From: Methanomicrobiales archaeon | GTDB taxonomy: Archaea > Halobacteriota > Methanomicrobia > Methanomicrobiales > Methanospirillaceae | Direction of reading: 5' to 3' | DNA: 47,687 nucleotides | Assembly (NCBI GenBank): GCA_025350045.1 | Contig: JANXYM010000028.1 | Coordinates: 1-47,687 of the forward strand | Shown here: piece by piece, positions 1-47,687 of the stretch | Layout of the letters: each line of letters opens with the position of its first letter | Position numbering within the stretch: the stretch's first letter is position 1 | The notes under the pieces: model-generated | What the model saw: the letters and a program-made list of their open reading frames with translations, nothing else | Told to the model about the DNA's origin: nothing | Database searches by the model: none | Made by a program: the position numbers and the translations under genes

Positions 1-169
1 TGGTGTCGACGAGCATCTTGTCCATACCTTTTGGACCGAGCGTGGTCCGGACTGCACTTGCCACTGCCTTTGCGGCGGTGATATTCATACCCTGAGCATC
101 GCGGCCGCGGGTACGGGTGCTGCCTTCTTTGAGAATGAGAATCTGCTGTCCTCCAAGTTGTTGTGACAT
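1..169 (-). CDS. thsA: Thermosome subunit (group II chaperonin), N-terminal part
   Basis: The reverse strand from 169 encodes the start of a group II chaperonin, the ATP-driven cytoplasmic folding chamber of archaea. The visible 56 residues begin [20 protein letters not shown] and contain the conserved equatorial-domain stretch [15 protein letters not shown], which holds the nucleotide phosphate-binding loop. The rest of the gene lies left of the window. A good TATA element lies 50 to 60 bases upstream, and GGTG just before the ATG can act as a ribosome binding site. Family assignment is near certain from the GPKGMDK motif. Which paralogue (alpha or beta) cannot be decided from this fragment. 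Confidence 0.95.
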
Positions 170-220
170 AAACTTCACCACTTTCGCATAGATTTAGCAC
201 TAAAATTGGTTTGTGGTTCT

Positions 221-230
221 ATATAAATAT
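221..230 (-). promoter_or_regulatory. TATA box of the thermosome gene
   Basis: Read on the reverse strand this is ATATTTATAT, a close match to the archaeal TATA consensus. It lies between the end of the HTH gene (244) and the thermosome ATG (169). Transcription would start near 195, giving a leader of about 25 bases. This indicates that the chaperonin has its own promoter. Confidence 0.6.
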
Positions 231-243
231 GATCTAAAAAAAG

Positions 244-1170
244 TCAGTCGCCCAGCAGGTCGAGGAGTTCAAAACCGTCCTCAATCCGGTGGAGACGGTC
301 CTCGCCAATCACGAGCGTCTTGCCGATCTTTTTTTGTTTGTGGTAATCGGTGATCACGCACATCGCATGTTTCTTTGCGATCTGGGAGATGTTGCCGATA
401 AGAGCCGCCCGCTTTACGATCTTCTGCGCGGTGCCGTAACCGGTGAGGATCGTGTGCTTCTCAAATGTCAGGAGTGCCTGAAATGGTGCACCGTGGAGCG
501 TATGCAGGTGGACACCGATATGTTCGAGGAACTCCATGGGATTTGCTATTCCCCCCTCGTTCTGGACGGGCTCGGGTTCCATTACTTTAGGGGGGGTATG
601 CCGGATGAGATCGATCGACTCCACTACACCCGTGTCAAAAAATTCCTCGATCCGGATCGCCACATCCAGCGTGGTACCCATACCGCTCTCGTACTTGCTG
701 ATAGTGCGCCTTGAAACGCCCAGCACCTGCCCCATATCACCAAGCGACATGTTCCGTCGCTCACGCAGATCTTTGAGTGCATCTCCGTTGATGTTGACGT
801 ACAACCCGCCAGGTGATGCATAGACCAGCGGGGGAATCTTCTCGACAAAATAGTCGTACAGCGTAGAGGGGCTGATCGCATAGATGCCGTACCGGACATA
901 GACCGCCCCGCGCTCCAGCTCAGCATCCCTTGCGCGCTCACCCACGATAAGAGGGACACCCCCGAGATGCCGGGAGATCACTTCAAGATCAAAAGCCACC
1001 TCTTCGCTCACGGAATCAATATGGGAGACCACCTTGATGACCAGCAGCGTACCGTCCTTACGGGCCATGAGATCAAAGCTCCGCGGGCGGATGGTGAACC
1101 GCTCGGAAACATCAAAACCTGCCGTTATCATCACGCTGGTAACCAGCTGGAGCTGGCGGTCCTGGGACAT
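244..1170 (-). CDS. Archaeal XRE-family HTH transcriptional regulator
   Basis: This is a 308-residue protein of the archaeal HTH regulator family with an N-terminal nuclease-fold-like region and a central helix-turn-helix. I take the start at 1170 (MSQDRQLQLV) because the TATA-like run 1199-1210 lies about 30 bases upstream; the frame stays open further but runs into tiaS. Residues about 1-120 resemble the restriction-endonuclease-like part of this family (SFDLMARKDGTLLVIKVV). Residues about 125-180 form the HTH, with LRERRNMSLGDMGQVLGVSRR followed by TISKYESG, the XRE recognition helix. The C-terminal third is a ligand or dimer domain of unknown role. It is divergent from tiaS with only 43 bases between the starts, so shared control is possible. 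Target genes are unknown. Confidence 0.85.
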   Translation of the reverse strand: MSQDRQLQLVTSVMITAGFDVSERFTIRPRSFDLMARKDGTLLVIKVVSHIDSVSEEVAFDLEVISRHLGGVPLIVGERARDAELERGAVYVRYGIYAISPSTLYDYFVEKIPPLVYASPGGLYVNINGDALKDLRERRNMSLGDMGQVLGVSRRTISKYESGMGTTLDVAIRIEEFFDTGVVESIDLIRHTPPKVMEPEPVQNEGGIANPMEFLEHIGVHLHTLHGAPFQALLTFEKHTILTGYGTAQKIVKRAALIGNISQIAKKHAMCVITDYHKQKKIGKTLVIGEDRLHRIEDGFELLDLLGD

Positions 1171-1198
1171 GCAGTTACAAATGGATGGAGCGTGCCCA

Positions 1199-1210
1199 TA
1201 TATTAATATA
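1199..1210 (-). promoter_or_regulatory. TATA box between HTH regulator and tiaS
   Basis: TATATTAATATA is nearly palindromic and lies 29 to 40 bases upstream of the regulator start and only 3 bases before the tiaS ATG. The spacing fits a promoter for the minus-strand regulator. For tiaS it is too close, so tiaS must use a weaker element overlapping the regulator start. Confidence 0.5.
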
Positions 1211-1213
1211 GAC

Positions 1214-2437
1214 ATGCTGATCGGGATCGATGACACGGATTCACCGCAGGGGATGTGTACCACGTACCTCGGGGCAGTGCTCGTCCGCCGTCTCATCCAT
1301 GAACATATGCAGATTAAGGAAGCCCGGCTCGTCCGGCTCAACCCGAATGTTACATGGAAGACACGGGGAAATGCCGCGATCGCATTTGAGGTCGATGGTG
1401 ATCCCGGCCGGGCATTTGCGATCGCATGCGCGACAGTTGAGGAGCTCTCTGATCTCTCGTGCGGGAATACCAATCCCGGCGTGGTAGTAACGGAGACGCG
1501 GCTCGATCCTGCATTCTACTACAAAGCGGTGACAGATTTCTGCGAAATTGACGAAGCAGTGAGCATCCTTGACACTGCCGGAGCACGGTACCAGGGCTGG
1601 AAAAACCGGCGCGGGCTTATAGGGGCAACCGCGGCAGTGGCGAGCGAACTTGAAGATCGCACTTCGGAAATTCTTGTGTACCGCCGACCGGAACGATGGG
1701 GAACACCCCGCGAGGTAGATCGGGACAGCCTCTTTGCCACTGAATCGGCAACGTTTCCCCATACATGGGACACGGTTGATACTGTAAACAATGTAGTAGT
1801 GTGTGTTCCGCACACACCGGACCCGGTGCTGTTCGGGATCCGGGGTGAGAGCCCGGCATGGGTGATGGCAGCCCGGCAGATGATCCAGTCAGAGCCGCAT
1901 GGCATTGAACAGTTATATGTCACCAACCAGGGGACGGACGCCCACCTGCTCGCCGGCATTATGGCCGAATTGTGCGAAGGGCTCTCGTACCGGGTACAGG
2001 GCATTGTTGGGAGTGCTCCTGTAACCGGTACCGGAGGCCATGTTTCATTCTCCATCAGTGAGGGCAATCATACCGTGCGATGCATGGCCTATGAACCAAC
2101 CAAGAATTTTCGCTCCATCATCCGGCAATTGTTGCCGGGCGATACCGTGATCGCGGTGGGCAGCTTCAAGAAAGGGAGCATCAACTTAGAAAAGATCCGA
2201 ATCGTTTCACTTGCCCGGTCCACAATCACCCGCCCGCCGTTCTGCACTGCCTGCAACAAACGGATGACCAGCGATGGGAAAAACAAGGGCTGGAAATGCA
2301 AAAAGTGCGATGCCCGGGCTGCAGATCCCGAGATTGAGGAGATTCCCCAGACGCTGGAGACAGGATGGTATGAGGTTCCGCCCACAGCACGAAGGCATCT
2401 CGCAAAACCGTTGTGCCGGGGAGAACCGGAGTACTGA
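1214..2437 (+). CDS. tiaS: tRNA(Ile2) 2-agmatinylcytidine synthetase TiaS
   Basis: TiaS attaches agmatine to C34 of the CAU-anticodon tRNA-Ile so that it reads AUA; it is specific to and essential in archaea. The 407-residue product starts MLIGIDDTDSPQGMCTTYL, the conserved DDTDS/GMCTTY motif of the family. A phosphate-binding and kinase-like middle follows (NRRGLIGATAAVA near residue 135), then an OB-fold-like part, and a C-terminal zinc ribbon near residues 340-365 (CTACNKR and CKKCDAR). Length matches the family (about 420). The start at 1214 is fixed by the DDTDS motif, although the frame is open further upstream. It appears monocistronic, with a decayed ORF downstream. Confidence 0.95.
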   Translation: MLIGIDDTDSPQGMCTTYLGAVLVRRLIHEHMQIKEARLVRLNPNVTWKTRGNAAIAFEVDGDPGRAFAIACATVEELSDLSCGNTNPGVVVTETRLDPAFYYKAVTDFCEIDEAVSILDTAGARYQGWKNRRGLIGATAAVASELEDRTSEILVYRRPERWGTPREVDRDSLFATESATFPHTWDTVDTVNNVVVCVPHTPDPVLFGIRGESPAWVMAARQMIQSEPHGIEQLYVTNQGTDAHLLAGIMAELCEGLSYRVQGIVGSAPVTGTGGHVSFSISEGNHTVRCMAYEPTKNFRSIIRQLLPGDTVIAVGSFKKGSINLEKIRIVSLARSTITRPPFCTACNKRMTSDGKNKGWKCKKCDARAADPEIEEIPQTLETGWYEVPPTARRHLAKPLCRGEPEY

Positions 2438-2572
2438 TACGAGGTTGGCGACCGGACGATAGCCCACAGCACGAAGGTCGAACCCTCCGACAACAAAGCG
2501 GATCTATCTGCCGTGTATTCTTTTTGAGAGGAATCATTCCGGAAAATCCGGTGGATCGAAGGTGCTGTAAAG

Positions 2573-2892
2573 ATGCGGGGCGCACGACCGGTCATTACAA
2601 TTGACTCAGCGAAAAAATTTGCCGAGCAGCAGGGGTACCGCTGGGTACCCAACCCAGATGCTGATCTGCCATACAATGCAATTGCCTTCGCGATCAGGAT
2701 GCGATTGCGATCCAGGTCAGAACCTCCCGGCAATCACCGGGCGAGTATGATTTGTGGGAGGACTTCTTCTGCGAGAATATTAAGATCCTCAAAGCCCTGC
2801 CGATGCCGGAAAGGATAAGCCGCGAGCTCTTAAGTTCGGACGCAGAACGAGCGAGCCTGGCGCTGGTTCTATATTCTGCCCGGAACGAATGA
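2573..2892 (+). pseudogene. Frameshifted small ORF, function unknown
   Basis: Two overlapping reading frames give one plausible small protein. The first frame (from ATG 2573) reads MRGARPVITIDSAKKFAEQQ and on to YNAIAF. After about 2690 it turns Arg/Ser-rich and loses protein character. The next frame then reads QDAIAIQVRTSRQSPGEYDL, WEDFFCENIKILKALP and ends SLALVLYSARNE at 2890-2892. Joined, they give about 105 residues of mixed alpha/beta composition. One indel near 2690-2710 explains the break, either a true mutation or a sequence error. I do not recognise the family. It lies 135 bases after tiaS with no obvious ribosome binding site. Confidence 0.5.
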
Positions 2893-3587
2893 TCCTCTCA
2901 TCTGACTCCGATGTAAATTTTACGATATATTCCGGACACCCTGTTCATGCAATTCCCCCCAGGAGTTTTCGATCAGACAGGGGGTGATCTTCATCTGAAC
3001 GGGGCTCATTTTGGGCTTTGTTGGGTGATTTTCCGGGAACAGGGGTTGTCACGTGCCCGGATTGGAAGGGTTGTGAAGTCCGAAAAAGGATGTCTGGGGG
3101 AGTGGTTGTATGTTGTTTTCACCAGTGACAGGGATCTCCAGAACGGCCTTGCCCTCGTGTGTCATGTACGGGAGTGATGGGGAAAAAGACGAGCCTGAAG
3201 AAAAGGTCAACGGTTTTCTACGACGGAGATGGGCATAACCCCTTCCACCAGGAGGAGTTTCCAGGGGAAATGGTGCCAACGCCCGACAAAAATCCTTATT
3301 AAAATCGATATTTTCACAAAAGGGCCACTATTCAAGGGAAAAGACCGGCCAATTTAGCGGGCTTACAGCAACCCCTTTTTTGTGCGCAAAGTACAGGTCA
3401 TTTTTCGGGAGATTTGCCTCCCGGTGCCCGCTACGGGTAACATATATATTTACATCATAATTTAGAGGGGTTTGGGGGCGGATAGAATGATTTCTCTAAA
3501 AAAGATACTGGACGGGATCGCTTTATGATACGATCGTTGATCCCTCAAGGATTCAATTTCTGATTGCGGCAAGTGAGCGACCCGGCA
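2893..3587. other. Long intergenic stretch with a possible gene relic
   Basis: About 695 bases hold no convincing gene; ORFs of 76 codons on each strand have no recognisable features. A TATA-like run (CATATATATTTACATCAT) lies near 3440, followed by ATG 3487 reading MISLKKILDGIAL and then a stop. Shifted by one base, the sequence continues LYDTIVDPSRIQFLIAASER to about 3580. This looks like the start of a lost gene cut off by the neighbouring SnoaL-like gene. The relic reading is weak. Confidence 0.3.
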
Positions 3588-4007
3588 TTATTTCCGTTTC
3601 AGGGCCGGCTCGTTGTCATCCAGAAGTTTCTGCACGAGCGCAGAATCAAAGTACGCCCGCACTTCAACAATCCGCCCGTGATCGAACCGGCAGATCCAGC
3701 AGTACCGGTTGCGGAAAGGAGCTCCGTTAAGAGCAGTGGACTGGGCTTCGAGTTCAACTGCTGCAGTAGTGCCGGACACAAGAATATGGGTCACCCGCAG
3801 CAGCACACCGTCTTTGAGCACCGTGTTGAGCCTCTTGAACGTGTGGGCAATAAACTCCTGCCGGGTGTGGTACGTTCCTGCCAGCGGGTGCGTCCCCATG
3901 ACGGTCCAGTCCACATCATCAGCAACGTGCTGGAAGAATGCGTCTGAGTTTCCTGATTCCAGATGGGCGAATAGTGCCCTGACATCTTCTTCGGTTACAG
4001 GTTTCAT
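3588..4007 (-). CDS. SnoaL-like / NTF2-fold protein
   Basis: This is a 139-residue protein with the cone-shaped NTF2-like fold pattern. An N-terminal helix pair (VRALFAHLESGNSDAFFQHV) is followed by ADDVDWTVMGTHPLAGTYHT, the hallmark of SnoaL-like ketosteroid-isomerase-related proteins, and then strands ending RFDHGRIVEVRAYFDSALVQ. The pattern DGRI.E....D..L is typical of SnoaL_4-type members. Such proteins bind small hydrophobic ligands or act as isomerases or cyclases; the substrate here cannot be told. It is cytosolic, with no signal peptide. It stands alone, 100 bases from the methylase gene on the same strand. Many bacteria have close relatives, so recent transfer is possible. Confidence 0.8.
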   Translation of the reverse strand: MKPVTEEDVRALFAHLESGNSDAFFQHVADDVDWTVMGTHPLAGTYHTRQEFIAHTFKRLNTVLKDGVLLRVTHILVSGTTAAVELEAQSTALNGAPFRNRYCWICRFDHGRIVEVRAYFDSALVQKLLDDNEPALKRK

Positions 4008-4108
4008 GGGGATCTCCTGGTTAATTGAATTCAGATGGGCATAGTTCCTTTAAGACCAGTGAAGTGCATATCGCCGGTCAGCATCTTTCAGGTTATTCAC
4101 CATTTTAT

Positions 4109-6493
4109 TTAAAAATCCGCTTCCACCATCCGAATCTCCTCAATTGTCAACCCGTAAAATCCGTACACCAGCGACTCAATCTGCCGGTCGGTTGACCCAA
4201 TCTCCTGCCGTATGATCCGCCGTTCCTGATCCCTCTTTGCCAGGCTCATATGGCTCTGCAATTCAAGCATCTCTGTCACCAGAGTGATCATGCGATCGTG
4301 CCGGGCCTTGTCATCCGGATTGTCAAAATCCGGCGTATAGATCGGCAGTGCCGCAATCCGCTCCCAAACCTTCAACGGGTTCTTTTCCGGTAATTCGTGA
4401 GCGGTCATACAGAGAATATACGCACTCAGCCGGCTGTTGAGCACCGCGAGCAGGAAGAGGCTGGAGTGCCGGATGAACCGGACATGACGGTCCGGAACTG
4501 CTCCCCCCGCATCAAACGTAAACACCGGGAATTCTCCGGAACCCGGGAAAAATATACGGGGCCGGTTCTGATCAAAGATGCCCGGCTCGCTGGCACATTC
4601 CCACCAGAAATCTCCCTGGTGTTTGCGCACCTTTGCCCGCCCGGCAAACGGCTTGAGGTGCCGGGCAAGGGCCGGGTATTTTTTCTCAAACCATTGCCAG
4701 CCGGCCTGATCGCCCGCATGGGAATTCGTCCAGCCCTGCGGAATAAAAATAAGGGAGCGGGACGGGATGGGAGAACCGTACCGGACAATCTCTCCCGCTG
4801 AGAGAAATGGGCGGATCAGGTTTTTGTTTTTGGGGGAGGCAGCAATCAGCTCGTTTTCCTGCCGGGCATCGATCACAAACACCTCGTCCAGCCCGGTGAT
4901 GATCCCGTGATGAACCCGGCCCATCACCACATCCTTAAGCGGCGTACCGGCATTGCGGACTTTTGTCAACAGATCCTCTCTACGGGTATCGCGCAATATC
5001 CAGCCACCAGCCCCCAGCACCGTTTGATCGAGCGGGAACCGGCTCCTGCGAACCTGCACCTCCAGCGGTCCAGCACCGGAGAGAGCCAGCGGTGCGGCAA
5101 AGAACGCGTGCGAAGGGGGGCGGCGGGTAATCCGGAGTATGCAGAGCGAGGGGTGCAGTTTATCCTCAGCTTCCGTGCCGGAATCTGCAATAGCTTCGAT
5201 CTGGTACAGGAGCACATGCTTCCGGAATGGGGAGCCGGATCTGGCCCGGAGCCAGCGGTTGCCCAAAACACAGCCAAGTGTCCCCCCCGGACAGAGGAGC
5301 GAAAAGGCCCGCTCGATGAAATAGGCAGAGCGATCTGCCTGCTGATCGTAAACGGAATAATGGCGCTGGAAATACCGGTGCACCCACTCGTGCGGCTGGA
5401 GCGGACCATCCGGCAGGTTGCCGAGCACCGCATCAAACCCTCCCGCCCGCAGGACTTCCGGAAATGCACCCTGCCAGTCGAACGGGTTGATCCGATGCCG
5501 CTCATGTGCAGGAGAGAACACGATCGAATCCTCGGACGCGACATCCGCAGCGATAAGGGAATTCCCGCACAGGATGTTCCGGTCCAGTGCCCGGAACACG
5601 GATCCTGCAAAACCCATGAATCGTTCCGGCAGCGTTTCAGCCCGTTCATCAGTACAGAGCTCGAAAAAGAGGAGCATCTTTGCCACGGCGACAGCATGTG
5701 GATCATGATCAACCCCATGGATAGAGGCAATGAGGTGCTCCTGCCGCTCAGCAGGGGTGTGCCCTCCACCCCCGTAATCGTTGAGGAGATCCCGGTAGGC
5801 ACCGAGAAGTACCCGGCCTGCCCCGCATGCGATATCGAGAATCCGGATGGGGAGGATATCGCCCGGGTGCCGGTTCGCATACACCCCTTCGAGCGACTGG
5901 CGGACCATGAAGGCAATCATTTCCGCTGAGGGGGTGGGGGTTCCCTGCGACAGGATCGCATCGCGGTTCTGGACAACGACTGCCTGGTGAGAGGCAGAGC
6001 GACGGACTGCTCGGGTGAAATGCTGATCGAACACTTCTGCAATCGTTCCATTGGTCAGGGTTGCGAAATGGAACTGCCGGTCCGGTTCGCACAATTGCAG
6101 GAGAATTTTTTGGATCGTCCTGTCTTCGGGTACCACCGGCACGGCTTCACTCGTTGTATGCCGGCCGGTTACCGGGGCCTCTTTCCATGGGTCTTCACTC
6201 TGCAAAAAAAATGCTGAAATTGCACCGAAGGGGTCTGCTGCATCCTGAATCCGCCGGAGGGTTCCGTCTTCTGTGAGCCCGCGATCTTCTGCAATACGCA
6301 GGAACAGGAGACGCCCGATGATCCGGTTTGTGACTGCTGCGATCGTGTCGCTTGTTAAACCATGATTATTCCGTGCAATACTACGGGCGAGCTGTTCACG
6401 CCAGCAGTTGAGATCGTGGAGCAGGGCAATCCGGGCACAATCATCGGGAGAACGATCCGCATCATCGACTGGATTTGTGTCCATGCCCGGCAT
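4109..6493 (-). CDS. Type IIG-like adenine DNA methylase, nuclease-less, altered motif IV
   Basis: The 794-residue protein has the layout of the methylase-specificity half of Eco57I/MmeI-like enzymes. A helical N-terminal part comes first (residues about 40-75, TNRIIGRLLFLRIAEDRG). The SAM-binding motif I follows at 218-226 (ILDIACGAG), then VDHDPHAV at 261-268 and LCGNSL at 308-313. A TaqI-like target-recognition domain follows, and the tail TDRQIESLVYGFYGLT is typical of type IIG tails. Two oddities stand out. The catalytic motif IV, normally NPPY/F, reads GNLPDG (358-363), and there is no PD-(D/E)XK nuclease module ahead of the helical domain. The Asn is kept but the stacking aromatic is lost. 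It is solitary, with no R or S gene nearby. It may be an orphan methylase with relaxed chemistry, or a DNA-binding remnant. The start at 6493 could equally be ATG 6484. Confidence 0.85.
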   Translation of the reverse strand: MPGMDTNPVDDADRSPDDCARIALLHDLNCWREQLARSIARNNHGLTSDTIAAVTNRIIGRLLFLRIAEDRGLTEDGTLRRIQDAADPFGAISAFFLQSEDPWKEAPVTGRHTTSEAVPVVPEDRTIQKILLQLCEPDRQFHFATLTNGTIAEVFDQHFTRAVRRSASHQAVVVQNRDAILSQGTPTPSAEMIAFMVRQSLEGVYANRHPGDILPIRILDIACGAGRVLLGAYRDLLNDYGGGGHTPAERQEHLIASIHGVDHDPHAVAVAKMLLFFELCTDERAETLPERFMGFAGSVFRALDRNILCGNSLIAADVASEDSIVFSPAHERHRINPFDWQGAFPEVLRAGGFDAVLGNLPDGPLQPHEWVHRYFQRHYSVYDQQADRSAYFIERAFSLLCPGGTLGCVLGNRWLRARSGSPFRKHVLLYQIEAIADSGTEAEDKLHPSLCILRITRRPPSHAFFAAPLALSGAGPLEVQVRRSRFPLDQTVLGAGGWILRDTRREDLLTKVRNAGTPLKDVVMGRVHHGIITGLDEVFVIDARQENELIAASPKNKNLIRPFLSAGEIVRYGSPIPSRSLIFIPQGWTNSHAGDQAGWQWFEKKYPALARHLKPFAGRAKVRKHQGDFWWECASEPGIFDQNRPRIFFPGSGEFPVFTFDAGGAVPDRHVRFIRHSSLFLLAVLNSRLSAYILCMTAHELPEKNPLKVWERIAALPIYTPDFDNPDDKARHDRMITLVTEMLELQSHMSLAKRDQERRIIRQEIGSTDRQIESLVYGFYGLTIEEIRMVEADF

Positions 6494-6557
6494 TGTTGTA
6501 GTACTGTGCTGCCGGGAAAATAACTGTGTTGATTAAAAAGAAGAGTGGAGATGCGGA

Positions 6558-7414
6558 CTAAAACCCGATCCCCACTTCGCCGCTCATCTCACCCGAGAGT
6601 TCCTTCTCAGTAACCACAAGCATGAGCACGATGCCGATGATCTCGAGGTCCATGCAGAACAGGAATGAAGAATCAAACGCACCCGCAAGATCCGATGATG
6701 ACAATGCGTGGGCCGAGACCAGAGCAAGTTTTGGTCCTGCTGCGATAGTGGCGACGAGCATAACAACGGCAACCCCAAGCGATGACCCGGGGTTGGTCAT
6801 CATCTTAACAAGGCCGCTCGTAGACCCCCGGTCCTGTGCCGGGCATTCGCCCATCACCGAGCTGTTCAGCGGGGAAAAGGCAATACCGGTTCCCGCGCCA
6901 AGCAGGAAAAGGTAGATGCCGATGTGTCCTACGCTCGTCTCGGCCGTGATGGTGGAGAGGAGGAACGGGGCAACCGCACAGAAAGCAAAGCCGGTGATGA
7001 TCGGTTTTTTGTCCCGATCACATCCAAGATCTTTCCGGCAAGGGGAGCGGTCAGGATAATGCCTACGGGTAACGTGAGCAGGATCGTGCCGGCATTCCCC
7101 GCGGGGATCTTTTTTACCATCTCAAGATAGAACGGCATGATGACCATGACACCGGTCATTGCCATCTGGATCAGCAGCATGTTCACGTTCTGGAGCAAGT
7201 ACGCCCGGTTGGCAAAGAGGCGGGTATTGATCAGCGGCTCTTTTCCCCGGCGTTCCTGCACAATGAAAAGAATCCAGAAGATCGCTGATATCACCAGAGC
7301 AATCATCCCGAGCCGGGGATTGTTGCCCTGCACCGTAGTGAGACCAACGATCAGCGAGCCCAGCGCAATAAAGACCTGCAGGACTCCGGGAATATCGACG
7401 GCACCATCGTTTTT
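6558..7414 (-). pseudogene. MFS drug exporter (DHA2/EmrB-like), truncated and frameshifted
   Basis: This is the C-terminal half of a 14-helix MFS exporter. From the in-frame stop at 7415-7417 the reverse strand reads GAVDIPGVLQVFIALGSLIV, then QERRGKEPLINTRLF and VMPFYLEMVKKIPAGNAG, and on to AGKILDVIGTK. There the frame breaks at a run of six A (reverse strand) near 7015. In the next frame it resumes KPIITGFAFCAVAPFLLS, LLGAGTGIAFSPLNSSVMG and ends ELSGEMSGEVGIGF at 6558. Adding one A would restore GTKKPIITG, the usual text of this family. The N-terminal half (helices 1 to about 6) is absent, since a stop precedes the fragment and no start is visible. Truncation plus frameshift make this a pseudogene. 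Confidence 0.85.
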
Positions 7415-7486
7415 TTAATCTGAAGTGACCCCGTAAGAGGGGGTTGTATACCGGACAGGGATCTCGCCGGTATGGCCCTCCGCGTA

Positions 7487-7942
7487 TTAGTCCGCTGGCG
7501 AGTTAACATTCCAGCCCAGCCAGTAGGACCTGAGATCCGTTGTGAGTTTTGAGTAAGCCTTGAAGTCGAGGGGTTTTACAAGGTAACTGTTTACGTGATA
7601 ATCATAGGATGTGGCAATATCACTCTCAGCATCGGAGCTGGTGAGGATAACAACCGGGATCCGGAGGAGCGAGGGGGTGGTCTTGATAATCCTGAGCACT
7701 TCAAGCCCATCAACCCGGGGGAGCCGGAGATCGAGAAGGACCAGACTGGGCCGGGGATTTTGTACGGGATCTGCATATACTCCGCGGGCGAAGAGGTAAT
7801 CAAGAGCCTGCTCTCCATCGGCAACGTGGTGGATGGTATTTGCCAGCTGCTGGTCACGCATGCTGCGGATAACGATCTCGGCGTGGGATTCATTGTCCTC
7901 AATGAGCAGGATATGCAGCGGTTCCCCGGTAAGGCCGACCAT
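7487..7942 (-). CDS. Single-domain response regulator (Rcp1-like CheY fold)
   Basis: The 151-residue protein is a lone receiver domain. The acidic pair is E15-D16 (ILLIEDNESH), the phospho-acceptor is D71 (LVLLDLRLPRVDG), the switch residue is T101 (VVILTSSDAESD) and the lysine is K123 (YLVKPLDF). The insertion after helix 2 (ARGVYADPVQNPRP) is typical of the Rcp1-like type that partners phytochrome-like and PAS histidine kinases. There is no output domain, so it acts by protein contact or phosphorelay. A kinase would normally precede it. Only a C-terminal scrap of one is visible 18 bases upstream, so the regulator has probably lost its adjacent partner and may be fed by another kinase. Confidence 0.9.
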   Translation of the reverse strand: MVGLTGEPLHILLIEDNESHAEIVIRSMRDQQLANTIHHVADGEQALDYLFARGVYADPVQNPRPSLVLLDLRLPRVDGLEVLRIIKTTPSLLRIPVVILTSSDAESDIATSYDYHVNSYLVKPLDFKAYSKLTTDLRSYWLGWNVNSPAD

Positions 7943-8464
7943 AGCAGTCTATTTCCAATCTATATGTTATTATTTATATCCACAGGTATATCTCCGGCAA
8001 CCGGCAGCCCAAAACACATCGTCGTCCCCTTCCATTTCCTTTCGGCTTAACCCGGTTCCTGCCACCAAAGGGTGTAAAACCGATGCCGTTTTTGCCATGG
8101 GGTTTACCCCATCCGGAACCCGTAAACTCTGCCGGAATGTGAGGCTCGTTTTTCCGGAGATTGAAAAATGCGATTCGTGGGGGAAATATTGGATAGTTGA
8201 GTCACCCGGGAGGGGATACGGCGCTTCAACCGGTGCTTTCACCCCATAGCTTTCGGCGCTTCCCCGGAGAGGACTACAGGAAAAGATTATGCACGGGATC
8301 TTTTCATTCTGTTAAGCGATAACAACCGCACGATAACGGTGGAGATCCCAGACCGTTATCCCTGGCCGTAAGAAGAGAAGCACAGGAGAACCGGTACATA
8401 TAAATCAAAAGGGCGATGACGATCGTTCATACGGGCATGAACCGGGTCGGCGACCCTGTTGCAG
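7943..8464. other. Intergenic stretch with remnant of a histidine kinase C-terminus
   Basis: No intact gene is present. On the reverse strand an open stretch reads KWKGTTMCFGLPVAGDIPVD and stops at 7960-7962, 18 bases before the response-regulator ATG. This matches the usual end of a histidine kinase ATPase domain (GKGTTFTFTLPV-like). Further upstream no HATPase motifs can be read in any frame, so at most about 20 residues survive. The rest of the stretch, including the A/T-rich piece near 8395-8412, shows nothing I can identify. Confidence 0.35.
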
Positions 8465-8542
8465 ATGGTCACGATCGTGGGTCTCGTAATGGTGCTGACG
8501 GCATGGGTGTACTTCAATCTCGGGTGGCTTAAGCGCGATTAA
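8465..8542 (+). other. Tiny membrane ORF, possibly the tail of a lost CorA-like transporter
   Basis: From ATG 8465 a 25-codon frame encodes one membrane helix (MVTIVGLVMVLTAWVYFNL then GWLKRD). Just upstream in another frame is TGMN. A GMN motif followed by a final helix ending near GWL is the pattern of CorA-family magnesium transporters, so this may be a frameshifted remnant. It could also be a real one-helix small protein, since it ends 20 bases before the next start. Evidence is thin either way. Confidence 0.3.
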
Positions 8543-8562
8543 CCATAGGGAGATGACAGGGA

Positions 8563-9120
8563 ATGCTGAACAACAACGAACAGAATAAAAATAGTGCATC
8601 GGTATCGTTCCGGACGATCGCTCACTTCTATGACCCGGATGATCCAACTCCTGAGAACCACCGGGAGTTATCCGATCGTGCCGAAACGGAGATCTTCCAT
8701 ACCGTGCTTGCGGTACCGAGAGGGGATCACGCTGAAGTCTGCAACCATCTTGAGATCGTACTCCCGGCATCCGATCTGACACCCGACCGGCAGACCGCGA
8801 TTGTTTCTGCGATCCGGTCCCATTTCCGGCTCCGGGCGGCTGAGGTGCAGCGGGATACAAAACTGACGCAGATGGTGGGGCTCCGGGAGTTCCGGCTGAC
8901 ACTCCTGGTCTGTATCCCCTCATTTGTCGGTATTGCCATCTGTTCCCAGTTCAAGGGAAACCCCATCACCGAGGTTGTTGAAAACATCCTGATCATCTTC
9001 TGCTGGGTGACGATCTGGCAGCCGTTCCAGTCGCTGGTGTTCGACCGGTGGACGCAGTCAACGACCGCAAAGGTGTACCGGAAGATTGCGGAGATGGCAA
9101 TCAGCGTGAAGTCAGGATAA
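8563..9120 (+). CDS. Two-helix membrane protein, unknown function
   Basis: The 185-residue protein has a cytosolic N-terminal part of about 105 residues with a predicted alpha/beta pattern (ETEIFHTVLAVPRGDHAEV, LEIVLPASDLTPDRQTAIV). Two C-terminal membrane helices follow: FRLTLLVCIPSFVGIAICSQ at about 112-131 and ENILIIFCWVTIWQPFQSLV at about 140-160. A basic tail follows (KVYRKIAEMAISVKSG). GGGAGATGACAGG upstream of ATG 8563 gives a reasonable ribosome binding site. I do not recognise the family. The neighbours are decayed genes and a DUF308 membrane protein, which gives no functional clue. Confidence 0.7.
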   Translation: MLNNNEQNKNSASVSFRTIAHFYDPDDPTPENHRELSDRAETEIFHTVLAVPRGDHAEVCNHLEIVLPASDLTPDRQTAIVSAIRSHFRLRAAEVQRDTKLTQMVGLREFRLTLLVCIPSFVGIAICSQFKGNPITEVVENILIIFCWVTIWQPFQSLVFDRWTQSTTAKVYRKIAEMAISVKSG

Positions 9121-9431
9121 AGGCTTCGTTTCAGACCTCACTAAAAAAATGCCCGGTGGAAATCATCCGTTTTTTTCCTGACGCTCTTTTTCAGGTAATG
9201 CTCGTATGCCCCCTCCGTTATGGTATCCCCCCATAGCGATAGTGATGCCGGGGGTTATCGGGCCCTAAGACGAAAAGGGGGTCCCATTCGAAGCCCCGAA
9301 GAATTCATGAACGTACTATACCATAATTCAGGATTGCTACAAAGCAAAAAATGTAAAAAAAACCTATGTCTCATGAACAAAATCAGGAAATGATTAAGTC
9401 ACATGCCATCGTTAATCGATGATGATCATCT
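9121..9431. other. Intergenic region before the HdeD-like gene
   Basis: About 310 bases without a supported gene. A stretch around 9340-9365 is strongly A-rich. I see no clear TATA element at the expected distance from the ATG at 9432. Confidence 0.4.
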
Positions 9432-9974
9432 ATGGAACCTGAAATTCTGACAAAAGGCGGACTTCTTGCCCGAGGTATTTTTGCCCTGATCATCGGGATT
9501 CTCTGCTTTACGCTACCCGTGGGGATGCAGGCAGTGTTTGCCTATCTCATCGGGATCTTCTTATTGATCATCTCGTTAGTCACCGGTGCAATATCGCTGA
9601 GCGAAGACGGCAGGGTACACTGGGGCGTGCTCATCCTTTCGATCATTGGCGTGATCATCGCGCTCCTTATGTTCATCTCACCGTTTGCAATGTTCGTTGC
9701 CTTAACCCTCCTGATCGCCGCATGGGCGATCATCACCGGTATTGCGGAACTGGCCATCGCCTTCTCCTTAAAGGATCTGCCCTTCCGGGTCCTGCTGGGC
9801 ATCAGCGGGTTCTTTGCGATCCTGTTCGGTATCCTGATAGGCTTTGCCCCGCTCCCGAAAGAGGGGTCTCTCGTCCTGATCTTACTGGTGGGCATCTATT
9901 GCCTGTTCTTCGGGATTATCAGCATCATCGCCGGTCTGCTCATGAAGAAAGGCGAAACGGTCATTGCCTTCTGA
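9432..9974 (+). CDS. HdeD/DUF308-family membrane protein
   Basis: The 180-residue protein is almost wholly hydrophobic, with six predicted helices in three hairpins (LLARGIFALIIGILCFTLPV, FAYLIGIFLLIISLVTGAIS, VLILSIIGVIIALLMFISPF, LTLLIAAWAIITGIAELAIA, VLLGISGFFAILFGILIGFA, VLILLVGIYCLFFGIISIIA). The repeated GI.AIL.GI pattern, with a charged loop between helices 2 and 3 and the paired six-helix layout, is that of the DUF308/HdeD family. In enterobacteria HdeD aids acid resistance; in archaea the role is unknown. The N-terminus is short and cytosolic and there is no signal peptide. It appears monocistronic. Confidence 0.85.
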   Translation: MEPEILTKGGLLARGIFALIIGILCFTLPVGMQAVFAYLIGIFLLIISLVTGAISLSEDGRVHWGVLILSIIGVIIALLMFISPFAMFVALTLLIAAWAIITGIAELAIAFSLKDLPFRVLLGISGFFAILFGILIGFAPLPKEGSLVLILLVGIYCLFFGIISIIAGLLMKKGETVIAF

Positions 9975-10271
9975 GACCGGAGAACATATCCCTGTTATGG
10001 GGATCGAGTCATCTTTTTTCTTTTCATTGTCTCACTACAAAAGCGGATCTTTTCATATCCTGAACAGCACAGATCGAGAGCTAATCCGTACGTTTCAATA
10101 CCGGACATTCGGACCATTCGCGGGAAATTCACCAGCATGATAAATAGCAGACAAAACACTGCTGACAATCCAGAGTGAGTGGTCAGGGTCCAGGGCTTCG
10201 TAATCGCCAAATGTTTCCCTGACTTTCTGGCAAAAAAAGGGAGTTCCTGTATCTGTTTCCTTAGGGAAAAG

Positions 10272-10706
10272 TCACTTGGCCGGGAATAAACGGTCAACAT
10301 ACGGTGCCGCAATCACAAGGATTGCCCCCGCAAAGAGCACGAGCCAGGCATACCCGAAAGAGAAGAAGCCTGCTGCAAACGAGGCAATAACACCCATGTC
10401 CCTGATCGCGTTGTACCCGGTTAATGCGTCAGAGAAAAAGACCAGGATCGTAACGAAGACTGCGATGCCGGCACCCTGTGCTTCCGGAAATTTCCTTGCA
10501 AAGAGCAGACCGATAATGACTAACGAGGTAACGATCAAGACCTCCCCATAAAGATAAAACCCTACAGAAAAAAATGAGACCGACAGGGTTTTTCCCAGCA
10601 GGGTAACGGAGAATAACGGAACAAAACAACCGATTATGAGAAGGACTGCCCCGATCATCCCTGCAACCTGGGCTTTTGGTGCACCACAAATGCTACAGTT
10701 TTCCAT
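10272..10706 (-). CDS. Small membrane protein with N-terminal CxxC
   Basis: The 144-residue product starts at 10706 (MENCSICGAPKAQVAG). The frame is open further upstream, but the text there is low-complexity and not protein-like. Half a zinc ribbon (CSIC) is followed by four or five membrane helices: GMIGAVLLIIGCFVPLFSVT, FYLYGEVLIVTSLVIIGLLF, GAGIAVFVTILVFFSDALTG, MGVIASFAAGFFSFGYAWLV and a last one ending APYVDRLF. Many archaeal membrane proteins of this style are unnamed. Function is unknown. It lies between DUF308 and the coiled-coil cluster and is probably an independent unit. Confidence 0.7.
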   Translation of the reverse strand: MENCSICGAPKAQVAGMIGAVLLIIGCFVPLFSVTLLGKTLSVSFFSVGFYLYGEVLIVTSLVIIGLLFARKFPEAQGAGIAVFVTILVFFSDALTGYNAIRDMGVIASFAAGFFSFGYAWLVLFAGAILVIAAPYVDRLFPAK

Positions 10707-10838
10707 GCGGTGCGTTTTGTTTTTGATTATTAAAGGGTATGTTTTTTCCGGATTCGGGTGAAAAAATACCACCTGTCTTTGAGGATCCGAACAGGAAGAT
10801 CCCATTATTTTTTTTATTTTTCCGGGATTAAGTTCCCC

Positions 10839-11990
10839 TCATTGTTTTCTCTCAACGATATAGCCCTTGATTGCCGTCAGGGTGGTGCTGTCCATCATCA
10901 CCGAGAAATCAAGGTCAACAACAAAAACCGGAAATGCCCCGGCAAGAGTGTTCCGCTTTATGATAAAGATCTTGGATTCGAGTAGCAGGGCGCTTGTCTC
11001 GAGGGGGTTCTCCTCCGGGCTGAGACTTCCGGACAAGGCTTTTTTCTCCCGTTCAAGGAGTTCTCGTAAAGACTGTTCCTTGAAGTCAAAGATCCGGTCT
11101 GCCATGGTCCTGCTGGTAAAACCGTGGATATACCGGATAATAAAATACTGGCTGAAGGCAAGGATGGCAAGAAGGCTGAACAGGTGCCCGAGCTCCCTCA
11201 ACTGGGACTGGTTCAAAAACGCGTTTAAGGTAACTCCCGGCAGGTAGATCATGGTGGTCAGGAACAGGAATATGGCAATCAGAAACCCGAAGATGAACAT
11301 GGCAGCAACCAGCCGGGGCGGCAGTTTCTGCCTCCGGAGGGTGCGTTTTGCCTCTTCTACTTTTTTTACATACGTAGTAGAGAAGGGTTCCACCTTCCAG
11401 ACCAGCAGGTAGAAGATGACAATAATTGCGCACTGTACAATCACAATGATGGTGGTCCTGAGCGGAAGTCCCCCCCGGGTAAAATGGATGAGGACAAACA
11501 CAATGTCAATCGAGAAGATGAGTCCGATTCCGAGCGACAATGCCCGGCTGTTCATGAAGAGTGCGTTAATGAACAGCCGGGTGAACTGGGTGGTGCCGGA
11601 GGTTACCCCGATCTCTTTGAGCCACGTGTGGAACCGGGAAAGGTCCGCTGCCGGAAGGCTGGTCGCCTGGAAGTTTGTCGGGATGAGCAGGGTGATGAAA
11701 TAGTACATGTTGAGGTAGAAGCTGGCCGCGATAAAAAGCCCGAAATAATCGGGGCGGAACAGAGAGAGAACTACATTGGTAAGAACACATACCAGAAGGA
11801 CAAAAAAAAGGATTCCACGGGGCCCTTGTGATGTCATGAGCTCTTCACGGTTTTTCCGGACTGCCGAGAGTTCGTCCCTGATGATCTGCCGGAGAGAGAG
11901 ATCCTTCCGTATTTCTGAGTTAATGGTGTCAAGAGCCAACGATCTCACCGTGCAGGGAGGGGATTTTACAACACTTGGTGTCATGAGCAT
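10839..11990 (-). CDS. Polytopic membrane protein at the end of the coiled-coil cluster
   Basis: The 383-residue protein has a charged helical N-terminus (about residues 20-50, SEIRKDLSLRQIIRDELSAV) and six membrane helices. These include ILFFVLLVCVLTNVVLSLF, LFIAASFYLNMYYFITLLI, LSLGIGLIFSIDIVFVLIHF, TTIIVIVQCAIIVIFYLLVW, AAMFIFGFLIAIFLFLTTMI and LGHLFSLLAILAFSQYFIIR. A C-terminal cytosolic part of about 90 residues follows, with a coiled segment (FKEQSLRELLEREKKALSGS) and a beta-rich end. No known transporter motif is seen. A TATA-like ACTATATTTA lies almost on the first ATG, so translation may start further in, for example at codon 17-20 or ATG 52. It is on the same strand as the six genes upstream, 274 bases away, and may be a functional partner. 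Confidence 0.75.
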   Translation of the reverse strand: MLMTPSVVKSPPCTVRSLALDTINSEIRKDLSLRQIIRDELSAVRKNREELMTSQGPRGILFFVLLVCVLTNVVLSLFRPDYFGLFIAASFYLNMYYFITLLIPTNFQATSLPAADLSRFHTWLKEIGVTSGTTQFTRLFINALFMNSRALSLGIGLIFSIDIVFVLIHFTRGGLPLRTTIIVIVQCAIIVIFYLLVWKVEPFSTTYVKKVEEAKRTLRRQKLPPRLVAAMFIFGFLIAIFLFLTTMIYLPGVTLNAFLNQSQLRELGHLFSLLAILAFSQYFIIRYIHGFTSRTMADRIFDFKEQSLRELLEREKKALSGSLSPEENPLETSALLLESKIFIIKRNTLAGAFPVFVVDLDFSVMMDSTTLTAIKGYIVERKQ

Positions 11991-12264
11991 TAAATATAGT
12001 GAATTTTTTTTCCGTACAATCTATGGAGACGGTTCCTGCACTGCAAAACCCGCTCAGGGACAGGATCAATCATTTCCACTTCCCTGCATATCCGAAGTTC
12101 CCCGGAACCTGACTTTGTACACATCATGGATGAGAATGTACTCCGGCTACCTGTCTGCGCTCTATTGTGCACAACAAAACGGAAATTGCACATTAATGTG
12201 CCTGAACGGCAAAAGATTCTGCCGCTACTGGATACCAGCGGTCAAAAAAAGTATTGCTCTGATT

Positions 12265-12573
12265 TTAATCGTTTTCCTTCATCTGGTGAATTTTTATGAT
12301 TCCGGCACAGGACTTGCAGGTATACAACTCGTCCTTCCAGCAGGCTTCGCATGCCCAGCGCCCGCAGAGAACACACTGGCGGAGCTCCGATACCGGATGG
12401 GGTGTTGAGCAGAGATCACAGGAGTACTGGGCAAAGCTGCGGGGGTCCTTTGCCGGAGGCTCCCCCTGCTTGCGCATCACCGGAATCTCCGCCTTCAGCC
12501 TGCTGAAGAGATTGGAAGAATCCTTACTTTTTGGCTGGTTCTTTCCGGGCAAGGTCTTTTTCCACAGTGTCAA
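12265..12573 (-). CDS. Small zinc-finger protein of the coiled-coil cluster
   Basis: The 102-residue protein has a basic, Ser/Pro-rich N-terminus and a C-terminal zinc-binding region: CDLC at about 52-55, CVLCGRWACEACW at about 68-80 and CKSC at about 87-90. This C-x2-C, C-x2-C, C-x2-C, C-x2-C spacing binds two zinc ions in a treble-clef or RING/B-box-like arrangement. The reading frame overlaps the upstream gene by 50 bases, so the true start may be the internal Met 33 (MRKQGEPPAKD). There is no signal or membrane helix. Within the cluster it may act as an adaptor. No known family is recognised. Confidence 0.75.
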   Translation of the reverse strand: MTLWKKTLPGKNQPKSKDSSNLFSRLKAEIPVMRKQGEPPAKDPRSFAQYSCDLCSTPHPVSELRQCVLCGRWACEACWKDELYTCKSCAGIIKIHQMKEND

Positions 12574-12880
12574 GGCGTGCCTCCAGATTTTTTAACAGGG
12601 TCTGCATCCCGGATTCATATTTCTTTATCTGGGCAAGACGCACTTCGTCATTCTCGATCTCCTTGTAGTGCTGTTCCTTGAACTGCTGGAGTTTCGGGTG
12701 GGAGACCAGCTGCCACTCTTCAATCATGTTCTGGAACCTGCGGTCGAGGTATTCATCCACCCGGCTCTCCACCGGGCGGGCGGGCGAGATGTCACCTTTT
12801 GCCCCCCTGATAAAGTAATAGACCAGGAAGATGAGGATGCACAGGCAAAAGACAATGATAATGAAACTGAGTAAATCCAT
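12524..12880 (-). CDS. Membrane-anchored coiled-coil protein with EEW motif (paralogue A)
   Basis: The 118-residue protein has an N-terminal membrane helix (residues 5-24, SFIIIVFCLCILIFLVYYFI), then a linker with ISPARPVE. The cluster's shared motif VDEYLDRRFQNMIEEWQLVS follows at about 41-60, then a long coiled coil to the end (ALEARLDTVEKDLARKEPAK-like heptads; exact text KNLEARLDTVEKDLARKEP). The motif aligns without gaps to the genes at 12882-13103 and 13100-13417, so the three are paralogues. The protein is probably anchored with its coiled coil in the cytosol (positive RGAK after the helix). The stop of the next gene upstream lies one base away. Function is unknown. Confidence 0.8.
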   Translation of the reverse strand: MDLLSFIIIVFCLCILIFLVYYFIRGAKGDISPARPVESRVDEYLDRRFQNMIEEWQLVSHPKLQQFKEQHYKEIENDEVRLAQIKKYESGMQTLLKNLEARLDTVEKDLARKEPAKK

Positions 12881-12881
12881 C

Positions 12882-13103
12882 TTACATCCTCCCCTTCAGT
12901 TTAGCCGCACGGTTTTCAAGCTCCGTGAGTTTGTCCGCCGCAGAGTGCTCAAAGGCTTTCAGACGGGGGATCTCCTGTTCGAGGCCATACAGACGAACCA
13001 CAAAATCAGAAAGATCCGTGTGGGTGGAGAGATCCCATTCGTCAACGATATATTTCATTCGCCGGTCAACATACGCATGCAGGTAATTATCCGTGCCGAT
13101 CAT
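12882..13103 (-). CDS. Short coiled-coil protein with EEW motif (paralogue B)
   Basis: The 73-residue soluble protein consists of little more than the shared motif (residues 8-27, LHAYVDRRMKYIVDEWDLST) and a following coiled coil (LEQEIPRLKAFEHSAADKL, LTELENRAAKLKGRM). It starts inside the last codons of paralogue C (ATG overlaps the stop by four bases) and ends one base before paralogue A. This is tight coupling, consistent with subunits made in fixed ratio. Composition is normal for the genome, and conservation of the motif between neighbours argues that it is a real gene despite its size. Confidence 0.8.
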   Translation of the reverse strand: MIGTDNYLHAYVDRRMKYIVDEWDLSTHTDLSDFVVRLYGLEQEIPRLKAFEHSAADKLTELENRAAKLKGRM

Positions 13104-13417
13104 AACGACTTCTCCAGAGAAGAGATCAGGTCATCTAACTTTTTCGCACGGCCTTCGAGAGTCATCTTTCCTGCATAAAGACTGCTGATCTCATCACTCA
13201 CGCTTGCAAGCCGGTTTTCCAGCTTGTGGAGATCGCTGTCGGTAACCAGATCCCATTCCTCGATTATTGCGGCAAAGTTCTGGTCAAAATAGGCATCAAG
13301 CGATTTATCGAACGTGGGGATACGGGATTCGATCGTACCGGAGATTTGGGAGAACTGATCCCAGAACGAATCGCCGGTTGCATTCTGGTTAGGATTCTGG
13401 TTGATAACCGGGTACAT
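13100..13417 (-). CDS. Coiled-coil protein with EEW motif (paralogue C)
   Basis: The 105-residue soluble protein has an Asn/Gln-rich N-terminus (MYPVINQNPNQNATGDSFWD). A helical piece leads to the shared motif SLDAYFDQNFAAIIEEWDLV (about 42-61), followed by DSDLHKLENRLASVSDEISS and a final coiled segment (LEGRAKKLDDLISSLEKSL). Motif and following coil align with paralogues A and B. The end also resembles the tail of the next upstream gene (YAKEQLIETRLNRLENLV versus YAGKMTLEGRAKKLDDLI). The start at 13417 lies four bases after the upstream stop. Function is unknown; self- or cross-association through the coils is likely. Confidence 0.8.
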   Translation of the reverse strand: MYPVINQNPNQNATGDSFWDQFSQISGTIESRIPTFDKSLDAYFDQNFAAIIEEWDLVTDSDLHKLENRLASVSDEISSLYAGKMTLEGRAKKLDDLISSLEKSL

Positions 13418-13421
13418 GGTT

Positions 13422-13805
13422 TTACTTCACCTTTTTCTCCTGTTCCTGGATATTTCCCAACAGGTTGTCCAGTTTTCTTGTTTTTACCAGGTTCTCGAGC
13501 CGGTTTAACCGCGTTTCAATCAGTTGTTCCTTTGCATAGATGCTGGTTTCAAGGCTCGTGCAATCGTCTTCAACGCTCTTGATCTCGGCGGTCTGTTCCG
13601 GGGAGAGCCGGGTGAACGGGAAGACCTTCGACTCTTCGTGCTGCTTTAAGAGTTTGAGTTTGTCCTTTTCCAGTTCCAGCTCTACCGTACGGTTGGCAGT
13701 TTTCATGATGCGTATCTCCCGGACAATGAGATACACGATCATCATGGCGAGAACAACAAGGATTCCCATGAGGACGGTATCGGTGATTACTGCTTCTGTT
13801 GCCAT
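13422..13805 (-). CDS. Membrane-anchored coiled-coil protein of the cluster
   Basis: The 127-residue protein has a short outside N-terminus and one membrane helix (about 10-28, TVLMGILVVLAMMIVYLIVR). A charged coiled coil follows (TVELELEKDKLKLLKQHEES), then a break with VFPFTRLSPEQTAEIKSVED, and a second coil (YAKEQLIETRLNRLENLVKT) to the end. The EEW motif is absent, but the second coil resembles the end of paralogue C. The positive charges after the helix place the coil in the cytosol. It lies four bases upstream of paralogue C and 50 bases after the CDC48-N-like gene. Confidence 0.75.
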   Translation of the reverse strand: MATEAVITDTVLMGILVVLAMMIVYLIVREIRIMKTANRTVELELEKDKLKLLKQHEESKVFPFTRLSPEQTAEIKSVEDDCTSLETSIYAKEQLIETRLNRLENLVKTRKLDNLLGNIQEQEKKVK

Positions 13806-13855
13806 CTGTTACTCCATTACTGTTTTTTTACGCTTTCCTTTTAAAACAGTCCGGA

Positions 13856-14419
13856 TTACAGTTCACCGTGAGAGGTCGTTGCCTTCTTTACCGCTTTTTT
13901 CACATCTTTGACGGTTTTTACCGCAGTTTTTTCGATTTTCGCGGATGCCTTCTTTGCCTCTTTTTTCACGGATTCTGCTGCTTTTTCAACGGTATCGGAT
14001 GCTTTCTTTGTCTCTTTTTTCGCCGATTCTGCTGCTTTTGACGCACTGGCTTTTGCATCAACGGTGGCCTTCTTCATTTTTGTATCAAGTTTATCAACAC
14101 CCTCCGAGAACGATTTGTTGGCGTCCGCAGCTGCCTTTTTGATCTTTTCCTGCAGGGGCGGGGTTTTTCTGACAAGGACTCCATCGTCATCGTTGAGACC
14201 GATCGTCTTTAAGTCCTCTTCACTCACCCGCACATGACCTACCCGGACCATGGTATCAGCAATCACCGTAGCGGTGACCGTTTTTTTGGTAGTTTCATTG
14301 ATGAGATCTACATGATCCCCTTCTTTTATTCCAAGTTCAGGAAGGTGTGCAATATTGAGACGCACACGTCCCTGACTGGGGAATGCCCGCTTCTTGACGG
14401 TTAACCGTACATCTTTCAT
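13856..14419 (-). CDS. CDC48-N-like double-psi barrel protein with Lys/Ala-rich tail
   Basis: The 187-residue product starts at ATG 14419 (MKDVRLTVKKRAFPSQGRVR). Residues 1-88 follow the pattern of the double-psi beta barrel that forms the N-domain of CDC48/VAT: strand, GRVRL, LPELGIKEGDHVDL, KKTVTATV, VRVSEEDLKTIGLNDDDGVL, VRKT. No ATPase follows. Instead residues about 95-187 are an almost pure Lys/Ala/Ser/Thr/Glu helix resembling a histone H1 tail (AESAKKETKKASDTVEKA and similar repeats). CDC48 N-domains bind partner proteins, so an adaptor role is reasonable. A nucleic-acid or surface-binding tail is an inference from composition. It is the first gene of the cluster and likely uses a very short leader after the TATA at 14445-14451. 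Confidence 0.75.
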   Translation of the reverse strand: MKDVRLTVKKRAFPSQGRVRLNIAHLPELGIKEGDHVDLINETTKKTVTATVIADTMVRVGHVRVSEEDLKTIGLNDDDGVLVRKTPPLQEKIKKAAADANKSFSEGVDKLDTKMKKATVDAKASASKAAESAKKETKKASDTVEKAAESVKKEAKKASAKIEKTAVKTVKDVKKAVKKATTSHGEL

Positions 14420-14832
14420 AGTGGATAGACTATTTCTTAAAGGGTAAATATCTTCCTGATATTGACGAGAAAAACAGTATTGTTCTTTTTGCTCCGTACG
14501 ATGGTTGCCCTCAAATAGGGAAAAACACAAAAAAGGACGCATTATTTCCAACAATCAAAGGCCTCATCGGGTCTGGCTTATCTTAAAATACCTGCCATAA
14601 TGTTATTCGGGATGACCAATTCCCAGCTCGTATTTCACAGGGGGAACTATTTTTTCCGTTAGTAAAAGATTGCCTGCAGGGCTGGAATTTTTTTTATGAT
14701 GCCAAAGATATGGATTGGCAGTATAACTATAGTCAGAATGATTTTTGGTCGTGTGGATCGATGGTGGATTAGATTGTGTTCCTGATAGCTGTTGGAGGAT
14801 ACGAGAAGTATTGAAATACTGAACAATCAAGA
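14420..14832. other. Divergent intergenic region, cluster to PEGA gene
   Basis: About 410 bases separate the CDC48-N-like gene (minus) from the PEGA protein gene (plus). Besides the TATA at 14445-14451, an A/T-rich stretch near 14680-14745 may hold control elements for the PEGA gene. A 75-codon reverse ORF here has no features and is probably chance. Confidence 0.35.
14445..14451 (-). promoter_or_regulatory. TATA box of the coiled-coil cluster
   Basis: The reverse strand reads GGAAGATATTTACCC here. The box centre is about 28 bases upstream of ATG 14419, which predicts a transcript starting at or a few bases before the start codon. No other good TATA is seen inside the six tightly packed genes that follow, supporting one transcript. 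Confidence 0.45.
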
Positions 14833-16245
14833 ATGAACTTTATGAAACGCTGGTTCATCCTCATTTCGTTTCTCCTCGCGGTTGTACTCATCATTATGCC
14901 GATCGCTGGAGCATCAGATAATAAAATAACGCGGTCTGCCAGTCCGACTCAGGCAGATACCCGGACACTTGAGACTCCGGCGAAAGTCACAAGTACCCCC
15001 GGACAGACACCCCGGGTCAGTTCCGGTGAGGTGGAGGTTCCCGCTACCACACGGGTTACTCCAACTCCTACTGTTCCGCGAACCACGGAATCTGCAACCC
15101 GGACGGTACCTCCAACAACAATTCCCGTAATCACCGTAACTGGACTGGTGTACCCCTCCGGGCCGGTCTACCAGCCGGTATATTATTATCCTCCGGGATA
15201 TCCTTACTCGATTAACTCCTATTATCCAACGGGGTCGCTGACGGTCACATCCAACCCTTCGGGAGCAATTGTCGGCCTCGACGGGTCTAATTCCGGGACC
15301 ACCCCGTATATATTCACCGGCCTGACAACAGGATACCATTCCGTGGAGGTGGATTACCCTGGATACGAAGCCTATGTAACGAGCGTCTATATCGACAGTG
15401 GAGTCAGCCAGGAAGTCAACGCGGACCTTACTTCGCTGGTTACCCCCGGTTCATTGTTTATTGATTCAACCCCAAAGGGTGCAGATGTGTACGTGGACGG
15501 GAACTACCAGGGTACTTCACCGGTAACGGTCAGTGCTCTGTCTGCAGGGTCTCACCGGGTTGAACTCCACTTGGCCGGGTACGAAGTCCTCACCAGCACT
15601 GAAAAGGTGGCAGCCGGACAGGGAACGGTTGTCAACCTGATCCTCATACCCCATTCGTCGTTGTCGAATACGGGTTCAATCGATATTACGTCAACCATGC
15701 CCGGTGCTCTGGTATATCTCGATGGAACCTACAAGGGATCCAGCCAGTCCGGAAAAACATTCAGTGTCATCTCCGTCAGCCCGGGATCCCACACCCTGCT
15801 CCTCCACCTGCCCGGGTATACAGATTTCACCCAGACCGTTCAGGTAAATGCCGGGCAGATCTCGAATGTCAATGCAGCATTTGTCGCATCGCCGGCAAGT
15901 CTGCAAAGTCCTGCAGCCTCTTCCCAGGCATCCGGATCTGTCATCGTCACGTCAACACCTGCCGGGGGTGAGGTGTATCTCGACAACCAGTTCAGGGGCA
16001 TTGCACCGGTCACGATCTACAACGTAGCACCGGGAACCCACATCGTCAACTTGAAACTTTCAGGGTATAGTGACTGGTCAACTTCAGTAGATGTCCCGGT
16101 AAACCAGATGGTCCAGGTACCTGCGATATTTGTACCCGGAAATGGAACTGCTCCTCTGCCAACACACACCCCGCTTTCCCCTGTCACCATCCTCGGTTCC
16201 CTTGCAATCGGTACAGTCATCATATCGTACCGTGTCCCGAAATAA
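14833..16245 (+). CDS. Cell-surface protein with four PEGA domains
   Basis: This is a 470-residue exported protein. The signal peptide is residues 1-27 (WFILISFLLAVVLIIMPIAG, then ASDN). A Thr/Pro-rich, probably glycosylated linker covers about 30-105, then a Tyr/Pro-rich piece (YQPVYYYPPGYPYSINSYYP). Four PEGA domains follow at about 132-203, 205-275, 281-350 and 370-435. Each has the pattern GSL.V.S.P.GA.VY.DG...G..P.......G.H.V.L...GY. After a second Pro/Thr linker there is a C-terminal membrane helix (about 448-466). PEGA domains are stacked beta modules found in archaeal S-layer-associated and adhesin-like proteins. No enzyme domain is present, so it is likely structural. Confidence 0.9.
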   Translation: MNFMKRWFILISFLLAVVLIIMPIAGASDNKITRSASPTQADTRTLETPAKVTSTPGQTPRVSSGEVEVPATTRVTPTPTVPRTTESATRTVPPTTIPVITVTGLVYPSGPVYQPVYYYPPGYPYSINSYYPTGSLTVTSNPSGAIVGLDGSNSGTTPYIFTGLTTGYHSVEVDYPGYEAYVTSVYIDSGVSQEVNADLTSLVTPGSLFIDSTPKGADVYVDGNYQGTSPVTVSALSAGSHRVELHLAGYEVLTSTEKVAAGQGTVVNLILIPHSSLSNTGSIDITSTMPGALVYLDGTYKGSSQSGKTFSVISVSPGSHTLLLHLPGYTDFTQTVQVNAGQISNVNAAFVASPASLQSPAASSQASGSVIVTSTPAGGEVYLDNQFRGIAPVTIYNVAPGTHIVNLKLSGYSDWSTSVDVPVNQMVQVPAIFVPGNGTAPLPTHTPLSPVTILGSLAIGTVIISYRVPK

Positions 16246-16547
16246 TTCCGGATCCATAACATCTCTTTTTAAAAAAAGGGTACCCTACAGGAAAAATATC
16301 GCTGGACAATTGAACGATCCATAACCACGTTACATACCTTAAACGCTGAGGCAGAGAGCACCTGCAGGGGCTTTGTCATTATCTATTCTGATTTGGTTCC
16401 GGTCAATTGCCTGTTACAAAAGAGGGTTATTATAGCTCTGCAGAAATGCATAAGAACCGGTCATCCGGCAGGAGCGGCTCAGTTTTCCTGAAACAAAGTT
16501 ATCTTTACGGAACACCAATACCACCAAATAATTGGGGGAGAGGACAA
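16246..16547. other. Intergenic region before dys
   Basis: About 300 bases. The frame of dys stays open leftward to 16407, but the codons there lack family similarity and the true start is at 16548. A run of A/T with TTTTTAAAAAAA near 16266 may end the PEGA transcript. Nothing else is seen. Confidence 0.4.
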
Positions 16548-17483
16548 ATGGCAAAACAGTGCGATGAACCGGTCATCCAGATTCACTTAAAACCGAAGAT
16601 GACCGTTAATGAACTGGTCGTTGCAATGGGAAAGGCCGGGGCATACAATGGCGGGTCGCTGGCCCGGGCCGTGGATATCTATGACCAGATGTTAAAGGAT
16701 GCAGAGACTACCAAATTCTTCGGGCTTGCCGGTGCGATGGTTCCTGCGGGTATGGGCGGGATCATTTCTGATCTCATAAGGAGCGGGCACATCGATGTGC
16801 TCGTTTCAACCGGAGCAAACCTCACGCACGACATCATCGAGGCGATCGGCTGCAAACACTTCCACGGCTCTGCGTTCTGTAGTGATATCGAACTCCGGCA
16901 CGATGAGATCAACCGGATCTACGATGTCTATCTCCCCAATGAAGCCTTCGAGCACTTTGAGGTGTTCATGCAGAAGGTATTCGAAGAACTCGAACCCGGC
17001 AGCACCATCTCTATCTCTGCTCTCCTTAAGCATATAGGTAAGAACCTGAAGTCAGGTATCCTGCACACCGCATACCACAATAACATCCCGGTATACTGTC
17101 CCGCGGTACAGGACTCGATGATCGGTCTCCAGTACTGGCTCTTCTCCCAGACCAACAAGGTGACGGTTGATGCATTTTCCGATATGCCGGCTCTCATGGA
17201 CCTCTGTTTCACGACAAAGAAGGCCGGCGCCATGCTGGTCGGGGGCGGGGTGCCAAAGAACTTCATCCTCCAGAGCATGCTCATGACCCCCAACGGGTTC
17301 TCCTACGCGGTGCAGCTGACCGGTGACCGTCCCGATCTTGGCGGACTCTCGGGAGCTACACTGGATGAAGCCCGGTCATGGGGCAAGATCACCGAAGAGG
17401 CGCAGGCAGTAACGGTTTACGGCGATGCCACCATCACACTCCCAATAATGGTTGCTGCAGTACTGGAGCGGAGATCATCATGA
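16548..17483 (+). CDS. dys: Deoxyhypusine synthase
   Basis: This enzyme transfers the aminobutyl group of spermidine to a lysine of translation factor aIF5A, the first step of hypusine formation in the cytosol. The 311-residue product starts at ATG 16548 (MAKQCDEPVIQIHLKPKMTV), preceded by GGGGGAGAGGAC as ribosome binding site. NAD-binding signatures include GLAGAMVPAGMGGIISDLIR, VSTGANLTHDIIEAIG and LQLTGDRPDLGGLSGAT-type text (here VQLTGDRPDLGGLSGATLDE). The lysine that forms the enzyme intermediate lies in LVGGGVPKNFI. Length fits archaeal members. It overlaps pyrF by four bases, so the two are cotranslated. Confidence 0.95.
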   Translation: MAKQCDEPVIQIHLKPKMTVNELVVAMGKAGAYNGGSLARAVDIYDQMLKDAETTKFFGLAGAMVPAGMGGIISDLIRSGHIDVLVSTGANLTHDIIEAIGCKHFHGSAFCSDIELRHDEINRIYDVYLPNEAFEHFEVFMQKVFEELEPGSTISISALLKHIGKNLKSGILHTAYHNNIPVYCPAVQDSMIGLQYWLFSQTNKVTVDAFSDMPALMDLCFTTKKAGAMLVGGGVPKNFILQSMLMTPNGFSYAVQLTGDRPDLGGLSGATLDEARSWGKITEEAQAVTVYGDATITLPIMVAAVLERRSS

Positions 17484-18121
17484 CGGACCTGATCCTCGCA
17501 CTGGATGCGACCGATAAGAAAACAGCCCTGTCCATTGCCGATGCCTGTGCCCCCCACATCGATGCCATAAAACTCGGTTATCCCCTCATCCTCTCGTGCG
17601 GACTGGGCATCGCTGATGAGATCGCAGTGCACGATCTGCCACTGATCGCGGATTTCAAAGTCGCCGATATCCCCAATACCAACCGGCTCATAGCCGAGCA
17701 GGTCTTCGATGCGGGGTTCTCCTCCATCATCTGTCACGGGTTCACCGGGAAAGACTCGGTGGTTGCGTGCGTGGAGACTGCATTCGAGTGCGGGGGTGCA
17801 TGCTACGTGGTTGCCGAGATGAGCCATCCCGGTGCAACCGTTTTTTTCCATGGCGGGGCAGCCGAGAAGATAGCCGCGCTTGCCATGGAGTGCGGAGCCG
17901 ATGGCATCATCGCCCCGGCAACACGGCCGGAGCGGGTGAAGGTCTTACGAAGCATTGTGGGCAAACGGAAGATCCTGTCTCCCGGTGTAGGGGCCCAGGG
18001 AGGGGATGCTGATACCATTGCAAAACTTGTTGACGGAATTATCGTTGGCCGCGCGATCTACGAAGCAGAAGATCCCGCAACCGCTGCCAAAACATTCGCC
18101 CATATCCGATCCGCCAAATGA
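17480..18121 (+). CDS. pyrF: Orotidine-5'-phosphate decarboxylase
   Basis: PyrF decarboxylates OMP to UMP, the last step of pyrimidine synthesis. The 213-residue archaeal-type protein starts LILALDATDKK after MTD and has the catalytic D-x-K-x-x-D-I-P-N motif (LIADFKVADIPNTNRLIAEQ, about residues 50-69). The phosphate-binding loops are SPGVGAQGGD and DGIIVGRAIYEAEDP near the C-terminus. The ATG overlaps the dys stop (ATGA), indicating translational coupling. This linkage has no obvious metabolic logic. Length fits the family (about 215). Confidence 0.96.
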   Translation: MTDLILALDATDKKTALSIADACAPHIDAIKLGYPLILSCGLGIADEIAVHDLPLIADFKVADIPNTNRLIAEQVFDAGFSSIICHGFTGKDSVVACVETAFECGGACYVVAEMSHPGATVFFHGGAAEKIAALAMECGADGIIAPATRPERVKVLRSIVGKRKILSPGVGAQGGDADTIAKLVDGIIVGRAIYEAEDPATAAKTFAHIRSAK

Positions 18122-18333
18122 CCTGAGAGGGTCCCTGCAGTTCCGGGCAGTTTTACGGGATTTTGCAGGTGGCGGGGGCGTATTTGTGCCGATCGGGAAA
18201 AAGACCATTTCTGGCCCTGTTATGTCTGCCGTCCCTGATATGGCCCCTGTTCTATAACTGTATATAAATAGAACGTGTTTTGCGGCCAGATCTGCATATG
18301 CGCGCTTATTAATGGATAAAATGACCGTTCATT

Positions 18334-18358
18334 GAACCTACAGGTTCTAAATATTTAT
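18334..18358 (+). promoter_or_regulatory. Palindromic operator and TATA box of the NrdD-tail/cbiZ pair
   Basis: GAACCT and AGGTTC form a perfect palindrome with a two-base centre (18334-18347). It directly abuts a TATA element (TAAATATTTAT, 18348-18358). Transcription would start near 18380, so the ATG at 18383 is leaderless or nearly so. The palindrome occupies the BRE/TFB position, as expected for a repressor or activator site. The binding protein is unknown. Confidence 0.5.
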
Positions 18359-18382
18359 TAATGACCTGTGCGATGTTATAGT

Positions 18383-18745
18383 ATGGATTGGACAGCAGAT
18401 CATCGGAAACTGGCACAAAAATACAAGAGTGTAAATGAGATTCCGGAAAAGGAACGCAAATACAAGTGCCATACCTGCCACCACATTGTGGAGGAGAGCC
18501 CCTGTCCCGGCTGTGGTGAAACGCACTTGGAGATCATGTGCCCGCTCGATCACTGCCACTGCTCCCATGAGATTCTCTCAGGTATCGAATATTGTCCGCT
18601 CTGTGGCAAAGCGGTCTGCCCTGAATGCGGCTCCCATGATGTCACCCAGATCAGCAGGGTTACCGGTTACCTTCAGGATGTTTCCGGCTGGAATGCCGGC
18701 AAGCAGCAGGAACTCAAAGACCGGACACGTTATTCGGTTGCATGA
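18383..18745 (+). CDS. Stand-alone NrdD C-terminal (glycyl-radical/zinc) domain protein
   Basis: The 120-residue protein has four cysteine clusters: CHTC, CPGC, CPLDHCHC and CPLCGKAVCPECG. It then ends VTQISRVTGYLQDVSGWNAG and KQQELKDRTRYSVA. That end is the C-terminus of class III (anaerobic) ribonucleotide reductase: a four-Cys zinc site followed by R-V-x-G-Y with the glycyl-radical glycine, then WN.GK..E..DR. The catalytic barrel of NrdD (about 500 residues) is missing, and no stop-interrupted barrel lies upstream. By analogy with YfiD/GrcA, which replaces the damaged radical end of pyruvate formate-lyase, it could be a spare radical domain. It may instead be only a zinc protein derived from NrdD. 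It overlaps cbiZ by four bases. Confidence 0.65.
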   Translation: MDWTADHRKLAQKYKSVNEIPEKERKYKCHTCHHIVEESPCPGCGETHLEIMCPLDHCHCSHEILSGIEYCPLCGKAVCPECGSHDVTQISRVTGYLQDVSGWNAGKQQELKDRTRYSVA

Positions 18746-19617
18746 GATATTTCACTGATATCCATACTCTTTTCATCCGCGGTCCGTTCCGCGCTGCAAG
18801 TACCGGCATCAACGGCGGCATACGCCCGGTCACCACCCTCTTCAACCACACCGTTCCCGCGGGTTGGGACCGGTCTGAACCGGGAAAGGAACTCGACTTC
18901 GTCGCGGCAGGAGCCGGAATGGCACCGGACTTTTTCGGGCAGCTCACCACGGTACCGGTGCAGCAGTGCTGTGTGCTCCAGTACGATTTCATAACGGTCT
19001 TCATAACAGCCGGGATACGGCGCGAACCCCCGGAATCTGCCGGGACAATAAACATCATCGTCACCAGCAGCACAGGTATGGAGGATGCAGCCCTTCTCGA
19101 AACGATCATGGTGGCAACCGAGGCAAAGGCAGAAGCCCTTGCAGCACTCGGCCTCCCGCTGAGCGGCACACCGACCGATGCAGTGATCGCGGCCTGTGAA
19201 GGTGAGGTTACGCAAAAGTGTGCCGGGAGGCTGACCGAGACCGGGCGCCGGGTGCGTGCTGCCATACTCCACGGTATCCCGCATGCAATCCAGCGTCATG
19301 ACAGCGAAGGTAAGGACCATCAGCCATCATTTTTTGTTTTCAGCCGGATCAAGGGTGAACACTGGGTGGAGTGGACACCCCACAACTGTCCCTATTTTCC
19401 CTGCCACTTTGCCGGCCAGTGCTGCGACTTCTGCTACTGCCCGTTCTATCCGTGCACGGATGAGAATCTCGGTCTGTGGTCAGCAAGTTCCAATGGCAAC
19501 AAGGTATGGAATTGTGCGGAGTGCACGCTTCTCCATGAACCATCAATCGCCGAGTACCTGAAGAGAAACCCTTCGGCTCTTCTTGCTGAACTCAAGGCAC
19601 GGCAAAAAAAGAAATGA
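18742..19617 (+). CDS. cbiZ: Adenosylcobinamide amidohydrolase fused to a cysteine-rich domain
   Basis: CbiZ cleaves the aminopropanol side chain of salvaged cobinamides to adenosylcobyric acid, so external corrinoids can enter archaeal B12 synthesis. Residues 1-185 carry the CbiZ pattern (AASTGINGGIRPVTTLFNHT; GTINIIVTSSTGMEDAALLE; ATEAKAEALAALGLPLSGTP followed by TDAV). Residues about 205-275 are a separate Cys-rich module with CPYFPC, CCDFCYCPFYPC and CAEC, resembling the small cysteine-rich domain family (COG2158). It probably binds metal or a cluster. Fusion of the two is less usual than CbiZ alone. The start overlaps the stop of the NrdD-tail gene (ATGA). A B12 link is plausible since methanogens depend on corrinoid methyltransferases. 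Confidence 0.85.
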   Translation: MRYFTDIHTLFIRGPFRAASTGINGGIRPVTTLFNHTVPAGWDRSEPGKELDFVAAGAGMAPDFFGQLTTVPVQQCCVLQYDFITVFITAGIRREPPESAGTINIIVTSSTGMEDAALLETIMVATEAKAEALAALGLPLSGTPTDAVIAACEGEVTQKCAGRLTETGRRVRAAILHGIPHAIQRHDSEGKDHQPSFFVFSRIKGEHWVEWTPHNCPYFPCHFAGQCCDFCYCPFYPCTDENLGLWSASSNGNKVWNCAECTLLHEPSIAEYLKRNPSALLAELKARQKKK

Positions 19618-19628
19618 ATAAATTTTTC

Positions 19629-19826
19629 TTACTTCTCGTTGATGCCGAGAGCCTTGAGGAGCTCGGGCAGGGGAATACCGTGTGCCTCTGCTGCCTGGCG
19701 GATCGTCTCGCCGCGGGCGATCGCGCATCCTACGCAGCCCATGCCAAACTTAAAAAGTGCCTCGGTGGACTCGGGTTTTGCCTGTAATAATTCGTAGATA
19801 GTGCTGTCTGCATTAACTTCTGCCAT
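19629..19826 (-). CDS. DUF1858-domain small disulfide/hybrid-cluster-type protein
   Basis: The 65-residue protein is taken from ATG 19826 (MAEVNADSTIYELLQAKPES); the open frame begins earlier without homology-like text. It contains the DUF1858 pattern: T.YELL...PE....F.K.GMGCVGCAIARGETI, then AAEAHGIPLPELLKALG. The CVGC pair is typical. Such proteins occur alone or fused to redox and hybrid-cluster proteins, and a redox or sulfur-carrier role is presumed. It is convergent with cbiZ, 11 bases apart, and divergent from the RPA gene. Confidence 0.85.
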   Translation of the reverse strand: MAEVNADSTIYELLQAKPESTEALFKFGMGCVGCAIARGETIRQAAEAHGIPLPELLKALGINEK

Positions 19827-19938
19827 ACTCAGATAGTCTGCCTGTGGTAACATAAACCTGACCATTACGACTGCTATTTCCGGCTGCTATTACTACGATG
19901 AGATCACTTTCGCAACACACACTCAGTAATATATAGAC

Positions 19939-21231
19939 ATGATCAGATCCGATGCTTATGTGGAGATGTACGAAATGGATTTTTCCGAAGCAGCAGACAG
20001 AATCTCCCGTAAGTTCTCAAAAAGCGGACAGACCGTTGATTCAAAGAAGATCGAAGGCAAGCTCCGCAGACTGATCGAGGAGTTTGGCGTCCAGCCATCA
20101 GAAGCAGAGCGCAGCGTGACCAATGAACTCAACAAGGAGTTCAACATCCCCGCTATGGGAGCTGGCGGCAGCGCCGGCAGTGGTGGCGCAGGAAGCAGCG
20201 GCACGGCAGAGAAGAAGATCGCAGATGCGGCACCCGGCGAGTGGGTAACGATCGAAGGCAAGATCGTAGCGCTCGCAGCTCCCGCATCACCCGCGATTGC
20301 CCAGGGTGGCGTTATCGCTGATGATTCCGGCGCCATCCGTTTTGTGGCCTGGGCAAAGGCAAACGCACCGGCCATGGCACAGGGCAGCTGGTACCGGATC
20401 GAATCCGCGGTTGTCGACGAATTCAAGGGAATCGCGAGCCTGAAGATCCATTCCGGCACCACAATCAAGGAGATCGAAGAGGACCGGGCACTCATGCCCT
20501 CTACGGTACCCATCGGAGAACTACGCCCCGGCATCGGCAGTATCCGGGCAAAAGTGGTCCAGGAATGGGACGCATCGCACGAACGGATGCTCCAGTCCGG
20601 CCTGCTGGGTGACGAGACCGGCACGATCAAGTTCGTGATCTGGAAAGAGCCGGGCAAGGAGAGTCTTGCACCGGGTTCGGTGTACAATATCTTCTACGCA
20701 CAGGTGGACGAGTACAACGGCAGGCTCTCGCTGAACCTCAATTCGGCAATGGTCATGCAGGAAGAGGGCGATATCGCGGTAAGCGGGGGCGAAGCAGCCC
20801 TCAGCGGCGCCATCGTGCATGTCGCACCCGGCTCCGGCATCATCAAGCGCTGCCCGGTAGAAGGCTGTAACCGTGCCCTCTCCCGCCAGAACTACTGCCC
20901 CGTGCACGAGATCCAGCCGAAGTTCACCTATGATCTGCGGATCAAGGGGTGGCTGGACGATGGCGAGAAGACGCACAGTGTGCTGCTCCAGCGCGATGTG
21001 GTAGAGTCGCTCACAGGAATTTCCCTCACGGCAGCACAGGAGATCGCCGAGAATAACCCGCTGGGCATGGACGAGGTCTTCCTCCAGATGCGGGACAAGG
21101 TGCTTGGCCGCTATATCACCTGCCACGGGCGCGATATCGAGAACCGCGTGATCGTCAACAAGTGTGAGCCGGTGACGTTTGAGAGCGAAAAACATACCGC
21201 GCTTCTCAACCGGGCCGGGGGTGCATCATGA
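19939..21231 (+). CDS. rpa: Replication protein A (single-stranded DNA-binding), large subunit
   Basis: RPA coats single-stranded DNA in replication and repair. The 430-residue protein has an N-terminal helical part (VDSKKIEGKLRRLIEEFGVQ), a Gly/Ser/Ala linker (about 75-90) and OB folds at about 95-185 and 190-285. The OB folds show GEWVTIEGKIVAL with DDSGAIRFVAWA, and GSIRAKVVQEWDASH with DETGTIKFVIWK. A zinc finger starts at C305 (CPVEGCNRALSRQNYCPVH), followed by a final OB-like region. The layout matches euryarchaeal RPA with a zinc finger. A TATA-like AATATATA lies only a few bases before ATG 19939, so initiation at 19966 (MYEMDF) is as plausible as the first ATG. The stop overlaps the next start by four bases. 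Confidence 0.93.
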   Translation: MIRSDAYVEMYEMDFSEAADRISRKFSKSGQTVDSKKIEGKLRRLIEEFGVQPSEAERSVTNELNKEFNIPAMGAGGSAGSGGAGSSGTAEKKIADAAPGEWVTIEGKIVALAAPASPAIAQGGVIADDSGAIRFVAWAKANAPAMAQGSWYRIESAVVDEFKGIASLKIHSGTTIKEIEEDRALMPSTVPIGELRPGIGSIRAKVVQEWDASHERMLQSGLLGDETGTIKFVIWKEPGKESLAPGSVYNIFYAQVDEYNGRLSLNLNSAMVMQEEGDIAVSGGEAALSGAIVHVAPGSGIIKRCPVEGCNRALSRQNYCPVHEIQPKFTYDLRIKGWLDDGEKTHSVLLQRDVVESLTGISLTAAQEIAENNPLGMDEVFLQMRDKVLGRYITCHGRDIENRVIVNKCEPVTFESEKHTALLNRAGGAS

Positions 21232-21830
21232 GCACGCCCGCTCGCGAGATGGGGAAGAAAGATGCGTCATTCGAGCGCGAACCGGCACGACGGGTCTTTG
21301 CCAGCGAGCTGCGGGAATGCCGGTACCAGTTCAAGGATGGCGAGGACGAGAAGAGCCCGACATTTGTCCTGCTCCCGACCGGAGAGCGCTGCAACCGGGT
21401 CTTTATCGTTGGCACACTGACCGAGAAGCAGCGGCAGGGCGACCAGAATATGTTCTACCGCGGGAGAGTGGTAGACCCGACCGGGACCTTCTTTATCATG
21501 GCCGGCAGTTACCAGCCCGAAGCCATGCAGCAGCTGGCAAAGATCGAGACACCGGCTTTTGTCGCGGTCATTGGCAAACCGAGCCTGTACCGGAAGGACG
21601 AGGCCAGTGCACCGATGATTTCCATCCGCGTGGAGTCGATCAATGTCGTGGACAAGGAGACCCGGGATCTCTGGGTGCTCGATACGGCTGAACGCACCCT
21701 CGACAGAATCGAGGCGTTTGCAACGGGAACCGGGACGGATGTAGTAAAGGCAAAGGAGCAGTATCCCACGATTGATCCGGTGACATTCCGTAAGATCGCA
21801 TACGATGCGCTGGCGCAGATCAAGATATAA
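21228..21830 (+). CDS. RPA-associated protein (Rpap, COG3390-type)
   Basis: The 200-residue partner is encoded with RPA in many euryarchaea and is known to bind it. It begins with EREPARRVFASELRECRYQF, the conserved entry of the family. An OB fold follows (RCNRVFIVGTLTEKQRQGDQ, YRGRVVDPTGTFFIMAGSYQ, TPAFVAVIGKPSLYRKDE), and the C-terminal helical end is FRKIAYDALAQIKI. The ATGA overlap with the RPA gene ensures coupled synthesis. In haloarchaea these pairs act in DNA repair; the same is expected here. Confidence 0.92.
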   Translation: MSTPAREMGKKDASFEREPARRVFASELRECRYQFKDGEDEKSPTFVLLPTGERCNRVFIVGTLTEKQRQGDQNMFYRGRVVDPTGTFFIMAGSYQPEAMQQLAKIETPAFVAVIGKPSLYRKDEASAPMISIRVESINVVDKETRDLWVLDTAERTLDRIEAFATGTGTDVVKAKEQYPTIDPVTFRKIAYDALAQIKI

Positions 21831-21841
21831 TCCCTATTTTT

Positions 21842-22710
21842 ATGAGCAATCACCATTCACCTGCTCCACCAACCCGGGATGTAGCAGTACAACACCGCCA
21901 GTCCCTTGCAACCGGTTTCCGGGATGTGGGCCGCTCGGGAGATCCCACTGCATGTGCCCGGTGCCTTGACCTGATTGCCGCATGCCATTCTTTCAGGAAA
22001 TCAAGGAAGATAGTTTCCGGATCATCGCAGATACTGATCCGTTAAGAGTGCTGGATGCCGGTTGCGGGGCAGGAACCGATCTCACCACCCTCGCATCCCG
22101 TCTCCCTGAAAAAACTCATATTTATGGGCTGGATATGAGCGGATCCATTCTTGCACATGCAGCAGAACGAACGAAGGGAGTCAGGGACCGGTGTTCGCTT
22201 GTGAGGGGCGACATCACAAACATCCCCTGCCGTGACGCAGTATTCGACTCCTGCCGGATCGACAGGGTGCTCCAGCATATGTGTGCACCGGATCTGGGGA
22301 TTCTTGAACTCGCCCGCATCTTAAAACCCGGCGGTACACTGGTAGCCTTCGATAATGACTGGGACACCTTTTCGATAAACCTTGACGATCAGGATCTTGC
22401 CTCCCGGCTTGCCCGGTCCTGGCGCGACAGTTTTGTCTCGGGTCGGATCGGGCGGGACCTGCCCGGGATAATTTTGGAATGCGGGCTGACTGATATCCAT
22501 AGAGACCCCCGGACCCTGGTGCTGACCGATCTTTCGATTGCGGAACAGGTCTTTGATCTTCCGGTACTGATCGACCGGTCAGAGCGGGCCGGGATAATTA
22601 CGCCGTTTGAAATGGCAGGGATCAGGGAAGAGTTCTGCCGCAGAGCTGGCGAGGGGACATTCTGTACGGGATATACCGGGTTTCTTGCATGGGGAATAAA
22701 ACCCGGATAA
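21842..22710 (+). pseudogene. Class I SAM methyltransferase, interrupted by a frameshift
   Basis: The first frame (ATG 21842) reads QHRQSLATGFRDVGRSGDPT and LDLIAA, then breaks. From 21982 the next frame reads PFFQEIKEDSFRIIADTDPL followed by the SAM-binding motif RVLDAGCGAGTDLTTLA. One extra base at about 21981 would join them as LIAAMPFFQEIKE, so a single-base loss best explains the break. The catalytic part continues intact to 22710 (LVRGDITNIPCRDAVFDS, LELARILKPGGTLVAFDND). The Met at 21982 could restart translation and give a 242-residue methylase lacking about 47 N-terminal residues. The substrate is unknown. It may be a sequence error, a recent mutation or a shortened active enzyme. 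Confidence 0.7.
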
Positions 22711-22784
22711 AAGATGGGGCCCGTACTTGGCGACCCGCGGGGGACGTTCGCACAACCGAAAATGAATCTTGAGAGGGTTAACCC

Positions 22785-23969
22785 TCAGTATACCTCAACG
22801 AGTCCCTTGCTCTTTCCCGTTATCGACCGGCCCCCCTGCGGGGTTACAAGAAACGTATTCTCAATCCCCACAAGCCCGACTTTCGGTATACCTTTCTTGG
22901 GTTCGAGGGCAAAGACCATACCTTCCTGCAGAGGTTCATCAAATCCCTGCGCAATGACCGGCATCTCATCGATCCAGAGCCCGATCCCATGACCGAGGAA
23001 TTTTACCTTGTGCTTTCCGAATCCCATGAAGTTGTTTAAGAATTCCAGTTCAAGACCCTCCATCACCGTCGTGTAGATCTCTGACGGGGTAGCCCCCGGT
23101 TTGAGGAGCGCTGCGAGTTGATCCTGAATCGCCACACATCGCTCATGATCCCGTATCGCCTCGTCGGGGATCGACTTTCCGAACATGTAGCTCATGGTCT
23201 TGTCGGTCTGGTACCCTTTGTACCCGCACCCGATATCGACTACGACCAGATCACCCGTCTTCAGTTTCCTTTCCCGGCAACCCATCAGAGGGACGGAAGG
23301 GTGCATACCGAAGATGCCGCCGGGAGTATTGACGCAGGTAGGGGAGATGGAACTCGTGCCAAACCCTATCTGCCCCAGTAACATCTCGTTGAACATACCG
23401 AACCGGATGATACCCTGGTGACCTTCCTTTACCATAAGGGAGTAGAGATCGCAGGTGAGCCCGACCTCATCGATCCCTTCCATGAGCATACCGGGAATGC
23501 AGTCTTCGAGCACGTGGCGGTGGATCTTCCCTGCGTGTTCCATTAACGAGAGTTCGTACCGGCTCTTCACCGCCCTGACCGCTGAAACCTGTTCATCGAC
23601 CGCCTTCACATTGGAAAATGGCAGGTACTTCTGCAGCCGCTGGAGCTGGGCGATCGGCATCTGGTCGGTTTCAAGATACACTGTCGAGGGGAGGCTGCCC
23701 GTACCCTCAGCAACGTCCCGGTAACTCTTCATCTCCCGGATGTGGGGGAAGAGCGACTCGATCTTTGCCCGCTCGAAACTCTGCCGGACCCAGAATACCG
23801 CTTCTCCATCCTGCGGGATGAGCAGGAGCCCGTCCTGCATGGTACCGGTGAAGTAATAGAGAGGGATCTTGCCGACAATGGCTGCAAGATCCCAGCCGGG
23901 ACGGGTGCAATCCATCCTGGCCCGGAAACGCTTCAGCCGGTCTTCGAGTTCGGTGAGCGGGACTTTCAT
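22785..23969 (-). CDS. M24-family aminopeptidase P / prolidase-like
   Basis: The 394-residue protein starts at ATG 23969 (MKVPLTELEDRLKRFRARMD) and has the two-part creatinase/prolidase layout. The N-terminal domain (to about 155) carries the creatinase-N pattern. The pita-bread catalytic domain has the five metal ligands: the Asps in VVVDIGCGYKGYQTDKT, the His in KFLGHGIGLWIDE, and the Glus in FALEPKKG and VGIENTFLV. It should be a cytosolic two-metal peptidase cutting before or after proline. The extension left to 24251 is not protein-like and is excluded. It lies 100 bases from ribB on the same strand. Confidence 0.9.
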   Translation of the reverse strand: MKVPLTELEDRLKRFRARMDCTRPGWDLAAIVGKIPLYYFTGTMQDGLLLIPQDGEAVFWVRQSFERAKIESLFPHIREMKSYRDVAEGTGSLPSTVYLETDQMPIAQLQRLQKYLPFSNVKAVDEQVSAVRAVKSRYELSLMEHAGKIHRHVLEDCIPGMLMEGIDEVGLTCDLYSLMVKEGHQGIIRFGMFNEMLLGQIGFGTSSISPTCVNTPGGIFGMHPSVPLMGCRERKLKTGDLVVVDIGCGYKGYQTDKTMSYMFGKSIPDEAIRDHERCVAIQDQLAALLKPGATPSEIYTTVMEGLELEFLNNFMGFGKHKVKFLGHGIGLWIDEMPVIAQGFDEPLQEGMVFALEPKKGIPKVGLVGIENTFLVTPQGGRSITGKSKGLVEVY

Positions 23970-24069
23970 GGTGATAAAAACTGGGGCTGGAAGGGTAATA
24001 AGAATGATGAAATCGGTCTGCGAAAAGAAGGTTGTCCGGAATACCGGAGTCCCGTGAAAATTGAAGGGA

Positions 24070-24747
24070 TCAGCGGGAGGATTTATCTGCTTCCCACCGC
24101 TCCAGCACTTCCGGCCCTTCGACAAACACAAGCCCGTGTTTCCTTGCGTAGAGTTTCGCGTCTGCCTTCGAAAGTGCGTAACCGGATTCATCGTCCAGCA
24201 TCTCGCAGATGGTGACCGCAGGCGTGATCCCTGCCATCTCAGCCATTGCAATCGAGAGCTCGGTCTGGCCCTTTCTCACATCGAGAAGCCCGTCCGCTGC
24301 CCGCAGGAGCGCCATGTGACCCGGGGTGCGGAATGTCTCGTGGAAGTTGACCGTGCCACCCTTGAGTGCCCGTTTTACCTGTTCGGCGATCGCACTGACC
24401 GTCAGGGTACGGTCGCGATCGGTGATACCGGTAAACGTATTGCGGTGGTTCACCCAGAGTGAGAACGAGGAGTGGTTCTTCCGGTCGTACGGGATGTCGC
24501 CGTCCCGTTCCGCAACCGCAATCGCCCGGAGGGCGTCGCTGGCAAAAGGAAGACCAAGACGCTGGGCAGCTATCGGGTGGACTGCTGTGCAGATAAGTCC
24601 GCCGCCATCCTTTCGCATCTGCACGATGTGCTTTGGGGTAACCGCATCAGAGCGGATCGCAAAATCCGTCTCACCTTCCCGGTCATCGAAATCATAGAGA
24701 AGGATGAACTTGCCGTCACGGAGCGCTGCAAGCGCCTCATCCATCAC
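24070..24747 (-). CDS. ribB: 3,4-dihydroxy-2-butanone-4-phosphate synthase
   Basis: RibB turns ribulose 5-phosphate into the four-carbon unit of riboflavin. The 225-residue archaeal-type enzyme has the acidic metal and active-site loop DFDDREGETDFAIRSDAV (about 19-36), FTGITDRDRTLT, and the conserved FRTPGHMALLRA plus ALKGGT and GQTELSIAMAEMAGI. There is no GTP cyclohydrolase domain. The start overlaps the stop of the kinase/regulator gene (ATGA, 24744-24747), so the two riboflavin genes form one operon. Confidence 0.96.
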   Translation of the reverse strand: MMDEALAALRDGKFILLYDFDDREGETDFAIRSDAVTPKHIVQMRKDGGGLICTAVHPIAAQRLGLPFASDALRAIAVAERDGDIPYDRKNHSSFSLWVNHRNTFTGITDRDRTLTVSAIAEQVKRALKGGTVNFHETFRTPGHMALLRAADGLLDVRKGQTELSIAMAEMAGITPAVTICEMLDDESGYALSKADAKLYARKHGLVFVEGPEVLERWEADKSSR

Positions 24748-25409
24748 GGCCCCACCTCAACGCTGACACTGTCCGAATCCTCAACACCGAGTTTCCGGCG
24801 AAGGGCCATGGGGGCAATCACTTCGATGATATCCTCGGGGTAGTGGGTCCTGCCGGGCACGACAATGCCACAGGAAATTGTGCCAATACGGCACGGGATA
24901 CATTTCGCATCGCCAAAAGTGCGGCCATCTGTTGAGAATCCCTTGATTCGCGTCCACTCGAGCGCATCGATCTTCTTTCGCACAGTAATACTCGAGGGGG
25001 AAAGACGGATGTTGAGCGTGCCGGGATACGGCTCGAACCCGAGATGGGTATTGAACTGCTCCTTGTAACTGGGAAGGCTCATGTAATACTTGCCCTCACC
25101 AATACCGGAGACGACTGCGCCGTTCAGTACATAGGTCTTGCCACCTTCCGTAAAAATCCGGGAGTATTCCTGGTGTTCCCGGCGGAGCTCGTCCTCGCCG
25201 GATTTGGTTAAGGTGACATGCTGGCCATCGGCAGCAAGAGTCCGGGTGATAAGACCCTGCGTTTCAAGCCCCTTCAATCGCCGCGATGCTGTCTGCTGGC
25301 TGATCGCAAGCATCGTACCGATGCTCTGCGTGGAGACAAAGACCGGGCCCTTGCAACCGCCACGGAGTGCAATAGCCTTGAGACACTGGAGATCTTCAGC
25401 GGGTATCAT
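24744..25409 (-). CDS. rbkR: RbkR: CTP-dependent riboflavin kinase with N-terminal HTH regulator
   Basis: The 221-residue protein joins a winged HTH (residues 1-90; SIGTMLAISQQTASRRLKGL, ETQGLITRTL) to a CTP-dependent riboflavin kinase. The kinase part shows LNGAVVSGIGEGKYYMSLPS, HLGFEPYPGTLNIRLSP, FGDAKCIPCRIG and the end IAPMALRRKLGVEDSDSVSV. Such fusions (RbkR) are known in archaea to make FMN and to repress or activate riboflavin genes. I place the start at ATG 25409 because a TATA (25430-25440) predicts transcription starting there. The TTG at 25418 is less likely. Self-regulation through the repeats flanking the TATA is inferred. Confidence 0.92.
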   Translation of the reverse strand: MIPAEDLQCLKAIALRGGCKGPVFVSTQSIGTMLAISQQTASRRLKGLETQGLITRTLAADGQHVTLTKSGEDELRREHQEYSRIFTEGGKTYVLNGAVVSGIGEGKYYMSLPSYKEQFNTHLGFEPYPGTLNIRLSPSSITVRKKIDALEWTRIKGFSTDGRTFGDAKCIPCRIGTISCGIVVPGRTHYPEDIIEVIAPMALRRKLGVEDSDSVSVEVGP

Positions 25410-25422
25410 GCTTATCAAAATT

Positions 25423-25447
25423 GAGTTGCTTATTATTTATGAGTTGC
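25423..25447 (-). promoter_or_regulatory. rbkR-ribB promoter with flanking direct repeats
   Basis: On the plus strand GAGTTGC occurs at 25423-25429 and again at 25441-25447, exactly flanking the A/T box (reverse strand ATAAATAATA). The 18-base repeat spacing (about 1.7 helix turns) suits a dimeric regulator gripping both sides of the TATA. The obvious candidate is RbkR itself. The match to a known RbkR motif was not checked. Confidence 0.45.
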
Positions 25448-25451
25448 CTTA

Positions 25452-25509
25452 CGACAGTCTTTACGTCGGGGTTCGTTCACTGTCGAATGCACGTTCGCTA
25501 ATTATATAA
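25452..25509 (+). promoter_or_regulatory. Inverted repeat and TATA box of the mevalonate operon
   Basis: CGACAGT (25452-25458) and ACTGTCG (25479-25485) are a perfect inverted repeat with a 20-base spacer, upstream of a TATA at 25501-25509 (ATTATATAA). Transcription is expected near 25531, three bases before ATG 25534, so the mRNA is essentially leaderless. The HTH gene that follows may bind the repeat. Confidence 0.45.
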
Positions 25510-25533
25510 CGCCACGGGTCTTTGTTAATTAGC

Positions 25534-26244
25534 ATGAAATCCGGAAAGCGGAGCCAGCTCGCTGAGAAGATGGCTGGCGAGATTACGCTGTCGGACTCAC
25601 CGGGGCATGCACTCAAGAAATGGCGCATGAACTTCGAGATCGCACCCGGCGTCTTATCAGAACGCCTCGGCGTCTCACCATCCGTTATCAGCGATTACGA
25701 GAGCGGAAGGAGAAAAAGCCCCGGAACTGCTGTTGTCGGCAAGATTGTCGATGCACTCCTCACTACGGACGAGGAGACCGGCGGGAAACACATAGAGAAA
25801 TTTTCAACCATGCTCTTTTCGGCGGTTGACGATGACGTAATCTACGACCTCCACGAGTACGGTTCACCCATACCGCTGAAAGATTTTTCCGAAGCAATCG
25901 GGTGCACATTACTCTGGGGATCCATTGATCAGGCCATCTTTGGCTATACCGTTGTCAACAGCTTAAACGCGATCATGCAACTCACTTCCGATGAGTTCAA
26001 TCGCATCTATGGCTGGAGCACCGAACGTGCGCTGGTCTTTACCAATGTTTCGACAGGAAAATCACCCATGGTTGCGATCAGGGTAACGCCATTCAAGCCG
26101 CGATGCGTGGTGCTGCAGGGCATAGATGCGGCAGACGTCCACCCGATCGTGGAAAAGATGGCGGAACGCGATCGCATCACGGTGATGTGTACGAGCATGG
26201 ATGTGGATAAAATCGTGAGTACTTTGAGGGATAAAGAATGGTAG
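25534..26244 (+). CDS. HTH regulator of the mevalonate operon (COG1709-type)
   Basis: The 236-residue protein has an XRE-type HTH (about residues 27-75; [20 protein letters not shown]) and a C-terminal domain of about 150 residues with no enzyme signature ([20 protein letters not shown]). Proteins of this kind commonly precede HMG-CoA synthase in euryarchaea, so control of isoprenoid synthesis is a reasonable inference. The start at 25534 ([15 protein letters not shown]) follows from the TATA position. The stop lies seven bases inside the HMGCS gene, so the two are coupled. Confidence 0.88.
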
Positions 26245-27290
26245 GCATCATTACTTACGGTGTGTATATACCGAGATATCGTATCAAGGTCGAAGAGATT
26301 GCCCGGGTCTGGGGCGCAAATGCCGCAGATATCACCGGGGGACTGGGCGTTTTTGAAAAGTCGGTTCCTGACCTTGATGAAGACGCAGCAACGATCGCAG
26401 TCGAGGCGGCACGAAACGCACTCCTGCGCCGGCATGTCGACCCAAAAAAGATCGAGGCCGTGTATGTGGGCAGCGAATCGCACCCGTATGCAGTGAAACC
26501 TACTGCATGCACTGTCGGGGAAGCCGTTGGAGCCACCCCGAACATGACCGCAGCAGACTATGAATTCGCCTGCAAGGCGGGCACAGCGGCGATCCAGACC
26601 TGCATGGGTATGGTAAAGAGCAGGATGATCCCCTATGGGCTTGCAATCGGTACCGATGTCTCGCAGGGAGCACCGGGCGATGCGCTCGAGTACACCGCAG
26701 CAGCGGGTGGAGCGGCGTATGTGATCGGGAACGACGACCCGATCGCTACAATCCACCACACCTGTTCGTTCACCACCGACACGCCGGACTTCTGGCGCCG
26801 CGAAGGACAGGATTACCCCCGACATGGCGGGCGGTTTACCGGCGATCCCGGATACTTCAAGCATGTGAAGGGTGCAAGCAATCTTCTCCTGGAGCAGACC
26901 AAAAAGTCTCCGAAGGACTTCACCTATGCAGTCTTCCACCAGCCCAACGCGAAGTTCCCGCAGAAAGCCGCAAAGGATCTTGGCTTTAAACCTGAGCAGA
27001 TCAAGCCGGGTCTTGTGGTGCCGCGCCTCGGGAATACCTACTCCGGCGCTTCACCCATTGGTCTTGCCGCAACGCTCGATATCGCAAAGCCGGGCGACAC
27101 CATCTTTGTCTGCTCGTTTGGGTCTGGAGCAGGCAGCGATGCATTCGATATTGAAGTGACTGATGCAATCCAGTCGGATGCATTCAGGCGCGATGCAGCA
27201 CCTGGCGTGGAGCAGCAGCTGAAAAATCCCATCTACCTGGATTATGCACGCTATGCCCAGCACAAAGGAAAACTGGTGATGCAATCATGA
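26238..27290 (+). CDS. Hydroxymethylglutaryl-CoA synthase
   Basis: HMGCS condenses acetyl-CoA with acetoacetyl-CoA, feeding the mevalonate route to archaeal ether lipids. The 350-residue archaeal-type enzyme has catalytic Glu80 ([16 protein letters not shown]), Cys112 ([15 protein letters not shown]) and His234 ([14 protein letters not shown]), plus the late loop [15 protein letters not shown]. It overlaps the regulator (seven bases) and the thiolase (four bases). In methanogens HMGCS, thiolase and the DUF35 protein form one complex that passes the intermediate directly, which fits this gene order. Confidence 0.97.
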
Positions 27291-28453
27291 GAGACGTGGC
27301 AGTGATCGGGGTGGGATGTACCACCTTCGGTGAGAAATGGGAGAGTTCGTTCCGCGATCTCTTTGTCGAGGCGGGCGCCCTCGCGCTCGAAGATGCACAG
27401 CTTTCCGGCGAAAAGATCGATGCAATGTACGTCGGGAATATGAGTGCCGGGCGGTTCATCGAGCAGGAGCATATCGGTGCCCTCATTGCAGATTACGCGG
27501 GCATGGCAACACGCCACATCCCGTCAACGCGGGTCGAAGCCGCATGTGCCTCCGGGGGGCTTGCCTTCCGCCAGGCGGTCATCGCTGTTGCCAGCGGCAT
27601 GGAAGATATCGTTGTCGCAGCGGGTGTCGAGAAGATGACCGATGTGGAACCGGGCGCAACCACTGATGCCCTTACCGGCGCCGCTGACCGCGAATGGGAA
27701 GGATTTGTGGGCGCAACATTCCCCGGTCTTTACGCGATGATAGCAAAAGACTACATGCACAAATACTCCATGACGCGCGAACAGCTGGCGCAGGTCGCCG
27801 TAAAGAACCACTATAACGGCGCCCGTAACCCCATCGCCCAGTACCAGCAGGAGATCACCCTCGACACGGTGCTGAGATCCACCATGGTCGCCGATCCCCT
27901 CCGGCTCTTCGACTGTTCACCCATCACCGACGGGGCAGCAGCAGTCATCCTCGCACCGCTCGAACGTGCCCGGGAATTCACCGACACGCCCATCAAAATC
28001 CTTGCAACCTCACAGGCAAGCGACTCTATTGCCCTCCATGACCGCCGGGACATCTCAACGCTGGACGCAACCGTTGCTGCAGGCCAGCGGGCCTTCAAGA
28101 TGGCCAAGCTGACGCATAAGGACATTAACATGGTCGAGGTGCACGACTGCTTCTCGATCGCAGAGATCTGTGCCATCGAGGATCTCGGTTTCTGTAAGAA
28201 AGGAACCGCCGGTAAGTTTACCGCCGATGGCGAGACTGCCCTAGGCGGCAAAATCCCGGTCAACACCAGCGGCGGGCTCAAGGCCTGCGGCCACCCGGTC
28301 GGGGCAACCGGCATCAAGCAGGTGTTCGAGATCGTCCAGCAGCTCCGCGGCACCGCGGGCAAACGCCAGATCGATGGCGCAACGATCGGCATGACGCATA
28401 ACGTTGGCGGAACCGGTGCCACGGTTGCTGTCCATATCCTCGGGAGGGTCTGA
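27287..28453 (+). CDS. Acetyl-CoA C-acetyltransferase (archaeal thiolase)
   Basis: This enzyme makes acetoacetyl-CoA, the substrate of the HMG-CoA synthase next door. The 388-residue protein is of the SCP2-thiolase-like archaeal type. The acyl-carrying Cys is C87 ([18 protein letters not shown]), the [19 protein letters not shown] loop follows, and the catalytic His is in [37 protein letters not shown] closes the fold. The start overlaps the HMGCS stop (ATGA). One base separates its stop region from the DUF35 gene, so all three are translated together. Confidence 0.97.
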
Positions 28454-28454
28454 A

Positions 28455-28844
28455 ATGACCGTTGCACGATTCTGGAGAAAGATCCCCCAGCGCTACAACC
28501 TGATCGGGACAAAATGCGAGACCTGCAACCGCCACTTCTTCCCCCCGCGGACTTTCTGTCCTGACTGCCGCAGGGAAGGAAAGATCGTGGACCACAAGTT
28601 TGCAGGAAAGGGGACGATCGTCACGTTCACGATCATCCAGACAGCCCCCGACCAGTTCGCCTCCCACGGGCCGTACGTGCTTGCCATTATCAAGCTCGAT
28701 GAAGGCCCCCAGATGACCTCCCAGGTTGTATGCGACCCCAGCGAGGCAAAGATCGGTATGCGGGTTAAGAGCATCTTCCGCAGGATCGCCACCGATGGCG
28801 AGAGCGGCATCATCCACTACGGCACAAAGTTTGCGCCGGAGTGA
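28455..28844 (+). CDS. DUF35 (OB-fold, zinc ribbon) CoA-channel protein
   Basis: The 129-residue protein has the rubredoxin-like zinc ribbon of DUF35 (CETCNRHFFPPRTFCPDC, about residues 23-40) followed by an acyl-CoA-associated OB fold (GKGTIVTFTIIQTAPDQF, YVLAIIKLDEGPQMTSQVVC). In the characterised methanogen complex the DUF35 subunit bridges thiolase and HMG-CoA synthase and shares their CoA site. The start at 28455 directly follows the thiolase stop. The 28845-29082 stretch after it is A-rich and holds no gene. Confidence 0.95.
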   Translation: MTVARFWRKIPQRYNLIGTKCETCNRHFFPPRTFCPDCRREGKIVDHKFAGKGTIVTFTIIQTAPDQFASHGPYVLAIIKLDEGPQMTSQVVCDPSEAKIGMRVKSIFRRIATDGESGIIHYGTKFAPE

Positions 28845-29082
28845 AGGAATCTTTTTTTAGGATCATTTTTTGATGATAATCAAACGAGGATCGGCCAGAG
28901 CCATAGCTTTGTGAAAAAATTTGATAGTGCGGCTGTGTTCCGGCACCGGGTGAACATGCTCCCAAACTGCAGGTGTGATATAAGGCTCATAAAATCAGGA
29001 AGGATTTTACTGGGGATTTTTAAAAAATTTGTAATAAAAGGTCATGAAAAAAAGAATTTTTCCGGGCGATTAAAAAAACATT

Positions 29083-30063
29083 TTAGCAGGTACCCTGACC
29101 GGTTCCGGCTTGCAAGGTACCAAGGGAGATTGCACAGGTATCCGGCTGCGTATTGAACCCACAGCAGAGCAGGGATTTCACTGCTTCCGGCGTCCTGCCT
29201 CCAAAGTCGAACTCACTGACCGTGACACCATTCAGGATAAGTGTGGGGGACCCGCTGACGCCATACGTTGCCGAGCGGGTGAAGTCTTCCTGTGCGTACC
29301 GGATTCCCCGGCTTTCATTGCTAATGCACCCGGAAAGCTTGGAGGTATCGACCCCCGTGGATTTCTCACAGGTCTCTGATGACGGGGAACTGATAAAACA
29401 GGAGACGTACTTCCAGTACGTTGCCGGCTGTTCCTCGCGGATGCAGATCTGTCTCAGGTTCTCAACTGCTTCGGGTGAGCCATGCATCGACTGGACCGTC
29501 CCATTCGAGATCTCACCGATATACCGGACCTTGATATTTTTTGACAGGTCCGGGATCTTCGCAACAACATCTGCAAGAATTTCCTGCATTTGGGTTCCGT
29601 ACGGGCACCGGGAGACGACAAATGCTTCTATTACCGGAGAATCCTGCTTTTTTATGTCAGCACAGGTCTTTTTTACCGCGGCCGGTCCTCTCGCTGCGGG
29701 AACTGTTGAACCGGGCTTCTGGCTGCCGGCACCCAGTTGATAGGATGCGGGGAACAGGTACTTCCCGTCCTTTGTCATGTAGGCATTGATGGTCCGATTA
29801 CCCGTCGAAGAAGTAAACTCTGTCGAGATCCTGTACACCCCGCTCTCTTCGGTTACGTTCAGCAATTTTACACTCTCATCTGTACCAATCAGGTTGTTGC
29901 TGATGAAGCTGACCGCTTCCCGGGCTGCCGGGTAACCACCGGAAGATTTACTGAACAGGGTATTGCCTGAAGCCAGGTCATAAGACCCGGTCAGGCCCAG
30001 TATGACAGACAATGCAAAGAGAAGAATGAATATAATGCTGACGAGCTTCCACGGGTTATCCAT
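29083..30063 (-). CDS. Membrane-anchored DsbA-like thioredoxin-fold protein, monothiol
   Basis: The 326-residue protein has an N-terminal anchor (about 7-25, LVSIIFILLFALSVILGLTG). A small extracellular domain of about 80 residues follows (YRISTEFTSSTGNRTINAYM), then a linker, and a thioredoxin/DsbA-like domain from about 140. The active-site motif is CPYG (C153, FVVSRCPYGTQMQEILADVV) instead of CxxC, and the cis-Pro loop is GVSGSPTLILNG. Six further cysteines (for example ICIREEQ, YVSCF, TCEKS, LSGCI, LLCCG) suggest disulfides outside the cell. A monothiol site rules out a classical oxidase mechanism. Isomerase, carrier or metal-binding roles remain open. It precedes, divergently, the Cys-rich thaumatin-like gene, whose disulfides it might help to form. 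Confidence 0.8.
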   Translation of the reverse strand: MDNPWKLVSIIFILLFALSVILGLTGSYDLASGNTLFSKSSGGYPAAREAVSFISNNLIGTDESVKLLNVTEESGVYRISTEFTSSTGNRTINAYMTKDGKYLFPASYQLGAGSQKPGSTVPAARGPAAVKKTCADIKKQDSPVIEAFVVSRCPYGTQMQEILADVVAKIPDLSKNIKVRYIGEISNGTVQSMHGSPEAVENLRQICIREEQPATYWKYVSCFISSPSSETCEKSTGVDTSKLSGCISNESRGIRYAQEDFTRSATYGVSGSPTLILNGVTVSEFDFGGRTPEAVKSLLCCGFNTQPDTCAISLGTLQAGTGQGTC

Positions 30064-30253
30064 CGATTCACCAATTTTCCTGAATAGTTAGCAGTATGAG
30101 AGTGTATAAAGGCCCTGTATCTGGTTCAGGAAAGGGATTAAATTGCAGGCATGCAGGTCCCTGTACGCATTTAACCTGAAAAATCCGTGGGCCCAGGCGC
30201 TTGTTGTATCGAATAATTACTTCAATAGTATTATGCCGGTAATTGTATTCTAT

Positions 30254-30289
30254 TGTGATTTCAGATCACATAAATATCATTGATGTGAT
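30254..30289 (+). promoter_or_regulatory. Operator-like half-sites around the TATA box of the thaumatin-like gene
   Basis: TGTGAT occurs at 30254-30259 and 30284-30289, with its complement ATCACA at 30265-30270. The last two form a perfect 6-bp inverted repeat flanking the TATA (TAAATATC at 30271-30278). Expected transcription start is near 30300 and the ATG is at 30310. A regulator bound here would cover the TATA. The site lies in the 246-base gap shared with the divergent DsbA-like gene. Confidence 0.45.
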
Positions 30290-30309
30290 TATCACCGTTG
30301 AGCGATTCT

Positions 30310-32451
30310 ATGAAAATTCTTACGCTACTGATTTTTTTTTTGATTTTTCTGCTTGCAGCCCCTGTTGCAGCCGATATGCACCAGCTGAGGTTTACGAATA
30401 ATTGCAACCAGCCGGTATGGGTCAACGTGCAGGGCGGACCCCCGGGAATCTGTGACAATGATTTTGAAACAGATCCGGTGACACATGTAACCTCTCATGT
30501 AAAATGCAGCGCATGCTCGATGTGCAAAACCGGACCTAATAAACTATGCAACACATCGATCTCCACAGGTGGTTCCGGGCCTATATGTTGTCCGATGATG
30601 ACCGATAAACCGGCCTGTAATACCGGCGAGTTCTGTGCGAAGAATGACTGTTGCCCCGCAATTGGTCTGACTGGAGGCAAGACGTACCCTTGTCCCGGGG
30701 TCAACAGCACCACGCCTGGCTGCCAAAATATGAGCATGACGTTTGCCCAGATTGCCAGCCTGAGCGGATATAATAACGCTACATCCGGATTGCACAGGGC
30801 AACGTGCTCCGGTAATATTGTAGGAAATGGTGGCTTCAAACTCGATACAAACGGCGATACGAGAACCTACAATGTCAATGACGGCTGGCAGGGGGCCTGG
30901 TTTGGCAGGACCAACTGTTCGTTCTCGGGCGATTTGGGAAGCTGTGAGACCGGCGACTGCCCCGGTACGGATGGATGGAGCCACCTGCAATGTGGCGGGA
31001 TTGGATCCCTGCCTCCCGCAACCAAAGGGGAGATGAACATGGAGATCAGCAATGGGATCGATTACTATGATGTCAGCCTTGTCGATGGTTTCAACCTCCC
31101 CATGGAGATCAGGCCCGTTGATTTCAATCCGTCATTTTCCAACAGTGGGGATCCTGCCGGGCAATTTACCTGTAAAGCTGCCGGATGCCTGAACACCTCG
31201 ACACTGAGCGCTTGCCCTGCAAACCTGACCTACAAACCAAACGGGAATCTGGTTGCGTGCCAGGATGACTGCAACCGGGCAACCACGCTGCACACAACAA
31301 ATCCGCTCATGTATCCGGATGCGGTAGTGAAGGCGTACTGCTGTCCGGACAATGAGTATTGCTCTCCCATCAATCCCTGTGGAACGACGACAAGCACCTG
31401 TAAAGCATGGCTGACAAACCCCGGGAACTGCAAGAACTGTTCTGCCTATCACGGCATATACCCTAACGGGTACCCCACCACTACAGACCTGCCAAATTCA
31501 GCGATCTTCTTCCACGATGCCTGCCCGAATGCCTACAGTTTCACCTACGATGACGCAGCTGCAAGTTATACCTGCAACAGCACCCCGTCTACCGGCCTGC
31601 GGACAAAATACAATATCACGTTCTGTGCTGCTGCCCCAAGACCAACCCTCACCCAGACTCCTGCTCCTTCACCTGCAACCACTCACGGGGAAAATGGCGG
31701 TTCTGATAGCGGGGGATCGGGCGTTGCATCTGCACCTGCGGCAAATGCCGGAGCAACACTCACATTCTCATTCAACCAGCAGCCCGGTGCATCAGCTCCG
31801 GTCGCGGTGAACCAGGTGCTGGTTGTAACAGGACAACCGACAGAGGGCATGACCATGATCGCACAAACGGTAACTCTTGGATCCGCTATGCAGATTCAGG
31901 GACGACCGGTTGCAGGATACCTGCTGATTGATCCCATCGGTATCAGTCCGGGTATGATTAGCCAGGGAACCATCACGTTTGTAGTGAGTCCGTCATGGCT
32001 CACCAGCCATAACGCGGCACCTGCTGATATTGTCCTGATGCGGTATCACAATAACCAGTGGACTGAACTGCCGACAACGTTTACCGGCCAGTCAGGAACG
32101 TTGTATAATTTCCAGGCGGTTACTCCCGGGTTCTCGTACTTTGCGATAACGGTAAAAACACAAACCAATGCAACAATCCTGGCCACATCATCCATTATTC
32201 CCGTCACCAGTATCCCGGTATCGGATTCTGCAGGAATCCCCGGAATCATCACTCAGCTCCCTGTTACCAATGCACCCATCACTACCACAACAACCGTTCC
32301 ACCGGTGTCACCTGCACCCCAGAATGCGTTCCCCTTAACGACTGCCATTGCGGTCATAGGGGCAGGTGTTATTGTTATCGGAGGGGCAGTCCTTACCCGG
32401 CGCTGGTGGATCCGCCGGCAGAATCCGGCATTGTTCAAAGATATAGACTAG
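30310..32451 (+). CDS. Secreted thaumatin-like protein with PGF-type surface module
   Basis: The 713-residue protein has a signal peptide (1-21, LTLLIFFLIFLLAAPVAA). Its text then follows plant PR-5/thaumatin proteins: LRFTNNCNQPVWVNVQGG near the start; AWFGRTNCSFSGDLGSCETG with DCPG; KGEMNMEI; DYYDVSLVDGFNLPMEIRP; and late CPNAYSFTYDDAAASYTC with YNITFC. A Cys-rich insert of about 115 residues sits between the first strand and the core. After a Ser/Gly/Pro linker, residues about 480-620 resemble PGF-pre-PGF domains (RYHNNQWTELPTTFTGQSGT, AVTPGFSYFAI). A Thr/Pro stalk and C-terminal helix (about 678-698) anchor it to the envelope. Thaumatin-like proteins bind or cut beta-glucans in eukaryotes. 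The archaeal role is unknown, and transfer from another domain is likely. ATG 30310 is preferred over TTG 30298. Confidence 0.85.
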   Translation: MKILTLLIFFLIFLLAAPVAADMHQLRFTNNCNQPVWVNVQGGPPGICDNDFETDPVTHVTSHVKCSACSMCKTGPNKLCNTSISTGGSGPICCPMMTDKPACNTGEFCAKNDCCPAIGLTGGKTYPCPGVNSTTPGCQNMSMTFAQIASLSGYNNATSGLHRATCSGNIVGNGGFKLDTNGDTRTYNVNDGWQGAWFGRTNCSFSGDLGSCETGDCPGTDGWSHLQCGGIGSLPPATKGEMNMEISNGIDYYDVSLVDGFNLPMEIRPVDFNPSFSNSGDPAGQFTCKAAGCLNTSTLSACPANLTYKPNGNLVACQDDCNRATTLHTTNPLMYPDAVVKAYCCPDNEYCSPINPCGTTTSTCKAWLTNPGNCKNCSAYHGIYPNGYPTTTDLPNSAIFFHDACPNAYSFTYDDAAASYTCNSTPSTGLRTKYNITFCAAAPRPTLTQTPAPSPATTHGENGGSDSGGSGVASAPAANAGATLTFSFNQQPGASAPVAVNQVLVVTGQPTEGMTMIAQTVTLGSAMQIQGRPVAGYLLIDPIGISPGMISQGTITFVVSPSWLTSHNAAPADIVLMRYHNNQWTELPTTFTGQSGTLYNFQAVTPGFSYFAITVKTQTNATILATSSIIPVTSIPVSDSAGIPGIITQLPVTNAPITTTTTVPPVSPAPQNAFPLTTAIAVIGAGVIVIGGAVLTRRWWIRRQNPALFKDID

Positions 32452-32599
32452 GATACTCAGATTGTCTGCAAGACGGGCAAAGCTGAGATTCTCTACAATA
32501 AAAAAATATTTTTTCCAATGGAGCGCCACTGGGGACGGGCATTGTATAATCCACTCAGGCATAATGAGTATCCCGCAGGAACTTTTTTTTAAAATTCAG

Positions 32600-33343
32600 T
32601 TACCGTGCGTCATCAGGACCTTCCCCACACAGTTCCTGCACAATCCGGATGGCCTTTTCTTCCTCGCCCGCGGGCACAGGAATTGTGACATCAAATGGCT
32701 GGATAATGAAGCGGCCGACCAGCTGGCTGAATGAAAAAATAATCATTGCCGGCCCCTTTTTATCCGCTTTCCGGTACGAGCACCCATCCCGCCACATCAG
32801 GAACGATCGGAACGGGTAGACTGCTCCTTCATAGATGATCCCGGTTCGGGCAATGAACGCTTCGTGGGGTGCATGCATCGCCCGCCGCCGTTCGAACCCG
32901 GGGGCAACCCGGGAGATGAGATACAGGAAAACGGCAAAGACAAGCAGGAAGAGACCCGTCTCAAGACCCCCGTCAGCCACAAAGAGCAGGAAGATGAGAG
33001 CCACAAGTACGAGCATCCCGCCGATAACGATGAACATGGCCCGGTTCCGTTCCCGGTAATCCCGGTATTCCCGTTCCGCACTTGCGCGGGCCATCTCCTC
33101 CGGATAGATCCAGTGCGCAAGCGGTACGGGGCCGGTGAGAATCTCATCCATGACCCGTGCCCGGTGGACAAAGAGCAGGGCGACTGCAATACCGCTGACT
33201 GCGAGGAAAAAAGAGACGAATGCCAGTGCGTAGCCACCGCTCATGCCATCCAGGGTAAAAAACGAAATGATGCAGACGAACGAGAAAACAACAGCGGTGA
33301 TCAGCGAAGCTGCAACTTTTTTCCACTCATTGTTGGGCGTCAT
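32600..33343 (-). CDS. Four-helix membrane protein with soluble C-terminal domain
   Basis: The 247-residue protein has two helical hairpins in the membrane (about 10-32, 37-59, 103-120 and 125-143; for example AASLITAVVFSFVCIISFFT and AMFIVIGGMLVLVALIFLLF). A charged cytosolic loop of about 40 residues separates them (EREYRDYRERN). The C-terminal 90 residues are beta-rich with a final helix (TGIIYEGAVYPFRSFLMWRD ... EEEKAIRIVQELCGEGP), reminiscent of a PH-like membrane-associated domain. No family is recognised. It is convergent with the thaumatin-like gene and downstream of the SpoIIE phosphatase, 78 bases away on the same strand. Confidence 0.75.
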   Translation of the reverse strand: MTPNNEWKKVAASLITAVVFSFVCIISFFTLDGMSGGYALAFVSFFLAVSGIAVALLFVHRARVMDEILTGPVPLAHWIYPEEMARASAEREYRDYRERNRAMFIVIGGMLVLVALIFLLFVADGGLETGLFLLVFAVFLYLISRVAPGFERRRAMHAPHEAFIARTGIIYEGAVYPFRSFLMWRDGCSYRKADKKGPAMIIFSFSQLVGRFIIQPFDVTIPVPAGEEEKAIRIVQELCGEGPDDAR

Positions 33344-33421
33344 GGATTCCTTATGCTCTATGAGGTCCTCAGGTAATTTTGATTTTCGATCAGGAGAGGC
33401 TCAGTCCCCCATTATCTGGTA

Positions 33422-34801
33422 TCAGATGACCTTTACTACCATCAGGGTGATATCATCGAACTGGGGTTGCGTGCCGCTGAAGGCAAAGACAGAGCGGATA
33501 ATTTCATTCGCAATTTCCTGGGAAGAGGAATCACCGTTTTTCCGGATGATCTCAATGAGCCGGGGAACATCATACATCTCCTCCCGGTCGTTCACTGCTT
33601 CGGTGATACCATCGGTGTATAATACAATAACATCCCCCGGAAACAGGGGTAACTCCTGCTGCTCATATTCAGCATCATCCAGTGCCCCGACAGCAACACC
33701 GGTTAAAGAAAGTTCCTCAATTTCACCGGTCTTTTTCCGTAATACAATGGGGGGATTATGCCCGGCATTGACATAGGTGAGTGTCCGGGTTTCATTGTCA
33801 ATAACCCCGTAAAACAGGGTAACGAACATGCCGGTTTTTGAATTGTTCGCAATGATGGGGTTTGCAAAGGATATCACTTCTGACGGTTTTTTGAACCACA
33901 TCGCCGTGACCCTGACAACAATCCGTGACAGGGCCATGAAAAGTGCTGCCGGCACCCCTTTGCCGGATACATCGGCAATCATAATCCCCGTCCGGGTATT
34001 GCTCATGGGGATTACTTCAAGTGGCATGACATCGAAAAAGTCCCCGCCCACTTCTTTTGCCGGTATGCTTTTTGCAGCGATATCAAATCCCTGTGTTACT
34101 GGAATAGTCTCAGGAAGGAAATTTCTCTGGATCTCTGCAGCAATCTGGAGCTCGGCATCCTTTCGTGCCATCTCGAACTCCAGTTTCTCCTTCGCGAGTT
34201 TCATCCTCCGTTCACTGAGCAGGTTCTGGATGATGGTCGAGAAGATGAAGACGGCCACCATATTGGTAATAATCATGGGGATGGCAACCACGGTAAGAAT
34301 GGTAACCCACTGCGCTGCGGGTGTTGCCACGATGATCGTTATCAGTGAGACCAGAGACTCCACCAGGGCAACAAACACAACCGCAACCCGGGTTGGTACA
34401 AGCTCGCGTTTGTTGACAAGGTACATCACACCTCCGAGGAGCCCGGCAAGAACCGGGGCAACCAGCCCGGTATACATATACGGGCCACCCTGGGCGCACC
34501 GATACAATCCCCCGATCATACCGGCACCGATACCCACATACGGGCCGCAGCACAGGCCGGCAATGATCGGACCTAAGTCACGGACATTGAGAACTGCTCC
34601 GTACAGGGTAACGCCACTGATCGTCCCGTATACCGACAGGAGGCCAAAGACTGCAATAAGGAGAATCTGGGTCTTAATTGACGGTTTTTTTTCAAGAATT
34701 TCCAAAAAATAGCGGCTTCGGGTAAACAGGTACGCAAAAACGATGATCACACAGATCATCTGGAAAAGGGTGATGCTGCTCTGGACGATATTAATTTCCA
34801 T
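33422..34801 (-). CDS. 5TMR-LYT membrane sensor with SpoIIE/RsbU PP2C phosphatase
   Basis: The 459-residue protein has six N-terminal membrane helices of the LytS 5TMR type (residues 1-200). The signature is VLNVRDLGPIIAGLCCGPYV, GAGMIGGLYRCAQGGPYMYT and GLVAPVLAGLLGGVMYLVNK. A signalling helix follows (AELQIAAEIQRNFLPETIPV), then a PP2C-type phosphatase (about 240-459). Its metal-binding motifs are AKEVGGDFFDV, MIADVSGKGVPAALFMALS, YVNAGHNPP, LYTDGITEAVNDR and FDDITLMVV. All key Asp residues are present, so it should be active. The partner (anti-sigma-like or other Ser-phosphoprotein) is not in the window. It is divergent from the FabH-like gene. Confidence 0.93.
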   Translation of the reverse strand: MEINIVQSSITLFQMICVIIVFAYLFTRSRYFLEILEKKPSIKTQILLIAVFGLLSVYGTISGVTLYGAVLNVRDLGPIIAGLCCGPYVGIGAGMIGGLYRCAQGGPYMYTGLVAPVLAGLLGGVMYLVNKRELVPTRVAVVFVALVESLVSLITIIVATPAAQWVTILTVVAIPMIITNMVAVFIFSTIIQNLLSERRMKLAKEKLEFEMARKDAELQIAAEIQRNFLPETIPVTQGFDIAAKSIPAKEVGGDFFDVMPLEVIPMSNTRTGIMIADVSGKGVPAALFMALSRIVVRVTAMWFKKPSEVISFANPIIANNSKTGMFVTLFYGVIDNETRTLTYVNAGHNPPIVLRKKTGEIEELSLTGVAVGALDDAEYEQQELPLFPGDVIVLYTDGITEAVNDREEMYDVPRLIEIIRKNGDSSSQEIANEIIRSVFAFSGTQPQFDDITLMVVKVI

Positions 34802-34955
34802 CTCATCGTAAAATTCGCATCAATGATACAAAAGTATTGTGTGAAAACGTCCGTCCGTTACAGGAAAAACATACTGAACGCTTCCCCTTCCACGAACTAT
34901 TAATGCATATCACCACCTACACTGTCGATCAGGAGAGAGACATAAGGAAACGGAT

Positions 34956-35990
34956 ATGGTTTCTTCACAGGGATCCTGCAAAACAACGGTTGGTATCTCG
35001 GGATTGGGATACTACATCCCAAAAGGCACGATAACCAGTCGTGAGATGGCTCAATGGTCCGGTATACCTGAGTCCGTCTTTTCTGAAAAGATCGGCATTG
35101 AAAAAAAGCATGTTGCGGGTGCTGATGAACACCCCGCAGAGATGGGGGTACTGGCTGCCCGGCGGGCTCTGAATGATGCCGGCATCACCGCAGATGAGAT
35201 CGACATCGTCGCGTACGGGGGTCTTGGGTTCTATGATTATAATTTCTGGTCCCCTGCTGCAAAAATCCAGGACGGTATCGGGGCACACCGTGCCTATGCA
35301 TTCGAGCTTCGCAATGGCTGTAACGGGGGCAACCTGGGAATAACCGTATGCAAAGAACTCCTCCTTGGCGATCCCGACAAGAAGTATGCCCTGGTAGTAT
35401 GCAGCGACAAACTCTCCCTTGCCGTCAATTATGCCGACACAACAGCGGTTTCTGCATTCTCCTTTGCTGATGGGGCAGTTGCGGCAGTGTTAAAAAAGGA
35501 CCATCCGGCAAACCAGATCCTCTCCTATGCAAGCATATCCGATGGATCACTTGCAGATTACGTAAAGGTCCCCTGCGGCGGGACAAAACTACCCTTAACG
35601 GGTGCCTGTCCCACCAGGGAGGATTGCTACCTCCGGGTGAAGGATCCTGAGGCTCTGGATGCAATCTTCTCTCGTACGTACCTTAAAAACTATCTCAGGG
35701 TCATCCATGACGCATTGAAGAGCAGTGGATTTGCGGTAGAAGATATCGATTATATTTTTACGAACCAGGTGAAGAGGAGTATCACGGACAAGCTCCTGGG
35801 GGAACTTGGCTTGCAGGAAGCCCAGACCCTGAGAACCATGAAAGAGTATGGACACATGGGCCCGGTGGATACTCTTTTCTGTCTGGCCCTGGCACAGGAG
35901 GAAGGCAGGATTAAACCGGGGGATCTTGTTGTTCTTGCCGGCAGTGCAATCGGATTTACCTGGGCTGCAACGGTGTTAAAATACCGGTAA
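34956..35990 (+). CDS. FabH-like beta-ketoacyl synthase III homologue with Cys-Asn-His site
   Basis: The 344-residue thiolase-fold protein has the FabH layout: GISGLGYYIPKGTITSREMA at the start, active Cys122 (FELRNGCNGGNLGITV), and VVCSDKLS. At the position of the FabH catalytic His (HQAN) it has Asn270 (FTNQVKRS). At the position of the catalytic Asn (YGN) it has His300 (EYGHMGPVDTL). The acyl-binding Cys is kept while His and Asn are exchanged, so chemistry may differ, for example acyl transfer or hydrolysis rather than decarboxylating condensation. No acyl carrier protein or FAS genes are seen nearby. The start at 34956 lies after AGGAAACGG, a moderate ribosome site. Confidence 0.85.
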   Translation: MVSSQGSCKTTVGISGLGYYIPKGTITSREMAQWSGIPESVFSEKIGIEKKHVAGADEHPAEMGVLAARRALNDAGITADEIDIVAYGGLGFYDYNFWSPAAKIQDGIGAHRAYAFELRNGCNGGNLGITVCKELLLGDPDKKYALVVCSDKLSLAVNYADTTAVSAFSFADGAVAAVLKKDHPANQILSYASISDGSLADYVKVPCGGTKLPLTGACPTREDCYLRVKDPEALDAIFSRTYLKNYLRVIHDALKSSGFAVEDIDYIFTNQVKRSITDKLLGELGLQEAQTLRTMKEYGHMGPVDTLFCLALAQEEGRIKPGDLVVLAGSAIGFTWAATVLKYR

Positions 35991-36091
35991 AAGATCCGGA
36001 ATTCACCCCTATCTTTTTTTTAAATCTGAAATAATTCTCCCGGCAGGAATTTTCCCGGGGACCTCAAAAAAACGTAATTCAACAGAGGGGA

Positions 36092-37042
36092 TCACGATTG
36101 TTTTTGGGGGTTGGTTGGCCCTTCAGATGATTCCTTGAACCGGATGATGTCGGAGATACAGGAATTATAGGGTGTGGCAATGCCGAGCCGTTTTCCTGCG
36201 CTGACAACAGCACCATTCAGGTAATCGATCTCGGTCTTATGCCCGTGCAAAATATCCTGCAACATAGAAGAACTATGCCCTGCCATCACCGGAATAAGGG
36301 CTCCGTGCAGGTACCCGAGAAATACATCCGGATTTCCCCACTGGAGGGTGATGCCTTCAGCCCGGACAACCGCATAAATCTCCCTGACAATCTGATCAAT
36401 AATATGCCAGCTGTCCGGTCCTTTAAGTTTCCCGTAGGTAACACCCGTGATCGCACTGAGGGGATTTAATGAGCAGTTTATCAGGTTCTTTGACCAGAGA
36501 TTTCCCCGTATATAATCAGCAGTTTCAACAGGAATTCCTGCACGGGTCATGATATCTGCAAGACCCTGGACATCTGCATCCTGTCCTTCCGGGAACCTGC
36601 CGATTTGCATAGGACCGGCATTGGCTGTTACATGAACTTCCCGATCCCCTGCCCTGACAAATCCGGTCATCACCACGCCACCGATGACGCGATCAGAATA
36701 CCGGGAAATTATTTCCTCGTTGCCGATGCCATTCTGGAGACTTGCAACTGCACTGTTCCCCATCAGTCCTTTGTATTGCCGGCAGATAGCTTCGGTATCC
36801 TGTGATTTGGACGTGATCAGGATATAATCAAAATCCTTCTCATCAGTCACTTCGCTGACGCAGGGAAACCTGCTGGTCCCGGCACCCCAGGCACCACGGA
36901 TCAAAAGTCCCCGGGCGGAAATTGCACGGGCATAGGGTTCCCGGGTTACCGCAACCACATCTGCGACCCGGGACAGTTTTGCTGCCAGCGGGAGCCCGAC
37001 TGCTCCCGCACCGAGAATCAGTATCCTGTCCGATCGCTCCAT
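36092..37042 (-). CDS. panE: 2-dehydropantoate 2-reductase (ketopantoate reductase)
   Basis: This enzyme reduces ketopantoate to pantoate for CoA synthesis. The 316-residue protein has the N-terminal Rossmann motif ILGAGAVGLPLAAKLSR, the SKSQDTEAICRQY loop with the SLQNGIGNEE active-site region, GGVVMTGFVRAGDREVHV, and NLWSKNLINCSLNPLSAITG, which carries the catalytic Lys. The helical C-terminal domain has SSMLQDILHGHKTEIDYLNG, the family's late Glu/Asp signature. Length matches (about 300). It is convergent with the FabH-like gene and its promoter lies next to the tandem-repeat region. Confidence 0.93.
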   Translation of the reverse strand: MERSDRILILGAGAVGLPLAAKLSRVADVVAVTREPYARAISARGLLIRGAWGAGTSRFPCVSEVTDEKDFDYILITSKSQDTEAICRQYKGLMGNSAVASLQNGIGNEEIISRYSDRVIGGVVMTGFVRAGDREVHVTANAGPMQIGRFPEGQDADVQGLADIMTRAGIPVETADYIRGNLWSKNLINCSLNPLSAITGVTYGKLKGPDSWHIIDQIVREIYAVVRAEGITLQWGNPDVFLGYLHGALIPVMAGHSSSMLQDILHGHKTEIDYLNGAVVSAGKRLGIATPYNSCISDIIRFKESSEGPTNPQKQS

Positions 37043-37173
37043 AGTGTGAAATATCGTGCCTCATTGGTAATCAATCTTAACGGAGGATGATTCGAACTAA
37101 ACAGGAGATTCTGTTGAAAGCAGAAGGTTCCCGTACCACACTTACCTTTCCGTGCACCAGCCCACATTTCAAT

Positions 37174-37372
37174 CGCACCCTGCTTAAAATTCTTCAGCCA
37201 GACCTTGTTTGAAAAAACGTAACCGGAGTCTGGCTGAAAAATTTTAATCGAACCCTGATTTCAGATTTTCAGGCGCACTCTGATTTTTATTTTTCAACCA
37301 GACTTTGATTGAAAATTTCCGGGCAGACCGTGATGTTTTTTTTCGCGCGGACTTTGATCGATGATGAATTTT
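37174..37372. repeat. Eight tandem degenerate repeats with a 25-bp period
   Basis: Units begin at 37174, 37199, 37224, 37249, 37274, 37299, 37324 and 37348. Seven intervals are 25, 25, 25, 25, 25, 25 and 24 bases. Each unit starts with the core C-R-x-A-C-Y-Y-T-G, in which C1, A4, T8 and G9 are invariant in all eight and C5 in seven. About 16 bases follow that are mostly A/T, with a TGAAAATTTTCA-like palindromic middle in the best units. The period is not a multiple of three, and no frame codes through it. It looks like an array of protein-binding sites (iteron-like) on nearly one face every 2.4 helix turns. Confidence 0.75.
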
Positions 37373-37435
37373 TACCACAATAATGGAAAAACACATCCGT
37401 TTTGTGGATTGTGGGACAATTTTGTGATTGGATTG

Positions 37436-37487
37436 GGATCTGGTGCACCAGATCCTCACCAGGATCGGCATGTGCTGCACCAGCACA
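37436..37487. repeat. Three consecutive palindromes beside the tandem repeats
   Basis: GGATCTGGTGCACCAGATCC (37436-37455) is a perfect 20-bp palindrome. It overlaps GATCCT-CACC-AGGATC (37451-37466), and TGTGCTG-CAC-CAGCACA follows (37471-37487). Such dense dyad symmetry in 52 bases is unlikely by chance. The elements could be alternative hairpins in RNA, operators or a cruciform. A short ORF across them (from 37361) has no protein character. Confidence 0.7.
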
Positions 37488-37603
37488 CTGAACGTTGCTG
37501 TGTGTGCATCCATATCAACACCAGATTGGGGGTTCGGGATCTCTCCCTGCTCCGCGACAGGTTAACCTCATTCAACCGCTCAAAACCCAATTTCCAAGCT
37601 CCA

Positions 37604-37865
37604 CCCCGGAAAAACGACCCTCATATTCGCATTCCGGCAGCCTTTCCAGGGGCCGTATGGGGAAAACTACGTGGCGAAAACCGGCACGATTTAAGAGCCA
37701 TTGGTGGCCAATAGACGAGGGGCATTCCTCCCGCATTTTGGCATTTTGGGCGATTAAATTGCACCGTTTCCACGCGAACAGAAAAGAACGGGTTTGCGGG
37801 GTTTTCTAGTATAGGCCGGGTGATTAAAATTGGAAATAGGGCCTGAATTGGGCTTATTTTGACCC
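37604..37865 (+). repeat. Long direct repeat, copy 1 (left of the kinase gene)
   Basis: About 260 bases beginning CCCCGGAAAAACGACCCTCA and ending GGGCTTATTTTGACCC recur at 41431-41690 in the same orientation. The copies share long identical blocks (for example CATATTCGCATTCCGGCAGC, GAGGGGCATTCCTCCCGCAT and CCACGCGAACAGAAAAGAAC), separated by small differences and one short indel region. No frame is kept between copies and there are no terminal inverted repeats, so it is neither a gene nor a typical MITE. Confidence 0.85.
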
Positions 37866-37896
37866 ATGTCCAGGGGATTTATCCGGTTCCGTTTTC

Positions 37897-37906
37897 ACTA
37901 TAAAGA
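37897..37906 (+). promoter_or_regulatory. TATA box of the PAS-kinase gene
   Basis: CACTATAAAG lies immediately after the end of direct-repeat copy 1. It predicts transcription near 37925-37930, just before ATG 37946. An ATG at 37973 would also fit. Confidence 0.45.
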
Positions 37907-37945
37907 GAAGATCATTTACCACAATATTATCTGCTCTATCGATCA

Positions 37946-40900
37946 ATGAACAGTTATCCGATCATACGTATCATGTACCATATCCTCTATATCGATGACG
38001 AACCCTCCCTGCTCGATATTGGTAAGCGGTTTTTAGAGGAGTCCGGAGATTTCACCGTTACAAAAGCACTGAGCGCATCCGAAGCGCTCCGATTGCTCGA
38101 ACAGGAAAAATTCGATTGCATAGTCTCCGATTTCCAGATGCCGGAAATGGACGGTATCCAGCTCCTGGTTGAGGTGCGAAAACGCTTCGGACGGCTTCCC
38201 TTCATCCTTTTCACCGGCAGGGGTAGGGAAGAAGTAGTCATCCAGGCCCTGAACGAAGGGGCGGATTTCTATCTCCAGAAAGGCGGAGAACCAAAGGCAC
38301 AGTTTGCAGAACTCTCGCACAAGATCAATAGATCTGTGGGCGGCTGGCACGCGGAGGATGCACTCAGGGAGAGCGAGGATAAATACCGGTCGCTTGCGGA
38401 CAATCTGCCGGAGTATATCTTCATCCACCACGAGGGAAAACTTCTGTATGTCAGCCCGACTGTCGTAAATGTAACCGGGATGACAGCTGCAGAATTAACC
38501 CGGCGTTCCGTTATGGATTTTATTGCGCCTGAGAGCCGGGCGCTTGTTTCAGAGAGGATCCGGCAGAGTATTCTCAAGGAGCAAAGCTACCGGTACGAAG
38601 CTGCTATCCTGGTGAAAAACGGGGAGAAACGGTACGGGCTTGTGAACTCTATTCTCATCACCTACAACGGATTACCAGCGTCACTGGTAGTGGTAACGGA
38701 CATTACCGAGCGCAAGAGGGATGAGGAGGCACTCCGGGAGAGCGAGGCGCGACTCAGTAGTATCATCCGTGTCGCACCGGTGGGTATCGGTGTCGTATCA
38801 GATCGCGTCATCCAGACGGTAAACGATCGGCTTTGCCAGATGTCGGGGTACACAACGGAAGAACTCATTGGAAAATCTTCACGGATACTCTACCCGACAC
38901 AGGAGGATTTTGACTACGTTGGCAGGGAAAAATATGCACAAATTGCACAGAAAGGGTCTGGTTCTGTCGAAACCCGGTGGCAGAAGAAAGACGGGACGAT
39001 TATTGACATCCTGCTCTCATCGACACCCATCAATCCGTCAGACTTGTCTGCCGGGGTGACATTTACCGCTCTTGAGGTAACTGAGAGGAAACGAACGGAA
39101 AAAGAGTTACGCGAATCGGAAAATAAGTTTGCAACCATTTTTAAGAGTAATCCGGTATTACTTACGCTGGTCTCGGCAACTGATGGGATCTTTGTCGATG
39201 TCAATGATGCATTTTTGTCGAATACCGGGTATACCCGGGAAGAGGTGATCGGGAAAACTACCGACGAACTGGGTATTTTTGCCGATATGAATGAACATCA
39301 ACAGATGGTTTCCCTGCTCCGAACCGGGCATCGCGTTGACAGACAGGCGATACATACCCGTACAAAAAACGGAGAGACCCGTTTCTGCGAGTTTTCCTGT
39401 AGTTTCATTCTGATGGGCAGGAGACCGTACATTATCTCATCGATAGTAGATATCACGGATCGCAAAAAAGCGGAATCTGCGTTAAGAGAGAGCGAAGAAA
39501 AATTCCGGCTCCTTACCGAGAATTCTCCCGATCTTATTTTCATCCAGGACCGTGATTTGCGCTACACCTGGGTCCTTAACCCGCAACTGGGCCTCATGAC
39601 GGAGGATATGGTAGGGAAGACCGATTATGATTTCCTGACCCGGGAAGAGGCAGACAAACTGACGCTGGTTAAACGGCAGGTTCTCGTGACAGGAAAAGCC
39701 GCACCCTATGAGACATCACTTATCTCCCGGCAGGGAGGGCCCGAATATTTTGATGGGGCGTACCTTCCGAAATATGATAAAGAGGGTAAGGTCGACGGAT
39801 TGATGGGATATTTCCGGAATATCACCCATCGCAAACAGGAAGAAAAACGGATATCCGAAGTCAATAATGCATTTTTAAAATTCCGTCCTGACCCTGTTGA
39901 GAATATCAACATCCTGACCGGACTTGCAGGAAAGCTGCTGCAGGGAACCTGTGCTCTCTATAACCGGCTTGAAGGAGAAATGCTTTGTTCACTGGGGATG
40001 TGGAATACTCCCCCGGATTTTGCCCCCTGCGATCATCCTGAAGGACACATCTGTTATGATGTAATCCGGGATAGCAGCAATTCACCCACGATTATTATCA
40101 ATCTTCTTGAGTCCCCCTATGCAGAGACGGACCCTAATGTCAGACGGTACCAGTTGCAGACGTATATTGGTATTCCGGTGGGAATCGGGGGTAAATTCCT
40201 CGGATCCCTGTGCGTAGTGTACCAGCACATTTTTTCACCCTCTCCGCAGGACCTGGAGATCCTTTCCTTCCTTGCAAAAGCTATCGCGGTCGAGGATGAA
40301 CGCAGGACAGCCGTACTGGCGCTCTGCGAGAGCGAAGCAAAGCACCGCATCCTCATCGAAGAATCATCAGATCCCCTGTTTACGTTCACAGCCGGAGGTC
40401 AGTACACGTATGCCAACAAAGCCCTGGCCAAAGCGTTTGGTACACCGGTCGAGGAGATCATAGGCAAGCGAATCTGGGATTTCTTTCCCAAAGAGGAAGC
40501 GGACAAGCGCTTTGCAGCGCTGAGCCAGGTTTTTCGTACCGGTGAGAAGAGTGAAGTTGAGGGACCTGTCCGGAGGCCCGATGGTGAGGGGTATTACCTT
40601 ACGACAATTACTCCTGTTAAGGATCCGTCAGGAACGGTGATTTCTGCTATTTGCACATCCATTGACATCACCGGGCGTAAGCAGGCGGCGGATGCTCTCC
40701 GGCAGGCAAACAAAAAGTTGAACCTGTTGTCAGGAATCACCCGGCACGATATCAAGAACCAGCTCCTTTCATTAAACGGATTTCTGGAGATCTCAAAAAA
40801 GTATTTCGGTGATGCTGGAAAGATGTCAGAATTCATCACTAAAGAAGGGAAGATCACAAAAGCCATGGAACGCCAGATCGCCTTTACCAAAGAATACGAG

Positions 40901-41356
40901 TCAATTGGTGTCAAAGCCCCGGTCTGGCAGGACTGCCGCGCTCTTTTGGAAACTGCGGCAAAGCAGGCTCCGCTGGGAAAAGTCCTGGTGAAAAATGATC
41001 TGCCTGCCGGTGTTGAGATATTCGCCGACCCGCTGATTGTAAAAGTCTGTTACAATCTGATGGACAATGCAGTACGGTATGGTGAGAAGATCACGACCAT
41101 CCGGTTTTCTGTTGAGGAACGCGATGGGGATCATATTGTGGTGTGCGAAGACGATGGCGTTGGGATCCCGGCAAAAGAAAAGGAGCAGATCTTTGAAATG
41201 GGTTTTGGTAAGAATTCGGGCATGGGGCTCTTCCTCTCTGCAGAGATATTGTCCATTACGGGTATCACCATCAGTGAGACCGGTGAACCGGGCAAAGGGG
41301 CACGCTTCGAGATGGTGGTGCCAAAAGGGGCATACCGGCTCGCTGATTTGAAGTAA
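37946..41356 (+). CDS. Hybrid sensor kinase: receiver, five PAS, GAF, histidine kinase
   Basis: The 1136-residue cytosolic protein starts with a receiver domain (about 10-130; HILYIDDEPSLLD, acceptor D62 in CIVSDFQMPEMDG, then LQKGG). PAS domains follow at about 145-260, 270-390, 395-510 and 520-635, each ending in a DIT.RK-like linker. A GAF domain lies at about 650-795 (GTCALYNRLEGEMLCSLGMW, YIGIPVGIGGKFLGSLCVVY), then a fifth PAS at about 805-925. The kinase core has H934 in GITRHDIKNQLLSLNGFL, N-box NLMDNAVRYGEKI, CEDDGVGIPAKEKEQIFEMG and GMGLFLSAEIL. An N-terminal receiver places it inside a phosphorelay, receiving as well as sending. There are no membrane helices. The gene is bracketed by 260-bp direct repeats. 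The start may be ATG 37973 (MYHILYIDDE). Confidence 0.93.
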   Translation: MNSYPIIRIMYHILYIDDEPSLLDIGKRFLEESGDFTVTKALSASEALRLLEQEKFDCIVSDFQMPEMDGIQLLVEVRKRFGRLPFILFTGRGREEVVIQALNEGADFYLQKGGEPKAQFAELSHKINRSVGGWHAEDALRESEDKYRSLADNLPEYIFIHHEGKLLYVSPTVVNVTGMTAAELTRRSVMDFIAPESRALVSERIRQSILKEQSYRYEAAILVKNGEKRYGLVNSILITYNGLPASLVVVTDITERKRDEEALRESEARLSSIIRVAPVGIGVVSDRVIQTVNDRLCQMSGYTTEELIGKSSRILYPTQEDFDYVGREKYAQIAQKGSGSVETRWQKKDGTIIDILLSSTPINPSDLSAGVTFTALEVTERKRTEKELRESENKFATIFKSNPVLLTLVSATDGIFVDVNDAFLSNTGYTREEVIGKTTDELGIFADMNEHQQMVSLLRTGHRVDRQAIHTRTKNGETRFCEFSCSFILMGRRPYIISSIVDITDRKKAESALRESEEKFRLLTENSPDLIFIQDRDLRYTWVLNPQLGLMTEDMVGKTDYDFLTREEADKLTLVKRQVLVTGKAAPYETSLISRQGGPEYFDGAYLPKYDKEGKVDGLMGYFRNITHRKQEEKRISEVNNAFLKFRPDPVENINILTGLAGKLLQGTCALYNRLEGEMLCSLGMWNTPPDFAPCDHPEGHICYDVIRDSSNSPTIIINLLESPYAETDPNVRRYQLQTYIGIPVGIGGKFLGSLCVVYQHIFSPSPQDLEILSFLAKAIAVEDERRTAVLALCESEAKHRILIEESSDPLFTFTAGGQYTYANKALAKAFGTPVEEIIGKRIWDFFPKEEADKRFAALSQVFRTGEKSEVEGPVRRPDGEGYYLTTITPVKDPSGTVISAICTSIDITGRKQAADALRQANKKLNLLSGITRHDIKNQLLSLNGFLEISKKYFGDAGKMSEFITKEGKITKAMERQIAFTKEYESIGVKAPVWQDCRALLETAAKQAPLGKVLVKNDLPAGVEIFADPLIVKVCYNLMDNAVRYGEKITTIRFSVEERDGDHIVVCEDDGVGIPAKEKEQIFEMGFGKNSGMGLFLSAEILSITGITISETGEPGKGARFEMVVPKGAYRLADLK

Positions 41357-41430
41357 AACCCGATTTTTTAAAATCACCTTTGAAGAATCCGGAGGACTCT
41401 TCTCCTGTCTCATCCAATCCGGGTTCGACA

Positions 41431-41690
41431 CCCGGAAAAAACGACCCTCATATTCGCATTCCGGCAGCCTTTCCGGGGGTCGTACGGGTAAACTACGTGG
41501 CGAAAAACAGCACGATTTAAGAGCCTTTGGCGGCCACTGGGCGAGGGGCATTCCTCCCGCATTTTGGCAAATAAAGCGTTAATCAGGCGTGTTTTCCACG
41601 CGAACAGAAAAGAACGGGTTTGTGGGGTTTTCCGGTATAGATCGGAGTATCGGAATAAGAAATGGGGCATGAAACGGGCTTATTTGCCCT
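41431..41690 (+). repeat. Long direct repeat, copy 2 (right of the kinase gene)
   Basis: This is the second copy of the repeat at 37604-37865, same orientation, about 3.8 kb away. Just left of it is CCGGGTTCGACACCCGG (41419-41435), a tRNA T-arm-like hairpin that is absent from copy 1. The copies differ by scattered substitutions and a divergent patch in the middle (41572-41590), so the duplication is not very recent. Confidence 0.85.
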
Positions 41691-41735
41691 CAGGACAGTG
41701 ACCCTCAAGATCCAGGTTTCTCCGACGAGGGGCAA

Positions 41736-41760
41736 TGGGGGGATAGATACCACCCCCCCA
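41736..41760. terminator. Hairpin between the convergent kinase and Trm5-like genes
   Basis: TGGGGGG (41736-41742) can pair with CCCCCCA (41754-41760) around a loop of about 11 bases. It lies just past the stop of the Trm5-like gene (41766) and in the convergent gap. A bidirectional terminator-like role is plausible but uncertain, since archaeal termination depends mainly on T-tracts. Confidence 0.35.
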
Positions 41761-41765
41761 ATATT

Positions 41766-42698
41766 TCAGCCCCCCACTCTCACGTCATACACCGCGTGCC
41801 ACTGCCCGGGCGAGTACGACCGCACCACCCGCTCGGCCAGAACTTCCCCCCCCAGTTCACGTATATACTCACGGTGCTCTCCATCCGTAGCGACAAGAGA
41901 ATAGAAGTGGATCATCCCGCCGTCCTTGCAGAGCCGGAATGCTTCCGGCAAAAATTCTGTGCCGGAGAGGGGAAGGTTCATAACGATCCGGTCAAACCGC
42001 CACGGGAAGATCCCGGCAAGCCGGCGGGCATCCGCGAGCACGGGAAGCACGTTCCATGTCCGGTTTTGTACAATATTCTCCAGCATCAGTTCTACGGCCC
42101 GTGGATTGAGATCACAGGCAACAACGAGCCCTGCCCGGTCTGAAAGCGTGATCGCAAACGGCCCGACTCCGGCAAACATATCGAGCACGGCCTCGTGCCT
42201 GCCGGTCTGCCGGAGAATGCGCTGCCGCTCGGAGGAGAGCCGGGCGGAGAAGTAAGCGGCTGCGAGATCGACATGGAAGCGGTGCCCGTACTCGATCACT
42301 TCCGTTCGGGTCGTGGGAATACCTGCGAGTACTTCGAACTCGCGGGTGCGGTACTCGCCCGAGACCTCCCCTATTGCATAGACAATCGTATGGAGGGAGG
42401 GGCGCGAGTCCAGGATTTTCTGTGCGCCCTCGATATCGCGCTCCTGGATGATGGCAATCCCACCCACCAGTTCATGCCGGGGCAACACAATCCGCCCGGG
42501 GTTCTGCTCGAATGTACACTGCTCTGCGCCCTCGCGCCAGTCAAGGAGCGGGAGGAGGAGCCAGTCGCCATCGCGCCGCACCTTCAGTGAGAGATCGAGC
42601 GCGCCCTCGTCAATAAGTGACCGCCGCGTTGTTTCTCCCTCGCGAGCTGGCACCCTGATGCCCCATTGTCCGACCGTGACTGCGACCACGTGTATCAT
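41766..42698 (-). CDS. tRNA (guanine37-N1)-methyltransferase Trm5-like
   Basis: The 310-residue protein starts MIHVVAVTVGQWGIRVPARE at 42698. It has the Trm5 N-terminal D1-like start, a middle domain with TRTEVIEYGHRFHVDLAAAY then FSARLSSERQRIL, and the Rossmann SAM site VLDMFAGVGPFAITLSDRAG (about 171-190). ACDLNPRAVELMLENI follows, then the catalytic NLP motif (MNLPLSGTEFL, about 240-250). Trm5 makes m1G37, needed for reading-frame maintenance and for wyosine-type modification. Archaea carry Trm5a, b or c types and the related Taw2; the subtype cannot be fixed here. It is divergent from hmgA with 25 bases between the starts. Confidence 0.88.
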   Translation of the reverse strand: MIHVVAVTVGQWGIRVPAREGETTRRSLIDEGALDLSLKVRRDGDWLLLPLLDWREGAEQCTFEQNPGRIVLPRHELVGGIAIIQERDIEGAQKILDSRPSLHTIVYAIGEVSGEYRTREFEVLAGIPTTRTEVIEYGHRFHVDLAAAYFSARLSSERQRILRQTGRHEAVLDMFAGVGPFAITLSDRAGLVVACDLNPRAVELMLENIVQNRTWNVLPVLADARRLAGIFPWRFDRIVMNLPLSGTEFLPEAFRLCKDGGMIHFYSLVATDGEHREYIRELGGEVLAERVVRSYSPGQWHAVYDVRVGG

Positions 42699-42712
42699 TA
42701 ATTTATACGTGC
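42688..42712. promoter_or_regulatory. Shared palindromic promoter between Trm5-like gene and hmgA
   Basis: Inverted repeat arms CACGTGTAT and TTATACGTG surround ATTAAT (about 42688-42712), so the A/T core can serve as TATA in both directions. The spacing puts a leaderless start near the hmgA ATG (42724). For the methylase the TATA almost touches ATG 42698, so an alternative start at the following GTG (42689) is possible. Confidence 0.4.
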
Positions 42713-42723
42713 TACCATTATTC

Positions 42724-44001
42724 ATGGCTGACGATGACGGGCACCGATCAGGGACCGGAAACGGTGCAGGATCCGGTCGTAACGGGGAGAGGGACAATCT
42801 TATTCTCAACAGACTCAGGAGCGGGGAACTCAAACTCTACGAACTGGAAAAAGAGCTCGAGCCCATGGATGCAATCCGGGTGCGACGGGAGTATATCGAG
42901 CAGGAGACCGGTACGAAGATGGAGAATATCGGTATCTTCTCCATCGACATTGAACGCGTGGTCAAACGGAACTGCGAGAACATGATCGGCACGGTCCAGG
43001 TGCCACTGGGCGTGGCCGGGCCAATTGCGGTAAAAGGCGGGTACGCGCAGGGCAGGTACTGGCTCCCGCTCGCAACAACCGAAGGTGCGCTCGTTGCCTC
43101 AGTAAACCGCGGGTGCAGCGCGATCACCAAAGCCGGCGGGGCAGAAGTGCGCATACTCCACGACGGCATGACCCGGGCACCGGTCTTTGCTGCTGACAGT
43201 ATAGTGCATGCAGCAGAAGTGTGCGACTGGGTTGCCGCTCACCGCGACGAAATCCGCAACGTGGCCGAGAGTACCACCACCCACGGGAAACTGATCGATG
43301 TCGTCACCTTCGTTGCCGGAACGAGTGTCTTTGTACGGCTCGTGTTCGATACCAAGGATGCGATGGGCATGAACATGGTCACCATCGCGAGCGCGAAAGT
43401 GGGAGACCTGGTAGCACAGGGAACCGGTGCCCGGCTCATCGCTCTTTCGGGCAACATGTGCACCGATAAGAAACCCGCCGCAATCAATGCGATCATGGGA
43501 CGGGGCAGGAGCACGGTCGCTGGTGTGGCACTTACCCACGAACTGATCGAACAGGTGTTCAAGACTGATGCAAAGACCCTCTTCGAAGTGAACTACCGCA
43601 AGAACCTGATCGGCTCCGCCCGGGCCGGCTCGCTGGGGTTCAATGCCCATGCGGCCAATGTTGTCACCGCGATGTTCATTGCCTGCGGGCAGGATGCAGC
43701 CCATGCAGTCGACGGGAGCACCTGCATGACGACTGTCGATCTCACCGATACCGGAGTTTATGTCGCCGTCACCCTGCCCTCCCTACCGGTCGGGACCGTT
43801 GGTGGGGGAACCGGCGTGGATACACAGCAGGAATGCCTCAGGATTCTCGGGGTTGCCGGGGGCGGGGAACCTGCGGGCACCAATGCGAAAAAACTCGCCG
43901 AGATCATTGCTGCCGGAGTGCTCGCCGGGGAACTCTCCCTGTTAGGCGCCCTTGCATCCCAGCACCTTGCCCGGGCCCACCAGCAGCTCGGGCGCGGGTA
44001 A
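42724..44001 (+). CDS. hmgA: HMG-CoA reductase (class I, NADPH)
   Basis: This enzyme reduces HMG-CoA to mevalonate, the committed step to isoprenoid ether lipids. The 425-residue protein has a short Gly/Asp-rich N-terminus and no membrane domain. The four catalytic residues are visible: E120 (LPLATTEGALVASVNRGCSA), D212 (VFDTKDAMGMNMVTIA), K249 (LSGNMCTDKKPAAINA) and His near 412 (ALASQHLARAH). The NAD(P)-binding loop is DAMGMN. The ENVIG-like CoA motif appears as ENMIGTVQVPLGVAGP. I start it at ATG 42724 because the open frame further left overlaps the divergent methylase. It lies away from the HMGCS operon. Confidence 0.97.
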   Translation: MADDDGHRSGTGNGAGSGRNGERDNLILNRLRSGELKLYELEKELEPMDAIRVRREYIEQETGTKMENIGIFSIDIERVVKRNCENMIGTVQVPLGVAGPIAVKGGYAQGRYWLPLATTEGALVASVNRGCSAITKAGGAEVRILHDGMTRAPVFAADSIVHAAEVCDWVAAHRDEIRNVAESTTTHGKLIDVVTFVAGTSVFVRLVFDTKDAMGMNMVTIASAKVGDLVAQGTGARLIALSGNMCTDKKPAAINAIMGRGRSTVAGVALTHELIEQVFKTDAKTLFEVNYRKNLIGSARAGSLGFNAHAANVVTAMFIACGQDAAHAVDGSTCMTTVDLTDTGVYVAVTLPSLPVGTVGGGTGVDTQQECLRILGVAGGGEPAGTNAKKLAEIIAAGVLAGELSLLGALASQHLARAHQQLGRG

Positions 44002-44427
44002 TTTTTATCGTTTTTGACTCTGTTAAAAAACACTTAAGAGAGACAAATAATCGCTCCTTTGGACTCTTTTTACTAGGGTGTTTTCACCTTGGCTTCCTGA
44101 GCATCCCTCAACATTCCAATAACCTTCAGAAAGGTGATGATACAAGGGGGGCAAAAGGACGCCCGCCTTGGGCGGCCTCCCCCTCCGGGGGAGAGAGGGT
44201 ATCACGCTCGCAGGAGGAAGATATAAAACAAACAACGAAAACAGAATTTCAAAAGAGCCTCGCTTCCGGCTTTTCCCGGGCACATCACCATTTTACCGGG
44301 TTTTCCTGAAATCCTGCGAATACCATCGAAGTGCTCTCTTATGCGTACCTGCCGATTCCCTGCCGCATACTAAAACCTTTTTTGTCCGGACACCTACTCC
44401 CTCTCTACCAAAGGAGCGTGAAATTAC
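44002..44427. other. Intergenic region with two strong hairpins
   Basis: About 425 bases between hmgA and the dismutase contain no supported gene. At 44164-44176 CCGCC-TTG-GGCGG can pair, and at 44177-44193 CTCCCCC-TCC-GGGGGAG is a perfect 7-bp stem. An ORF of 158 codons that crosses this region is not protein-like. The A/T-rich piece near 44368-44382 may hold the dismutase promoter. Confidence 0.4.
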
Positions 44428-45045
44428 ATGACAGCAAACAAGATGTATTCCCTTCCTGCACTGCCGTATGATTATGCAGCGCTGGCACCAGCCATATCCG
44501 AAGAGCAACTCCGGCTGCACCACAGCAAACACCACCAGGCATATGTCAACGGGGCAAATGCAGTCCTTGAAAAACTGGATAAAGCACGAAAGGAGAATCT
44601 CGACCTTGACATGAAAGCAACCCTCAGGGAGCTGGCGTTCCATCTCGGGGGAAACCGAATGCACACCATGCTCTGGGAGAATATGGCACCTGCCGGTAAA
44701 GGCGGGGGCGGGGCTCCTTCCGGAAAACTTGGCGAGATGATTGCAGAAGAGTTTGGATCGTTCGAGCGATTTAAAAAAGAGTTTACCCAAGCGGCAAACA
44801 GCGCCGAAGGGTCGGGATGGGCAGCACTCACCCTCTGCCCGGGTACCCTGCGCCCCCTGATCATGCAGGTGGAGAAGCACGGCGTCAATACGTACCCGTT
44901 CAGGATTATCATGGTGCTCGATGTCTGGGAGCACGCCTACTATGTGGATTACCGGAATGATCGGGCAAAGTATGTGGAGAATTTCTGGAATATCGTAAAT
45001 TGGGATGTCGTAAACAAGCGGCTTGCTGAGGCACTGAAAAAATAA
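44428..45045 (+). CDS. sod: Superoxide dismutase (Fe/Mn type)
   Basis: The enzyme disproportionates superoxide and protects oxygen-sensitive enzymes. The 205-residue protein carries the four metal ligands: His in [15 protein letters not shown], His in [13 protein letters not shown], and Asp and His in [28 protein letters not shown] is the usual strand before the C-terminal ligands. There is no signal peptide, so it is cytosolic. Fe or Mn use cannot be told by eye. GGAGCGTGAAATTAC before the ATG gives a ribosome site. Presence in a presumed strict anaerobe points to oxygen-stress tolerance. Confidence 0.97.
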
Positions 45046-45052
45046 TTTTTCA

Positions 45053-45538
45053 TCAGAACCGGAACCACTTCATCATTACAAACGCATCTTCCCCGTTTGC
45101 ATAGTACTGGTCGATGCCAAACACATGCCGGTAGCCGAGTCGTGTGTAGAACCGCTGCGCTGCAGTGTTGGATATCCGTACTTCGAGCTGGACTGCAGTC
45201 GCAAGTTCGAGGGCGAACTGGTGTTCAACCCTGCGCACAAGCAGCTTCCCGATCCCCCGCTTGCGGTACATCGGGCTCACCCCGAGATTGCAGATATGAC
45301 CGTAGATATTCTCCCCGTTATCCTCGATCGCCCCCACCACAAAACCTGCCACCTGCCCGTCGCAGACTGCAACAAAATAGGTTGTCGGATAATACGTGAG
45401 CGCTTCAAAAAAGACCGACACTTCCCACGGGTCAATAAAAGAGTCATTCTCGATAGCGACAATCGCCGCGAGATCGGAAGGAAGAGCCCGCCGGATCTGC
45501 GGAAGGGGAAAGGTCACAAGATCGTGGGGTCTGATCAT
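45053..45538 (-). CDS. rimI: Ribosomal-protein N-acetyltransferase RimI-like (GNAT)
   Basis: The 161-residue GNAT-fold protein has the start IRRALPSDLAAIVAIENDSF and the DPWEVSVFFEALT loop seen in RimI and archaeal N-terminal acetyltransferases. The acetyl-CoA loop is NLGVSPMYRKRGIGKLLVRR (Q/RxxGxG/A as RKRGIG). The late strand is EVRISNTAAQRFYTRLGYRH. In archaea the single RimI/Ard1-like enzyme acetylates protein N-termini of broad type. It is convergent with the dismutase and divergent from the DUF1015 gene. The same domain is sometimes coupled to Kae1 factors, but none lie here. Confidence 0.92.
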   Translation of the reverse strand: MIRPHDLVTFPLPQIRRALPSDLAAIVAIENDSFIDPWEVSVFFEALTYYPTTYFVAVCDGQVAGFVVGAIEDNGENIYGHICNLGVSPMYRKRGIGKLLVRRVEHQFALELATAVQLEVRISNTAAQRFYTRLGYRHVFGIDQYYANGEDAFVMMKWFRF

Positions 45539-45698
45539 CTCGGGGACTCCGGTTGTGTGCGGATATTGCTATACTGCTGGGCGCCCGCAGGTCAAAAGTA
45601 TTTGTCCTTAAAACAGGTTATTGGGGTGTGCGGAAATATAAGGGATCACACCCAACTTTTAAAGCAACTGTGTCCCCCTGTCCGGTGCTGGTGTTGGT

Positions 45699-46964
45699 AT
45701 GGTAAAGATCTATCGTTTTTCCGGGGTGCGCCCCACCCGTGAATGTGCGCAGGCGATCGCTGCGGTCCCGTATGATGTGGTTACAGCAGATGAGGCCCGC
45801 AGAATCATTGAGAAAAAACCCGAGAGCTTCCTGCGCGTGAGCAGGCCGGATGCGGAACTGCCGGGTATCGACCCGCATGATGACCGGGTCTACGAGCGGG
45901 CACACGAGAACTTTGCCGCGCTCCAGACATCAGGAAAGCTACGGAAGGATCCCGAACCCGGTATGTACGCCTACCGGGTGAAACAGGACGGGGATACCTT
46001 CCTTGGCCTCTGCTGCTGTCTTGACGTGGATGATTACCGGCAGGACCATATCCGGAGGCACGAGCAGACCCGGTACGATAAGGAAGAGGACCGGACCCGG
46101 CACATCGAAGCAGTAAAAGCGCACAACGGGCCCGTAGTACTCCTGTTCCGGAACAGCGGGGATATCTATTCTCTCATCAATGCCCAGGTTTCAGGAGGTG
46201 CAGTACCCGATGCAGAGGTGCGCACCGATGAGGGAGGAGTACACCAGATCTTCCGGATTACGGATCCCGCCATCCTCGCCCGGTTCGAACAGCATTTCGC
46301 AAACCTGCCCTCACTTTATATCGCTGACGGGCACCACCGGGCTAAGGCAGCAGTGAACGTGGCTGACCGCAGGATCGCGGCAAAAGTCCCCTGCGATGCA
46401 GAGACTTTCCGGTTCATGGGAGTCATGTTTGCCCATGACAAAGTGAAGATCCACGGCTACAGCCGTCTCCTCACGGACCTTGGAACGTACTCTCAGGACA
46501 CATTCCTTGACGCCCTGAAAAAATATTTTGATGTTGAGCCGTACGGCAGGGTGGATGCACGCGGGTACAACATTAAGCCGAAGATCAAAAAGCCGGAACG
46601 TTACCATATCGTGCATATGTATCTCGGAGGCCAGTGGTACGAGTGCACACGCCTGCTGGAGAAGAATGCAGCCCCGTTAGACGCGCTCGATGTAGCCGTG
46701 CTCCAGAAGTGGGTGCTGGAGGGGATGCTGGGGATCACCGATCCCCGCGGCGACTCCCGTCTCCAGTATCTCGGGGGAGCCCGCCCGGTGGCAGATCTTG
46801 AGAGGCAGGTTGACAATGGACAATACCGGCTCGCGTTTGCCATGCAGCCGGTCCGGGTTGAGACTGTCCTGTCCATAGCAGATGCCGGCGGTGTCATGCC
46901 CCCCAAGTCCACGTGGTTCGAACCCAAGCTCTTAAGCGGGCTGGTTGTTCACACATTCGAGTGA
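45699..46964 (+). CDS. DUF1015-family protein
   Basis: The 421-residue protein matches DUF1015 throughout: FSGVRPTRECAQAIAAVPYD at the start, DHIRRHEQTRYDKEEDRTRH, then YIADGHHRAKAAVNVADRR and FMGVMFAHDKVKIHGYSRLL. The DGHHR motif recalls the ParB/sulfiredoxin-like nucleotide-binding superfamily that includes free-serine kinases, which suggests a nucleotide-dependent small-molecule kinase role. This is inference, not established for this protein. In other organisms the family often lies next to serA; here hisG follows 52 bases on, in the same direction, compatible with amino-acid metabolism. Confidence 0.88.
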   Translation: MVKIYRFSGVRPTRECAQAIAAVPYDVVTADEARRIIEKKPESFLRVSRPDAELPGIDPHDDRVYERAHENFAALQTSGKLRKDPEPGMYAYRVKQDGDTFLGLCCCLDVDDYRQDHIRRHEQTRYDKEEDRTRHIEAVKAHNGPVVLLFRNSGDIYSLINAQVSGGAVPDAEVRTDEGGVHQIFRITDPAILARFEQHFANLPSLYIADGHHRAKAAVNVADRRIAAKVPCDAETFRFMGVMFAHDKVKIHGYSRLLTDLGTYSQDTFLDALKKYFDVEPYGRVDARGYNIKPKIKKPERYHIVHMYLGGQWYECTRLLEKNAAPLDALDVAVLQKWVLEGMLGITDPRGDSRLQYLGGARPVADLERQVDNGQYRLAFAMQPVRVETVLSIADAGGVMPPKSTWFEPKLLSGLVVHTFE

Positions 46965-47016
46965 ACCCATCCGGCACCCCTTATCTTTATTGTTTTTACC
47001 GCGAACAGTATACGGT

Positions 47017-47687
47017 ATGATTACCATCGCACTCCCGAAAGGCAGCCTCGAGGCGCAGACACTCCAGCTCTTCAAGGAAGCAGACCTTGAGGTCAGGCGC
47101 ACGGATCGCGACTACAATCCCCGCATTGCCGACGAGCGGATCGGCAAGATCAAGATCTTACGCCCGCAGGAGATCCCCACCTACGTAGAGAAAGGCTATT
47201 TTGATATCGGCATCTCCGGCCTCGACTGGGTACATGAGACCAACTCGGATGTCGTGGAGGTGGCGAACCTCTCGTACAGCAAGACCGGGGAAGGTAATGT
47301 GAAGATCGTGATCGCAGTCCACCGCGATGAGCCGATCGAGAATGTCTCCCAGATCCGCCCGAACAGCCGGGTGACGACCGAATACCCCGAGCTTACCCGG
47401 AAGTTTTTCGAAAACCTGAAGATCCCCGTCCAGATGTTTCATTCATTCGGTGCATCTGAGGCAAAAGTGCCCGATCTCATGGACGTGGTTGTCGACCTGA
47501 CCGAGACCGGCACCACGCTGCGCAAGAACGGATTGAAGATCATCGGGCAGATCATGGAATCTCACACGGTAATCTGCGCCAACAAGGCAAGCTGGGCAGA
47601 CCCGGTAAAGCGCCGGGAGATTGAAGAGATCCGGACACTGCTCTTTGGCGTGATTGAAGCGAGGAACAAGGTGCTGCTGACGATGAA
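47017..47687 (+). CDS. hisG: ATP phosphoribosyltransferase, first step of histidine synthesis (partial)
   Basis: HisG joins ATP and PRPP to open the histidine pathway. The visible 223 residues begin MITIALPKGSLEAQTLQLFK at 47017. They include RPQEIPTYVEKGYFDIGISG with LDWV, VTTEYPELTRKFF, the PRPP-binding DVVVDLTETGTTLRKNGLKI and ESHTVICANKASW. The gene runs off the right edge. The long-form regulatory (ACT-like) C-terminal domain is therefore unseen but expected, since the gene has no sign of the HisZ-dependent short form. It follows the DUF1015 gene by 52 bases. Confidence 0.96.
   Translation, partial: MITIALPKGSLEAQTLQLFKEADLEVRRTDRDYNPRIADERIGKIKILRPQEIPTYVEKGYFDIGISGLDWVHETNSDVVEVANLSYSKTGEGNVKIVIAVHRDEPIENVSQIRPNSRVTTEYPELTRKFFENLKIPVQMFHSFGASEAKVPDLMDVVVDLTETGTTLRKNGLKIIGQIMESHTVICANKASWADPVKRREIEEIRTLLFGVIEARNKVLLTM

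Follow-up and report, generated by a model that had tools for sequence, protein, structure and literature searches.

Genomic context of the tail gene

We analysed a stretch of 47,687 nucleotides (the window) from a Methanomicrobiales genome. It carries at 18383..18745, on the forward strand, a gene for a 120-residue protein that its translation and a match to the Pfam family NRDD identify as a stand-alone glycyl-radical domain (GRD) of class III ribonucleotide reductase (RNR). Orthologues of this protein, referred to here as the tail, occur in 123 of 150 genomes of the order. A TATA-like element at 18348..18361 (forward strand) lies approximately 30 bp 5' of the ATG, and the sequence suggests that the tail has its own, nearly leaderless transcript. 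The first-pass annotation of this DNA had credited the gene with an operator-like promoter of its own. The TATA-like stretch can be seen again by eye in orthologues, and the palindrome in question, GAACCTACAGGTTC, is present and exact in the window (18334..18347, unstranded). Of 76 named orthologues, just 6 have its arms, GAACC-N4-GGTTC, in the upstream region, and on that count a conserved operator before the tail was rejected.

The downstream gene (18742..19617, forward strand) encodes a protein with a CbiZ domain (Pfam, E = 7.4e-31) and a Cys-rich zf-like domain (E = 5.7e-28). The tail's stop overlaps its start as ATGA (18742-18745), an arrangement repeated at 63 of 76 orthologous loci. The overlap couples the radical part of a class III RNR to a cobinamide-salvage gene, and class II RNR uses that cofactor. 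The syntenic place of the tail is constant in nearly all of 80 named loci. Almost every named locus with flanks shows the arrangement deoxyhypusine synthase, pyrF, tail, cbiZ, DUF1858, OB-fold-like protein; deoxyhypusine synthase, CbiZ and DUF1858 were assigned by Pfam, pyrF and the OB-fold-like protein by eye. A C/D-box-like element stands just 5' of the tail gene in 43 of 76 named loci (for example L052:1391-1445). At three loci tested, Rfam returned sR41-like and related hits that fell short of the gathering score; at the window's own locus it found no C/D-box-sRNA-like element. The window also encodes, as had been noted, an iron/manganese superoxide dismutase (44428-45045), about 26 kb from the tail.

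Sequence and conservation of the tail protein

Residues 67-117 of the tail match positions 507-562 of the 562-position NRDD profile (E = 7.9e-15), scoring 55 bits against a gathering score of 26.2 bits. The protein also matches the end of the TIGR02487 NrdD model (E = 1.4e-14, under that model's whole-protein cut-off), and residues 77-116 align with the class III RNR 8p23 of the PDB (E = 4.5e-7), which we take to be the NrdD of Prevotella copri. No catalytic barrel is present in the 120-residue frame. With the motifs as claimed and the NRDD score above threshold, the initial description of a free-standing NrdD radical domain is upheld.

The additional N-terminal cysteines reported in that description are likewise real: C29, C32, C41, C44, C53 and C60 are, together with C71, C74, C79, C82 and G95, invariant in 45 sequences of the order. 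The first four make up a zinc-ribbon-like segment (C29-x2-C32 ... C41-x2-C44; 18467..18514, forward strand) that presumably binds metal. The remaining cysteines follow at 18539..18628 (forward strand) as C53 ... C60 ... C71-x2-C74-x4-C79-x2-C82, the CxxC-x4-CxxC part being the signature of the stand-alone family. In the tail this part reads C71-PLC-GKAV-CPEC, giving the pairs CPLC and CPEC ahead of the radical loop, and its four cysteines are invariant in a 15-sequence alignment of order, viral and outside-order stand-alone tails.

The radical loop S91-R-V-T-G95-Y (18653..18670, forward strand) is invariant in the 45 order sequences and aligns with RITGY of 8p23; V93 is replaced by I in some outside-order relatives. 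The glycyl radical is predicted to sit on G95 (18665-18667), and this glycine, whose conservation the first-pass annotation had made a test of its reading, is conserved in all aligned orthologues. The C-terminal segment W103-NAGKQQELKDR114 (18689..18724, forward strand) was defined by translation and the alignment of 15 sequences, in all of which W103, N104, K107, E110, L111, K112, D113 and R114 are invariant. The segment WNAGKQQELKDR is present in the tail alongside S-R-V-T-G-Y, CPLC and CPEC.

The dN/dS ratio of the tail against seven relatives is 0.04-0.12, indicating purifying selection; the tail is therefore a gene under selection, far beyond chance, and not a mere fragment, as had been proposed. 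Structure prediction was only fair (pLDDT 73, and 52-61 over the radical loop and C-terminus), and a fold search with this only fair model gave no match in the PDB at E ≤ 0.001.

The zinc-ribbon-like segment bears on a reading in which the tail has been repurposed as a zinc-binding regulator or as the partner of another enzyme, the truncated NrdD described below being inactive or working otherwise. It is an extra segment and matches zinc-ribbon families in Pfam weakly, below the cut-off, with weak similarity to the zinc ribbons of Spt4 and PolD, as such a reading would have it. Against this, the radical glycine and the C-terminal segment are invariant.

The truncated NrdD of the same genome

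The genome to which the window belongs is assembled in 121 contigs and is 95.9% complete. It holds exactly two NRDD matches, the tail (profile positions 508-562 in this search) and a 728-residue ORF on contig C31 (positions 1-511); no full-length NrdD was among them. The C31 ORF, with the ending ...QWVPSDIPAKA*, stops 38 residues from where its GYFAFT motif begins and is without the Cys pair, the radical loop and the GRD. Class III RNR is regarded as one chain bearing both active site and radical. In this genome barrel and GRD do not share a polypeptide, and the active-site and finger-loop cysteines sit in the C31 partner.

The same truncation is found across the order. Setting aside contig fragments and matches broken up by insertions, the barrels of the 150 order genomes end at profile position 500-524, and the sole full-length match is an additional 569-residue NrdD in one genome (G001). 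In an alignment of 31 order barrels with 13 full-length NrdD3 proteins, C185, C411, C414, C415 and C453 (L001 numbering) are present in 31/31 and 13/13, respectively, and the two zinc cysteines adjoining the radical loop are present in 0/31 order barrels. The finger loop CYQCCAYQF occurs in all 31, fitting the QCCA motif given for NrdD3; PMC9669993 describes this subtype by a QCCR/A finger loop with neither the Met nor the active-site Glu. Two full-length NrdD3 proteins of other families share 64% and 67% identity with the barrel of the present genome. The 31 order barrels form one clade in a tree, with modest support (0.55), and this grouping suggests a single fission behind them. C685 (L001 protein), which lies shortly before the truncation point, is found in 31/31 order barrels and 0/13 full-length NrdD3, and might serve docking of the tail.

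The first-pass annotation had read the tail as a spare part in the manner of YfiD/GrcA, replacing the oxygen-cleaved C-terminus of a full-length NrdD, and had made that reading depend on a full NrdD in the genomes that carry the tail. The precedent is sound for pyruvate formate-lyase (PFL), with YfiD and T4 Y06I as examples (PMC8683613), and the superoxide dismutase in the window is in keeping with it. However, the only NrdD of this genome stops short of the radical domain, and a full-length protein that could be cleaved is lacking here and in nearly all of the order, save for the additional one in G001. Because no full-length NrdD was found, we reject the spare-part role for this organism.

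Some barrel ORFs of the order are about 1160-2008 residues long, with long insertions, probably inteins, that interrupt the match to NRDD around profile positions 53 and 260. Insertions of this intein-like kind, inferred in many order NrdD ORFs, would lend colour to the idea that the two halves are joined post-translationally by a split intein, an idea we consider together with that of a frameshift or assembly artefact. Neither sits well with the large distance between the halves in many species whose genomes are single contigs. Moreover, no intein remnant is visible by inspection in the short unrelated stretch that closes the barrel, and the tail starts with its own Met and the zinc-ribbon-like segment. 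We regard this explanation as very improbable, the least likely of those considered.

Other likely parts of a class III system are also encoded. A 99-residue ORF with a YCPNC motif, NrdH-like by eye, lies upstream of the C31 barrel, and a match to the activase NrdG2 (TIGR02495) exceeds the cut-off on contig C64, so that tail, barrel and NrdG2 fall on three separate contigs. Outside the order, an NrdG2 match lies directly 3' of full-length nrdD in four genomes (G453, G178, G323 and G315).

A class I/II-type RNR large subunit, probably of class II in the order genomes, was found in 26 of 29 genomes checked, and no such match was found in the three others, namely the present genome, G178 and G323. 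Three checked genomes of the present organism's genus have such an RNR, and its absence here may be a draft gap or a real loss. Since most order genomes checked have another RNR, the split enzyme is not necessarily essential. As a partner for the tail, PFL or one of its relatives was also considered and was rejected, no PFL-like enzyme being found in any of 28 genomes.

Joint occurrence of the two halves

We searched 150 Methanomicrobiales genomes separately for barrel and tail and tallied the results by hand. Both halves were found in 118 genomes, the barrel only in three, the tail only in five and neither in 24. The five tail-only genomes, which lack a strong barrel match, are 62-85% complete, and the barrel-only genomes are G038 (71% complete), G086 (93%) and G139 (84%). 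Within a high-quality subset of 109 genomes, 97 have the barrel; 96 of the subset have both halves, one has the barrel only and 12 have neither. The exception is G086, where pyrF, the tail's usual 5' neighbour, is cut at a contig end, at the point where the tail should come next; the tail site is therefore not assembled in this genome, and its barrel is truncated too. Named tail matches come from Methanoregula, Methanoculleus, Methanolinea, Methanospirillum, Methanofollis and unclassified Methanomicrobiales, and on these names we equate the order with Methanomicrobiales.

All 24 genomes without both halves belong to a single genus (g24). Eight g24 genomes gave weak tail matches, with E-values between 1.5e-5 and 9e-4 and for the most part in ORFs 1142-1162 residues long; these were not counted. 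NrdG2 exceeds the cut-off in 14 of 16 genomes and is absent from two g24 genomes that lack both halves, and all nine g24 genomes checked have the class I/II-type large subunit. This genus appears to be a natural case in which the entire class III system was lost while another RNR, seen in the nine genomes checked, was kept.

The survey bears on each of the readings. The truncated barrel and the tail share one pattern of retention and loss, which speaks further against a spare part, a reading we hold to be improbable in this organism. A repurposed tail could draw on the finding that most order genomes checked have another RNR; yet the barrel keeps its active-site cysteines, the 28 genomes offer no PFL-like enzyme as an alternative partner, and g24 lost barrel and tail jointly, with NrdG2 missing from the two g24 genomes checked. 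We judge repurposing to be less probable again than the spare part. Sequence comparison establishes the complementarity of the two halves, their joint presence and absence, their conservation and the selection acting on them. Support from an operon is absent, because the two genes are far apart: in the single-contig genomes examined the nearest pair is separated by approximately 17 kb, and the distance is usually hundreds of kb or more.

Together these data favour a split enzyme, and we place at roughly 87% the probability that a class III RNR of subtype NrdD3 is split here and that the tail, encoded apart, is its glycyl-radical subunit, with the 728-residue C31 NrdD as partner. For this organism, an obligate subunit of a split enzyme appears a better reading than a spare part.

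Stand-alone tails outside the order and on virus records

A profile search of 392 genomes of the phylum, 309 of them outside the order, revealed a short stand-alone tail ORF in at least 11 outside-order genomes. All 11 carriers checked also have an NrdD with its own tail (that of G431 is broken over two frames), so that members of the family are not always an obligate half. These carriers count in favour of the spare-part reading, and such a role is possible for the outside-order relatives that accompany a full-length NrdD. There the tail's role appears to be facultative, since G359 belongs to the genus of seven carriers yet shows no tail among the matches listed. One 88-residue stand-alone tail (L213; G421:C15:205000-224500) lies near two integrase-like ORFs and a primase-like ORF, all recognised by eye, and may belong to an integrated or mobile element of G421.

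The outside-order short tails have the same CxxC-x4-CxxC just N-terminal to the radical loop as the order tails. With four fragment entries (L164, L165, L189 and L234) left out of the count and the tree, the motif is present in 93/93 order, 12/12 viral and 11/11 other stand-alone tails (116/116 unique sequences), and in 0/26 tails of full-length proteins. For the tree the order tails were thinned from 93 to 31, leaving 54 stand-alone tails to be compared with the tails of full-length proteins. The stand-alone tails form one clade against the full-length tails (support 0.78), evidence that is only moderate because the alignment is short.

Scanning IMG/VR with the order's tail gave six loci, and a wider scan gave 21. 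These 21 and one further record, from a barrel scan of viral contigs, make up 22 virus records, in which an NRDD search found the tail only in 13 (frames of 109-157 residues; two of the 13 have identical tails) and a longer NrdD in eight, one record (G479) being unclear. The virus counts exclude G464, a record of the first scan with only a short partial match, and G479, which was not counted as a stand-alone tail. The barrel scan itself returned that one record, whose 871-residue frame also covers profile positions 486-562. Full-length NrdD genes of several kinds were seen on the virus contigs G473, G474, G476, G477 and G478. When phage and plasmid collections were searched, no match reached 80% query coverage, and most of the matches bore an NrdD annotation.

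At six of the seven virus loci tested, flanking genes fall into terminase, portal, baseplate, primase or helicase families, judged from ten chosen proteins. A tail without a barrel on these records fits action in trans, but a missing barrel is no proof where records are fragmentary. At one locus (L201), nothing but the tail is substantially similar to order genomes; its DNA is 87% identical to that of G001, which suggests that the virus took its tail from such a host. In the tree, the viral tails L226 and L227 group with outside-order tails and the others with those of the order.

Discussion

These observations allow us to propose how the two halves might work. We infer that the tail binds the barrel, is activated in trans and supports catalysis together with it. 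In such a scheme the tail would fold around its zinc site or sites and dock on the barrel where other NrdDs have a covalent GRD. The radical-SAM activase NrdG2 would then make the radical on G95, and this glycyl radical would oxidise the finger-loop cysteine of the barrel to a thiyl that starts NTP reduction, with the NrdH-like protein re-reducing the active site. The GRD of P. copri NrdD (residues 676-739) is described in PMC11226230 as a separate, mobile unit after the core, and a division at the boundary of core and GRD is therefore physically reasonable. That covalent GRD resembles the tail in having a zinc site followed by a radical loop, and differs in belonging to the NrdD chain. Because the CxxC-x4-CxxC signature differs, the tail's docking may differ from that of covalent GRDs.

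The closest relatives of the system are the full-length NrdD3 enzymes, which share with it the QCCA finger loop, a radical tail with RVTGY and WNxGK..E, and the NrdG2 activase. Unlike in those enzymes, the radical domain here is a protein encoded at a distant locus, with an extra zinc-ribbon-like segment and another cysteine signature. An earlier report of a split NrdD3 was not found in the open-access literature searched, and one may nonetheless exist.

Two other systems invite comparison. YfiD/GrcA of E. coli and Y06I of phage T4 are, like the tail, free glycyl-radical domains of approximately 13-14 kDa that would act in trans, and they too include a viral form. However, the tail's domain is NrdD-like by Pfam NRDD rather than PFL-like, and in the order it is the barrel's only available radical domain and no duplicate. 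According to PMC8683613, spare parts are validated only for PFL and are possible for other glycyl radical enzymes. The second system is the split class II RNR of Pseudomonas aeruginosa, NrdJa/NrdJb, which differs in using adenosylcobalamin and in having a second piece without a radical. It is alike in comprising two polypeptides, with a cysteine-rich C-terminal part in the second (PMC9669993).

For annotation, the present case is a warning that truncated NrdDs are not broken genes. It also makes the modularity of glycyl-radical enzymes directly testable, by mixing the barrel with host or viral radical domains, and the relatives found beside full-length NrdD are concrete candidates for spare parts of enzymes other than PFL. 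With only a tail gene, a virus would have an unusually compact means of acting on host dNTP synthesis.

More tentatively, and at slightly less than even odds, one clade of free NrdD radical domains may act as a plug-in, serving as the obligate and cheaply replaced radical carrier of a split NrdD within the order, as a spare part outside it, and as a virus gene that drives or repairs the host barrel. If this were true, oxygen would destroy a 13-kDa piece and not an 80-kDa chain, and tailed archaeal viruses would use the tail for dNTP supply via the RNR barrel of the host. For the methanogens themselves, a whole order appears to keep radical storage and catalysis on separate proteins, as in class I RNR.

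Follow-up and report, generated by a model that had tools for sequence, protein, structure and literature searches.

Thaumatin-like proteins (TLPs) have drawn study as sweeteners, as food allergens and for their part in plant defence, and their known activities are beta-glucan binding and, sometimes, beta-glucan hydrolysis (PMC3048497, PMC13251364). Several of them bind beta-1,3-glucans, according to a report cited in PMC13251364. The acidic cleft of these proteins is tied to five residues known as REDDD, which, themselves or as an equivalent, are fully retained by 13 of the 18 TLPs that represent the eukaryotes there (PMC3048497). The GH64 beta-1,3-glucanases and the TLPs belong to one superfamily, and in the yeast SUN proteins a thaumatin-type domain forms a canyon that fits beta-glucan (PMC13251364). 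TLPs are also known outside eukaryotes. The original prediction, which placed the family chiefly in plants, fungi and animals, omitted the bacteria, where one member has been solved (7P22 of Amycolatopsis) and a Streptomyces plasmid gene is annotated 'thaumatin family protein'. A literature search of titles and abstracts found no paper evidently on archaeal TLPs, none combining thaumatin and Methanoregula, and none for structure 7P22. As Pfam's own model detects the archaeal proteins, database entries for them probably exist.

In this study, we analysed a stretch of 47,687 nucleotides (the window) from a Methanomicrobiales archaeon, in which an open reading frame of 713 amino acids (30310-32451, forward strand, start ATG at 30310) encodes a TLP, and the family is thereby placed on the predicted surface of a methanogen. 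With plant TLPs of the Pru av 2 / Mal d 2 type (2AHN, 3ZS3; PR-5), the window protein has in common the predicted fold, the 16 cysteines, the Glu and Asp of the cleft and the motif order, but it has Ala for the Arg of REDDD, adds two Cys-rich inserts, and is fused to a PGF_pre_PGF domain, a stalk and a membrane helix. Bacterial TLPs (7P22, the Streptomyces plasmid gene and the Syntrophorhabdus protein L023) are likewise prokaryotic and secreted, and those of Syntrophorhabdus also combine all 16 cysteines with the lack of the cleft Arg. However, the bacterial proteins have neither a Cys-rich insert of the archaeal kind nor PGF_pre_PGF, and they occupy separate branches of our tree (7P22 not being in it). 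The plant TLP-kinases likewise carry a TLP ectodomain followed by a membrane helix (PMC3048497), whereas the window protein has no kinase and only a short cytoplasmic tail. The GH64 enzymes and the SUN proteins have a thaumatin-type fold, there around a beta-1,3-glucan groove, but their identity to the window protein is very low (9-14%), and the SUN proteins differ further in having a sushi-like domain and no REDDD (PMC13251364).

Family membership, predicted fold and disulfide cysteines

The window protein is a true thaumatin-like protein, related to thaumatin, the sweet-tasting defence protein of plants. Pfam PF00314 (Thaumatin) matches it at E=5.6e-31, with 108.3 bits against a cut-off of 27.4, so the profile search proposed as a check gave a significant match; in a Pfam search to E=10 no other family, hence no GH64 profile, was found. 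Its best solved relatives by phmmer are the cherry and apple TLPs (2ahn, E=9.3e-21; 3zs3, E=3.3e-19). The thaumatin segments follow one another in the predicted order, namely NNCNQPVW at residues 30-37, RTNC at 200, CETGDC at 212, DYYDVSLVDGFNLP at 251, ACPNAYSFTYDD at 404 and ITFC at 436, and the domain is complete in its profile match, its 16 canonical cysteines and its TLP-like predicted fold.

An AlphaFold2 model of residues 22-445, built on 13 sequences, has a mean pLDDT of 53, with poorly modelled inserts (<50). The top Foldseek matches of its core are TLP crystal structures (3zs3/2ahn; E=1.3e-15, TM 0.75 to target), and the thaumatin fold that had been anticipated is the one found in the model. 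GH64 beta-1,3-glucanases rank after the TLPs (E=1.4e-4, TM 0.35-0.37 to target, identity 9-14%). A shorter TLP from another Methanoregula genome yielded a better model (mean pLDDT 68) with the same top fold (TM 0.78), and Foldseek with this relative indicates that the thaumatin-like xylanase inhibitor TLXI shares the fold. Since Pfam, the solved relatives and the fold search all returned thaumatin, neither a missing profile match nor an unrelated fold speaks against the original prediction.

In an alignment that includes TLPs of plants, fungi and bacteria, the window protein shows all 16 canonical cysteines and 18 extra ones (34 together), none of them after residue 440. We take the disulfide order of the thaumatin and osmotin crystal structures to be 1-16, 2-3, 4-5, 6-15, 7-14, 8-9, 10-11 and 12-13; a literature search for thaumatin disulfide numbering found no paper. 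The 12 other archaeal TLPs in the alignment keep 8-12 of the canonical cysteines and constitute a natural series of disulfide losses. Pairs 7-14 and 8-9 are gone in all 12, pair 4-5 in two, and pair 1-16 in three, one of which has also lost 6-15. There is not a single case among the 12 of a cysteine lost without its canonical partner, and only 42 of 2,000,000 random pairings matched the observed loss patterns equally well. That the losses respect the canonical pairing argues, at the level of the alignment, for a real fold and for bonds that do form in archaea.

Domain architecture and predicted surface anchoring

The protein, all of whose features lie on the forward strand, starts with a putative signal peptide (residues 1-21, 30310..30372; hydropathy 2.3-2.8 over residues 1-23), which leads into the thaumatin-like domain (residues 22-445, 30373..31644; PF00314, phmmer to 2ahn, Foldseek to 3zs3). 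The Cys-rich insert described earlier after the first strands is real. It spans residues ~44-170 (30439..30819; pLDDT <50), with 14 cysteines between residues 48 and 166, and the other archaeal TLPs have a shorter version of it in the alignment. Beyond this insert there is a second Cys-bearing one at residues ~348-395 (31351..31494), which in the alignment occurs only in the window protein. The module, stalk and helix expected behind the TLP domain are all present: a PGF_pre_PGF domain (TIGR04213, NCBIfam E=3.2e-18; residues 547-614, 31948..32151), a stretch rich in Thr and Pro (residues ~625-671, 32182..32322) and a C-terminal membrane helix (residues ~672-697, 32323..32400; hydropathy up to 2.25) followed by a basic tail.

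The signal peptide and the C-terminal helix are predicted cell-surface anchoring signals, in agreement with the envelope-anchored location first suggested. The suggested fusion to an archaeal sorting module, on the other hand, holds for the PGF_pre_PGF domain but not for the PGF-CTERM sorting signal. NCBIfam gave no PGF-CTERM match at E<=1, and we do not class the protein as a PGF-CTERM (archaeosortase) substrate. Because PGF_pre_PGF is a domain and no such sorting signal was found, the anchor appears to be an ordinary membrane helix. Archaeal TLPs are mounted in several ways, by a membrane helix in the window protein, by a lipobox-like start in L004 and by a Pro/Thr tail in others, and two are fused to further domains (L026 to SdrD_B, E=1.8e-25; L027 to PKD, E=6.4e-11). 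Such varied surface attachments would fit a ligand-binding surface domain.

The acidic cleft and the likely function

The acidic-cleft segment, located by alignment and motif positions, covers residues ~184-261 (30859..31092) and includes Ala196, Glu241, Asp254 and Asp259. In the window protein, PATKGE keeps its Glu, and YYDVSLVDGF and YDD keep their Asp residues. With the REDDD residues presumably those of the osmotin structure, the Arg corresponds to Ala196, so that the full set of five is not present. This Arg, ahead of FWxRTxC, is found in plants, Puccinia, Streptomyces and two other bacteria; all archaeal and Syntrophorhabdus rows of the alignment have another residue in its place. The acidic cleft that had been expected is therefore there in its Glu and Asp positions and lacks its Arg. 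As REDDD is a property of most but not all members, we do not regard it as defining the family or its lack as excluding membership; its Arg being lost in all archaeal members, the ligand or the affinity may differ.

The family, the fold match, the retained cysteines, most of the cleft acids, the surface-type architecture and the archaeal distribution are computed, whereas glycan binding, the identity of the glycan and the benefit to the cell, like everything beyond membership, fold and predicted location, we infer. Known TLP activities, the retained acids and the surface-type mounting together make glycan binding the likeliest role. The protein would be a secreted, membrane-anchored TLP of a Methanoregula-type methanogen, its domain held outside the cell by the PGF_pre_PGF domain, the stalk and the C-terminal helix. 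The cleft would most likely bind polysaccharide, with beta-1,3-glucan-type glycans from plant callose, fungal wall debris or bacterial exopolysaccharide as first candidates, and binding could let the cell or aggregate stick to biomass or partners. It is probably best described as a candidate beta-1,3-glucan-binding surface protein, and the reading as a whole, in which a surface-anchored TLP uses a polysaccharide-binding cleft, for beta-1,3-glucan-type glycans first, in adhesion to biomass or partners, seems to us evenly balanced between right and wrong. The Foldseek match of the model to GH64 also speaks for it; against it, Pfam recognised no carbohydrate-active gene among the immediate neighbours. 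A wider view, that archaea of the Methanoregula group have evolved a family of thaumatin-fold surface glycan receptors which have remodelled disulfides, an altered cleft and partner genes of their own, and that these determine the biomass or the syntrophic partner to which the cells attach, is speculative and rather doubtful. If the protein does bind glycans, it would open to experiment the way in which these methanogens attach to partners or to decaying biomass.

Alternatively, the domain may bind protein, as an adhesin or as an enzyme inhibitor like TLXI, and leave the cleft unused; it might, for instance, attach the cells to syntrophic partners. The SdrD_B and PKD fusions of its relatives, the large Cys-rich inserts as a possible binding surface, the shared fold of TLXI and the TLPs of syntrophic-type bacteria are in keeping with such a role. 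However, the inserts vary across the archaeal TLPs while the Glu and Asp positions of the cleft are conserved, and we consider it unlikely. A role as endo-beta-1,3-glucanase, in which the protein would resemble GH64 and certain TLPs of plants and fungi and free sugars at the surface of the cell, is a still weaker candidate and quite improbable: the Foldseek match to GH64 and the retained Glu and Asp speak for it, but that match is weak, the REDDD Arg is missing, and the methanogens of this group, which live on hydrogen or formate, are not known to consume sugars. Very unlikely is an antifungal or antimicrobial effector with the plant PR-5 role, since the protein appears to be anchored by its helix and not released, Pfam recognised no defence gene among the immediate neighbours, and target fungi are unshown for these anoxic habitats, even though antifungal activity is common among eukaryotic TLPs (PMC3048497). 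Attack on fungi or plants, glucan hydrolysis and defence are unsupported as functions, and polysaccharide binding remains our preferred reading.

Distribution and origin

The archaeal TLP does not stand alone, nor is it an isolated plant gene; it belongs to a scattered family in close kin. Fourteen of 100 related genomes, the window's included, carry TLPs, all of them in the window's family (Methanoregula and kin) and spread over five genera; two carriers (G036 and G048) are single-contig genomes, and the window's genome encodes a further TLP that is shorter. When the phylum was sampled evenly (295 genomes), 7 had a TLP, again all in that family. The named TLP records are from Methanoregula, Methanoregulaceae, Methanomicrobiales, a Methanospirillaceae bin and a Euryarchaeota bin. 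Genus codes in common suggest that the window comes from Methanoregula or a near relative. At L012, one in-frame TGA interrupts the TLP gene of G044. Three Syntrophorhabdia-type bacteria (L023, L024, L025) also have TLPs, which are scattered in their phylum; those of the three are 16-Cys proteins without the cleft Arg, encoded downstream of a ClpB-like gene. No TLP relatives were found in the viral contigs searched, and a plasmid search found them only in Streptomyces.

A maximum-likelihood tree was built from 13 archaeal, five eukaryotic and five bacterial TLPs, 7P22 being left out; its plant and fungal sequences were taken from printed alignments and hence miss a few residues. The 13 archaeal proteins form one side of a branch (94/90), with eukaryotes and bacteria mixed on the other, and the window protein is the deepest of the archaeal members, on a long branch (1.3). 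With only ten non-archaeal sequences, the tree settles neither direction nor donor, and the phylogeny that had been called for yields one archaeal group. Transfer from another domain, as originally proposed, is possible but unproven, the archaeal TLPs grouping beside the five eukaryotes and five bacteria and not nested in eukaryotes. The archaeal proteins also bear on whether a prokaryotic pool gave rise to the eukaryotic TLPs. A recent transfer from a eukaryote is unsupported. Juniper is the closest in the tree set by identity (39% over 195 columns) and the corresponding site is empty in two relatives, but contamination, or a recent gain by this genome alone from a plant or fungus, is most improbable and was rejected, given the single archaeal group with its common insert position and common loss of the cleft Arg, the single-contig carriers, the PGF_pre_PGF fusion and the archaeal flanking genes.

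Neighbouring genes

Divergent to the TLP gene lies a gene for a membrane-anchored, thioredoxin-like (GILT/DsbA-like) protein (29083..30063, reverse strand; Pfam GILT E=1.8e-5), for which a search of solved structures found no relative. The pair sits between DUF35 and the next genes. In L071 and L072 the stretch 28844-33422 with the pair is absent, and HMGS, thiolase and DUF35 are followed directly by the SpoIIE gene; the near relative L074 has a partial copy of the membrane gene after DUF35. With the site empty in relatives, either this lineage gained the pair or those relatives lost it. The TLP of L026 adjoins a relative of the thioredoxin-like protein (45% identity). A dedicated disulfide catalyst next to the TLP is a lead only, as the neighbour's CPYG motif has a single Cys, in G024 this site holds a relative with no TLP there, and co-occurrence with TLPs is weak (3 of 4, p=0.008, and p=0.06 within the genus).

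A divergent conserved lipoprotein with a Cys-rich end adjoins eight shorter archaeal TLP genes (e.g. L018:4521-5588), six recognised by neighbourhood and those of G013 and G024 by coordinates. Of the 11 genomes with close orthologues, 10 also carry a TLP (p=6e-10 over 100 genomes, with no correction for kinship). The eight do not include the window TLP, and the lipoprotein of its genome lies on another contig. A family profile search with the lipoprotein found no match, and its assignment as transglutaminase-like from the motif GDSDEK, supported by no profile, was dropped. At L028 (5099-5614), and also at L027, L029 and L030, a gene for a DUF6790 membrane protein ends at the start of a long TLP gene. 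In the window, the gene at 33422-34801 joins a 5TM-5TMR_LYT membrane domain to a SpoIIE phosphatase, and its relatives are common in the genus.
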